DNA of 64,000 bases, taken from positions 11,864,466 to 11,928,465 of the forward strand of contig NC_092322.1 in NCBI RefSeq assembly GCF_036785885.1, given 5' to 3'. Shown here piece after piece: positions 1 to 64,000 of the stretch. A program made the position numbers and the translations under genes. Position 1 is the first letter of the stretch. Each line of letters begins with the position of its first letter. Under the pieces are notes generated by a model, which saw only the letters and a list, made by a program, of their open reading frames with translations, was not told the DNA's origin and searched no databases. The stretch comes from Coffea arabica (Eukaryota; Streptophyta; Magnoliopsida; Gentianales; Rubiaceae).

Positions 1-3000
1 TTATTTAGGTGACATGAAATTCCTTACTTTAATTAACTAAAAAAAGAAGATTGATAGGGTGATTACATAGCCTAGGTGATTTGATTTGATCTATATCAAA
101 AGATCAACCAAATAAACGAAAAAAGATAGAAGGATGTGGGATGAACTGTCCACTTATTCTGCTCTTTAGTCTTTACTACACGCGTGCATTAACCTTAATC
201 GGATGCTTCAACCTAAGCCAACAGGATTATAGCTTTTAATCTTGCCAGGCAAATGCTGCGTCGTTGCTTTAAGTGCTATGATCAAGCACGTCCAGATCAA
301 AACTATGCATCAGCATATTTTGATCACAACTTAGGGGAATTAATTGCTGATATGTTTACGCCATAGCCGCCTCCAAGTTAGTGCTATAAGTTTCTCTTTT
401 CATACCAAAAAAATTTTGAGTACGTAAGGTGCGCTACGTGATGTACATGAATCATTCAATACCTTGTATAAAATTTTACGAATTATCTTGCATTTATGAA
501 AGTTGGCTGTTCAATTTAGTCACAAGTGGCATTCCCTATTAATTGTAGCAGGATTCGAATGCTCTACAGTTGCACCTACAACTACACTGCAGAGAACTTT
601 CATTTCAATGACTGGGATCGATCGATTGTAGTAGCCATTCATTATGCTTCTAACACCATAGCAGATTAAATTATGAAGAAGAGAATTGTTGAATATAAGT
701 TCTTCATTAACGGATTTCTGTGTAGGACTGCGACCTATATGACAAACTCTTCCCAGCCCAAGAATCATCAAGGTAGCCCTGCAAATCCTACTACAGTATT
801 GAGCATCAATTCCTGCATCATATATTTGATCACCTTGGCAAATATCCAGCAACAACCCCGTAGAATATATGCTAACAAGGGATTCCGATTGACCAAGCGA
901 TTTGTTCTTCCGAATATTGGACAAACTAAAACCTACCTATATTGCAAGGTCTACGCATGCATTTAGCCGAACGTATACCTTTCAAAGAATTCTTCACGGT
1001 TGACTGAATACATTGGTTAAGCCATAAAGTTTAAACCTTGACCAACTTATTACCTAAACTATTTGCTTTTCTCCCTCTCCCCCAGGTTGCTAATTAGTCA
1101 GTCAATTGTTGCCGAATCATGATCAACTATAAGTCGAAAAAGAATTATTTCTTTTGGGTTCACTTTTTAGCTAATGAGGTGTGAAGATTAGACACCCTTA
1201 AAATCACAAACAAATAAGAATCCGACACCAGAAAAGATGTTCTTCGAAGAATAGAATTAATCCAATTTATAAAAGTACTTCTTTTCAAAATTTTTTTTTT
1301 TGAGATTCTTGTCAAGAATTCTATTGTCAAATGCCGCGTGCCCAATGGAGAATGGAGAACACAACTCCAAACTCCAGCATCAGGGGAGTTTGTTTTGAGG
1401 GTTTGAAATTCCATTACTTGTGCAAACTGAATACATGGGAGATCAGAAGTTTTAGGTTGTGTTCTCGAACTTGCTGGTATGAATCACCTTAGTCGGAACC
1501 TTTCAAATAAAGACGTTGTTAAAAAATCAACCTTTTCTACGTCAGAAGATAGTAGCATGTAAATTAATTGATAGGGGATTTGGACCAAACATAGATGGAA
1601 CTCTATGTCCTAGCGGAGTCGCGTACCATTGGATTTTTTGCTTCAACAATCAAGGTTTTAAGAAAATTTTGGGTACTTCTTGGGTATTTGGTTATACCCA
1701 TTACCAAATTCCCGCACCTTTGAAGAGAATTAAGGATCAAAGACATTATAGCTTCCAAAACAATTTTCTTTTTTATTTTATTGGATTATATTTTTGCCTA
1801 ATAGCTTTTTGATTTTCTACTTTAATCTGTATCATGGGCTGCTTTTTTTTTTTTTTTTTCCAGCTCTTTCTTCTTCTTATTACATACATGTAAGAGATTG
1901 TTGTGCGAAAAATTAATTTTTCATTGAGCTCTCAGATTAGAAAATAAATGTTTTGAAGGTATCGGGGGATCTTCGATTTCTTTTCTCAAAGTACATTTCT
2001 CAACATATAAAAAACAAAACGTAAGCCTCTAAACCCTACAAAGTTTCTGATAGGAAAATAAGCAAATGTCACAGTTCTGTCCCTATGGTATCCAAGCACA
2101 AATTTGACAACTCTTCCTCTTGCTAAACATTTTTCATGGGCCAGTCGCCATTCTTGAAAATTGTGTAGCAATCTTTGAGGATCTCCATGGAACAAAATCA
2201 GATTATATGCTCTTGAGTTTTGACCATTTTTGTTGAATCCTTTAGAGGACTTCATTTTGTCCCGTGTGATGATATGCTGCTGGATTTTAAGGCCACTTGC
2301 ATAGCATTCCATTATTCTTCCAGAACGAAGATCACCGACCGTACAAAATAGCAACTTACTTTCTAACTTACTTTAGAGGGAGGGATTCATATTCACATTC
2401 AAGAAGAAAAACACCCCAAATATTTGGAGCTTTTGAAATGATTAATTAAAAAAAAAAAAACCGACATTCTTGGAGTAGATTCTAATTGTGATACGCACAT
2501 TTGGGCTATTACAACCAACGATCGTGACCCCTCCATGCTATTGTCTAGATTGAATCTTCCTTCGTTAAATAAAAGTGAACAGCCCAACATCAGCCCATCT
2601 CTACTTGGCCTGCGCTGATTTTAGCATCCACAGCATTTGAAGAGTTGCTTGCATCAAAATTTTGTAGGGATGTTTGGTTCTGGGAATTCACAGAGAGAAA
2701 GTGAATTAATGTGTTTGGATAGGAGATAATTCGGGTTGATTTTTTGAAAAAAGTGCAGGATAGGATATGAGATAAAAAGTTGATTGAAAAATATGTTTAT
2801 GATCCAAAGAGACAAGTTTTGTTTCGTCAAAATAGCTACGTTTGATTGATAGACAGAGGAAATAGAAAGGAGAGGCATACTCCAAAAAGCTGCAAGAACG
2901 AGAGAGAAAAAAATAATGGTGAAACCCAACTTTAATGGGCAAATATTTTCAGTCATTTGCCAGAGACACAAATTCCAAAAAAATGAGCGAAGGATTGCAG

Positions 3001-6000
3001 GCTATTTCGAAATTTAACCTTTGTGCCTAGGCCCATTTTAGTGGGCCATTATGGATATGAATCTGAAACTCGAGTATGTTTCTTGGATCATAGTTTGAAG
3101 TGAACCAGACCAACTCCGGCACCTTCCATTTTGGGTCAGTATGAGATGTAAGGACAGAAACAACGAAACATGATGACTCGGGTACCTTAAAGTGTCATTG
3201 CAAAGGTACAATTAATCAACTCTTTTTCACTGTTTTCTTTTTTCTTCATGAAAAGCAGGACTAGAATGGTGTAGAGAAATTTTCCATGGTCACCAAAAGG
3301 ATATATAAATTTCGGTGTTTGTTTAGAAGATTATTTGAACAAAGTTTTAGAATATTACTGTAACACATTTTGTGATCTGATTTATCTGACATTAAAACAG
3401 TATACAGAGATGAATTTATGATGCAAGGCAAAAATTATGCTATCCAAACATTCAATTTTAGCCCTACTTCCCTCGTTCCCAAAGTATCAACAAGAACTTG
3501 AGTATAACAATGCAAATTGAAATAAATCATCACTAACTGGACATAACTGGTGAGCTTCTCTCCTTCAAGTATACATTATCCAGACTGTATTAAATTTCGG
3601 CCAGCCCAGATGGTCTTTGTGGACTACGGATAGCTAAATGAAACATATATGGGCCTACTCTATCTTTAGCTTGATTCACCCTGTGGCATGCATTCCCATA
3701 GGACGTTAGCAGGGGCGTTTGAGATGTTTTCCAACAAGAAGCCATCGTAAACAGACCAAACAACACAATTCCATTGGAGGTCTGTTTTGCTCATTTCCAC
3801 AGCAAAGAACTGTTGCAACATTATTGTCTTTTTTAACCTGATTTAAAATGTCAAAGGACCGTCATTGATGAATAGTTTTTGCTATAAATTTTAGAAAAAA
3901 TGATTTAGAATATGACTACCACTTTATGAATGAAGTAACAATACTTTCCTGTGCCTGGTGGTTGGGGGTAGGAAAGATATGAAAAAAGGATGGGAGCGTA
4001 AAACCAAAAAAAAAAGTAATAATAATTAAAAAGGAATATAATATCACCCTTTTAAAAAAAAAATTCTAGCAAGAGAATGTGAGAATTAAGAAACAGGAAG
4101 AGAGAAGTAGGGTTTGAATTCGGAACCACTAACTCCAAGAATCTCAACCTTTAATGTCTCACTTCTTAATTCTTTATTCTTTCTTCTTCCCTTGATGGAA
4201 TCGATCGAGCGCCCTTTGCTATATGCTTAGGAATCTGGCATAGCTCTTTCGGGCAGTTTAGCATTGCTATGAAGTTTATTTATCTCCTCTAATTTTCATA
4301 ATCACTAGTACTTTTTCATATACTGAATGGTGGAAGTAGGACCTATGACCAATGGGAGTAGTGTTATACATCATCAAAAATTATGTCATAATCATGGAAA
4401 GAGAAATTTGATTTGAGAATATGTTTGTATCACGAGTTTTTCAGTGCTGTAAAAGCTTTAACTTTATTTCTTGTTCATGTAGTAATTAATTTTTAAGGAG
4501 AAAAGGGTACTTAGGGGGCAGAACAATTAGGAAAACATAAAAGTTCGCCATAGTTTCAAGGCCATTCTTTAAATTTTACAAAATTAAAGGAGGCAATTGC
4601 CTACCCTCGATATAATCTGGTTCCACCACTGCAATTGATGTTTAAGCTTATACGTTGTGGATAATCTCATCTTTACCACCTTTTGATGCGAAATTATTCG
4701 AAGACTGAATAGCTTCCATCAGTCTGTTGCTTGGATGGGGGCTGGATTGCTGATGATTTTAGTTGGAGTGGTTGTCAATATGCTTCACATTTCCATTTCA
4801 CAGCAATCCCTCCAGTAATAATACATTTTTGTTAAAGATGGATATTAGAGACTCCAACTGCAGAGAAAATAGAAGATAACGTTTTTTGGTAGCAGAACAC
4901 TAGAACGTGCATGTTGACATAACCCTTCACATGCGACGCATAACAACTTGCTTGTATTTGCAGGGAGATCCACTGACCATTATCTTATTTTTGGGTTTGG
5001 AACAATTCCTTTTTCCTCTATTCTGCAGAAATGGCGGACTTCCTCCAACCTTTTATCAATTGTGTTGCTTGCTTGCAATTTGGAATTAGGAAGAAAAAGA
5101 ATTGAAATGTTAAGGGGCAAAAAATAATGGCTTTGGCTGCCCAGAAAATGGAAAGAACAATTCCTTTTTTTTTTTTCTTTTCTTTTCTTTTCTTAACTGA
5201 TTACATAATTCAGGTTTCAAAAGGCGCCTAACTCCCAAAAACTTTTCTCTCCACCTTACTCTAACTGGAAGGGTACCAAGTAAGCAAGACAAAAAGACCA
5301 TCGATCCGCACTAAAGATGACTGCTCAAAAATAGAAAAAATAAATTACGTTAAAGAAGGTATAAGGTTCTTTGCTGATGAACAATCCTAATTGAGGTGCG
5401 TAGAGCCACCTCATGACCACCTCATCAATGCCTGTAAAGTGAAATGATCAAGTAGGGTCTTTAATTCTTGGCCTTTTCTTTTGGTAAATGATCAAGTAGG
5501 GACTTGATGATCTTTTCTTAAACCCTACAAACGAATGACTTTGTGATGCAATTTTTACACACTTTCACACTCCTTTTTTGGCCTCTTGCGTCATACTTCT
5601 CCTCGGACAAAGATAACTGTCAAGTATAGTATACATTCTCACAAAAAGAAGTTCTAAAAAATTACACAGAATGGGAATCCTCAAGGAGTAAAAAGGAAGC
5701 AAGAGAAATTCTGAGGCTTGGCTTTGAAGGATTCTTGATGATGATGGCCCGAGAAAGGCTTTTCAGAGTCACTTTCTTCTCTTAAGATTTTTGGCAGTAT
5801 GGACTTGTCCTTGCATGCAACTGCTGTGAAGAAAGAATAAGAATATGGAATTGAAGATCTTTTTGAGGTGGGGTGGTACCCTCCATCCTTGATCTTTTGG
5901 GAGGATAAGATAACGCAATTGTATTTTTCTATGACTGTAAATGTAGGCTCAAAAATAACCAGTCCTTTCGTTGTTCCCACCTGTCAGTGAAGGCTGTAGA

Positions 6001-6382
6001 GATAAGAAAATTGTTGTAGAAGAACCTCATCAGTTTGGCATTCCTCGATGCTTCTTCTTTTCTATCCTCTTATCTAATGCACAATTTGTCATGGTCCCTT
6101 CCGAAATGTAGTAATCGTTTTTGGTCGCGGGATTATCATTTGCGCCTAGGGTTAATTTTGACAATAGTCTCCAAAAACATAAAATTCTGTATGTCAGCAT
6201 TAAAAAGATGGTTGAAAAATAAATACAGCCGAATGATGTATTTAAAGAATTCAAAAACCTATTGAAAAGAAAGTGCCTGTAATTTGCAAAGAGGGCGTCC
6301 ACAAATAAAAAAGAGAACTAAATTAAAAAAAAAAAGAACTTTTTTATTCAGCAAAAAAGAAGTGGGACTAAAAAGGCGGGAG
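1..6382. other. Intergenic spacer, no supported gene
   Basis: AT-rich spacer with homopolymer runs. Several open stretches of 60-134 codons occur on both strands (for example 520-924 minus, 1516-1812 plus, 1986-2354 minus), but none shows a domain, a plausible splice context or a recognisable family, so none is called as a gene. A diverged copy of the dispersed 'tgtgtttggata' repeat lies at about 3314-3455, and another end of that family is at about 2709. I see no RNA gene here. Confidence 0.6.
3314..3455 (+). repeat. Diverged copy of dispersed MITE-like family
   Basis: The copy starts with a 'gtgtttg(g)' end, is followed by an 'agattatttga' block, a 'tactgtaacac' block, 'tttgtgatctgattt', then 'tgatgcaag', and closes with the inverted 'ctatccaaaca'. 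The same order of blocks recurs near 14.9, 43.6, 48.5 and 55.1 kb. I infer one non-autonomous DNA element family. No clean target duplication is visible at this copy. Confidence 0.5.
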
Positions 6383-7652
6383 TAAGGATGGCAACTCTCA
6401 GGCTATGTTTTCAGAATCGGACCGGATATCGATTCGGTCAAACTCAGGGGTCAATGGATTCAACCGGATTCGATAGGGGTTGAACCGCCGGTTGAACCGG
6501 ATGATGTCATAAATAAAATTTATTTAAAAATTAAAATATTATATGTAAAATACTTAATAACATGTTAATATTAATAAATGTATATTCAAATATATTTAAT
6601 AAGAAAATACAAATAAATTAGAGCAATCAAGTAGCAATTTATATTATTTAATAAGCATTAACAAGTTTAGAATTAAAATTATGGATTTAATTGAAAAATA
6701 ACAGCAAACTTTAAGACAACATTTATAAAGTATGAAATATTTGAGGTATGTTAATAATTTTTAACAACTTAAGGATCAAAACATCATATTAAAAATATTC
6801 TGCCCTTTCAAAAAAAGTTTTTAAAAAAAAAAAAGACCTAGTTCATTTTTCCTGTCAAATCTGATCAAACCCGGGTTTTGACCTGATTTGACCGAGTTTT
6901 TTATTTCCCGATTTTTAGGATTAACTCGGACCGGCCAACGGTCGAACCGGCCGGTCCGGTCCGAGTTTAAAAACAAAGCTCACTGGCACTTGCCATGCAA
7001 GAGGAGTCATGGGGCAGGGGGTGAGACGAGGCGAGTGCGATGGCAGAGGGAATTTTTCTCCCCCAGTTATAGACGAAGGGGAACAGGGGAGGATATCCCC
7101 TCCCTATCCCTTGTTTCTAATATAAAGTTTTAAAAAAATCAATATTTATATATAGTTTTATACATATATGCATTGTAACTATATATCAATAACGTTTGTG
7201 TGTGTATGTGTAATTTGTATGATAAAAATGATTATTTGATTATTTTTAGTTTACTTCAATTGTTTTCACATATTGTAAGTTGTTTAAACGAATTTGATGA
7301 TCATAAGTTTGGGTTTGCTATTAAAAATAGAGAAATGAATTAAAAAAATATCAAAGTTATTTTTAATCTTGATTTCACATTGAATATTTAGCTAAAAATC
7401 TAAAAAGTGACTTAAAATGTTGTTATTGATATTGTATAGAAATATATAAAATAATGTCAAAGAAAAATAAAAATTATAATTACACAACTGCAAGGTCACC
7501 TATTAGGGTATGGGTTAGGGTGAAGTAGGGGGCGAAGTAGTAAAAACTAAGGGACAAGGATGAGACAAGGCGGAAGGGAGGGAAAATTTTAGAGTACTAG
7601 GTGGGGGAGGGGAGGGATCCCTCGCCCCATCCTTACTCCATTGCCATCCCTA
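6383..7652. mobile_element. Composite hAT-like element remnant with G-rich subterminal blocks
   Basis: The left end reads TAAGGATGGCAAC and the right end, in reverse complement, TAGGGATGGCAAT, a hAT-like terminal inverted repeat. Next to the ends lie G-rich blocks (about 7000-7100 and 7500-7640) containing 'ggggag' and 'gaggcg' strings. They resemble the blocks inside the better preserved hAT-like element at 46.1-48.3 kb, which suggests one family. I found no convincing 8-bp target duplication, so the left boundary is uncertain and part of the element may have been replaced by the insertion at 6406-6975. Confidence 0.45.
6406..6975. mobile_element. Nested short inverted-repeat element with CCGG-rich ends
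   Basis: The left end (TGTTTTCAGAATCGGACCGG) is matched at the right by an inverted copy (TGTTTTTAAACTCGGACCGG in reverse complement). Subterminal sequence on both sides is rich in 'ggttgaaccgg'/'ccggccggt' motifs, while the core (6500-6840) is very AT-rich. This architecture is typical of small non-autonomous DNA elements. It lies inside the composite element 6383-7652. I saw no perfect target duplication. Confidence 0.5.
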
Positions 7653-8187
7653 ATGAGCAGTAGGCTGGGAGACTTAACAAGCGGGGAAGCTTAACCCTTT
7701 TTTAAAATAAGAAAGTTATTTTTGATATCCTCTATATATATTACAAAAGTTATTCCAATCTTATTAAAGTTAGTTACACACCGCAAACATGTTTCTATTC
7801 ACCCTTACAAGAAATTAAGCATATGTTTTGCCTCTTTGTGAATTTTTTAAATCTCAACCGCACCCTACATAAGTTCTTCCAAGGACTTTTGGGTATATTC
7901 TTGAAAGCAAATGATAAATGCACAACAATCCCTAACGTGTTAATGCAGCTTAAACATTCTCCAAAAAGATGAATAATTTCACAAATTAAAATAAAGATTC
8001 CATGTTATGACTAATCACAAAGATGCTTCACTTGATTAATCACACTTTTCTCTACCGTGAGTGGGTAATCACCCCAAAAATTAACAGCATCGGATACTTT
8101 CCAACACGAGGAAGAATGTGCAGTTCTGTCAGTCAGACCACTCCACAATTGGTAAAGCTTGTTGAATATGATTGACATGCAAGTAGG

Positions 8188-8226
<39 letters not shown>

Positions 8227-9628
8227 CCGGTAATAATCCTTTTTTTCAGTGATACACATTCTTGTATAATTGCTTATTGAGATGCTAAATTGATTCTTGA
8301 AGAAAGATTTATTGTCCAAGTAGAACTTTTCAAAGCATCATATATTTACTCAGATGGTGGCAAATTTAGGAGCTAAAAGTAAATTATAATGCAAAGCTCG
8401 CCGTATAATTAAATTTGAAGTTTTTATTCTTCGAGAAAAATAGATTAATGATGCAAAGACACTTCATTGTCTAGTCCTGTCGGTATTAACAAAGAAATTA
8501 TAACCCCAAACACTTGAAAAAAGCCATTGAAGACTAAAATCAGCTCCCCCATGAAGGCTATCGAATAACTAGAAATCCCAAGTACAAAATTAAACAAAAA
8601 GATCCGAATATTGAAAATTTCATTAGGGCCCTTTAGTTACCTCCTTTTTTTTAAAAAAAAAATCTTTAACTAAGTTTTGGCTCATTTTTCACCTTCAAAG
8701 TTTAAAAGTATATTTTGCGAGAAACTATTCACCTATTCTGCTAATTGAATCTAACAAAAGGGCATTTTTCTCTTTTCCTCCTTCTATTAAAAAGAAAGAA
8801 ATGAAGAAAAGGGCAGATGAAGACCGAATTATAGATGGGAAGTACATATATTAAATAATAGTAGTGAAAATTTTAAGGCACAAAATGAATAAAAGGTAGT
8901 AATGAATATGTCGCACTCTTCAATTTTATAGAAAAAGATGGTTGCTTGCTTATTTTTGTTTATCTTTCTGCACTAGACAAATTAACCCTTCTATAGTTTT
9001 GCTTCTCCAGTGAAGAGGACCACCTGAAACGTCGGCAATCCGAACATTTATGGTGACCTAGCACAAACTTTCTAGTCGTGTAAAAACAGGTGGAAGAAAG
9101 GTCGTAACTTGGCTATCACCAATTTTAAGCTTAATAAAATCCCACCAAGTTCTTGATAAATCTTCACCAAATTATGCGTCTCCTCCTTCAAAGGAAAAAA
9201 ATTATGCTTCTCCAGAGTAGTACTCTAAAACTTGTAGGTGTTACTTGCCATTTTTGAGATGTACAAGCTACTTAAAAAGATGTAATCAAAAGAAATATAG
9301 CACACACCATAATTTACATTAAACAAGGCTGATAGTACATTATACATGCATAGATATGCTTGGTTACATTAACTACAAAACCAAACGCATGCAGATAGAA
9401 ATATCTCCACTTGGTCATGCATAGATAAAAATGCCAGCAGACCACATATGGACAGAATAGACACTTCAGCACCACCACTAATCACTGGCTTCTGCAGATG
9501 TCAAAAAACCCATTGCGGAAAGCCATAGTTCAGACTCTACGATACTCTAGATTATTACAATATTAAAATCTTGACTAGAAAAAGAAAAGGAAACAAAAAA
9601 AACTAATACATGTATTAGATATAGTAAA
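7653..9628. other. Intergenic spacer 3' of the AP2/ERF gene
   Basis: No supported gene. It contains a TA microsatellite at about 8192-8224 and AT-rich low-complexity sequence. The 102-codon minus-strand open stretch at 8011-8319 runs through the TA repeat and is not called. The part nearest 9629 should hold the 3' UTR of the minus-strand AP2/ERF gene. Confidence 0.6.
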
Positions 9629-10789
9629 TTATAAAGCTGCCCAATCAATCTCCACTGAGGGGAACTTCTGCAACAAGAAATTCTCTGACTCGTCAAAAGT
9701 GGGCTCAGCAAAATCCAAGAAAGTTATTTCAGATTCAGGTGAAGACATTTCCAGTGATGATGTTTCATCAGATCTTGAAGGTGATAATGATGATGAGGTC
9801 TCCTCCACCTTAACATCCTCATTTCCTGGATAGACATATTCACTGTTCAATGAATCATCAAAGGTGTTTTCCACTTTTGGGATTGTCTGTACCCCAACCT
9901 TCTTCTGATGCTGCTCCCCTGTATTCCCCTGTTTCTGAGAATCGGCCAAGCTTTGACAAATGGCTTCAAGTTTAGCATCAACAGAGGAATGCAAAGGTTT
10001 GAAGTCACCAAAATCTTGGCTTAATTGATGCCGAAGGTTTGGAAAATTAAGCCTAGCAAACTCTCCTCTCAGCTTATAAGCAGCCTTATCATAGGCCAAG
10101 GCGGCTTCTTCAGCTGTGTCAAAGGTTCCAAGCCAAAGCCTAGTTCTGTTCTTGGGGAGTCTGATTTCAGCTACCCATTTGCCCCAATGTCGCTGTCTAA
10201 CTCCCCTGTAAAGCTTGGCGGGTTTTGGAGGAGTTCCGACTTGCTTCATTTGGACAGGTTTTGGGCCAAGAAAGCTCAAGGGGGAATGATTCTGGTGCTG
10301 CAATTGCCTTGTTGAGCTATAGTTTTGGAGGGACTGAGCAGCTAAGTATTGCTGTTGTTGATTTTGAAGTTTGATTTGAGCCTCGACTTGAAGGATCTGA
10401 TATGGGGTCAGATGGTTTAACCCAATTGAACCACCACCTGATTGCTCATCAAATCCCATCTCATCAAAGCTAGACAACCCTTGAGAAAACATGTGGGCTG
10501 TGGTTGGAACATATGAGGTAAAAGAAGAGTACATGTTGGGCTCAGAAGAGAAAGAAGAAGAGTCAAAAGGGTAGTAAGAAGAGCAAGAAGAAGAAGAAGA
10601 AGTTGACGGAGGAGAAAGAGAAGAAGAAGAAGAGGAAAAGGGAGAAGAGGTAGTAGTAGGAGAGGAGGGCAAAGAAGAAGCACCTTTCATAAAAGGTTCG
10701 AGTGCTTTCATCAGCTCTTCCCTCAAGGGATCTGATGATAATGAGAAAACAGGATTACTGTAACTGTAGATATCTATAGCAGTTGCCAT
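9629..10789 (-). CDS. RAP2-4: AP2/ERF transcription factor, RAP2.4-like (DREB subgroup A-6)
   Basis: Intronless coding region of 386 aa. One AP2 DNA-binding domain spans about residues 193-250, with the invariant [17 protein letters not shown] start, the WLGTF turn and the AAxKLRG helix, ending ARLNFP. This form is that of the DREB A-6/RAP2.4 group, which binds DRE and related promoter elements in the nucleus and acts in drought, light and redox responses. Other hallmarks are a conserved [13 protein letters not shown] block at about 122-135 ahead of a Gln-rich stretch, an acidic Ser-rich C-terminal region, and the terminal EIDWAAL. Residues 39-90 are Ser/Pro low complexity. The open frame extends upstream to a TTG; the first ATG at 10789 fits the family. 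A 5'-UTR intron is likely (10792-11040). The exact paralogue (RAP2.4, RAP2.13 or a relative) cannot be fixed here. Confidence 0.95.
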
Positions 10790-10791
10790 AA

Positions 10792-11040
10792 CTGAGATCA
10801 ATAATTCAGACAAAAAAAAAAAAAAAAAAAAAAAAGAGATCTGAGCTGAAAAAAAGTTCGTGAAAAACTAACAACCAAGTCCTTGTGAACCAAAAAACTA
10901 ATGAAACAGGTGGTAGGAGAGGAAGAAAGAAAAGAAAAGGATCAAACAGGTTTCAAAATAAAGAACCTTTTGGTATCCTTGATAGTACTAGTAATATATG
11001 TACCTTCAAGAAAATGAAAGATCAAGAAACCAAAACTCAC
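10792..11040 (-). other. Probable 5'-UTR intron of the AP2/ERF gene
   Basis: On the minus strand a strong donor, CAG|GTGAGT, lies at 11040. A long T tract followed by TGATCTCAG gives an acceptor at 10792, two bases before the ATG codon. Splicing would remove 249 bases of leader, including the poly-T run. This is inference from the splice signals only; it needs transcript evidence. Confidence 0.5.
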
Positions 11041-11620
11041 CTGAGGGATAGGGGAAAAAAAAAAAAGACCCTCTTAGTTGTTTTAATCAAACTAGAAGCA
11101 AAAGAAGAGCTACAAGAAACTATACCAAAGTTACAAGAGAAAACTGGATCTCTATTCTGAATCACCTGGCTTTCAAAAACACCCTTATAGGGGGTTTGCT
11201 TTGAGATTTTCTGCAGCTGAAGTTTGAGTTCAAAATCAAGAAAAAAACAAACCAACCCTTAAAATTTTGCAGTACAACAAATTTCTTGAAAGACAGACGA
11301 TGACAGAAAGGGATCTCAGAAGCGGGATGTTATAAAGAAGGGGGAAAGGAAAAAGAAGGAAAATTAGCAAATGCACAAAAAAAAACTCTCAAATTTTTCT
11401 GTGGCCTCACTTAAGATGTCCACTCTTGCATATGGTTGTGACTCCCATGCTTCTATATAAAGGCCAAGACTGCGGCTGGTACACACAAGATTAATTATTT
11501 TAATCTTGAATTGTTGATTTCTTTAGTATTAAGTCCGCTTTGGGTTGCTTAATTATTCTACATTCTTGTCAAACTTCTAGAGATACCTTCTATGAAAGAG
11601 AAAGATCCAATGGGTTAGTG

Positions 11621-11677
11621 ACACGTGAGGAGCTCAATGAAATGTAGACTGGCAGGTGCCAGTTAAGATCCACGTGG
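11621..11677. promoter_or_regulatory. G-box/ABRE pair upstream of the AP2/ERF gene
   Basis: Two ACGT-core sites lie about 50 bp apart: ACACGTGA at 11621-11628 and the palindrome CCACGTGG at 11670-11677. They sit about 0.6 kb upstream of the putative first-exon donor of the minus-strand AP2/ERF gene. Such sites bind bZIP (ABF/HY5) and bHLH (PIF) factors, consistent with the known ABA and light responses of RAP2.4-type genes. Function is inferred. Confidence 0.5.
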
Positions 11678-13819
11678 AGATTTTTTATTAGATGGTGAAT
11701 GTAGTTGACTGCTAGTAGGCAGTCACCTTCAACTTTGGGAACCAAAATGGTAGTAGCATGGTATACGAGGACCATTTTTTTTTTTTTTGGCCTTTCGAGG
11801 ATGTATACAAGTTTTTGTCCTTTCTATTTTTTTTGACACGCCTAGATTATGACACCTAAACTCTCATAAAAAAAAAAAAAAAAGGTAAAAAAGATTATAA
11901 CACGCAAATGTGATGAAAAGAGTTTAGGAATTTTGACCTCTTAATTTAGCAGCATGATGATCAGGTGGCTAAGGGAGGACTCCCTTCACTGTCAGATTAA
12001 AGGTTTAAAATCAAGTTTAAAATTTGAATTTTGAACTTGACAGTTGAAAGCGAGATAGAGGGGTGAGAAGATTAAAAAAAAAGACCAGTTGATCACCAAC
12101 CTGAAGCAAACTTGGCCATTGGATTACATGAAAGGAGATTTTTCATATGAACCACAGCTTTAGCTATCATCCCATGGAGCAGATTTTGATAGTATAAGTC
12201 TAACTTGGCCCTAGCTAAGATGAAGAATAGGAAAAAAAAAAACATGGAGTCATGGACCAGTTTCAATTTCATTGGCTCTTTTTAGATGGGAAATGGGTTT
12301 TGGCATAATCGCACACCACCAACTTTTGTAGAGGCCACAGACAAGTCCAAGATTCGCATTCCACTATTACCAAATTCTGTTTACACGAGGTAAAATGATA
12401 CTGCTACAACTTTAGAATCTTTTTTCACAAAACTAAAATTTGAGTTGGTGAACCTCATTTGTAACATCCATTTCTTCATATGTAGCAAATGAAGTTCCTC
12501 CAAAGTTTATTTAATCATGAATAATTAGTTATCATCAAATTCAAATTTGGGTTTTGACAATCCTTTAGGGGGTACCCTTCAAGAAATAATTCATTTTGGA
12601 TTCTCAAGTTTGTTTTGATTTTGAATACAGCACCATACAACATGAATGTCCATGGATATTCTTTTTTTTTTTTTTCCTGCAACGATAGACCCTGTATTTA
12701 TTTTATTATATTCTATACTATGGGATAGGAGGAGAGCCTGAGGAGGCCCAGAGAAAAATCAGAAAGAACTGAATCACCTATCGACCCAAACGAACGCACC
12801 ACACACTCGTCCGATGATCACTTAAAGTGGTCTGCTACATTTAGTGCCAAATGGTGGGAAGCAAGGTGGTGGCCACCGAGCTCAGTGGTTCCATGGATAT
12901 TCATTACTACATGAATAACTCATCCCCCAACAGTCAACTGAATTTAAGAAAAGTAGTTAAGAAGAAGAAGAAGAAGTATGATTAGACTTGAAATTTGGTG
13001 CCTTTCAATAATTGAGTAAGAAATATGACATTCACCAATCAAGCAGCCTGGTTAGAAAACAGAAAATAGCCCACATCATCAGTAAGTCTTCATGGTCATG
13101 ATGGTGCTACATATTGCCCCAAGGTAAAGCGAGACATAGGATACGATTTCCCAATTTGCATTAATCATTTCTTATCCATTACCAAACCCCATCTAATTTT
13201 GTCATTAGCAAAAAGCAAAACCACCATTTTCTTGAAAGGATTAAGATGGATGGACGTGTGCCAAAGAGACAAAATACTTGTGGGATCCACGTCTACGCAA
13301 CGCAGGATTATATATAATTGTTGTCTATGTAAAGAGAAAAACCATGGATTAGGAGGGGAAGCGGTAGCGGTAGAAACTGCTGGCAAATAAGTCAAAGTTC
13401 ATGCGGTGAAGGGAAGTTAACAGTGTAGAGTCAGAATTGCAAAGAGAAAAGGAGAAAGAGAAGAATAAATCATAATCATCATTTTCCTACACGAAACTAT
13501 AGGGAAGGCAAAGAAGTTAATTTGAGTGCGACAATCCATCGTCAATTGCGGCGCCAGCGAGCCAACGAGAAAGCGGACGGAGAAAAGGACCCCTCGAAAT
13601 CAAATGCCATTGCAAGCTACTACTTTGATCCAGTTTTTACTTTTACGGTATCCCTTGTAAAATTTTGCATTCTTTAGATTTTTATGGATTTATTTAGCGG
13701 GTGCCTGTTCAGTTTCGTCCGTTAATTTTTCAGTGAAATAAAATTAAACTGAAAAGATATCTGACCGTACGCTCGTTAGAAAAATTTTCTTTGGTAGTTA
13801 TTTAGAGTATTGATTAGTA

Positions 13820-13854
<35 letters not shown>

Positions 13855-14590
13855 CTATGTGCGCCCCCCGGGCGCGGGCGCGCATGCATGAATGGATATG
13901 GCCATATTTACTATCCTCTTTTAGAATAAATTTTTTTATTTTTTGTTTACAAATAATACTTGAAAATTCTTTAATGAGTACCTTAATGGGCACTTGTTAC
14001 ACCAAAAAAAAAAAAAAAATGGCAGACACGTAAAATTTTTCTTTTGGAAATTTAGCGACAACTTATGTTTTCACTCAAAAGTACTTATGATAATTTTAAA
14101 TTTTTAGGAGTGACTATCCCATCCCATCCTGTGTCTGAACATATACAAGCTTCATTCTAGATGCACTTGCATAAGAAATATTGTCATATATAAGGCAATT
14201 TCTCGAAGTGAGTAATCTGTGTTAGTGTTAGAGATGATAGTAACAGAAACTATCAAGATTTTGTGAGTTTAACATCAATTAATTCTAGTTTACCTTGGAT
14301 CAAATTGACCTATTCTTCAAAACATACTACTATATTCAGTTTTTTTTTTTTGTGCTGCGTGACTCACTGGTACACACTTGCAAGGTTGGACCTAGTGAAA
14401 TAAATTCCAAGACAACCTCATCAACAAGTTGAATTGAATATGATATAGTAAAACTTATATTTGAAAGTGATTTCTTATAATAGTAAATGTTCCTCTTGTC
14501 GTGTCATTTTCATCTGACAGCCAACCAATTTATTGACCTAAAATAAAGTAAATATTTCAAAATTATTTAAAATAATATCTATACTATATA

Positions 14591-14596
<6 letters not shown>

Positions 14597-14637
<41 letters not shown>
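14597..14637. repeat. TA dinucleotide microsatellite
   Basis: An uninterrupted run of about 20 TA units, the longest simple repeat in the window. Shorter TA runs lie at 8192-8224 and 13832-13853. Confidence 0.95.
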
Positions 14638-14641
<4 letters not shown>

Positions 14642-14924
14642 GATGAGGAAGGGGTTTGGGGTTAACATTTATCGTCTTTCTTTTTTATCCTCGTAAAAAT
14701 TATTTTTACTTTAACTACCTATAAGTACTTATAACTATTTTTACTTTTAACTATTTAAGTATATGTTTTCAACATAACTATCCCTAAACATTACAACTAC
14801 CAATATAAAATTATTTTATGAGAAATATTTCAAAGATTAAAGTTTGCTTCAGTAATAAAAGTTTTATTTAAAATATACGACCATCAATATTATATATATT
14901 TTTTGATTGCACACACATTGGATA

Positions 14925-15035
14925 TGCATTAAGCACTAGTTGAGATAATTTTTGTGATGTGATGTTTGTAAGATAAAAAATGTAATTATAAAAGTATAAT
15001 TAAATTTTATATTTATAATGCAAACGAAATAATAT
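14925..15035 (+). repeat. Copy of dispersed MITE-like family
   Basis: Shows the family blocks in order: 'gagataatttt', 'tgtgatgtgatgtttgtaag', 'ataaaaaatgtaatta', then 'tataatgcaaacgaaataa'. The same blocks recur at 43.6 kb and in inverted orientation at 48.5 and 55.1 kb. The ends of this copy are eroded. Confidence 0.5.
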
Positions 15036-15154
15036 TCAAAAGTGCTTTTATTTTTTTTCGTCCTTGTTTAAACCTTTCCCAGGCTAGATAAATAATAAAT
15101 GGACCGTGGTTACAAAGCAACCTTTTTGTCCTTTTCTTATTATTATTATTATTA

Positions 15155-15483
15155 CTCCTTCCGTCCCACTTTGATAGTCCTGCATTCCTTTTTCATCTGT
15201 CTCAAATTGTAGTCTACTTTTCAATTGAAGAATGTAGTTGTATTTTAATTTTTCTAAAATACCCTTATTCAATGGAAGTAGTTGTTACTATAAACCTACC
15301 TCATTTAATGAGAGTTGATTCTTTTTTTACCATCAATTCAAGTTCCCATAAAGTTGTACCATATTTAATATGAGGGTATTTTAGAAAAATAGTAATTTAA
15401 ATTTACTTTTTCAATAAAATTAACTACTTTCTCTTAAATTGTGTGAAAAAAAAAACAGGACTATCAAAATGGGAGGGAGGGAG
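15155..15483. mobile_element. Stowaway-like MITE (Tc1/mariner type), 329 bp
   Basis: The left end CTCCTTCCGTCCCACTTTGA and the right end (CTCCCTCCCTCCCATTTTGA in reverse complement) form terminal inverted repeats of the Stowaway type. TA dinucleotides flank both sides (15153-15154 and 15484-15485), the expected target duplication. The interior is AT-rich with no ORF. It belongs to the same family as the element at 43165-43517, which is in the opposite orientation. Confidence 0.85.
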
Positions 15484-18400
15484 TATTTAATTTCCTAGTT
15501 TGGGCGCAAAGGGAAGCTTTTACTTTCAGCCTCAGGGACGGACGGTGAGCAAGTTGCGGAGTTAGCGTGAGAATGAAGCGAAGCCATCGGATTTGTTGCG
15601 GGCCCCGCTGGGATCCAGAGATATTAGTGGAGCCTGTTATTTACGTCTGACACGTCATTTCCTACGTGGCCGTCACTTATATGCCACGCAAAGTATAAAA
15701 TCCACCGCCGTTATCCTATCCAAAAATTTCCAAGGTTTAATGATGTTCTAAAGCTAATCTAAGGACTTTTTTTTTTTTGAAGGAACTAATCCTAAGTTCA
15801 CAGGGCACAAACTATTGCTACAACGTTAAAGGCCTTCCGTATACTTGGTTTATGTTTCTTAATAATGTTCCCATTTTTCTTCAAAATGATCCAAAGTTCA
15901 ATGGCCTTGATTCATTAAAAAATTGTACGCATTTCTTAGTTCCTTGGTTTTTTTTTTCAGCAGCATTTGTTCGTTTGATACCAAAATTGTAATAGATTGA
16001 TATAGCATAAAATTATTAAGTAAAATACTTAAAAGGAATAAAATTTGTTGTGCCTTTTCTTCAATTTAAGGCCTGCCAATTGCCATAGTCCGAATATAAG
16101 CAGCTATTAAGCCAATATTTTTTTTTTAACTTCTAGCTGTAAAATTCAAGATTAAAATGTACTCTTTACATTGAAGAAGCTTATACGCAATAATAAATGT
16201 GTACTTTGCAGTGAGATGTCTCTTTGAAGGACCCTTTGGTCAGGACATCAGTTTGCCACGTTCAAATGAACACATCTCGCTTTCTGAGTCTGATGGTCAT
16301 TGACAATGAAACCAGATTTCTTTGTCGACTAAGCCACTATTTCTGAAATTGAAGGATGACTAGAAACAATTGAAGACCACTAAGGTGTGACTTGATGCAC
16401 ATTGAGTCCTAAATTCTCTCGTCATGCATGACACATTTTTATCGTTTGAGGGGATCCTATAACCACGGTTTGGATTCTAGGTAGGGTGCAATTGATGATC
16501 ATGGGGATGGGTCGGATGAGATTGATTCTGAAACGTAACCACTTTTAAAGGGTGCAGAAATTTCTGTTTATTGATGTGTTATTATCTGCATCTGTTACAT
16601 TGTTGATCATACGGTCAGTGATTGTAGAAATCTCGAATCCCATTTCATCCTTGTACATGCAGGATCAATCAACAAAACTCATCTAGCATCTATCCTTGAA
16701 CATAAAGAAGCTAATCTAGGGTAGAAAAATGGGAACTCGTGGCCCTCCTAGCCTACACAGATTAATGATTCCGTGTTTGTCATATGTGCAAGAATTTTTG
16801 GGTGCCATATATGAAGGCCGGATGGATTTAGAGATTTGAGAGTGGCTTCAGACAGTTCATGTGGCTTTGAGAGACGTGAAAACTTCAGGCAATTTTTAAT
16901 CAAGAATAAGGACAATTTCATCAATCTGGATTGATTGATAAGGCAGTATCTGGTAGAGGTTCAATCTCCTTTCTAAGTTACAAACTGCAGCCAGTGCATG
17001 TGCTGCAACTAGAAGCAGGTGGTTGGGAATCTTGCCCCTTGGGGACTGCTTTTGGACTTTCAACTTTAGGGTTTGGAACACAATTATCTATGGTTGTCCG
17101 GTAGGGATGACAATGAAGTACGAGGTAGAATAGACATGGAATGCCAAAGTCCCCTTGTCAATGATGAACTAGCTAGTTTGGTACTGTAGTATATTATAAT
17201 TGGTACATAATTCAGAGCCCTTCTCTTGAGGTTGAGATTTCCAAACCTCTTTTTTGTACCCCCTCTACTACATTGGCAGCTGGTGTCTGGCAAGCTGTTT
17301 AGCATTTACATGCATCCTTAAGAACTAAACTAATCTCCCCGGTAAATGTCATCCTTAAGTAGTTTTTGCCCTTGAGAGAACTTTTGCTGCTGGTGCTAAT
17401 CAATCAATTCATTTGTACTATAAGAGACTAAAAATTGCACAAAATAGGGCCTGGAATTTAGAATTTTGAGTCACTTCAAGTTTTCTTGAACTTCTTATAT
17501 ATTAGTAAAAAAAAGAAGACTTGATAACAATAGTAGTTGCATGATGGTGACACCATTCCCATAATAAGATCAAGGGTTTTATTCTCGAGAGGAGTTCCAA
17601 GAGAAACAATACCTAGATCGAGATATATATATATATAATTCATTAGAATTTGGTTTCAAGATCTAAGGTATTTACATTTCAAACATGGTTGGCTCACTTC
17701 TTTGATGAAAGAATTCAATCTTGATTGCATCTACTTACAAAGCTTAATTAGATAACTCTTTTCTATTTCTTTTTTCACTTGCGAAAGAATTTTTTTTTTT
17801 TTTTTTTTTAGAAAAAAAAGGTCCCATGAGGAAAGAAACCTCTAAAAAGGCAAAACCATGTTTTAGTCAAGTCCCCTTTCTTGCCATCCATGAGACTTAG
17901 CTCGCATATGACACCTATTGAGGATCCCTGTGACACCTAATCTGCCCCATTTCTGTCGGATAAAACAAATTCCACAAAGCAGTTTCTTGGCCCAGCTGGA
18001 TTCAAATTATTATTAATAAATTGAAGCATGCATTTGACCATGAAATTAAAGCATGGGCATAAGTAAGTCTTGGAATATACAAAAATGAAAAGCTATATAT
18101 ACACTCGTTCTTCCCTCCTTGAAGTCAACCAACACGTATTATAACACACTTAACTAAAGCAATAAGTGGGCCGAAAGTACCCGTTACTAATTAACAAAGA
18201 CTAAGTTTTTTATACACTGTAAATGTAAAAAAAAAAATTTTTTTACGTTAATGTGTTTAGATGACTACACTGTCAGTGTCTAAAATGTTAATCCATGTGT
18301 TCCATGTTTTATCAAATGCCAAGTTGATCCATTTTCCACCATTAAATGTAGTCTATTATATTGTGAATGCAGAGTGCCTGTGTATCCATCCATCATGTAC

Positions 18401-20486
18401 ACAGAGAGATGAGATGCAAACTGCCCCCATCTCATCAGCACTTCCATATGGGGGATATAAAATTGGATAGCCCATAATGCAATTGAAAAACATGATTGAT
18501 TTCTTAAAGTCTTCATCTCACCTCCACAAGAAGTGGAGTAACGAGGTCCACAAACAACACAGACATGAAGCCCTTTGACTTTTTCCACCAACAATTCCTC
18601 AACCTCAATATACTTAGTGGCAATATGATTGGGTGCCTCAACACCAATGTATGCAGACTAAACTGGCCTGGGTTTGATGGTCAAAACTTGACCTTTTAGT
18701 GGTGTTGCGGCAATGCACCTAACTTGGTGGAGGTCTGATTCACTCGGATGAACAAACTACTTGACTTTCTGGTTTTTCCAGTAAGTTCAGTTGCCTATAA
18801 AGTCTTGATTATTTATTCGATTGACCTTGTGGATCCCAAATATTGATAAAAGAAGGCAGAGTTGACTTTCACAATTGTCAATGCCATCATATGACACTAT
18901 CTTGATAAAACCTCCACATCCAGCAATGCTCGGCATGTTAAGTGCTAAATTTTTTAAGCAGCCATTAGCCAGTCATCACAAGCTACGTCACAATATATTT
19001 GAAGAGAAATAACATAAAATACTTAGTAGCAGTTAAAAGCTAAGATGTCGTGCGTGATAATGAAATACTCGTAATGACCATTATCAGGGGTAATCTGGTT
19101 CGTGCAGGTTTGAACAATCACTTTGACATTTTAGAGGTTTATCTTCTTGTACTAAAGTCAACCCAAGAAAACTTTTGGTTTCTTTCCAATCCATCGATTA
19201 GGACTTCCTCTTCAGAGATGTAAAGCAGTTTATCATTTTCTTTCGATTGTTTTCTTGTTTCTGTTTCAGTTTTGGGACCAGGGGAGGGGAGAAGGGGGGA
19301 GGGTGGCCAGGGGGAGAGTGAATTGCTTCCCCCATGCAGCATTTTTATCTTTCTTGGCAGAATGCCCCATTGGCTAACAATGGCATCAGAGTGTAATTAA
19401 TACAGGGAAAAATTTTGAAAGCAAAAACTTCCATGTTCTTGGCTATGATGCTAAGAGAAACTTACAGATGACCAGGGATTTGGCGTCACAAATCAACACA
19501 AGTTTCCTCCAACATCTGCCTTACAATGGCATAGCATACTCTTCTTTAAGTAGCAAGCTATGTTGATTCTGCTAGGAATCAATATTAACAGGGAAATATA
19601 ATTGAAATATCTCCTTTTAATATAGTGAGAAAATACCACATCTGCATATAACTTCCTGAGAGCCTCATGCTGAGGAAAATTGTACTGGATACTACGCTGG
19701 TTTCACCTATATTTCTTCTGAAAGCCTCTATTGTCTAACCAACAAAACAGCAGATGTAAAGCGATCTCATTTGCACTTACCAAAGACCTTTCCAATTCTT
19801 TCTACAAAATCCTTTTCTGGGTATTGTTTTTCTTTTTGCCATTTTTGTTTAAACTCATTTCTTAAGAAAAAATGAATTAGAACAACAATTGGAGATTCAT
19901 TTGCATATCTTCTGCTGTTCAAAATTATGAATGTAAAATATCATTATGAGTTTTTAACTTACTTGTCCGGTGATAACTTCTTTCTTCTTTTCTCCCCGCA
20001 ACTGTGTATCCACAGCAAATATGAACACAGATTATATTCGCTTCAAAGTATATATATACACCATGCATCTTAAATCTTAAATGCCTGTAAGGTGTTGGTT
20101 ATATAGTTACATCTTGTTTTTAGCAACAATTGGCTGCTAAACATCAAATTCTCAACTCATTCTTTCAACAAATTTTCTAATAATACAATCATGTAATCTT
20201 AATATGACAGGAATTTGAAGGTAAAACAGAGCTATCATGGGTAAAACAGGTGAAATACTCTATTCGTGAGTGAACAGAGCTATCGTGGGTATTTCAAGAA
20301 GCCACGGGGCATAGCCTATTCTTGGAACAGCAAATGTTACATACAATAGAAATCCTTGAGATGCAAAAGGGCTATAGAAATACAAAGATGTTGAAGACCA
20401 TGAAAAAAAAAAAAGGGTTGCAGGCAAGCTACAAAAAACTTAAAGGAGATAACAGCATTAAAAACATGACAAGCATGAAGATCATA
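15484..20486. other. Long spacer; promoter-like block, no supported gene
   Basis: No coding region with a recognisable family. A promoter-like block at 15648-15701 (separate entry) has no identifiable gene after it. Open stretches at 16896-17081, 17084-17305 and 18280-18594 (minus) and 18261-18470 (plus) are short, overlap each other on opposite strands and lack domains. The stretch 17620-17640 is a short TA run and 17788-17810 a poly-T run. Confidence 0.55.
15648..15701 (+). promoter_or_regulatory. Orphan promoter-like block: two ACGT boxes and a TATA box
   Basis: TGACACGTCA (15648-15657), CCTACGTGGC (15661-15670, ABRE/G-box like) and GTATAAAAT (15693-15701) lie on the plus strand in the spacing of a plant core promoter. 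GC-rich sequence precedes it (15590-15630). No recognisable coding region follows within 1 kb. It may drive an unrecognised or non-coding transcript, or be the relic of a lost gene. Confidence 0.4.
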
Positions 20487-23338
20487 CTACTGGCTATCTG
20501 GAGCTTTGCCATTTATAACTTCGAGTTCTGTCTTGCATTTGTCTCTTAAATCTTTTATTGAAGCTAAACTGATTTCCTGCAATAAAAGAAAATCAGCTAG
20601 TTACTTCTAAGAAGCCTACCGGCAATAAAACTAAATGAAAAAATCATTATCGTTTGCACAATAATTGCATGAAAATCTCAATGAAAAGGCATAACTGGGA
20701 GTTGCAAACAATACTACAGATCTTGGATAAAAAGCCAACTTTCTTTTAGTTAAAAGCCGAAGCATAGGCTACAAAATTTCCACGATGCTTCAATCATACA
20801 TGAATTGACCAACACTTTCAGATTGGCAAAGGAAGCAGGTTACTCCAGTTGATATAAAATTATGTAAAACAGATCATGAATTAACAGGAATCCATCCCAC
20901 TAATATAACTTTTCTATTCTTTATAATAATAATAAAAAGAAAAGATGATAAGTTGCAGGGAAAATTCCAGCAACAAACCACTGAGTCTGCAACTAATGAA
21001 AGACGATCAAAGACTGCATAATTCAGAACTAAAATAGGTATCGCTTAGAGAAAACAATTTTATACAACAAAAGAAAAAAATTTTCATTCAAATCGACGTT
21101 AGATTCATTATGGCCTTTTAGTTGCACATTTACCAGAAACTAGACTCTAACACAAATCTTCAAACCTTTGACGGGGTTATTCTAAGTCTTTGGTTGTGGA
21201 TTTCCTCTCTCTCTCTCATACACACACACACACACACACAATTTCCCAAGCAGAAAATTCCTACCCAAATGGAACCTGGCAATCATAACCTACATTTGTT
21301 CTATCCTCAGAACATGTAATGATCGAGCATGTAGAATGGTATATGACATTCATGTGCTATTCACATCAGTATGCTCAAGTTACAAAAGAGCCTCTTAGTT
21401 GAGTTCAGTTTACTTGATTTATGCTGCACTATTTAACATAACCTGATGGTGGTAGTAAATTGTCTCTAACAAACTTAGATTAAGAATAAAATTTAAAGCT
21501 AGTAATTCTAACATTAACTCTCCGGCACTGCTTACATTAATTTCTCATCAATCGCCATTAAACTACTTGTACCTTGAGATTCTTTGATTTTTTTTATTGG
21601 TAATTATGCTTATGTCTTCAGTTCTTCATTAACCACCCATACATTTGAGCCTCTTTTCATCTCTCCTTTACTTCTGTAAAAGGATTCCATGTTATTTAAA
21701 GTAATGATTGTAACAGCCTCATTCTCCAGCCAGTTGATTCATGATATAGTGAAATTCATAATCTCAACGAGTAAAAATAAAGATCACCTATCTACCATTT
21801 ATAGGAGACAAACTGGATTTGCTATTTAGATTCCTAGATGTTGAAAGTTTAAACAACAGAGGACACATTACACTAACATGTCCAATCCTCAACTTCTCAT
21901 GATGACTAAATTCACTACTTGAATGTTTCCACCAGCCAATTTACAAAGTAAATTCAGTTTCCACGTTTAATAATATCAAATAATCAGCTATATCAGACAA
22001 TATTTACTGGGCGCAAATGCAATCTTGGAAGAAGAAAGTATCAAAGTAAAACATAATAGGATTGCCTTGTACAGAATAAGTGTTGGATGGTAATATCCAA
22101 TATCACACTTCACATATTCAGGCAAAATGTTGAACTTAGAAAATGTTCTAGACATATACTTACATGTTCCTTGGCCTCACGTTCAAATATACCCTCCATA
22201 TGTGAAAAGAGGGACCTCCACTGAGTCATCAGATCATGTTCTAAATTTGACGCTGAGCTAGAGCTTCCTTGATCATGTTTACCAGCTCCTTTATTCCTGC
22301 AACTTCTTTCAACCAGAATGCTTGCATCCTTTTGACTCTTTTTTAGTGCTTTGCAGATAGAACAACAAAGTTCGGAGAAAGGAAAAGGAGCAGAATCAAA
22401 ATGGCAACCAATAGACGTTAGTGACTACCAAATACAGATTTTCACTCACTCACCTGTTATTCGACCTTTCATATCTTGGTAGTGGAGGTCTAACCATATA
22501 TAACCAGCTGAATGCGACATCAGAACAAACCAAACGCTTATCAATGCAAGTGCACAAAAATGATTGGCAGTTCAAGAAACTAGAATCTAATATTTAATGA
22601 CTAGGTGGGGAAATAGGGCTCAAAATTTCAGGATATACCTTTTGTACAGAATGAACATGAACAAGCTTTTATCAAGTCAATATCTGCCGTCAAATTAGAG
22701 CATCCATCAGTCTTCAGTCCACTGCATCGCTCTAACTCAAAGGTTCTAGACTCCTGAGACTCTGGCAACCTTGCACAATCAACAGAGCCAGTCTGACTCA
22801 TAACCAAGTTGTCAACATCATGATCATCACCATCATTCCCCGAAACTTGTGTATTATGATCACTATCATCTTGAGAGCCTCCAGAACCAACTCTACCTTC
22901 CTCACTATCACAAATTACTTCAACACAATCACTCTCAGATGCACAATTAGGCCTCAAAAAACCATCTTCACAACTACCTCTCAAATTATCACCAGCCTGT
23001 GCAGTAGCATGGAGAACCGAACCACCTACTTCATTATCCAACAACTTGGGATCCTTAACTTCAGGTGATATCCTCGAAACGCCCATTATAACGTTTCCCT
23101 TCAAGGAACTAATCTGACTACATGGCCGAGGCGATATACAAGCCCTTTTACCCCTATCCTTGTCACTCGCATTAACAAATTTAGTTACAAGCCTCTTGTT
23201 TTCTTTCTTATCAACATTTTCACAGATCCCACCTCCTGAAATTGAATGAAACCTCCTTTTACCAAGTTGATTTGTCACATCACCTAAAACTACCCGATCT
23301 TTGCCACGTCCATCAGAAAAGCTATCATTCTCAGCCAT
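20487..23338 (-). CDS. Conserved plant protein of unknown function, CxCxxC motif
   Basis: Four coding exons on the minus strand: 23338-22639, 22507-22454, 22348-22164 and 20576-20487. Phases close to a 342-aa product and all introns are GT-AG. The long first exon encodes a polar, poorly conserved region that starts with an LGDVTN motif near the N terminus and has an acidic Asp/Glu/Ser stretch at about 150-195. The conserved part begins at a C-S-C-S-F-C cluster (Cys 226, 228, 231), continues into YIWLDLHYQDMKGR, then a Lys-rich helix (ALKKSQKDASILVER), and ends with DLMTQWRSLFSHME and a short charged helix. I recognise this C-terminal block as a plant-wide conserved family, but I know of no established function. 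The cysteine cluster could bind metal; that is inference. The start is the first ATG; the open frame upstream begins only at TTG. The last intron is 1587 bp, so a small missed exon is possible. Confidence 0.8.
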
Positions 23339-24520
23339 CGTCAAATTCACTAGTCTAAAACACAATTGCCAACTAAAATAACCAACTTTTTGAACTTTTT
23401 TTACATCAAAGATCCCATCTCACATATTTCCTGAAATACGCAAACAAGTCACTATATAGCCAACAAAAAAGAAAGCAAGCAATGCACCCAAAACAACCAG
23501 TAAAAATAGGTCATGACAAAAATGACTGATAACTCCAAGAAAGGTGAAAAAATGCGAACTTTAATAAAAAGGGCATCTGGGATTTGATGGGCATTACATG
23601 AAAATTAACTAATAAAGTCAAATTTATTAAAAAAAACAACAACAACAACAACATTTCGGTTGATGACGTTGGATACTGACCTCGTGGTGAAAGATTTGGA
23701 GAATCTATGGACAATAAGGAATGCCTGAGTCCAGATTGCAGGGATGCTTGATATCAGCTGTGATTGCAGTTGAAGAAGGGAAGAGGGGGCGGAAGATCTG
23801 GATGGTTAGGCAAGGAGAGGCGGGACCGCGGGAGGTTTTAGCCCGCCTTTCATGTTTTGAACATCTTTGGAGCGCGCCTCGCTGGGTGCAAATTTACAGA
23901 TGGCCATTTCCAACTTAACCCACGGGCACGGGTTGAATTGTCGCCCCATCGAACCGACAGCGGCTACCCGGAAGGCCAGAACACAACTGAAACGATTGCG
24001 TTTTAGTTACGTGCTCTTTGCACCGTAAGCAAGGGGGAAAAAAACTAAGACGTAAAAGAGTAAATCTTACAATGTATATACTAATACTATCATCGTTGAT
24101 CCATAGTATATATGTAAAAGTTGAATTTTAAATCTAAAATTTTGTTTAAGCGTCATTCATTCAATGCTGATTGATAGTATAAATATTGTTGATATAAAAA
24201 AAAAATTAATCCAAAGTAAAAACGTGCGTCCAAAAATAACGAAGGTATTATGCATTTTTAATATGGAAAAATTAAGGAGGAAAGTGACCGTGTTGGCAGT
24301 GTATTAACTTTTATAAAACATGATTTCACATTATTCTTTTGTCCAATTCGAAAAAAGAGAAAAGAAAAAAAATAGATGATATCATATTTAATTATTTTCA
24401 TAAGGAGAAAAAAGTCGCCAAACCTTTCAACATTCATGGACACGTTTTTTATTTAGGTAAAAATCATAAATTTATTAATTAGATTATTAGAATTCCTCCA
24501 GCGCCAATTGGTTCACAAAA
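23339..24520. other. Leader/promoter region of the CxCxxC gene and spacer
   Basis: A possible 5'-UTR splice donor (GAG|GTCAGT on the minus strand) lies near 23680. The following 23700-24000 block is clearly richer in G+C than its surroundings, as expected near a plant transcription start. From 24.0 to 24.5 kb the sequence is AT-rich with no ORF. A plus-strand 65-codon open stretch at 23721-23918 lies in this GC-rich leader and is not called. Confidence 0.45.
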
Positions 24521-24995
24521 GTTTGAGGGAAATTTCAAAGAGATTCAAGTTGGTTGATAGACTTTGCAAAAAAGTGCAAAGTTATGTACAATCTTGTTAA
24601 CTTATCTAGGGATCCAAATTTTATCCACATCCACAACATGTTCGTCTAGCAGAGTTAGGCGAACATCCTCAATTACAGAACCTATAGTATGTTTGAGAGT
24701 ATATCTTCAAAATTGCAAATCAGTTTAATACCTGAGTATGCATCTCCTTTCAATATGAAACTTGGAATCATCAAAACAAAACTTTTGCAAGTGAAACCGC
24801 TTCTCTCGCTGCTAGAGCCTCTGCCAATTCAACATCACTTGGGCCCTTGATTTTTTTTTAGATAAGCCAGCAATCAATTGACCATCACGACTCCAAACAA
24901 CAACTCCAATGCCAATCACTTCATTTACAATTGAAACCGTAGCATCAAAGCCAATCTTGCAATGTGGGAACGCAGGCTAGGCATGGACCAAAGTG
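24521..24995 (-). pseudogene. RNase H-like domain fragment of a non-LTR retroelement
   Basis: Read on the minus strand from about 24995, one frame gives KIGFDATVSIVNEVIGIG followed by VVVWSRDGQLIAG. After a frameshift the reading continues GPSDVELAEALAAREAV, then a GDAYSGI-like block, and ends with a VNKIVHNFA-like stretch. This order and spacing match the plant RVT_3/RNase H family found in LINE-type retroelements, and the three acidic positions (Asp, Glu, Asp) can be traced across frames. Stops and frameshifts break it, so it is a dead fragment. No reverse transcriptase domain is seen next to it. Confidence 0.65.
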
Positions 24996-25269
24996 AGTTT
25001 TGGGAATGGTATTGTGGTAGGAGCGTTAGTTCCTCTAATAATAAGTGATTATGGGTTTAATACAAGGGAAGCTTTAGTATGGAAGGACAGCTACCATGGA
25101 TGAAGCACGTTTTAGCAATGGTGATGCGGTTGGAGAGTGAAGCAGGAGACGAGCCTTCTCTTGCATTACATTCTTGCAGAAAATGGACTCTTATTGAAAT
25201 GGACGAACGCTAAAGATTATTTGAATCCAAAATCTCTTACTTACAATTTTCTTCACTTTACCATTCATC

Positions 25270-25530
25270 TCGATCCTCGCCGAAACTTTAATATAAATTA
25301 CACTGCTGTTATTGAAATGGATGAACGAATAGGTTATTTCAAATATTATGCTAAGGTCGTCGAGGATTCCCTAGAAGATTGATAACATCATCTTCCGTAT
25401 TTTGAATCTAGTGGCTAATCGATTACTTGTTTCACCATGTTTTGTTTTCCAAGACGTTAATTCAATGGCGGATGAACTTGCATACTTTGTGACTTCAAGT
25501 ACATGTCCGTTGGTTATAAATTATGTATTT
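25270..25530 (+). pseudogene. Second RNase H-like fragment, opposite strand, internally shortened
   Basis: At about 25276-25340 the plus strand reads NFNINYTAVIEMDERIG, resembling the first strand of the RNase H fold. At about 25455-25515 it reads QDVNSMADELAYFV, resembling the C-terminal helix (NSxADxLAxxA). The middle of the domain is missing. It is arranged head to head with the minus-strand fragment at 24.5-25.0 kb. Identity rests on two short motifs, so confidence is modest. Confidence 0.4.
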
Positions 25531-25822
25531 ATTTATACTTTATCAAAGGCCTCCTTAGATAAGATAGACGTAATTTTCCTTACGGATGTTATATATATAG
25601 AAATAATGAGGTTAGGTATGATGTCTTTCTCATTGTACTTCTATTTTTATTTAAAATTGTTAGGGGTTCATATCAAACTTGGCACCATCTGAAGGTGATT
25701 TTTAATTTTTTTTTTTTTAAGTTGAAACATTATATTACTAAGGCAACAATACAAGAAAATTATGTTTAAAGTTCAAACTACGTAAATAAAAATAGTTATG
25801 AGGCTTTAGTAAATAAATAATA

Positions 25823-26478
25823 AGTGTGTTTGGATAGGAGATTACTTGAAAAAAATTATTTGAAATGATATTGTAATATGTTTTTTGTGATTGATTTACA
25901 TGAGAGTATATTAAAGTATATTTAAGGTGTTTTCAAGCCAACAAATATTATTAACTACAAAGCTTTTACAATCAGCTTGAGGAGTTTTTCAAATTGTTAG
26001 AATTTCTAAAAACTAGGAAAAAAATTTTAATTATGTTTACAAACTCATTTGATATGTACCAAAATATGTCATTCTTTTTACTAAATAGTGTTTGCAAGTT
26101 TCTAAATTTAACATTTATTGCGCCAACTAATGACATGAAAACAATTAAAATGTTTTTCAATATTGTTAAAATCCTATAATTTTTAATTACAAATGCATAT
26201 AGGCAAAGTTTATAAAAGTTTAAGGGGCTAATTAGATTTGTTATGACAATAAAAATGGTGCACAAGAAAAGGGTGATATTGGAATGAAAACATATTCTCT
26301 ATCAAAAAATGAATTTTTTTAATAATATATTTTAAAATGGATTTATAATGTTATAAAAAGTTGAAAATAGGGAAGGCAAATGGTAATTTTCAAAGTTCAA
26401 GAGTACTAAATGATATTTGTCATATGCCTCATAAAAACCTTCTAAAATTGTCCCTATAATCTACTATCCAAATACACT
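25823..26478. mobile_element. Inverted-repeat element of the 'tgtgtttggata' family, 656 bp
   Basis: The left end AGTGTGTTTGGATAGGAGAT and the right end in reverse complement (AGTGTATTTGGATAGTAGAT) differ at two positions in 20. Next to the left end is the family block 'attatttgaaatgatattgtaatatgtttt' in diverged form. Between the ends are AT-rich sequence and no gene. I could not find a clear target duplication, so the superfamily is left open. Confidence 0.55.
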
Positions 26479-26620
26479 ATTTGCTTTTCCCCAACCCGAT
26501 TTCTCCTTGTCCAGAAGTAATTATCTCCCTACTCTCTTCAATAAAATAAAATGAATACTATGTGATTTGATTACTGACAAAGTTTTATAATCACTCTACG
26601 GGCAATAATATGGTTAGGAA

Positions 26621-28001
26621 TAGATGTGGTAAAATGGATACATGGTTGATAAATGATTTTAGTTAAATGGATAGTGGATCAAATTGATCCAATCCAATTA
26701 AAATCATTTAATAAATGGATCTAAATGGATGCCATTTAAATGGATAGTGTAAAGCCGTAATCCATCCATTTACTCTCTCAAGTCCTAAATTTAAGATCCA
26801 ATTTTTTTTTTCAAAAAAAATACAGATCCCCAAAGTTCATCCTTAAATCACCTAAAAAGCTTTTGGTAATAACAAATGCTTGTACTACTACTCTATTTCA
26901 GTTCTTCATAAAAGCAACTTCAAATTAGTTTAGTTCCAAGAAAATCTAACTATTGTGGTCAATTTAACCTTTCATCATTACATTAAGTATCATTTTGTAA
27001 AGTAATGAACAATTAAGAACTTGGCTACATTATTATAACATTTGGGTGAATTGAATACGGCTTTACAGTAAAAAGAAGTTTACATTTCCAATTTTTTGCA
27101 CTCCTGTTCAAGAGGGATGCCTCGAATAAAAATAGAGTTATAATAAGAGGTCCTATGTTATTTGACAAGTAAAATATTTTTTTCACATGAGCACGTAGTA
27201 CCTAAAAATGTATGAAAGTATGAAACTCCTTATTAGACCATTGATATACAAGATACCTTATGTTTACTTAGTAAATTAGGTGTCTTTTTTTTTTTTTAAA
27301 GGGTTGGGTTGTGTGATAAGGGAAAAGAAATTATAAGTATGAGTTTTTGGATTCAAAACCTTTCACTTATTAAAAAAAAAAAAAAGAAGGTGTCATTTAT
27401 GTATCTTAACTAGTGTTGCGGGGACACTCGTTGGAAAAATCATTTTTATAAATAAAAGAATAAAAAAATAAAAAATTACTTTGACACTGTGTGATGCATT
27501 CTTACTTTTTCTTTACTTGAGAATGTAAATGTTTGCGGCCATTACTGCATGAGAGTTTAATTAAAAAAACAAGAGTAGAAACTAAAATATATTCTTGAAA
27601 AGGATGGAAGAAGTCTATGAACTAGAAGCGAATAAAATGCAATTAATGTTATTGGCAATTTGGCACATGAGGAAGTTACGAAGGAAAGAATAGATGGTCT
27701 CACAAAATTAACTTGACATACGACGAAGTTATGAAGGAAAGAATAAATGGTCCCACAAGATTCTATCCCACTTTTTTTTTTTTTTTTTATAAATATTTGC
27801 AATCACTGTGTGTGTTTTTCTGCTTTTCAAGTTAAATAAATATATATGGATGACATGGATAATCCATTTAAATCCATCAACATAATTGGATTTAAATGGT
27901 TATCCATTTAAAATCATTGAATTTATATGGATCATCCAAATCTATTTAAGGTTGATTTATATAGATAGATTGGTGAATATGAATCCATTTTGCCACTTTT
28001 A
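26621..28001. mobile_element. hAT-like non-autonomous element, 1381 bp, perfect 8-bp target duplication
   Basis: Terminal repeats are TAGATGTGGTAAAATGGAT (left) and TAAAAGTGGCAAAATGGAT (right, reverse complement), 16 of 19 identical. The 8-bp sequence GTTAGGAA occurs directly outside both ends (26613-26620 and 28002-28009). Subterminal regions are filled with 'aaatggat' repeats in both orientations. An 8-bp duplication with TA(G/A)-type ends indicates a hAT superfamily element. No transposase is present. Inside, an imperfect direct duplication containing 'gaaggaaagaatagatgg' lies at about 27670-27760. Confidence 0.85.
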
Positions 28002-28009
28002 GTTAGGAA

Positions 28010-29007
28010 CATTTAGCGATTGTGGAGTAGTGTATCGCTCTGATCTTGATGAATATCTCCCTTTAACTTCTTATATGAGATAGGTAGATTCTCTCTTCTC
28101 ATTTGTGTTGTGGTTTGTTAAAAAAGAAAAGAAAAGAAAAAGAAAAAGTAGTAAACTTGTTCTTCATTTTCAGTGTTTTTTTAATAGATTCATTTACTAT
28201 TTTTTTTGTATCAAAAGTTTTTCAATCAATTATTAATTGACTTTAATAGAAACTAGACAAACCTATGGAATAGAATTGACTACAATATTGGTTCCTGCCC
28301 ACATGTCAAAAAAAGAAAAAAAAAATAGATGCTAATTTTAGATATGGAAGGAACTTTCCTACCACAATGGTAATGTTAGGGTCAAATCACAATTAGAATT
28401 CAATGAGATTTCCCCATGTCTCAAATAGGGTACTTCATTAGGAATTTTAAAACTCCATAAACATTTTTCTTCCTTTGTAAGGAGGCCAAACTAGTCAATT
28501 TACACAATGGATATAGTTGCCAAAATAGATTTCACTTCTCTGACCAACCGAAAAAGCTCTCATCAATTTCCTTTCCCATATCCGCGAAAGTCAAAACTAT
28601 ATTCAAACAGGATAACACCTTTCATGCTCATCCACTTGCTCCAAAAGGCCAAAGATTCAAGAAATTATTAAATAACTGAATAAATAATTAAAGAAAAGGG
28701 ATAATTTCAGAAACTACCCTGAGATTTTTGATACACGATAATTTCACAAACCTCCCTTGAGGTTGTCGAGAAATGCACTGACACCCCCCGAGGTTTGAAA
28801 ATTTCCACTGACTACCCTTACTTTTGTGATTTTTGTAACAATTTCGTTCAAATAGGATTAAAATATTATTGTCATGAGTGAGATGAGATTTTTATTCCAT
28901 GAATGCCCTTTTGGTCCCTGTGTTGACAGAAGATTGCAAGTGGTTAAAAGGTTGAAATGATTAATAAAGTTGAGGGGGTGCAAATACAATTCAAGAACTT
29001 ACAAGCA
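28010..29007. other. Spacer upstream of ACX2
   Basis: AT-rich sequence without an ORF of interest. It holds the solitary MULE-like end at about 28699 and leads into the ACX2 promoter. Confidence 0.55.
28699..28840. repeat. Single MULE-like terminal repeat end
   Basis: The stretch starts GGGATAATTTCAGAAACTAC and continues with 'cctccc...gaggttt' blocks, a pattern close to the terminal repeats of plant MULEs such as the one at 37108. I could not find the inverted partner within the window, so this is probably a solitary end or a truncated copy. Confidence 0.35.
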
Positions 29008-29378
29008 CCACGTGGAAACATAAGCGATGTTTTAGCAGCCTCAACAACGACTACCTGCAAGTTCCGACGGCCATATTTTTTATTCAGCTGCAATTGTATA
29101 TAAACATCGCCTCTACATCGTCAAGATTATGGCCCTGTTTGGAAGCCAAGACATACTTTTTTGGGGAGGTTTTCATACTTTTTCAAACCTTAAAAAAGGC
29201 GGCTGCAATTGAAATTTTCGCTAAAGAGAATTAATCAAGAACAGTATTTTATCCCAAATAATCAATGCGTTGAAACGCGGGCGAAAGTAATAGTAACTAC
29301 CTCGATCTCCACCCAATCAGAACTCGCCACCTGTCAGTCATTCCTACCACGTCACCCAAAACCTTTGCGTATAAAATA
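29008..29378 (+). promoter_or_regulatory. ACX2 promoter: G-box and TATA box
   Basis: A palindromic CCACGTGG lies at 29008-29015, an ACGTCA core at about 29350, and a TATA box (TATAAAATA) at 29370-29378. The TATA box is 89 bp upstream of the ATG at 29467, which leaves a leader of about 60 nt if transcription starts some 30 bp downstream. The G-box is consistent with control by bZIP/bHLH factors in germination or stress; that role is inferred. Confidence 0.6.
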
Positions 29379-29466
29379 AACTACCCCTTCTGTCTTCATC
29401 TCTGCCCCTCCGATCTTCACACCCAAAAACACACACTAGCGCCTAGCGGTGCCTCTTCAGCTGAAG

Positions 29467-32400
29467 ATGATGGCATCAAGAACCCAAAATCCCGGCATTC
29501 AAACGCCTGAAAATGATCAAGAAAACCAACAAAATCCAGTCACCACGCTGGCCACCACTCCGTGGAGGCGAATTGAGCGGCTATCGTTGCACCTAAACCC
29601 CTTCTCATCCAACCATTATGATCTATCCCACCAGCAGATGAAGATGTTAATTTGCGCGGCAAGAGCAAAGAAGATTGAGGTAAAAGTGGTGGAGCTGTCG
29701 AGTTTCATGAGAGGAAAGCATAGGGATATACAGGAGCAAGTATTTGACTACTTCAAGTCAAGGCCTGAGCTGCAAACCCCACTCGAGATATCAAAAGATG
29801 AGCACAGGGAGCTTTGCATGAGGCAGCTTGTTGGGCTTGTCAGAGAAGCTAATATTAGGCCCTTTAAATATGTGGTTGAAGATCCTGCTAAATATTTCGC
29901 TATTGCTGAAGCTGTTGGTAGTGTTGACATGTCCCTTGCGATCAAGCTGGGCGTGCAGTACAGGTAAATGGATGATTTAATTGATTGGTATTCAGTTATT
30001 CTGACATTTTTTTTTTTTTTTTTTTGTGTGTTTGAATTGGAGATATGGATTTAGATTTGTAGTTAGTTATTCTTGGGAATGACCCTTTTGAAATTATGGC
30101 TAGAATGTTTGTAAATGTTTCCTTTCCTGATTTCTAAGTATTTTTGTGGAGGAGTAGTAAGGATGATGACACAATAGGAGTGTATATGTATGGACTGAAA
30201 ATAATGGAATTATCTGGTAATACAAGAGGGAAAGAATGCGATGAATGAGGGAACTTTGATTAGAATGTGAAATAGTCTCTGACTAGTCCTACTTGGATAA
30301 TTTGAACTGGTAACAAGTTAACATGAGTTAGATTGATTATGTCATTGCAGTGGATTAGGTGAAATAAGATTTATCATCATATCTAATTTTGGGATTTGGA
30401 TGATGGGTGCACGTCTTATAACATGGACAGGGCAAACCTTTGTGTGATATTTCTAGAAAAGGGATTGCAGAGGACAATATACACAACCTAATTTGCGATT
30501 TAAACAGAACTGTAATGTTATGCCAATGTATGTTTCTGGATGTAATTGGGCTGAGAATGTTTAATGGAGTTGAGGTAATGCATATATGGAGTATAATGTA
30601 TTTGACTATCAGTTTTGCCTTTAATTTGATGATTGCATTTCTTGCTGTCTTTTCCTTCTCTTCCCCCCTTTAGAGCACTAGGTTGAACAATGATCAATTG
30701 TACCAGAGATGGGGTGAGTTAACTAGCTTTTGATTTTATGTCTTTCTTTCTACATTCTACAATCAGGTATCGGAATAGCCTCTTAGTTCTGTTGGAGAAT
30801 TCCGGCCAATAACTAAAGGATAGGGTTTAGTCAAATTAGGACTGCAGGGTGTACATATAAGTTTAGCTATGGTAGTGAAAATTGTGCAAGTACCTGATCT
30901 GTTGCGGTCCTGAATACTAGCTAATTGATTTAATATTTGGTTCTGAAATTAATTAATGTTGAATAGAATCTTTACATTGTCACATCAGTGGATAGATGAT
31001 GTGTATTAGAGATCTAGACTTGTAGCATTTTCACTGGAAATTACACTTGATGGAAGTTGAAAAAACTTCCAGCTAATTGCGTCAGTTGCTACTGCCTTTG
31101 TTTCTTTCTGCTTGTATTATTGATATTTCCTGTCTGCCTTTGTTGCTTTCTTCTTGTATTATCGATATTTCCTGTCTCCTTGGCTTGCTTCTTGCTTCAA
31201 ACCAATATGAACATCTTGGCCTTTTAACCAGTTCTTTTCACTCAAACAATGTTACAAAAGCTAATGCTTTTTATGTAATTTGCAGTCTCTGGGGTGGGTC
31301 TGTTCTCAACTTGGGAACTAAAAAACATAGGGATAAATACTTCGATGGTATAGACAACATGGAGTACCCTGGGTGTTTTGCAATGACAGAGCTTCACCAT
31401 GGTATGCTCTTCCACCTGATAAATACTACTATAGCATTGTTACTTGTATCTTTTTTAAGCACCTTCCAACCAAATTGTTTAGAATGATGAGGTTATGCTT
31501 GTTGTATTTTCTGTTAATATTTAAGCAGACATCAATCCTGTTTCATTTTTCCTTCTGTAGTGCAAATGCAACTGCATGCTACAAAATTTCTAAAACAGTA
31601 TCATTTGATCATGTTGTTCTCTTACATAAATACTAGGTTTCATGAGTTTGTTTAACTTATGCAAAGAAGATGCGCTTTCCTGTTTTGGCAAGCGAATTGA
31701 AAGAAAGTTGTTATGTTGATATTTCTTTCCAGGATTAATTTTTTAAGAAGTACTCTAATTGGTCATAATCCATATTCCAACTGCTTCAGTTGTAATTACC
31801 TTTTCTCAAATAATTTATCAGAGTGCTTTTTTTCCGATCCTCTCTCATTCGGTTATTTTGAAAAGGATCAAATGTTCAAGGCCTTCAGACTGTTGCAACA
31901 TTTGATCCACTAACAGATGAATTCATTATCAATACACCAAATGATGGAGCTATCAAGTGGTGGATTGGGAATGCTGCAGTCCATGGAAAGTTTGCCTCAG
32001 TTTTTGCCAGGCTGATGTTACCAACTCATGATACAAAAGTTGTTTCTGATATGGGTGTTCATGCCTTTATTGTTCCAATTAGGGATCTCAGGACCCATAA
32101 GCTACTTCCTGGGGTTGAAATACACGATTGTGGCCATAAAGTTGGCCTCAATGGAGTAGATAATGGAGCACTAAGATTCCGTTCAGTGAGGATTCCACGA
32201 GATAATCTTCTTAATCGTTTTGGAGATGTCTCACGGGATGGGAAATACACCAGCAGCCTGCCTAGTATCAGTAAAAGATTTGGAGCTACATTAGGGGAAC
32301 TTGTAGGAGGAAGAGTCGTCCTTGCATATTCTTCAAATGGTGTCCTTAAGATTGCTGCCACAATTGCTATAAGGTATTCTCTACTGCGCCAGCAGTTTGG

Positions 32401-34329
32401 TCCTCCCAAGCAACCTGAGATTACTATACTTGATTATCAGTCTCATCAGCACAAGCTAATGCCAATGCTGGCTTCAACTTATGCATTCCATTTTGCCACA
32501 CTTCACTTGGTGGATAAATATTGTGAAATGAAGAAGACAGGTGATGAAGAGTCGGTTGGGGATGTCCATGCACTCTCTGCTGGACTCAAGGCCTATGTTA
32601 CCTCTTATACTGCGAAGTCGTTGAACATATGTAGAGAAGCTTGTGGAGGCCATGGTTATGCTGCTGTAAATAGGTTTGGTAGCTTGAGAAATGATCATGA
32701 TATATTCCAGACATTTGAAGGGGATAACACTGTTCTTCTTCAGCAGGTTTTATCTGGATCTCAATCTATTTTTATAATGCTCTCTTCTGATATATGCACT
32801 CTGATTCTCGTGGACACTGAGACATCTATATGCTGATAAGGACCTTCTGCACTGTAATAGATTAAATCATGAGTCTTTGAGGAATCTTGCTGCAATAGTT
32901 GATTGGAGAGCGGGCTTTAGTAAGTTGAGGTGCTAAATTGTGTTGAAACATGACATTCTTAAGTCTCACTCTCACAGTTCATCACATCCACTTGAAAGAT
33001 GGTCAGGCCTGTGCTAGTAGATCATATTATGCAGGATTAGGTGGTAGAGTGTTTTTTATTTGAGGCTTTTAAATTACCCCTACCTTATATATCCACCCGT
33101 TCTTGTTTATAGATGGTGAAGCACATCTCAGTGGATTGGTAGGTAACTTGTTCTGCTAATTTGTTGCTTTTTGATGACTAAGATTCTGCTTTTTCCTCAG
33201 CAAAATTTATGATTGAACTATCCTGAAAGACGCCTCTTAGATGGTGATTAATATCTAGTGGAATTGTTTATTCAAATTTCTAATGTAATTCAGGTGGCGA
33301 TTGACTTATTGAAGCAGTATAAAGAGAAGTTCCGGGGGGGATCACTTGCTGTCACATGGAACTATTTGAAAGAGTCCATGAACACTTATCTTTCTCAGCC
33401 TAACCCAGTAACTTCCAGATGGGAAGGTGAAGACCATCTGCGGGATCCAAAATTCCAGTTGGATGCCTTCAGAGTGAGTTTGATTATCTGATGTAAAACA
33501 GGAAATGGATAGAATGCCAATACCTTGTAGTTGATGTAACATTTTTGGTGCAGTATCGTACATCTCGATTGCTTCAAAGTGTTGCTGCCCGACTTCAGAA
33601 ACACTCTAAAACACTTGGAGGGTTTGGTGCTTGGAATAGATGTTTGAATCACCTTTTGACGCTTGCTGAGTCCCATATTGAATCTGTCATTCTTGAAAGA
33701 TTCATTGAAGCAGTGCGAAGGTACCTATATTTCTAGCCCTCAGTTCTTCCCTTTTCCTCTTAATAATTGAGTTTGACTCTGGCTGCCTTTTGCTTCAGCT
33801 GTCCTGATGAAGGTTCCCGAAGTGCTCTGAAGCTCGTTTGTGATCTTTACGCTTTAGATAGAATTTGGAATGATATAGGGACTTATCGCAATGTGGACTA
33901 TGTGGCCCCAAACAAAGCTAAGGTATTAAAGCTGTTTCAGATGATAACCATGATTAAGAAAATTGCATGCTTTCATGATGATTATTTGTCCATCGGAGAA
34001 GAATTCATATCTATCAAGCTATCTTTTCAGAGACCCTGTTCTAGTGTCTTTGTGTGTTACTCATTCTGACTGATGTCACATAATGACATTTATACTGTCC
34101 ATAATATGCTGCATTTCCTGATTTGATATACTTCTACTCATGTTTATGGGATGCCATATTTGTGCAGGCCATTCACAAGTTGACAGAGTACGTGTGTTTC
34201 CAAGTCAGGAATATTGCAAGGGAACTTGTTGACGCCTTTGATCTTCCAGATTATGTCATCAGGGCACCAATTGGATTGCAGACTCCAGGCGAAGCTTATT
34301 CACAGTATACTCAACATGTTGGCTTCTAG
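29467..34329 (+). CDS. ACX2: Acyl-coenzyme A oxidase 2, peroxisomal (long-chain)
   Basis: Seven exons: 29467-29963, 31286-31401, 31866-32746, 33294-33473, 33554-33720, 33799-33922, 34168-34329, giving 708 aa. All introns are GT-AG. The product is an FAD-dependent oxidase that starts peroxisomal beta-oxidation, converting long-chain acyl-CoA to trans-2-enoyl-CoA and passing electrons to O2 to give H2O2. A perfect PTS2 signal, R35-I-x5-H-L43, sits at the N terminus, and the C terminus has no PTS1, as in ACX2. The acyl-CoA dehydrogenase fold is visible as MTELHHG at an exon 2/3 join, the WWIGNAA block, [10 protein letters not shown], and TFEGDN carrying the catalytic Glu, followed by the ACOX C-terminal domain ([12 protein letters not shown]). 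The open frame reaches upstream to a GTG; ATG 29467 (MMAS...) is taken as the start, with a second ATG immediately after. No disruption is seen. Confidence 0.96.
31094..31177 (+). repeat. 42-bp direct tandem duplication in ACX2 intron 1
   Basis: Two adjacent 42-bp units (31094-31135, 31136-31177) each start 'gcctttgtt', contain 'cttgtattat' and 'gatatttcctgtct', and differ at only a few positions. They lie within the first intron, so they do not affect the protein. Confidence 0.8.
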
Positions 34330-34426
34330 TTCCAGAGAGAGAGCTGGGTCCTTTTTACTTTCCCCTGTTCTTGATCTGCCCTGTAAAGGAAGAAGTCGGA
34401 GTCATAGTTTTGTTGTTCCTTCGAGG

Positions 34427-34432
34427 AATAAA
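34427..34432 (+). terminator. Probable ACX2 poly(A) signal
   Basis: AATAAA lies about 98 bp downstream of the ACX2 stop codon, a typical plant distance. A second U-rich stretch follows. Confidence 0.45.
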
Positions 34433-35396
34433 AATATGAACAGTGGTTACCGCTATCTAGCCTCATCTTACTTTCTCGAAATTTCGAATTTCGTGAGATA
34501 GCAGATTGATGCTTAAGCAGAAATGCTGATCCTTTGATAGATAATTGTAACTTGCGTATACAAAGAATATCTAAACGTGAATCTCCTATACAAGAAACAT
34601 TCTTGATGTCACCAATTTGTAACGAACTGCTGTCTCTGAAAGTGTTTGTTCTTTAAGGAAATCCACATGCGACAGCTTCTGATCTATTTAATTTGGCTCT
34701 CTGGACAAGAGAAACTTGATGACTTCATTTAGGTTACCATAGACAATTTAATCTTATCAGATGATGCGGTTGCCAGCACATGACTGATTATGAATGAGAT
34801 GAAATGATTTACAATACCATTAACAGCAAGGATTAGTCTCATTTGATTCCTCCACTTTTTTTTCTGTATAACTGAGGAAGCCAAATAGATGAAATGCCAT
34901 TTCGAAATTGTGCTATGTTGGGGTTCATATGCCACTTCAGTTGCTGTTTCGAGCGTATTTGGAGTCATCCCGTATTATTTCAGTTTCACAAACTTTCTAT
35001 CAAATGTGAACTACATACGACATGAACACTGTTGGTTCAATCTGCTTCTCTTTTGGGATACTGTTGTTACAACACAGTTATGCTGATCAAGGCTCCTTAA
35101 TTGCCACCACCTAGTTGCAAAAGACCAGAAACCTTTGCCCTGGTATCGTAGCTTATGCATCCAGCTGAATGCATGCAGACCAAGATTTAAGTCCACAATC
35201 TAATCACCAAGAAAGAAATCAGAACAGGAAAACATTTAGACATGAACAAAAATACAAGGATCTGGACAATGCCTTGAAACACAGGTCCTCTTTTACCCAT
35301 CCAGTTAAGCTATGTAAAAGATAAGAATTCCATCCTCCTGTTCATTAGTTCCTATTCTCACCAAGCTGTTGGTTACAATCAAACACAAAATATACT
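34433..35396. other. Intergenic spacer between convergent ACX2 and DUF630/DUF632 genes
   Basis: Less than 1.1 kb separates the ends of two convergent genes, so most of this region is probably 3' UTR of one or the other. I see no further gene or repeat. Confidence 0.6.
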
Positions 35397-38300
35397 TCAT
35401 ATGGTATGTGACCTTGGTGGTGGCTTGTAATTGTAATATGCATTTATAGCTGTCAAACTTTTCTGCTTAACATCCTCGTACATTTTCTGTGAAGCCTCAG
35501 AAAACTTGGTTAGACTGTCCAATACCTTTGCCAAACTTGTTTGTAAGCAATTCAAATTTGCAGACCTGTCATCAATTTTCTCGTCATTGTTGCACTCCAA
35601 TTCTCCATTATTGCCAGCTTCGGGCATGTTTTCTTTCTGGGCTGGTTCATCAGCTTGATGTCCAATTGAGTGGCGAAGATCAGATAAAAAGGCTCTGATT
35701 GCATCACTAAGTTCTTGTGATGGCAAACATTTGATGCCGGCAGACAACTCACGACAGAGTACGAATATTGGTGGTGCTAAAACTGGACGAGGAGAAAATA
35801 CTCTTCTGCCCTTGTATCCTTCTTGAGGCTGCAAGATGCAGTTCTGTAGCCAACTGTTTAGAGCTTCTACATATGATGTGAGACTGTTGATCCAATCAGC
35901 AAAACTCAAGCCAAAACATTCTACTTCATGTAGCAGCTGCAACATGATATCCTTGTGCGCATCTCCTTGGGCAGTCCCTCCCGAGGTCTTTGAATGGTAT
36001 GCTAACGAGATGGTTATATACTGTGTATAATGACACTCAAGCATCCATTTCCACATCCAGATTAATCTGCTAAGGAACACCAATGACAAAATTCAAACTA
36101 TGAGAGTCCTAAACCAACTAAATTTAGTTCCAGTCTTCAAATAACTGGAGAGCTGGTACTCGTGATTCATGTACCAACCGAAAGGATCTTGAAAACCAAC
36201 AAAGTACAAACTTTATACGTTTAAAAGCAAAGGTAATGCAGAAGGAATCTCACCCTTGAATAAGTTCCAAAAGTTGGGGCAATAATTCATCATCCCTCAG
36301 TCTCTCAATCCGCTTTGAGATTGAATCAACAGCATGAAGGGCAACTGTAATTCGTGAATGCAAATGTTTTACCACAGCTCGGGTTTTGTCAATTACTTGG
36401 GCACTAAGATCCTTTGCAGATTGGTGCCTGAGCTGGTTGCACTTTCGGTCATACTCCTTCTGGATAGATTCACTGGCCTACAAAGGTAAATTGAAAAAGA
36501 AGTGAGGTTCAAAATACATCTATAGGACAGAATGCTCCAATCTGAAAATGAAATCTAAGAAGCTATGTTGCAATCTGCTAATATCATTCATCCGAAGCAA
36601 AAAATTCATTGAAATTCAGATGTTATACCACATGCAAGTGAATCCGTCCTTCGCATAATACCATAGGAAACTTAAAATCATTTTCACATAGTGAAATTAC
36701 TCCATACCAAGCTGCAGTCATGTTTAAACCCAATTGAATTAGATTAGTTTACTCAAATCTCTGATCATAGGGTGATCCACTGGTTAGACTGACAGATAAT
36801 CTTGTTCAAAAGAGTGTCACATGATCTTTAAATTAGTTAAATGTAGAGGGTAAATCAATTATCAGATGTTTGATAGTGTAAGTAAGAAATTAACTAATAA
36901 GAAATAATTATTGGTTATTGGTGGAATTTCAAAATGTTTGATTTGTGGAATAGAAGAGGACAGAAGAGTCTTGGATGATGCTTTAGGACATAGCACCGAG
37001 TTTTATATGCTGAACCTGCAAAAATTGAATGTCAATCTCTATAAGAGAAATGACACTCCAAATAAAACAGATCGAGACTATGTTGTTGCCCAATTAAATT
37101 TAAAATAGGGTAAAATACACAAAACCTCCTTGTGGTTTGACTATTTGACACACTACCTCCTCATTATTTAAAAACACCCACACTACCCCCTCGTGCTTTG
37201 GACTAGAGTAGAATTACGCTTTTTGAGCTGCTATTGAATCGGTAGTCTGTCTATTATTAATTTTTTCTTTTTCATTTTATTTTCTTTTCCTTTCCTTTTT
37301 TTTTTCTTTTTCTATTCTTCGTCTCCTTCTTCCTCCGTTCCACATTCTCCACAACCCACAACATCGAAGCAAGGGGGTCTTGGCATCTGCTCATTTTTTC
37401 ATTTTCACATTTTCTTTCATTTTCCTCCTCTCTCCTGCTCCCCTTCCCCCCTCCACCATTTCACACCACCATCCCCTCCACTAGAACTTTGCACTACCAT
37501 TTCACACCACCATCCCCATCTCCGCCCGAACCACCACTTCATACGACCATCCTCTCCACCCAAAGTCTAAAATCCTGCAAATTTGGAGTACCATAATATG
37601 AGAGGTAGTGGGTCAGTTTGTACTTTTATGTATTGCTACAGATCTAGTCCCCCACGGTAAAAAAGGGCACCACCGGATCAGCCATCAAAGACCCAAAAAT
37701 TGGGTAGAGGAATTCTACAGGCGGGTCTCATTTTTGCTACGGTTTCGGGGAGAAAGAAGAAGAGGACTTGTAATTGTAGTCTAAAACCGTTCTTAACATT
37801 TCTTCTCTTTCTTTAATCTTTATCTTCCGCCTCCGTAATCTGCATCCCCACATCCCTTATATCTACACCGTTCCCACTCACCGCCTCTCCTATTCATCAA
37901 CTGCGTTCTACATCCTGCAATTCTTTTCCAGACGGACCAAAACAATGGATCCTTGTCCATTCGTCCAAATTGTGATTGGAAACTTGGCGGTGAGGCTTTC
38001 TCCCCCATCCTCTTGGTCTAAGTCAACGACCACCATGACCCTGTGTTACTGTAAAATCAAGCTCAAAGGCTTCCCAATGCAGTATTCGACAGTCCCGTGG
38101 CTTTCTCAGGAGAGTGGTACTAATGCAATTGAGAGCAGGATTCATGCTGGGTTTAACTTCAAGAAGTTGGAGTTTGAGAAGCTTGTTAAGAAATTGGCTG
38201 CCAGAGGTAGGACTTGTGGTTTGAAGATTGAGATATATACGGGAAAAGGAGGGAATACTTCTGCAGCTTGCGGGTGGAAGTTGGGTGGGAAATTTTTGGG

Positions 38301-41300
38301 CAGTGTTTTGGTGCAGCTGGACTTGAAGGCAACGGAGCATAGTAATAAAGGGTGCGTGATTCAGGATGGATGGATTAGTACGGTGGGCGGTGGGAGGGGA
38401 AAAGTGGTTGAGTTGCACGTAGACGTGAGAGCTGAGAGATGAGCCAGACCCAAGATTTGTGTTTCAATTTGAAGGGGATGCTATTTTCGCTCATCTGATT
38501 TGTCCACTTTTTCAAGAATTTTATGATGGAAGCTTATGAAATTCATGAAATTTTTTCTCGGATATTTGGGTGAATTTGGATTTTGGAGCCATTGTTTTGG
38601 AAGAATCTTTGAAGACAAAGTCGTGTGTGGTGGTGGCGACTAATCAGTAGAGAAAGATGGCGGAGCAAAAGTGAGAGGGTATGAATAATTTTTAGAAAAT
38701 TTTAAAAGTGCATCACTAATTATAAAATTTGTAAAAATACAAATGATAATTAAGTCAAAGCACCAAAATTAAAAGAAAAATGACAATAAAATAAAAAACA
38801 TTAAAAAAATAATAATACATCACTTGTAGGTAGCATACAGGTTACCGGTCAAATTTCACTTTAGTCCAAAGCACGAGGGGGTAGTGTGGGTGTTTTTAAA
38901 TAATGAGGAGGTAGCATGTCAAATAGTCAAACCACAAGGAGGTTTTCTGTATTTTACCCTTTAAAATATTATTCACTGACCCTAAAAGTTAGAGGAAGAA
39001 CCTCAGCGATTTGTCAAATATTAATCGACCATATAATACTCTGGCTTCAGTTCATAGCGACTATACCAATTTTTTGTTTAAACGAGAAATGTTTTTGGTT
39101 CAATTAGTTTATATTGACACTGCACTTTCGCGATCCTGAAAATAAGGAAAAGAACACACTAGAAAAAACTTTACATATATGTATGTATGAAGAACCAAAG
39201 ACACCCAAACATCCAAAGAATATCTAAGGACTACATTTCTGTTGTTTAGTCAATGAAATTTTCATATAACTTTACTTCTCAAAGGTGTCTCAATCTTCGA
39301 TTATACCATCATGGAAAAATAATGGTACGACACTCCATTGACATCAAAGGACAAGCCCCATTCTCCAAAATGCTATAAGTGTCTAAACGCTATTAATCTC
39401 TTACTTAAGGAAGGCTGAAGGAGAAAGGGACTACTTTAGGCTTTGGCAGGAAATAATTTTGATAATTCAACAATTAAGGGGCTGGGAAAGCAACACCTAA
39501 TGACAAAGAACAAACAGAAAAGTCCTTTAAAGTTGACTGTACTATCTTTTGTGTTTGTGTTTTTCTTTTGTCACTATTATTTTGCTTTTTCCCACACCTG
39601 CTGCCTTCCATCTGAAGATTTCATCCTAGATAAGTTGCTTAGATGTACCACCAAAAGAAGTTAGAAGAACGTATGTACATACCTTCATATTTTGATGCAA
39701 ATGAAATATCAAAGGAAAACTGATATAATATGACTTAAAAGATCAAAGTACAAGTTATATGAAAAGTTGAAGATGCAGGAGCTTTAAGCATCAAAGAAGT
39801 TCGCAAGGAAAAAAAGGGAATTAACTTTATTAGAGCCAAAGAAGTGTAGCAAAAGACAGAAAACAATGTATGCTCATCTACACCAATTTTCATTCTGAAT
39901 CAGCAAGTGCAATATGCCATTTAAAGCCATGTCATTCAACAGACTTTGAACTTCAGTACATGAACCAACTTGATAACCTAAGGAGTCTATACAACAAGAA
40001 TTATCATGAACTTGTTGACAGGGAAAAACCTTGAGAACTTACAGGATTTAACATAACAAGAGAATTTTTCAACAGAGACAGACAAAAGCAACACAAAAGA
40101 TGTACCTTGACTTCATCATATAACTTCCTCTCCCATGCATAGAGTCTATCCAAGGTAGAAGAATGACTTCCAGCAGCCATGCAGTACTCCTCCATGAAGT
40201 CACTACTACTACCGTCATTGTCATCTTTAGTAAGAGGATTTCTTGAAGAAGAGGACCTTGAAGATGTTGTCCGCTTCCACGTAATAATCTTTGTTGCATG
40301 CTGCTCTGGATCTGCTCAAGTATAAGAAGTTTTTTAAAAAAATAAATAAAAAGGAGCATAGTCAATCACACATGTTTGTGAAGAAACCTTCTCTTTTGTC
40401 ATCATTACCTTAAAATCTACAAACTTGAACTCATCGATGAAGAAAAGCTCCACCACTGTTGCAATTTATATAAATCTAAGGAATTCTTGCTGAACTAGAC
40501 ACCAAACCTTATTTTATCATATCTCCAAGTCCAAAGGAACAATCACATTGTCATAATGGCTGGGGATGGAGCACAGATAAACAAATAGTATGCATTCAAG
40601 AATGTATACTTAAAAGTGCCGGCGACCTATCTCAAACAACACACGACCTTATTTAATTAGAACCTTCTCAATGTCTAAACTTTGCTTAGTGGAAAATTAC
40701 AAATGAAATTCCATAACATCATTGATGTTAACAATGTTTTCTTAGAAAAAAGAAAAAGTAAATAAAAACTCACCATCAGATACGTTTGCATTTTTCCCTT
40801 GGCAGCAAGCTGTTTTGAAAGAAGCCAGATAAACTGCAACTGTTGCTTTTCCTACAAGAATAATGTAAGCTCAGCATTTGCAACTAGAAAATTTGCCATA
40901 AGAAGAGGCACATGCAATAATCCAAATGTTACTTTACTAAAAAGTAGTTAATAAACATGTCAATATCACCAACAAATAGTTACCTTTAGCTTCAGCATAT
41001 CCAACTTGGATTTTATTCGCCTCAAGCATCCTAGAAATTCCTTTCCCTGATTCAGATGCTTTGGAAAACCAGTGCTCAATGTCCTTTATACTAGGCAGAA
41101 AATCTTTAGCCCTGTGAGTAATGAACTCTGAAGGATCCTCTCTGTCAGTGCACACGTCCTTCCCCACTGCAGACTTATCTCTCCTGGAGATTAACTGCTC
41201 AGAACCTGTTTTGCCCACTGATGTTCCAACAGAGCCATTCCTTTTTGATTCTATGTTCATATCCTTAACTTCAGTATCAACTACTGGCTGAGGACTACTT

Positions 41301-42004
41301 TGAGTCCTTTGAGGTATAGATGAGTTCCCATTGTACAAAACCAACTTGCTATTGCTCTGCACCTTTGATTTTGGTGTCACGAACACTTCATCCATTTCAT
41401 TGTTGCTATTAAAACCCACATGTTTTTCCCCAACAACACCATGCATTTTCACATCATCGAAATCCAGAGGCAGATTGTTATCCCCAACAAATCTAAAGCT
41501 CTCAGAATCATCAATTGGATCAAAGAAGTCCCAAGAAGATCCTGATTCAGGAGGTGGAGGCGGTGGTGGTGGAGGCGTCACGTACTCATCATCACCCACA
41601 TACATATTCCTTGGTAAATTTGGAATCATCCTAACAGTCACAGCACTCGTCCCACCTGACATCATATAACTAATCCTAGCATTGGGTGGTGAAAGGGGGC
41701 TCCCATTAAGCACTGGAGAACCTGAAACACCCCCAATGTGAGATGGCGAGGGCGACAGATACGAAGAATGTGAAGGGGTTTTTTCCAGTTCAGTGGCTGA
41801 AGTAGGTATAGAGGACTCTATAAGTGCTTCAGCCTCAGCATATCTTCTAAGAGCATTCCCAATATTTCTTAATGATTCAACATAAGCAACATGAGCAGCT
41901 GCTAAAGCATATCTTGAATCAATAGCTCGTTTGATAAATCTTGTCCTTTCTTTGCATAGTCTTAAAGCTTCACTCCTCCCCTCTTTTGAGTTTGTTACAC
42001 CCAT
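35397..42004 (-). CDS. DUF630/DUF632 domain protein (NRG2/bZIP-like family)
   Basis: Five coding exons on the minus strand: 42004-40984, 40851-40774, 40311-40106, 36477-36254, 36066-35397. They close in frame to 732 aa. The N terminus (MGVTNSK, with Gly2 as a possible myristoylation site) starts a DUF630 domain of about 60 residues (RTRFIKRAIDSRYALAAAHV, then ALRRYAEAEALIE). A Ser/Pro region and a run of nine prolines (about 144-152) before WDFFDP follow. DUF632 runs from about residue 300 to the C terminus, with HSSTLDRLYAWERKLYDEVK as its clearest block, then long helices. The family includes NRG2 and related Arabidopsis regulators of nitrate signalling, growth or leaf form; the role of this member is not known. 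The third intron is 3.6 kb because it holds a Pack-MULE-like insertion (37108-38959). The leader upstream of 42004 may contain another intron. Confidence 0.93.
37099..38968. mobile_element. Pack-MULE-like element carrying a DUF1005 gene fragment
   Basis: The element itself is 37108-38959 (1852 bp). Terminal inverted repeats of 98 bp (37108-37205 and 38862-38959) start GGGTAAAATACA and differ at three positions. A perfect 9-bp target duplication, TTTAAAATA, lies outside both ends (37099-37107, 38960-38968), the signature of Mutator-like elements. No transposase is present. The interior holds a plant-gene fragment (37945 to about 38485) with its own leader-like upstream sequence, and pyrimidine-rich subterminal DNA at 37260-37560. 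It lies in the third intron of the DUF630/DUF632 gene, with its captured gene on the opposite strand. The near-identical ends suggest a fairly recent insertion. Confidence 0.9.
37945..38442 (+). pseudogene. Captured 5' fragment of a DUF1005-family gene, 165-codon ORF
   Basis: The ORF opens MDPCPFVQIVIGNLAV, the characteristic N terminus of the plant DUF1005 family (members include the stress-related ASG1). It keeps the CxCKIKLKGFP block at about residues 34-44, LKIEIYTGKGG at about 92-102, KLGGKFLGSV, and GWISTVGGG at about 141-149. Family members are around 400-450 aa, so over half is missing. The stop at 38440-38442 comes from an apparent 7-nt insertion: skipping 38437-38443 restores the family continuation PDPRFVFQFEG, after which similarity ends near 38485. 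ATG and reading frame are intact for 165 codons, so a short protein could still be made if it is transcribed. Classed as a pseudogene because it is truncated, shifted and inside a transposon. Confidence 0.85.
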
Positions 42005-43162
42005 CTCTCTTTTACCATCAAATCAAGCATACCACTTTATCAAAGAAACCAACATTTTTGGCTGTTCTTCAGCATAACCATAGCACATTTCTCTCAGAGC
42101 CTATAAACCAATCCTATTTCAGTAACTAATGACATTTCATTCATATAAACAAGCTCCACTTGCCAACCAAAATTTCACAAAACAAATTAGAACCCAGAAA
42201 AGGAAATGAGCTAAGAACCAAGAAATCAAACCTCTGCAGTATCTTCTTGCACTCAAATTTTGGCCTCAAACTTCAGAAGAGCAAATGCAGCACAAAACAA
42301 AGCAACCCTTTTGAGAAGCCTGGAGGCTGGAGCAGCATGTCTTCCAAGAAACCAAAATCCACTTAAAAAAGCCTTTCTTTTGATAAATAAGAAAATGCTC
42401 ACTTGAAAATGACTCCAAAGTTCTGAGCTTTTTGGTTTTGTAAAAGTACCATTCCAGTTTCACACTGAAAAAAGCACCCCAAACTCTCGGTTATTTCATG
42501 AAAGAAGCAAAAGACTTGAGACTGAGAAAATGTTCTTTTTAAGCAATAAAAATGAAAGCTGAACAGACTAGGAAATAAAAGGAGTAGATGATGGGTTCAA
42601 TCTGTATAATCAATCCATCCACGGATTTCAGTTTCAACCTTTTTTATGGTCTGAGAACAGAGGAGTTTGTTGTGTAACCGAGAGGTGGTGTGAGGCTGTG
42701 AGCAAGAAATGCAGAAAGTATGAGACAAAAAAGGAGTAAAAGTGAGAGAGAGGAATATGGCACAGTAGATACACTCACTACGGCAGCATTGCCTTGATAT
42801 CTGTGCAAATGCTGATCTACATTATGATTTATATTGATTCATTCACTCATTCCCGTTTAATTACTTGCCGAACTGGCCAAAGTTAAATCAAATGACAAAA
42901 ATGTGAAGAATCTAGTCTGGAACTCCGCCATGGAATGTACATACAGTACATCGATATACATATCAAAACTTCATTAGTATCACGAATTTTTTTTCTTTTT
43001 AATACTCAGGGAAAAGTTTTTAGTATCATTGATTGGATATGCATTTTTGAGTTTTGTGTTTAGACGATTTTAGTATAACAATTTTATCCAAATCTGGTTT
43101 TTTTTTTCAGCCTGTCCCAACTCCCAAGTGCACCCAGGTCACCTAGATCAGCCAAACATATG
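42005..43162. other. 5' leader and promoter region of the DUF630/DUF632 gene
   Basis: No independent gene is supported. On the minus strand a possible leader donor (CAGAG|GTTTG) lies near 42230, so part of this region may be a 5'-UTR intron. The 42600-42780 block is purine-rich on the plus strand ('gagagag'), typical of plant leaders read from the other strand. Confidence 0.45.
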
Positions 43163-43164
43163 TA

Positions 43165-43517
43165 CTCCCTCCGTCCCGTTTTGTTAGTCTTGATTTTTTT
43201 TTTTTCACACAAATTAAAAAAGTGTAATTAATTTGGTTGGAAACATAAATTTAGATTAATAATTTCCTAAAATACCCTTATGCTAATCACGAAGAGTGCC
43301 AATTAATATCAGTTACAGCTAATGAGTTAGTATTGGAAAAACTCAATGTATCCAATGTAGTGGGTTAGTATTTAATAACAATGTATTAATAACAAGATAT
43401 TTAATAAGGGTATTTTAGACAATTTAAAAGATTACTACATTTCTTAATGGGAAAGTGGACTACAATTTGGGACAGACGAAAAAGGAAAACAAAACTATCA
43501 AAGTGGGACGGAGGGAG
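43165..43517. mobile_element. Stowaway-like MITE, 353 bp
   Basis: Ends CTCCCTCCGTCCCGTTTTGT (left) and CTCCCTCCGTCCCACTTTGA (right, reverse complement) are canonical Stowaway terminal repeats. TA duplications flank both ends (43163-43164, 43518-43519). Its right half, in reverse complement, matches the left half of the element at 15155-15483 block by block, so both are one family in opposite orientation. Confidence 0.9.
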
Positions 43518-43574
43518 TATCATTTAGAAGCGAGAAGTGAGAAGAGGAGATTGGAATCTATAGTTTTTAAGTTA

Positions 43575-43715
43575 CAGAGCTTTAATTACATTGGATAAGA
43601 CATTATTTGAAATAAATAATATGATACTTTTTTGTAATGTAATGTATGTAAGGTAAAAAGATAAATTAAAAGATAAAAAGTGTGTTAAAAATTATATTTG
43701 TGATGCAAACAAAAG
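43575..43715 (+). repeat. Copy of dispersed MITE-like family
   Basis: Carries 'acattatttgaaataaat', 'tgtaatgtaatgtatgtaag', 'gtaaaaagataaa' and 'tttgtgatgcaaacaaaag' in the family order. Ends are not sharply defined. Confidence 0.5.
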
Positions 43716-44504
43716 AAAAATATGTGTTTTTTTGTCCTAAACTTCCAAAGAAGGAGACATAAAGAGAGAAAATTCTTTCTTGTTTTGCTTACGCAACCGC
43801 TTTTTCCCTTCCATCTTAATTCCCTTGCCTTAGCAACTTCTAAATTGGCGTAGCTCGTGTAAGATGCAATATTTCATGGCCAAAGACCCATTTTCTTTAT
43901 TTCAAGGGTCCATTTGATTGCATTTTTTCTGGGAAATTTTTGAACTTTTGTACCCCAAAAAAAACATTGTATTAACTTTTTGAAATATAACGTGTGTAAC
44001 CAATAAAAGATTGTTCAGAAATGTATTAAGTAGGAGATATTCTCCATAAGTACAAGCAAATGTTTTACCTCTTAAAAGTCTTCTTGGCCAGAAATTTCCA
44101 TTCAGATAGTTCATGCTTGGGTAAATTCAAGTTATTTGGATTACTATTTTTAGGAGTTTTTGAGAAAATATACTGTAATAATTTGATAAATATGAGATAA
44201 AAATAATTAAAATTTGTATTTACAAAAAACATAAATTTTTTCTTTGTTTGTAAAATATCACGATCCAAACAAAGTTGGCAATGAGCCAAGGCCGTTCGAG
44301 TTTAGTCCCATGCAGTATCATTGCATGGTGATGGTACTCTATCAATAATATCACTATGTAGTAATAAATTTGTCAGCTTTGGCCGTTGTGCAGCGTTGGA
44401 GCTTTTGTTGGAAAATGTGCGCCTTGGTCTTTCCAATAGACCCTCCAAGGCTCCTATAAATCAGGCCTCCTCTGGTCCACTCTTGGATCCCATTTTGTTT
44501 TAGT
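43716..44504. other. Spacer, nothing recognised
   Basis: AT-rich sequence between a MITE-like copy and a small MULE. Open stretches at 43902-44114 and 44065-44289 (minus) overlap each other and have no family resemblance. Confidence 0.55.
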
Positions 44505-44960
44505 ATTATTATTGGGTAAAAAAAAAAAAATTTCGTGCGATAAATTTAATATATAGAAAAATCCTTCATAATTTTAAAATATATAAAATAATACCTTATA
44601 CTTTGAACAAAATTATAAAAATGACGAAATTCGTTAAATTTAACTGGGACAGACGAAATAACAAAAATATCCTAATATTATTAAATAAAAGACAGTTCAA
44701 CAAAATCATTTCTTTCTTTCTCTCTCTCTCTCGAGAGAGAGTTGGGAGTTAAGGAATAGAATAGGTATATTTGTTAAAATTATATATAAAAAAAATTTAT
44801 GTTCCAATAAGTTATTTTCATTAATTTTAACAGATGTCGTAACCTTTACAATTTAATTCAAAATATAATGTATCGTTTTGTACGTTTTGAAATTATGAGA
44901 AATTTTCTGTATATTAAATTTAATATAATAGACTTTTTTTGTTTTTTACCCATTATTATT
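44505..44960. mobile_element. Small MULE-type MITE, 438 bp
   Basis: The element is 44514-44951, bounded by GGGTAAAAAA and its inverse TTTTTTACCC. The inverted repeats extend about 110-130 bp with moderate divergence and include 'taaatttaata' blocks on both sides. The 9-bp sequence ATTATTATT flanks both ends (44505-44513, 44952-44960). That flank is low complexity, but the exact fit at both sides supports a MULE-type duplication. The centre has a 'ctctctctcgagagagag' palindrome near 44720-44742. Confidence 0.75.
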
Positions 44961-46098
44961 TGATGGAGAAAAACCAGGGTCATGGCCTTTGGCTTTTGTC
45001 TGTGGGTATTGCTGTTGCTGTTGCTTTTGCTTTTTGGCTGGCTGCAATTTGTATTTTGTAGTGGAGGTCACGTAGGTGAGGAGACAACCCCTTCATTTTC
45101 TCTTTCTTCTTCTTCTAATCTTTTAAAATTATGTTTAAATTTCTTTTTCTACGTCCTCTGTTTCTATTGCTGCATATAAATTTTGATAATAATTTGTTGA
45201 AAACTTTTATTTTATGGATAAATATATATATATAATTTCTTACAAAATATATTTAATTTTATAAGTTATTATTAGAAATTAAAATAAATATATTTTATTA
45301 CAAAATCTAAGTATTTTCTATTTATATGGGCCATTCTTATTATTTAAATGTTATGATATATCAAATGTTGTTAAACAAAAGAATAAAATGTTTTTATCAA
45401 AGATGAACCGCGCTTAGTTTCTTAAAATAACATATGATAATCTAATACTTTACATAATGAAATAACTATATATAGATTAGCCTTAAAAAATTCTTAATAA
45501 GGATAACGAAGAAAAAAAACAATATGTATACTAAATATGAATCTCTTTTGTTTAATCTTAATGAGAAAATTTTGATAAATATAGAACTTATTTAAATTAT
45601 CTTTGATAAAGATATACTACTTTTTAATTTTTGCTAATGATTTAGGATAATTAAATATTTTTGGAAGAAAAAAACACTAAATATTTAGTCATGAAAAGAA
45701 ATTATTCAGCATATTATTGTCAAAAATTATATATCATTAAAAAAATTCAAAGGAGTAACAAGATCCAAACATAATAAAGAAAAGAAGAAGAAAAGGAAGG
45801 AAAATGAAAAGGCTTATAAGACAATTTTTCACAATGAGGGATATAATTATATTTTTTGCTGGTAACATACATATGATTAATAAACCACCAGTTCTTGCCC
45901 TGGTGGCCACCACTAAACCCTTGAAGGCTTTGGTGGGGTGTGCCTCCCACCAAAATGCCACTCTTGTGGCTCTGCTTCAAATCCACCCGTCTAGTTTGGT
46001 GGTGGTGATTCTTACAATTATTAGTCATAAGAAGGCAATTTGTAGATGGGTGAATATAGAAAGTGACTTGCTATTGATGCCTAATTATACGGAACAAT
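44961..46098. other. AT-rich spacer, no supported gene
   Basis: Very AT-rich between 45180 and 45780. The block 45885-46010 is more balanced ('ccctggtggccaccac...') and opens a 176-codon plus-strand frame (45804-46334), but that frame runs into the hAT-like element at 46099 and has no family resemblance, so it is not called. Confidence 0.55.
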
Positions 46099-46711
46099 TA
46101 GGGATGGCAATTGGGGACAGGTGTCTACAGGAGGCTAATGGGGTGGGGTGGGGTGGGGCGGGGCGGGGAGAAAATTTTCCCCCACCATGTGAAAACGGGG
46201 AAGGGGACTATATCCTTGCCACATCAGCTATTAAAAAAATTAATATATATGTATATAATTATATATATATAATATTTAATTTAATTAATTACAAACTTAT
46301 AATAATTATATTATTAGTTATATGTATTATATAATGTATATTAATACATGTAATATAATTGGTATTATCAATTATATTAATAATTATATATGTCTACTAA
46401 TGAAAATTATTAATTAGTTGTACTAAATTTACTAATACATTTATACTAAATTTCTAATTACACTTAGTACAATAACATTTTTTTCTCAAAAAAAATAATA
46501 ACTTAGTGATTGTATTTGTGTCAAAAGTAAAAATTTGACTATTTTAATTATATTTGTTTTATTATGTTGGATTGCATTCAAATAACATTTGTTTGATTGT
46601 TTTTATGGTTTTCAATTGTAAAATTACAATGAATAACAACTTGGTGATGTATTGATATTTTAATACTTGATTATTTGGTAAAATTTGATTATAATAAAAT
46701 TATATGACAAA

Positions 46712-47793
46712 TTTTTATTAGGGTTATTATCACTTTACTCCCTTAAACTATATCACTACTTTCAATTTACCCTCTAATGTTATCTTTTAATCACTTTACC
46801 CCCCATAAGTAAATCCAACTCAATATGTTAAGAAATTTTATACAAAAATACCCTTTTATTTTATAGCATTATTACATTGTTATTATCACTTTATTCGTTT
46901 AGATTATAGTGATACGATCACTTTAGTTCCTTACATTATTTTCTAGGCATTTTACTTTATTGTTAATCTAACTAGTATGGTCAAAAAATTTCAATATATT
47001 TACCCTTTTTATATATAATTAAAAATATACAAGTTGGAATGGTTATTCTTCCCTTTTTTTTCATTTTAAGAGATCGAAAAACATAAAAATAAAAGGGTTT
47101 TCTCAAATTTTTTTCACACTTATTAATACTAGGAAAAGAAAAAGAGAGAGAAAAGAAGAAGAAAGAAAATTAGATTTTGCAAAGAAAGAAAATAAAGAAA
47201 AATATAACATTATCATATTACATTAAGGTTGTCGAGATTATGATTAGAATTTGGTAGTAAACATAAAAGTGAAATAATTTTAAAATAACAAAAGTATTTA
47301 ATTCTTTCTTATTTGTAAATTTTTAAAAAAGAATTGGGGTCTCTCCCTCTCCCCCTACCCCTCCCCCTCTCCATCTTTCTATTCTTTTTTGATATTAATA
47401 AGATTATCAAGAAGAAAGAAATTAATATTTTGACTTTTTTTTCTTGATACTAAAAAGAAGAAGAGCCACTCTAAATTTTTTTTAATTATTTTTATTATGC
47501 AAAGAGGAGGGTAATTTCTTCTAAAGTTTTTTAACTTACCAAGTTGGTTTAATGGTATGATAAATTGTCTAAAAAATAACTTTAGGGGATAAATTGATAA
47601 TGAGACTATAGTTTATAGGGGTAAAGTAATAATAATTTTAAGGATTAAACATGCCTTTTCACTTTAATTAACAAACTCTGTTAAGTTTGACTGTTAGTTT
47701 TGGGGGTAAAGTGACTAAAAGATAACGTTAAGGGAGAAATTAATAGTGGCACCAAACGTTAAGGGGGTAAAGTGATAATAACCCTTTTTATTA
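46712..47793. mobile_element. MULE-type non-autonomous element nested in the hAT-like element
   Basis: The element is 46721-47784 (1064 bp). Ends GGGTTATTATCACTTTAC and inverse are shared over about 90 bp (46721-46813 against 47692-47784) with small differences. The 9-bp duplication TTTTTATTA flanks both sides (46712-46720, 47785-47793). A second, inner pair of similar inverted blocks ('ttattatcactttattcg' near 46878, its counterpart near 47585-47640) suggests an older copy inside it or terminal duplication. No gene is present; the middle has purine-rich and 'ctccccct' runs. Confidence 0.85.
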
Positions 47794-47853
47794 ATCACCC
47801 CAGGGGAAGTGGGCTGGGGGCGAGACGGGGTGAAAGGAGCCCCGGAGAGAGCA

Positions 47854-48262
47854 TAGGGGTGGAGCTGAACCAAGTAGCTCGGCTCGAGCTCACGAGCTAC
47901 TTGGTCAGCAGCTCGAACTCGAGCTCGAGCTATTCGAAATATGATACTCGAGAGTTCGACGAGCTCTATTGAGTTTTTTATAATATATATTTTAATTTTT
48001 ATTATTATGAAATGTCAATAATATCATTTATTTAAAATTATATATAAAATATTAATTTTTATTACTTGAGCTTGATTAGGCTTGATTAAACTCGAATAAA
48101 CTCGATTGAACTTGATTTGAATTGATTATATTTAATTAAACTTGAGCTTGAGTTCGAGTTCGAGTTCCATAAATTGATGTCGAGCTCGAGCTCAAATTTT
48201 AAAAGCTTGACGAGCTCGAACTTAGTTATATTTGTCTCGAGCTCGACTCGACAGCAGCCCTA
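47854..48262. mobile_element. Small hAT-like element rich in GAGCTCGAGCTC motifs
   Basis: Starts TAGGGGTGGAGCTGAACC and ends, in reverse complement, TAGGGCTGCTGTCGAG. Both subterminal regions consist of overlapping GAGCTC/CTCGAG palindromes, which can form strong hairpins. The outside 8-bp flanks (AGAGAGCA and GGGGAGCG) agree at five positions and differ only by A/G exchanges, so a decayed target duplication is possible but unproven. It lies near the right end of the larger hAT-like element. Confidence 0.55.
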
Positions 48263-48522
48263 GGGGAGCGGGGTGAGAGCGGGGAATTAGTGGGAGCAAG
48301 GCGGGGGCACTGCATTCCTAGGAACAATATGTAATCAAGCCTTTAAATAACATAAGAAAATGACACCACTTCACTTGTTATTATTCCCTACATTTTTTTT
48401 CCTCTCACCGTCCTAGTATCGCGTAAACCTATTTCAACTTGCACCTAGCAGTTAGCAATACTAGAGATGCACACATGTGAAAAAGAGTTCATCTACACTG
48501 AGCTATTTGAAAAAAACACAAT

Positions 48523-48700
48523 GAGTGTGTTTGGATAGTCAAATAATAAAAAATTATTTATTTGCATCATAAACATAATTTTTAACATAATTTTTTTTGT
48601 TTTTTCAATAACTTTTTTTATTTCATATACATCACATCGCAAAAAATATTATAGTAATTATTTCAAATAATCTCTCATCAAAAAATATGTTTAAATGATA
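48523..48700 (-). repeat. Copy of dispersed MITE-like family
   Basis: Begins 'gtgtgtttggatag' and then carries the family blocks in reverse orientation: 'tgcatcataaacata', 'atatacatcacatcgcaaaa', 'atagtaattatttcaaataa'. It lies between the hAT-like element and the Helitron. Confidence 0.55.
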
Positions 48701-48900
48701 GATACGAACAAGAAACTCTTAAAAATCAAGAGGTGGGCCATCTTCGTCTAATTTGTAACTATCTATTAGTTGTATGTATGTCGCTTAAACCGTGATTTTT
48801 CATATAAAAAAATTAAGGCAGACTTTGGGTACTCGATAAGAAGTCTTTAGTGTTAATTTTTTGATAAAGTGTAATTAAACCTTAAAAGTCTACATAATCA

Positions 48901-51003
48901 TCCTATATATATATAAAAAGGAGTTGGTATTTGACTGTTGGCTGATTTTCATCTGACATTTTGAGGGGCAAGTTAGTCAATACATCAGGAGTTTACAACT
49001 AAGTAAGGGTTCAGTACCAGCATGATATGCAAATTGATGCGCACTTTGCCTATCTTACCCTTAGTGGGCTGATGTTCCAGCTTTTACTCTTGAAAGTGGC
49101 CGTTAGTGTTGCAGTTAAGACAAAGAGGTCTTTTAATGGAGCTTGCAAAAAGAGTTGGAGGGATTACGTTGCATGCATTTATGTTGAATGCAGTTACACA
49201 AAACCAATTGAGCAAGTCATGATTAGTCTAACATGAATGCATTTACAACACGATTAATTATCTATTTGATAGTGGAAGTTTAACTGCAGACTTTGTCTCT
49301 TCTAAAGTTTCACAAAACCGATTGATTGAGCGGTAAAGAGTTGGATGATTATAGTAAGCAATTATAGGTTATTTAATGAAATAGTAATGGACGGAAGATG
49401 AGAGACCTATTGGAAAGCATGTCTGAACTAAAACGGAAATCCTCTTGATTTTTTGAAGCATTTGCTGAGCAGTTTTTTTTTTTGGGAACCTACAACAATA
49501 ATAGGGGTTGTTAACAAAAAGCGTGGTTGTATGAGGTGCTTAACTAAATGGGCAAGGTTTTTGCTCTGTGTTTTTCCATGTACATACCAGATGTGTGTAT
49601 ATCAAATATCTAAATGAACTAGTGAATTCATTGTTCCATTTAGAAAGGCCAACTATATTTGTAACTTTATTCTGTAATTTCCCTGTTTTGCAGATTAAGA
49701 AGCAAGAGAACTGTACTACAAAAACTTTGTCATCAAGGTACTTTCCAACAGCATTTCTGTCCTTGACATATTATATCAAATAATAGTTACAATTAACTCA
49801 TTATTTTGGTGTGCATGACTTGCTATTATTTTAATTGCCTTTTAATTTGTGTGTTCTTCTCTTTTGTGTGTTAATGACCATGGTAAATTGCATCTGACCA
49901 CTGCAATTTGGACTTTGGAATTAGCCTTATTTCCTCTCTTCCAAATTATGTGCATGGCTATGTGTTTATTGAATTGCAGTAGCTATGGTCACAATTTAAA
50001 GGCTTATTCTATTTGTGTTAGCACTTAGGATGGATATCAAAAACTACTGATAAACTTAATTGTAAAAGACAAACTCACAATCAAAAGGCTAGAGAAAAGT
50101 ACGCTGCCTTATCAGTGGAAGAGAAAGAAAAAGTTCGACAGAAGCAACGAGATGCTTACAATAAACGCAAAGCATCAAAACAAAATAGACTTACCTCTTC
50201 CATTAAATCTGCATCAATGAGGAATGATAAGTTGCAGATATTAAAAAGTATTACAGTTGATAGACAGCTTTGTTACCTTACTAAAATCCACTAACAAAAA
50301 CTGTGTAATCCAATTATTGTTGGATGTCGAAAAGGAGATTATATATTGAATACTACAAACTGTGGTGATTAATGCAAACACAATACACAGTGAACAAGTA
50401 AAAATATCTGAAGGAAATGATGATATGTAGAAACATAAGGAACATACTACTACATTTTCCACCTATGAAAGAGATTAACATATCTGTCAAAATTCAAATA
50501 CAATTAGCAGAAAATATAAATTCATATATAGGATTATGTTACAGCAAAATGTTACTTTTACATATAGGCTCTACATCTAAACTTTGCTACCAAAGAACCT
50601 CAGAAGAAGCAACAGGAACAAAGCAAATAGGTTTTCTCATTAGTACATTTGCTGTTCAAGATAGCAGTGTTATAAGTAGACTTATAGCAATAACCACAAC
50701 TTATTTATGTTATAGATATCCATCCAATCTGCAATAGTTGCTATAATGATTAACCTTTCTTTTTTTATTACAATAACCTTTCTTTTTTTCTTTCTTTTCA
50801 TCTATATGACGATTAATTTGCTGTGCAATAATAAGTCCACAATTTCAATTGCATAATCACCTACATGGTTGACTTAATTGAGTAGGCAAACTATACAATA
50901 GCAATTCTTACAATTACATTACTATTGATTGCAATTTCCGTTTACAAGCTACATCCCCCGCACAGGTTACAACTCCCGCGCCAAGCGCGGGTGCCACCCC
51001 TAG
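48901..51003 (+). mobile_element. Non-autonomous Helitron, 2103 bp
   Basis: The 5' end is TCCTATATATATATAAAAAG, preceded by A (48900). The 3' end is CTAG (51000-51003), followed by T, so the insertion lies between A and T without duplication, as Helitrons require. Eight bases before CTAG stands a perfect hairpin, CCCGCGC-caa-GCGCGGG (50975-50991). The interior includes an open stretch of some 90 codons (about 50022-50294) with KAREKYAALSVEEKEKVRQK followed by a basic tail. I read this as a remnant of the charged region found near the start of plant Helitron proteins. No helicase or Rep domain is seen, so mobility would depend on a partner. Confidence 0.9.
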
Positions 51004-51409
51004 TTATGAATATATATGAACCTTAGTGAAATCCTGGTACTCATCTGAAAAAATTCAGAGATAGTCAAGCAAAGCAAATAAAGTGGACAGATCTGGATTA
51101 ATTAATTGGCACTCATTTTGCTACCTATAAATATCCAGTTATTCATTGGCTGTTTCGATTTTGTGCAAGATAAACACACCAAACAGAGTGGACGAGCCCA
51201 TTCCAAAATTGTGACGCTATCTTCGTCCCATTAATTTGGGCCTACACCTTCCATCTCGAGTGCTTAGAGCCCAAAATGGAAAGGCAGGGAAATCCAAGTT
51301 CCCGTCGCAAATACTAGCTTGTATTCGTAATCCTGTCGGAATTGCAATTTGTCACTATATTATCTTACGTTGTATTATGGTCTGAAATCTGATCACAAAT
51401 CCGCTGATT

Positions 51410-52990
51410 ATGGACGGAAATTCAGCACCAAACCCTTGCTTAGCTAAAGATATCATCTATGGAAATCTTCTGTAGAATCCCAGAGAAGAAACTGGTTAAT
51501 TTTTTTACTATTTGTAAGTTTTGGCGTAACTTTACTATCTCAAATCAAATATTCATCAGATACCATTTTCAACGATCAATAAGTTTAATCCATAATTCCA
51601 ATGGCCTTAGGACTAAAGAAATCGTCATGTGTGGTTCTAGATTTAGTGGAAATTGCCATTGTTGCAGGATTTCATGCGATCAACTGCAAGAATTCGTGAA
51701 TGTTGAAGCAAGTTTTGATCAGCTCTTCTTTCTTGGGGAGAATAAAATTGCCCTGGGAATCATGAAGGGATCAGTTGAACTTTACTGACAGCTCACTCTT
51801 TCCTCCTCCTCCTTTCTATTCTCTTTCTTATTCTCTGATGGGTTTATACGATATTTGCTGTTTCCGTTCCTTCTTGTTTAGAAGAAGAAGTTTTGTTTAA
51901 TATTGTAAAAAAAAATTTATACTTTCTGAAATAGTTTCTTAGAACAATACTATTGAGCACGATTCAAACTTGTTCAAATTACGTCTTCAATTTTGTTAGC
52001 ATTGTTCGGATTATTTTCCAGCACAAATATCCGTCCTCTGGATTCTTTCCACACAACAACTCTGATAGTAGAAGGTAAGAATATTTTGGCTGCACAAAAT
52101 GGTCATGTGGTTTTATAAGAGTTAGAAGGCCAAAAAGTCGAACCTCTGCAGAATAGCAGGATTCTATTTGCTTGTAATTGTAACTTCCTAGTTGATAACT
52201 ACGCAGAAAACTTAGTTTCTATCAGCCCTTCCCATTATGATGGAGAACTTGATGCCCAGATCATGCTGAATGCCGAAGAGAAGAAAGAAGAACACAAATG
52301 CACGAGTCATTTAAACAAATTCTTCGGTTGTTTTAGTGATTTTACTTCAATACTGTTCCTATAGCCATGGAGCAAACTCTTGACATCAGTGTACTCAATG
52401 CCAATCCTTGCCAAATAATTGGCCTCAGACTTTCTAAATTTGGTGGGCTGGTTTCCTTCATTGGATTCCTTGGCGAACCCCCAACATGAATTTTGCCTCT
52501 TTCGAATTCGACATGGGAAAGAAAAATATACTACAGATTGATTTCTTATACAGAATTTTTCGTTTATTTTACCAGACTCTTGCAGCTCTTAAGGAATGCC
52601 TTTGTTTATGTTGTCGGACATTGGAAGATCTATCAGAAGTGTGGATCGTGAAAGATTACATTGATGAAAATTCTTGGACGGAACAATTTGTACTCGGCAA
52701 GTTTTAAATTCTCGAGCACAGAAAATATATTTAGCAAAGAAAACACAACGTTGAAACTATTTACCAAGACTCTAGTTTCTGAACTACAGCATTGAAGGAT
52801 AAAACCGTACAGACATTTTCACTCCTGGAGCCTCTGTATCCTTATCAAAGAATTCAGAGGCTTCAGACGAACTTGAGAAAGGAAGACTTCTATCCTTATC
52901 TCTGGTTGTTATTATGGGTAGGAAGACCTCCATTTATTACTACCTTGCAAGGCATGAACATGATTCATGCTCCAACACTGTAAAAAACTT
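51410..52990 (+). pseudogene. Decayed F-box protein gene with F-box-associated (FBA) remnants
   Basis: The F-box is recognisable at about 51410-51570: SAPNPCLAKDII, then after one extra base MEIFCRIPEKKLVNFFTICK followed by FWRNFTISNQIFIRYHF. This matches the plant pattern LPxDLIxEILxRLPxKxLxxFxxVCKxW. A C-terminal FBA-like block lies at about 52570-52705 (LAALKECLCLCC, then EVWIVKDYIDENSWTEQFVL). Between them are several stops and shifts. In life such proteins pick substrates for SCF ubiquitin ligases; this copy cannot encode a full protein. Its 3' end runs into the 3' end of the EP1-like gene on the other strand. Confidence 0.65.
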
Positions 52991-54323
52991 GCATTTGTTT
53001 CAGGTCAATAGGGGCTTTAATGTACCCCACATGAGTTGAATTTGCAACTCTAGTCAGGGTCTTCAACTCATAAGCAATCCAGCACCTTGATGTATCTAGG
53101 TGATAGAAATACCCCAAGCACTTGCAGTCACTGGTGCACTTCTTTGCACAGTCATCCTCCTTGATTGGTCCATCTCCTCTTGTATATGTGCTTAGGAAAT
53201 GGTGGACTCCTTCCAACTTATAGTACTTGAAATCTTTAGCACTGCAAGACTTTAGCTTGGGGGAATCACAACCCTTACTCCAACCCAACAGCCCACTAGC
53301 CAATGGACAGGCAACACATTGGCTATCCTCACACAGCCCAAAATTACCACATCTTGATGGCAGTTGGCATTCTCCACCATCAGCTCTAGTGAACAAAGTG
53401 TAGGTCTCCTCCCATGCTCCATAGTCCACGTTGGGATAGAACGTGTAGGCCTTCAGACTCCCATCAATTCCCAATCTAAGGTATGTCAAAGTGCTGTTGT
53501 ATTTGGGCCTTGACAAGATCCGGTTTCCACCACTTGAAGAATTCACTATCTGATACTCGAATGTTATCTCATAAGCAAAAGCTTCATCTGTCTCCGGATT
53601 GCTTGTGAACTTCACGGACTCTAAATTTCCCTTGACAGAGAGCAAAGTGTTTAGATCATAATAGAGCATGGGTCTTGGAGAATTCTCACTTTGGTAGTAC
53701 AAAGCAAACTTTTTAGGGTCCAACACCAAGCTATATGGCCCATTAATATTCTCTTTTTCAGAAGCCCGGCTTACGAGCGTAGTCGGGCCTCCTAGCTTTA
53801 GCGCCTGGCCCACTAAGAGGGTGTCGGTCGGCGTATCAAAGCTTTGCCAGATAAAATTACCCTTAAAGTCATGGAGGACCATGTTTCCGTCAGGCAACAG
53901 CTTGAAACCTACCACCCCTTTGTTGGCTGTTCCGCTCTGCCATGCAACACGGCCATCGGAATCCGCCAACACAAGGTTGCCGTCCTTCCCGAATATGAGG
54001 GTGGCATTCTCTCGGACGGGGTTGCCCCGATTCGCCTCCCAAACCCAGCGCATGAGCGACTCTGATCGGACCGTGCCCATACGCAAGGCTAGAGTGTATG
54101 CATTGGGAGTGGTGTTATAGAAGCAAAGTTGAAAAGGGGAGTTAAACACATCAAGAACACGATAATCAGCATCATATTCAACAACGTACTCCCCAAATTC
54201 ACCTTCATTGACATATTGGAAAGTTTCATTGTCAGGAACAGAAGCCTGAGCAATGAAAGAAAAGGTCGGGATGAAGAAAAGAAGAAATGCTAGTCTGGTG
54301 AATGAACAGTGAAATGATGCCAT
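52965..54323 (-). CDS. EP1-like secreted glycoprotein (B-lectin and PAN domains)
   Basis: Single-exon gene, 452 aa, ATG at 54323. Residues 1-27 form a signal peptide (hydrophobic LAFLLFFIP core, cleavage probably after QA). A bulb-type lectin domain spans about 60-185 (WVWEANRGNPV, GNLVLADSDGRVAWQS, LLPDGNMVLHD, FIWQSFDTPTDTLL). A Cys-rich EGF-like segment lies at 319-353 and a PAN/apple-like domain at about 360-435. There is no transmembrane segment or kinase, unlike S-domain receptor kinases. This matches carrot EP1 and related cell-wall glycoproteins that accumulate in the apoplast. N-glycosylation sequons occur at N32, N70, N106, N261, N276 and N428. The mannose-binding QxDxNxVxY motif is only partly kept, so sugar binding is doubtful. 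About 15 residues follow the usual GYIKAP end. AATAAA lies 27 bp after the stop on the minus strand (52933-52938). Confidence 0.93.
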   Translation of the reverse strand: MASFHCSFTRLAFLLFFIPTFSFIAQASVPDNETFQYVNEGEFGEYVVEYDADYRVLDVFNSPFQLCFYNTTPNAYTLALRMGTVRSESLMRWVWEANRGNPVRENATLIFGKDGNLVLADSDGRVAWQSGTANKGVVGFKLLPDGNMVLHDFKGNFIWQSFDTPTDTLLVGQALKLGGPTTLVSRASEKENINGPYSLVLDPKKFALYYQSENSPRPMLYYDLNTLLSVKGNLESVKFTSNPETDEAFAYEITFEYQIVNSSSGGNRILSRPKYNSTLTYLRLGIDGSLKAYTFYPNVDYGAWEETYTLFTRADGGECQLPSRCGNFGLCEDSQCVACPLASGLLGWSKGCDSPKLKSCSAKDFKYYKLEGVHHFLSTYTRGDGPIKEDDCAKKCTSDCKCLGYFYHLDTSRCWIAYELKTLTRVANSTHVGYIKAPIDLKQMQVFYSVGA

Positions 54324-54373
54324 GTTTTTGTTCTGTAGAATGCAGTGCTGATCCAGAGGCCAATGAAGATTGA

Positions 54374-54467
54374 TACTTATAGGGGAGCAAAAACTAATTA
54401 TTTAAACGTCAATTATGGATTTTGCATTGTTAAATGCAAGTTGGAAACCATTACATGCCCCACGTGG
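54374..54467 (-). promoter_or_regulatory. EP1-like gene promoter: TATA box and G-box
   Basis: On the minus strand CCTATAAGTA (54374-54383) lies about 50 bp upstream of the ATG, which implies a short leader. A perfect palindrome CCCACGTGGG (54458-54467) lies 75 bp further upstream, a strong G-box. Control by bZIP/bHLH factors is inferred. Confidence 0.55.
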
Positions 54468-55602
54468 GTCGACGTAGAAATCTAGTCAATGGAGGCTGCT
54501 ATTTGTTTTCCCCAGAAGTATATATAGTATATGTTTTCCTTGCACCCACATTAAGAAAAGAAAGGAAAAGAAAAGAAAAGCAGATGCTTATTGTCTTTTG
54601 AATTTAGCAAATTTTAGACAAGAAAGAAAATCTTTTGGTTTATACTTTTGTACTCCTGGGAACATGCATATATTTATACTTCTGGGAATATGCATATTTT
54701 GGTTTATCTTTCGGCTTACTTTTCCTTGAATGTGCAAAGTTGGTGTACTCTCTTTCTATTAATGAAATTGTTTTGCTGCCTGAATTTCACAAGAAAAAGA
54801 AGGTGATAAAAAAATTGCTGTCAGCCCTTCTTTTGCCCCTCAAAGCGATAAGGTCTTTGCTGGAAAGTGGGAAATTGGAAATGATTGATGCATGGTTGGC
54901 ACAGTTTTGTACAGAGTGGGAAGTGGGAGCACATATATTGTAAAAATGAGAATATTCTTGCGGACAAAAGTGATTGAAAAGACAACCAAAGCTTATCGCT
55001 TAACAACAGACATAAAATGAGATCAGTGGTCCAAATTTATTTGCTTACACCATCATTATAATTTTTAATATATTTTTTTATTTTTTTAATTATTTTTTTA
55101 TCTCACATACATCACATCACAAAAAATACTGCAGTAAAAATATCTCAAATAATTTACAATCCAAACACACGGATAAATTAGAAGCAAATCAAAGCTCATG
55201 CAGGACCTACCCACCAATTGTATTTATTTATCCAAAGCAATGCAAATACATTACAATTATTTTTACCTTCAAAATAGTTCATGCATTTGTATTTTGATAA
55301 GTCTTGGACGAGAAACAAATGGCCTAGAACAGAAAGCTAAGCAAAGACATTAATAAATTTGTATTATGTACTTGTCCAAACAAACCCAATTAATAAATGT
55401 CCAGGGTACACCTGTATCCTACCACCCACCGCACCGCCCTGCCATGAGGCCCAGCACCCGGTGGCCAGCCATGCTGAATACCAGAATAACTAACTCTAGC
55501 GGCCGCGGCTTCTAGGAAGTGTTTGATTCCGCTTGCCGGTCAAAATTATCCACAGCCACAGCAACAGGTTGAGTTGATAAGTTGCCATTTTTCTTCTATT
55601 TT
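54468..55602. other. Spacer upstream of the EP1-like gene
   Basis: No supported gene. A copy of the dispersed MITE-like family lies at about 55045-55175. The open stretch 54635-54943 (plus) starts at a non-ATG codon region and has no family resemblance. Confidence 0.55.
55045..55175 (-). repeat. Copy of dispersed MITE-like family
   Basis: In reverse orientation it ends 'atccaaacacac' and carries 'atctcacatacatcacatca', 'aaaaatactgcagtaaaaat' and 'atctcaaataatttacaat'. It is the best preserved single-sided copy in the window. Confidence 0.6.
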
Positions 55603-56430
55603 TTGACCAAAGGACTTTGTATTTTTCCGGATACAGAAACAAACACATACACTTAATTAGACTAAGCGCGAGAGTTTACGGATAAACTGGCTCGATAAAC
55701 AAGCAATCTAAGGGGGACCCACAGAGCAACCTGATCCAGCCAATTGGTGATAAGATGGACACCCCATGGACCTTAAACCCAGAATGAAGACCTCACGATC
55801 TTTCGATGTGGGATGGAAGCCCAACCCCCCCATGCACACCCTCACCAAATATGGATTTGTTTTTTTCCGGATACAGAAACAAACACACACACACTTAATT
55901 AGACTAAGCACGAGAGTTTAACGGATAAATCGGCCCGATAAACAAGCAATTTAACGGGAACCCACAGAGCAACCCGATCCAGCCAGTTAGTGACAGGATG
56001 GGCACCCCATGGACCTTAAACCCAAGATGAAGACCCCACGATCTTCCGATGTGGGATGGAAGCCCAAACCCCCCGGTGCACACCCTCACCAAATATGGAT
56101 TTGTTTTTTTTTTGGATACAGAAACACACACACACACACACACACACTTAATTAAACTAAGCACGAGAGTTAACGGATAAATCGGTCCGATAAACAAGCA
56201 ATTTAAGGGGGACCCACAGAACAACCTGATCCAGCCAATTAGTAACAGGACGGGCATCCTATGGATTTTAAACCCAAGATAAAGACCCCACGATCTTCCG
56301 ATAAAGGCCCCATGAACCAAAGGACTTTGTTTTTCGTCCCTCGGGTAGAAACCCACACACACACTTACACTCAATGATGCAGGAAGCATCGAGAAACCGG
56401 CCCAACAAGAGCAATCTGAGGGGGACTTTG
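55603..56430. repeat. Tandem array of about 240-bp units, two full plus partial copies
   Basis: The anchor 'ggatacagaaac' recurs at 55629, 55869 and 56114, a spacing of 240-245 bp. A degraded fourth start is at about 56338. Each unit contains an AC microsatellite, 'cttaattagactaagc', 'gataaacaagcaat', 'gatccagcca', 'ccttaaaccca' and 'gatgtgggatggaagccca'. Neighbouring units are roughly 90% alike by eye. The 184-codon minus-strand open frame at 55904-56458 simply runs through the array and is not a gene. The 'gatgtgggat' motif is often seen in plant LTR-type sequences, so the unit may derive from an LTR; that is inference. Confidence 0.85.
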
Positions 56431-57257
56431 TTAGATTACCTTTTTTTTTGGTATCCAACGTTCAAATCTCTCAGCGGATGCGGACTTCAAGGCGGGCTCT
56501 TTTCATCGTTCCTCTTGGCAGGATTCATGTTGCCTTGTCATATTTCTTGATCTTACATCACCTTTGAGAACAAATAAGGCTGGCTAGCATGTGCCTTGAA
56601 TGCATTTCTGCTTCTTCAATGGGGATTGGTTTTATCATAGCCCAAAATGGGGATGGGCACTGGTCGGATATTGTTTCATGCACTATTTGGTTAATTTGAT
56701 ACACACTCTGTGAGTCAGCTATTTTTTTTTTAATTTTTAAAAAAATACTTTATACTAATTTAATTTTGTATTTTATATTCTCTCATATTTTTTTAAATGA
56801 ATTTTTTATTTTTAACTTTTAAAATATTAATTTTTTGTCAATTACAAATTCAAATCAGTCAAATTTAGTTTCAACTTAGGTTTCGAACCATTTTTTTAAT
56901 CTGAAATCACCACGTGACTTGTACATGATTTTTTTTATAGGTATAAAAATGTCATATCCCACCTCTATTTTGTAGAGGTGTAAAAAAAAAAAAGTAACCC
57001 TATATGGGTAGGTAGTTTATAAGAACAAGAAAACATGAGTTGCTGATTTGCGTGAATAAAAGGTTAGAGAAAATTGGATGGAAACAGATTTCAGTTTTAT
57101 TACAACTCTGATACACTATTGGTTTCACAATCCCACACAATCCCCAACAAAACCCACCTACAGAAACAACCCTTTTTTTCTTTTTTTTTTTTGAAGAGCA
57201 GAAACAACCCTAAAAAAGCATAAGAAAAAGAAATTTTACAACCAAGTGGACAGTCGG
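56431..57257. other. Spacer 3' of the annexin gene
   Basis: Partly AT-rich and low complexity (56720-56850). It probably includes the annexin 3' UTR near 57257. No gene seen. Confidence 0.55.
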
Positions 57258-59643
57258 TCAACTATACTTTAGCAAGGCTAGAAGAAATTCTGCCATCAAT
57301 ACATTACTATTTCTTTGACTTCCAGAATCCTTGAACTCCCTTTTAACGAGATTTCCCAGAGACCATCCAGTTTTAGCAGCAAAAACATTGTTTATTTCTT
57401 TGATATCATCATCCAATCTCGTGACTACTATTCTAGCCATGACCTCTTTAGTATCACCCCTCTGCATTGCTCCTCTTATTTGCCTGGAGAAAAACTTTGC
57501 AGGAGATTGAATTCCCCTGACCACAAACCTGAGGTCTTTGCCAAAATTTCCACACTTATTGGACTTGAGAAATTTGGAAAATTCATGGCCGTAGAGTTCT
57601 TTGTAAGAGAGTAATATGGCTTTGATTTGTTCTGTATTTCTACTGCTGAAAGTGGACATGATGGTCTTCCAGTCAACCGAACTTCCACTCTCCACAGCTT
57701 CGTAAAGTGTCTTGGCATCACACATGGCCATGCTGATATCAACTCTGCTTGCACTTTTGTTGCTTGATTTTAGTACTGCCAGAAGAATCTGAAATACTCC
57801 CAAAAAAAAAAAAATTGAAAGCGGGTAGTTAGTATTCATGAATTTTTATTCTGCAGGCAAGCATTGAAGTTTAAAATTATATGACTAATTGCCAAAAATG
57901 CTACTAACTCTATTTCCACCATATTGGAGCAATTAGAGGTGTGGAGCAATTAGAGGAGTATAACACTAATTTACATTATGACCTAAAATTGACAAGTGAA
58001 CATTTAGCCAGTGGTAATAGGTTTGACACATATCTAAATTGGTTTCTTTAGATTGGATTTGGTAATAATTATGTGAGCAGTCAATTTTGACTTTAACCTT
58101 CGAGCACGTGAACTTTTTCGGGCAAAATTAAGGCAAAAAATGTACTACTCCTATCACAATATTGGAATTTTTTTTTTTTTTGGCATCTAGCTTTTTATGA
58201 AAACATTATAATCATCATATCTGGATAAGGTGACTCTGATGAGTTTATGTATCTTTTGAATTCAAAAATTTTTTCGTTAAATATGTATTTAGATTTTAAA
58301 AAGCTTTTTTTTTTAAATCGTAAAATTAGAAAGTATATGTTAAATTTGAAATGATGACTCCTATTTTGGAACATCAATAAAATGAAAACATAACATTTAT
58401 AATGAGATAGAGGGAATATTTAGAGATAAAAAAAGGTCCGTTCTGAATTTGTGAAGGATTAAGATACATTATTATTTTGCACGCGAGGGGTCAGAATTTG
58501 ACATTAGTAAAATGTGAGGGACGATTGGTGTTGTTGTCCCTTAGTAATAATTGGTTTGAGATATAGAAATTGCAAAATTTTCACTTCACATGGGAGCGAT
58601 GAGCAGATTTTACACAAATGGGTTTTTTTTTTTTTTTACCGTGTTTTATTCTTTTTTTAACATTCCATGACAAATTCCTTAATTTAATTTTTTTTAAAAA
58701 AATTTGGCCGGATAATTGCTGTGCATAATTCTTGTGTTAGTGTGTACACATTTGTTACGACGTTCATATCTACCAATGTTGTAAATATTTCTATAATTTT
58801 GTCGTGCTTTCCAACCTAAATCTAGCACCGCACTTTTAATAACCTAATGCATAATACCTCTTTAAAGTTGCCAGAAATTTTCTGGGAAACATCTTGCTCT
58901 ATGTTGGAACCATAACGGTTGCAGTAGGCTTGCTTGATTGAAGAAAGTTGGCTAGAAGATCGAGTGCACAGTGACTCAATCACAACATTGAGGTTCACCT
59001 TATTCCCTCCAAACAATGAATCCCTCATCAGCTCTGCATCACGCTCTTGTGGCTCGTTTATGCGAAGATAAACCATATTCTGCAATTTATAAATAGACAA
59101 AAAAAAAAGATCGAAGAATAAAACATGGCATATACAATATCATTAGCTACCATTAGTAATTTGTACCAGGGAAGATTCTTACAGCAAAAGCATCGTTTCT
59201 TCGAACGTTAGATAAAGCATGAAGAATATCTTGGTTATAGACAGCTGAATACGTTTGCCGAATAAGTTCCATTTCTTGCATGGTTCGACTTGTGAGGATC
59301 TCCACGAGCTTTCGTTTAAGTGCACAATTGCCTGCAAAGTACGAAACCTTCTTAGTTACATTTTTCTGTTTTTCAATGAAATGAATCCAAGATGAAGCTA
59401 GCTATGTCTAGTTACAAATTAATGTCCGAACGATTGTTCCTCTACAATTGTTAGAGCAATCCCACCATAGATTAGTGGTCTAGAGGGAGTTGACTTGTGT
59501 CTTTTACTTTAAAATGTATTTAAAAAAAAAGAAGAAAAAAAAAATGCCAAAGAACGAGACAAGACATATATACCAGTGAAAAAAGCATTTAGGCATTCAC
59601 AGTCCACTTGATACTTCCTACAGCCTTGAACTGAACTTGCCAT
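57258..59643 (-). CDS. Annexin, divergent, calcium-site motifs degenerate
   Basis: Four coding exons on the minus strand: 59643-59574, 59331-59183, 59079-58858, 57788-57258. Phases close to 323 aa, the normal plant annexin length. Four annexin repeats can be followed: repeat 1 about 12-75, repeat 2 about 88-150 (QERDAELMRDSLFGG...), repeat 3 about 170-240, repeat 4 about 248-318 ending AEFLLALLKYS. Annexins are cytosolic proteins that bind membrane phospholipids when calcium is present. Here the type II calcium loop G-x-G-T is missing from every repeat: the corresponding segments are FFTGNC, LFGGNKVN, VESGSSVD and MQRGDTKE. Calcium-dependent membrane binding is therefore doubtful. The reading frame is clean. 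A TATA-like AATTTATAA (plus-strand reading, 59715-59723) lies about 75 bp upstream of the ATG. Confidence 0.9.
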
Positions 59644-59723
59644 GATCCAAGAGATTTTTTTGAAGACTAGTAGTATATTTTCCAAATGTGCTGTTCTCCA
59701 TTTTGGGAGACCACAATTTATAA

Positions 59724-61782
59724 GGTGAAACAAAGGTGGAGATTGACCCTTTGACGTCCCAATCGATTTGTCACAATCCAAAGAATAATAGTTACTTTAG
59801 TAAAGAAGCCAGTAACCCAAAAAAGTGGGAATAATATGATGAAAACTACGAGTAGGTGAAAGAATAAATAATCAAACATATGCTAGAAGCCTCAAAGTTT
59901 CAACGGTACTTGGTTTTGTGTATGTTGCTGTTTTTCCACCCACTTTTGCTTTTGATAAATTCCCAGCTGACCTTTTTTGTTTGATGTCAATGGCAAGAAT
60001 ATTTGGCTCTAAGTGCTCAAACACCCACCCATAAAAGGAAAGAATTTAAGGGGGGGGGGGGGGGAACAATATATTGACGACTCTCCTTGATGTCAATCAG
60101 CTTTAAGTTTAAGGAACAATAGCCGATCAATGTGACTGCTGTCAAAGTAGTTGCCATCAGGCATTCGATGCTTAATGCTGTTCTGAATTGCCAAGACATT
60201 TCCTCCAACCAATTAAAAAAAAAAAAAAAAAAGAAAGTAAGAAGGAAAGACAAATCTGATATTCATGAAGTGCCAGGAAATTTTGGCTGGCCAAGATAAT
60301 CTCTGTGGCAATTCGAATTTCACAATCAACATTTTGGCGTGTAGATTGGAAGGGGAAGTGTATTGCTGGTTTCTTGTCCTGGAGAAGATCAGCCATTAGA
60401 CATGGGGTGACTGACTTTCGAGTTGGCCCTCCAAAGTGTTCAAGTCTCAATTAAGCCTTTGAAACTGGAAATCTCGTTTCAGATAAGCCGTTCCATCAAT
60501 TCACGCTTGGCCAATAATTTTAACCAAACTTTAGTAGTAAATTAAGCAAACTCTAGCAATAATTCAGGGAATTTGAAGAAATTAACCTTTCGTCTAGAAT
60601 GAGCTAAAATATAGTCTGATTTGAATTTAAATCCACGAAATATATATATATATACTGGAAGAGATCTGTTCTATCTTTCTTTCTTTTTTTTTTTTTAATT
60701 AATTTACATGAGAGATTAATAGTTTCAAGTCCCTAAATAATTGGTAGGATTTGAATTTATCACTGGACCAAACTGTGAATGGATGAAAAGAGCTCATTTG
60801 GAATAAAATTTCCAGTTTGGAGAGCTCGATCGGAACTAGTTCATTTTTAAGGGTTGGATCCACACTTTTTGTCTACTTTAGAGCCCCGAATCAAGATTTA
60901 TCCCAAGAAATATTGTGGAATAAGATACTACTCGAGACAAGTTCGAAACTCCACGTGTGGAAAAAGGACTTGAGAGTCAAATTAGAAACTCCACAGTTAC
61001 CTAGTTAATGTTGAGTTTTTTGCCAAAATAGCACTCTATCTAAAAAATATTTCTAATGTGATTCATTTTCAAATTTTATTCCCATAATGATGTTATTTTT
61101 TTCACCTAATTACCCTGATTGCCATGTAGGATAACAAGAAAGGAAAGCTTTAACCTCGTCTATAGTTTCCAACATGAACTAAAAATTTGAATTTTTTATT
61201 ATAAAAGCACAAAAGATTGCGTAACTTTGATAATTTCCTTATAATTATTTAAAATAAATTCTACCATTATTGACCTTGCTATTATTGGTCTCTGCACTTT
61301 TTCAAAAATGTATCAAATCTATTTCATATATTTTTTCAAAAATATATTTGAAAAATACAAAAATTGCAACGAAAAATTGTAAGTAATAACAAGAAAAAGT
61401 TACAAAAATTTCAAAGTTATCAGATTTGTTTATGTTATGCTTCCTACTCCTTGAAAAAGAACTTTTACAAAAAGTAATCATACTGAAATTTTCAAGTCTA
61501 ACAAATTACTATATAAGCAATCAAGTAGTATAAAAAGGCAAAGGGCATCCTACTACGGGAAAAAGTCATGTTGTATGGGAAAATATGACAAAAATAAGAT
61601 TTTTTTAATTAAATTTTAAAAATGCAATAAAGTTCTCAACATCCATATCTTATGCAAAGAACTAAAAAACAAGATATTCTGAACTGAAAAAACTATCATG
61701 GTATAATTACAATAAATTTGCAATCAATAAATGTGTCTCATAATCATTGCCAATTGCAAGCAAATTTGAAATATTTGAACCC
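59724..61782. other. Spacer upstream of the annexin gene
   Basis: No supported gene. It includes a run of 15 G residues at 60050-60064 and a poly-A run near 60213-60231. Open stretches at 60017-60253 and 60172-60450 (minus) overlap each other and these homopolymers. Confidence 0.55.
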
Positions 61783-61863
61783 ACACTCTTGAAACTTCCT
61801 TAAGTGTTAGCAAATAGGAAATGGATACAAGAATGTCATTAGGCAATCCACTAATCCTATGTT
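61783..61863 (-). pseudogene. F-box motif fragment
   Basis: The minus strand reads HRISGLPNDILVSISYLLTL followed by KEVSRVW. This matches the start of plant FBD/LRR-type F-box proteins (DRISxLPDxILxxILSxLPxKEA). It lies in an 85-codon open frame with no LRR or FBD region after it. I call it a decayed fragment. Confidence 0.5.
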
Positions 61864-61934
61864 CAGGCACTTTAATAATGCTAAATTCGAGCACTTCATT
61901 GATCCTATCTTCAAAATGGGTAAGTTCTATTTGA

Positions 61935-62131
61935 TCACTGCAAATCATATACAGGGAATGAGGAAAACAAAGAGCTATCACAAGTTAGAAGTTTTTTTAT
62001 TGCAACTTGACGTTTTTCATAGCCAGTGATAACATATATCTTGTCCATGAGTTCATGGTATTTTATCTGATAACTTACTCGAATGGCTTTTGGAGTAACA
62101 CCTTCGTAACTAAGACCATGTATGCTAGTTG
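61935..62131 (-). pseudogene. Possible N-terminal fragment of a MULE transposon protein (PB1-like)
   Basis: On the minus strand an open stretch reads GLSYEGVTPKAIRVS, then KYHELMDKIYVITGYEKRQV. It resembles the PB1-like domain found ahead of the transposase in plant MULE proteins (typically SYEGPxPxxIxVxxxxxYxELxxxIYxxxG). The open frame ends soon after, and no DDE transposase is seen. The identification is from memory of the family and is not secure. It lies beside the F-box motif fragment. Confidence 0.35.
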
Positions 62132-63699
62132 TCATCCTACCATTACCAAAAAAAAAAGAAAAAAGTAACATTTCTACCAGCCATTGCTACAAAATTCAGC
62201 AGCACCCACCTACACAAAATTAAACAAATCATTAATTAAGCAAATATTGCCATGCCATCTAAGACAAGAACTACCAGTATTTGTCAATAATTAGCAAGGT
62301 CATCACTTACATGTTATTTATAATGCCACTAGATACAAGAACTACAGGTAGATTAAATCGAAATTGAGACTAGTAAATTTCATGCAATGCAAAAGAAATC
62401 TACTAATGCAATTAAGATAATGCTCAAGTTGCTCAAAAGTAACACAAACCATCAATTGATGTTGAATAAATGTGCAAAAATATATTAAGCATATGAGATT
62501 ATTTGGTCATGTGATATAGAAGCACTACAAATGAACATGCTCGTATATGTGGTAGAAATCAAACATATTGAGCATGAATCTATGTTGTTATGTAGTTTTC
62601 CTCTTGGACATTTTATCAAACACACGGTATGAGAAATCACTTGTTAAATAATTAGTATTCAAAATTTTTTTGAAAGCTATAGGAATATTCCAAAAACTAC
62701 ACAATAGAAAAGATAAAGGAATAATCTTCATTTACCTTAAGATTATCAATTCGGGAAGAATATTTTCATCCACGAATACAATATCAGGAATGATAGTGAA
62801 GTTTTAGATTCTATTAATATAAATATTGGCCTTTTAGAATTACTTTTGACAAGAAAAAAAATAACTAAAGGAAATAGTTCAGAGAGAGAATAAAGAAAGA
62901 TATTAGATAAAAAAGAAAGATAGAGTGTGCCTCTATTTCTATTCTGCCATATATGCAACCTACGTGGCAAAAAAAGAATTATAAAGATAATAATTTTTAA
63001 AATTAGATTACTTTAGATATATGTTTTAGAAGAAGAGTTACAATAAACTCAGTTAACGTCCCTATCAGTTAAATCTGGTCTTGCGGACTTCTTGTTGCTA
63101 ATTTCTTGCATGTTCTGTCTTAATTGAAGAAGGGGAAAAAAGAAATCATCTTGTCGTCAAATGAGCCTAGCCCAATTTTAACTTGGGCTATTGAGCTTGT
63201 AGTCCATGGGGTAAAGCTACTACTCAAGTCTTTTCACCCGCTCGGTACACCACCGACGATGTTACCAGTTTTCATGCGCGGGTTAGATACATACAATACA
63301 TGGGTGATTTGCTTTGTCCCTAACCTTGAGAAATAGCTCCAGCATCAAATTTTGGACCCTAAAATTGCATTTTTTTTAAAAAAAATCTTTTTAAAATAAA
63401 CTGTTTAAATCAGATCAAATAACGTGGCTCAATCTGAATCGCAAATCTGAATCACGTCTACGATTGCCAGCGCAACCGTTCCTGTTTCTTGCAATCATGA
63501 ATGGAGTTATCCACATTAATCTTGGAAGAGACAGTAGTGATACTTATGAGGCGGACGTTTGAGCTTAGTTAATTGGTCTGAGTAACCACCAAAACCATGT
63601 GTCCCATATATGCATGCAGGCTGAAAATTAACATTGTCGTAGGATACGTTAACACTTGCATCACATTCCTCAATTTCACCAACTGCTCACCTCACTTCC
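62132..63699. other. AT-rich spacer, nothing recognised
   Basis: No supported gene. A 70-codon plus-strand open stretch (63124-63336) and a 74-codon minus stretch (62746-62970) have no family resemblance. Confidence 0.55.
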
Positions 63700-63705
63700 T
63701 GAAGT

Positions 63706-64000
63706 TCTGAAATCAAACTAGGTACAAACTTTCCTTTCAAATCTTGGAGAGCCAATTTGTCTTCTACCCCTTCAATTCGTGGCCGACACTGCAACATTAG
63801 GTCAGTATTCACCGCCATAGTTCATCAATATTTATGCATCCAGCTAAAACCCTTTTCTCGATACATGCATCTATTTCAATCACACATGTAATTGTTCATT
63901 AACTCAAAAATATTTCAAACAGGGTTGAGTTTCATGAAGAAGAGGATGACCCTCTCAGCCCAGCAAACACAGAAATTGATCAAGAGGAAGATGAAGTTGA
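63706..64000 (+). CDS. Possible start of a further gene, cut by the window edge
   Basis: Two pieces join in frame across a GT-AG intron: one ends at 63800 (ATTAG|GTCAGT) and the next starts at 63923 (TTTCAAACAG|GG) and runs off the window. Together they read FPFKSWRANLSSTPSIRGR, HCNIRVEFHEEEDDPLSPAN, then TEIDQEEDEV. The acidic, Ser/Pro-containing sequence looks like real protein, but I do not recognise the family and no in-frame ATG is visible in the first piece. If the second piece starts at its own ATG (63933), a quite different, less convincing basic peptide would result. Confidence 0.3.

Follow-up and report, generated by a model that had tools for sequence, protein, structure and literature searches.

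A Coffea arabica Pack-MULE with nested gene captures, its unfilled relatives and an empty target site

Background

Pack-MULEs of rice, tomato (PM-ZIBP) and other sources have long terminal inverted repeats (TIRs) and target site duplications (TSDs) of 9 to 11 bp, and lack a transposase; in the parts of PMC8903248 and PMC3310237 drawn on here, they carry a fragment of a host gene, exist in several copies and have an identifiable parent. Pack-type elements with pieces of more than one locus are also on record in these parts. The multicopy Pack-TIRs of animals are similar in that donor DNA lies within a TIR element, a small loss is found at the joint and transposition is repeated (PMC8277862, in the sections cited here). 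Their internal gaps are small, with a median of 4.6% of the element, and the origin mechanism of such gene capture is termed perplexing there. Debate continues over the way in which Pack-MULEs acquire gene pieces.

The element described here resembles these systems. It is a known kind of element with an unusually complete record. It differs from known Pack-MULEs in detail only: the later of two captures lies within the earlier one, the genome still has shells of this lineage that lack the cargo, and homeologs supply empty sites. The account as a whole, of a non-autonomous Mutator-like Pack-MULE that went through nested captures, then multiplied and inserted here in one lineage, is almost certainly correct.

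Structure of the element

The window is a stretch of 64,000 nucleotides (C13:11864466-11928465), and the genome searched comprises 1,197,963,845 bases (1.198 Gb) in 131 contigs. Near-identical loci are found on adjacent contigs (C3/C4, C7/C8, C11/C12, C13/C14, C15/C16, and C19/C20). Within the window, a non-coding element of 1,852 bp occupies 37108-38959. Its features and surroundings are as follows.

36478-40105, minus strand: probable intron of a DUF630/DUF632 host gene (3,628 bp), containing the element
37099-37107, no strand: left TSD copy, TTTAAAATA (9 bp; single copy at the C14 homeolog)
37108-37205, plus strand: left TIR (98 bp, up to about 109; shared with the ends of sister elements)
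37206-37667, no strand: left shell part, T/C-rich, common to cargo-free sister elements
37668-37779, minus strand: older captured U-box fragment, coding side, antisense to the DUF1005 piece (BLAST 81-82% over 37668-37767 to the C8/C7 U-box genes)
37780-37788, no strand: filler at the left capture junction (9 bp; no match in shell or parent)
37789-38478, plus strand: DUF1005 capture, 5' part of the gene (156 bp ahead of the ATG, then about 175 codons)
37945-38442, plus strand: open DUF1005 frame (165 aa), ended early by a frameshift
38427-38440, plus strand: 7-bp tandem duplication (GAGAGCT, then GAGAGAT), frame-shifting, also in 3 of 7 sister copies
38479-38594, minus strand: other half of the U-box fragment (leader and start region); the DUF1005 piece split the two
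38595-38861, no strand: right shell part, A/T-rich near the end
38862-38959, minus strand: right TIR, inverted match to the left TIR
38960-38968, no strand: right TSD copy, TTTAAAATA, exact copy of the left one

The initial annotation had reported 98-bp inverted ends with three mismatches, and indeed 95 of the 98 positions are identical (mismatches at 13, 44, and 45); a repeat search stretches the pair to 109 nt at 94% identity. Random inverted 98-mers elsewhere in the window (up to 400,000) reach a top score of 56/98, and shuffled sequence provided a further control of the TIR pattern. The 9-bp duplication noticed on both sides is likewise exact and does not extend beyond 9 bp. From base composition, the chance of an exact 9-bp flanking repeat is ~9e-6. 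Rfam and tRNA scans of the window found nothing. The exon boundaries of the host gene (36477 and 40106) are placed by reading frames and GT/AG sites, and the DUF1005 cargo is antisense to this gene.

Assignment of the element to the Mutator-like superfamily is based on its TIRs and TSD. Helitrons have neither terminal inverted repeats nor a target duplication, and the TIRs together with the 9-bp TSD rule this class out. With long TIRs, a TSD within the 9- to 11-bp range, a host-gene fragment whose parent lies elsewhere, no transposase of its own and independent insertions, the element is a Pack-MULE, as first proposed.

DUF1005 cargo and its parent genes

The frame at 37945-38442, which begins MDPCPFV, had been read as a DUF1005 gene fragment, and it matches PF06219 (DUF1005) with an E value of 1.8e-35 over profile positions 1-163 of 436. 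The match resumes at profile positions 163-177 in a 30-aa piece of the next frame (E 0.0067, below the family cut-off), which marks the fragment as frameshifted. The captured DNA (37789-38478) exceeds this frame in length. It starts 156 bp before the ATG and ends within exon 1.

Two parent genes are found in the same genome, as the initial annotation had expected of a full-length source: C4:18564305-18564987 (93%) and C3:18641917-18642599 (92%). The parent alignment is single and is interrupted only by the 7-bp duplication, the cargo measuring 690 bp here and 683 bp in the parents, which differ from each other at 21 of 683 sites. Judged by reading frames, both are two-exon DUF1005 genes with open exons; two exons are the usual structure of the family, according to the part of PMC9001952 cited here. 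One TGA was counted in the exon-2 match of the C3 parent. This match starts 51 bases upstream of the open frame, so that it probably extends into the intron. A literature search found no paper joining a Pack-MULE with DUF1005.

A retrocopy is a spliced copy with a poly(A) tail. No poly(A) tail is found at the cargo joint. The captured stretch contains no intron, so an RNA template for the cargo is possible.

Cargo-free shells and the capture junctions

Six elements fetched from the genome (L028, L054, L055, L056, L057, and L058) are shells without the cargo. They match the window element through element position 672 and from 1372 onwards, the two stretches being 19 bp apart in the shells. Read directly, these 19 bp of the shell are replaced in the element by a 9-bp filler, TCTAAAACC, and the DUF1005 donor piece. 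The filler is found in neither shell nor donor. The right joint is GGGGATGCC in the element, GGGGAGCC in the donor and ACTTGCC in the shell; the overlap of donor and shell is therefore GCC at most, to within one base of this point. While the loss of 19 bp and the gain of the DUF1005 piece are evident from this comparison, the mechanism that we infer from it is repair of a break on a foreign template. The junctions may be compared with those of animal Pack-TIRs, 67.6% of which have microhomology at one or both ends (PMC8277862, as far as the sections cited here go), whereas here there is a filler on the left and GCC only on the right. The same sections report that no orthologous unfilled elements were found for the multicopy Pack-TIRs of animals, whereas paralogous unfilled shells exist for the window element.

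An older U-box fragment around the DUF1005 piece

The DUF1005 piece is flanked by another gene fragment, which is absent from the initial annotation. On the minus strand, 37668-37779 and 38479-38594 can be aligned to the leader and the beginning of a U-box gene. The best donor candidates are a gene on C7 (542-aa ORF) and its near-copy on C8, which may be the source: by BLAST the first piece is 81-82% identical to them and the second 73-77%, where BLAST covers 38509-38594 and a gapped alignment together with the shells covers 38479-38508. Their U-box domain is clear (E 1.1e-10), and the 27-aa remnant in the window (ORF 37644-37727, minus strand) scores below the cut-off (E 0.092). Twelve places match the first piece (79-82%), and only those on C7 and C8 match the second too. 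As read from these alignments, the captures are nested, with the DUF1005 piece splitting an older antisense U-box fragment.

A sister branch (L012, L015, L017, L018, L019, and L062) has the same ends and other contents, part of which matches C7:17124124-17124486 (94%) and C8:16475116-16475478 (93%). It is conceivable, if doubtful, that the family is a serial-capture MULE lineage that would have taken the antisense U-box fragment, then the DUF1005 5' end in the middle of that fragment, with the sister branch taking other contents, probably a third gene piece. L012, on C2, has two adjacent TIR copies at one end, as do the tandem-TIR MULEs described in the relevant part of PMC3310237; the ends of the window element, unlike those, are single.

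The family of sister elements

When the genome was searched with the left TIR (37108-37205) for the sister elements that the initial annotation had predicted, at least 41 terminal-repeat matches were obtained (best 40 of 307 candidates scored). Both parent genes and sister terminal repeats are thus found in this genome. Eight elements, including that of the window, carry the DUF1005 cargo. The same eight appear in a PF06219 search (36/36 candidates scored), which gave 31 matches altogether, including the parents and other DUF1005 genes. Five fetched elements (C19, C15, C4a, C4b, and C3) align over their full length with the window element at 95.3-96.3% identity. The C6 copy has an internal deletion and its right end was not located, and the C16 copy is in two halves about 19 kb apart.

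Different cargo copies differ from each other by 3.2-11.8% and from the parents by 4.7-10.2%, fragments included (full-length copies from the parents by 6.0-7.9%). In the cargo tree, the parents group together with support of 88, C6 with the parents with 99, and C15 with C16 with 94. Other nodes have support of only 22-85, and a sub-lineage is therefore defined by the 7-bp duplication instead. Among 19 sisters checked, an exact 9-bp TSD is found in nine and an exact 10-bp TSD in one; five match at 8 of 9 positions and four match worse. Note that in three of these four the coordinates used end 1-3 bases short of the element end. The right flank of the copy at 63.5 Mb on C3 matches C4:63522182-63522678 at 94%, in repetitive sequence.

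The element had been described as lacking a transposase, and no such domain was found in 13 scanned reading stretches of the element (4, and 9 of 10; some overlap). MULE transposase domains are present at a minimum of 150 places in the genome (best 150 of 2,147 candidates, all over the cut-off), many of them in open frames. All of these best 150 of 2,147 are more than 10 kb away from any of the 41 TIR places listed, and no autonomous partner emerges from this comparison. The nearest pair among the listed places is about 69 kb apart, on C2, both lists being lower bounds. Transposase would be supplied from elsewhere in the genome.

Two larger sisters, L016 (5.5 kb) and L022 (4.6 kb), were also assessed as possible autonomous partners and set aside; their longest stop-to-stop frames are 152 and 128 aa, and a domain scan of two L016 frames found no transposase. 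They have 14-bp flanks in common with the shorter L025 and L018 on homeologs, and nested insertions would account for their length.

Empty sites and timing of the insertions

The homeologous intron on C14 has no element, a single exact TTTAAAATA and unbroken flanks (96.7% and 94.6%). Over its length, the right flank of the window element matches only its own place and C14; the copy sits in the DUF630/DUF632 intron in one lineage only. The C4a insertion has a clean empty site at C3, as does the C19 insertion at C20, although C19 holds two more copies of the C19 flank at 96%. At the C3 site that corresponds to C4b the element is absent, but about 20 bp around the site are missing too, which would also fit imperfect excision. 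Comparison of the flanks of the seven sisters gives a single matching pair, C15 and C16 (94.6-95.6% alike), and these two copies are one shared insertion.

The shared C15/C16 insertion and the empty homeologous sites place capture and first spread before the parting of the subgenome lineages, and the insertion in the window most likely after it. The split of C. canephora and C. eugenioides is dated to 4-6 million years ago in the part of PMC11018527 cited here.

The initial annotation took the near-identical ends as a sign of recent activity, with possible polymorphism between individuals. Better evidence of a recent insertion comes from the empty homeolog and from the changes of the window copy itself, which at 9 of 683 cargo sites, measured from a majority-rule ancestor, has fewer than any of the other cargo elements. 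The ends, by contrast, are no clock: in a gap-free comparison, TIR mismatches number 7-17 of 98 in the five remaining full-length copies with cargo, and there is no sign that both ends were equal at insertion.

Cut-and-paste elements can excise, and the insertion could in principle predate the subgenome split if C14 had lost the element by precise excision. The altered C3 site matching C4b and the C15/C16 copy, a trace of family activity before the split, would be in keeping with such a history. It is nevertheless very unlikely in view of the one exact TTTAAAATA between unbroken flanks on C14, the equally clean pattern at the C4a and C19 sites and the few changes of the window copy. Insertion after the split is the preferred reading.

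Fate of the cargo

Four copies alone, those of the window, C4a, C4b, and C3, have the frame-breaking 7-bp duplication, and they were multiplied with the frame already broken. Only the C19 copy, one of eight, is open throughout the DUF1005 stretch, with a 195-aa frame that runs into the shell. From the majority-rule ancestor there are 149 changes (42 silent, 75 replacement, 4 stop, and 28 in the leader), counted over nine rows with C16 in two halves. The silent share, 0.347, compares with a neutral expectation of 0.321 (p 0.56; low power). The 17 coding differences between the parents (6 silent, 11 not) are likewise indistinguishable from neutral, so the parents themselves look neutral over the captured stretch and weak constraint would be missed. 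As far as the reading frames and substitutions tell, the cargo looks like dead weight, with a broken frame and no selection signal.

The DUF1005 piece might instead be a functional chimeric gene that selection maintains and that spread because it is useful. The open frame of the C19 copy is consistent with this, as are the promoters that MULE ends can carry (PMC3310237, in the part cited here). We consider it extremely unlikely, however, since seven of the eight elements are not open through the DUF1005 stretch, four have a frame-breaking duplication in common, the substitutions fit neutrality within the power stated above, and 104 of the 149 changes are C>T/G>A. The dead-weight reading is retained.

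An excess of C>T/G>A changes is the pattern expected of methylated repeats, and here it suggests methylation of the copies. Transitions make up 129 of the 149 changes among copies and 9 of the 21 between the parents (p 2.6e-5). This bears on another reading, in which the copies act via RNA: transcripts of the fragment would give rise to small RNAs, and these would silence either the DUF1005 parents or the U-box genes. The existence of several copies that resemble two open parents over long stretches, the antisense orientation of the cargo in the host intron and the suggested methylation are points in its favor; a methylation signature, however, indicates silencing of the element and not action on the parents. 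An RNA role is improbable, and cargo without function remains the favored reading.

Proposed history and implications

In the proposed history, a transposase-free shell family first took up part of a U-box gene in antisense orientation. At a later time one shell lost 19 bp within this part and gained the 9-bp filler with about 690 bp of a DUF1005 5' end. The filled element then multiplied by transposition, with 9- or 10-bp TSDs, to at least eight insertions. Its spread started before the subgenome lineages parted, leaving one insertion common to C15 and C16, and continued afterwards, with the window, C4a, and C19 insertions missing from homeologs. The window copy landed in the DUF630/DUF632 intron in one lineage.

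If the serial-capture reading were true and the copies were transcribed, one mobile family would tie together the control by small RNAs of gene families that are not related to each other. A single genome retains both filled elements and unfilled shells, along with donor genes and a target site that is still empty, so that the capture can be read at base level and dated against the subgenome split. That cargo with a broken frame was multiplied argues that the spread needs no cargo protein.

Sister elements with the same ends

Among the sister elements with the same TIR ends in this genome, L028 and L054-L058 are shells, i.e., element bodies without the DUF1005 cargo. In these shells the segment matching element 1372-1586 is duplicated in tandem, and it directly adjoins the later capture point. 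L012, L015, L017, L018, L019, and L062 form a branch with identical-type ends and a different open stretch, for example:

L017:1127-1570, open stretch containing MKLSFSLSSK

A Pfam search gave no match for this stretch, which may resemble MOS2. C7:17124124 and C8:16475116 are candidate source places for these contents. At one end of L012 two TIR copies adjoin each other (L012:501-597 and 607-704; C2:51305878-51306081), resembling the tandem-TIR MULEs described in PMC3310237.

Other repeats in the window

Window 55616-56302 is a tandem array (unit 243 bp, 2.8 copies, 88% matches). Window 15153-15455 and 43163-43519, each roughly 300 bp long, are related to one another: placed 28 kb apart in inverted relative order, they show 80-84% identity across two blocks. 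The latter has 41-nt inverted ends starting TACTCCCTCCGT, in the manner of a Stowaway-type MITE.

Shell insertions apparently common to two subgenomes

Within each of the pairs L017/L019 (C4/C3), L016/L025 (C9/C10), and L018/L022 (C11/C12), the two copies lie on adjacent-numbered contigs and share their 14-bp left flank. Therefore, these three further shell insertions appear to be older than the subgenome split.
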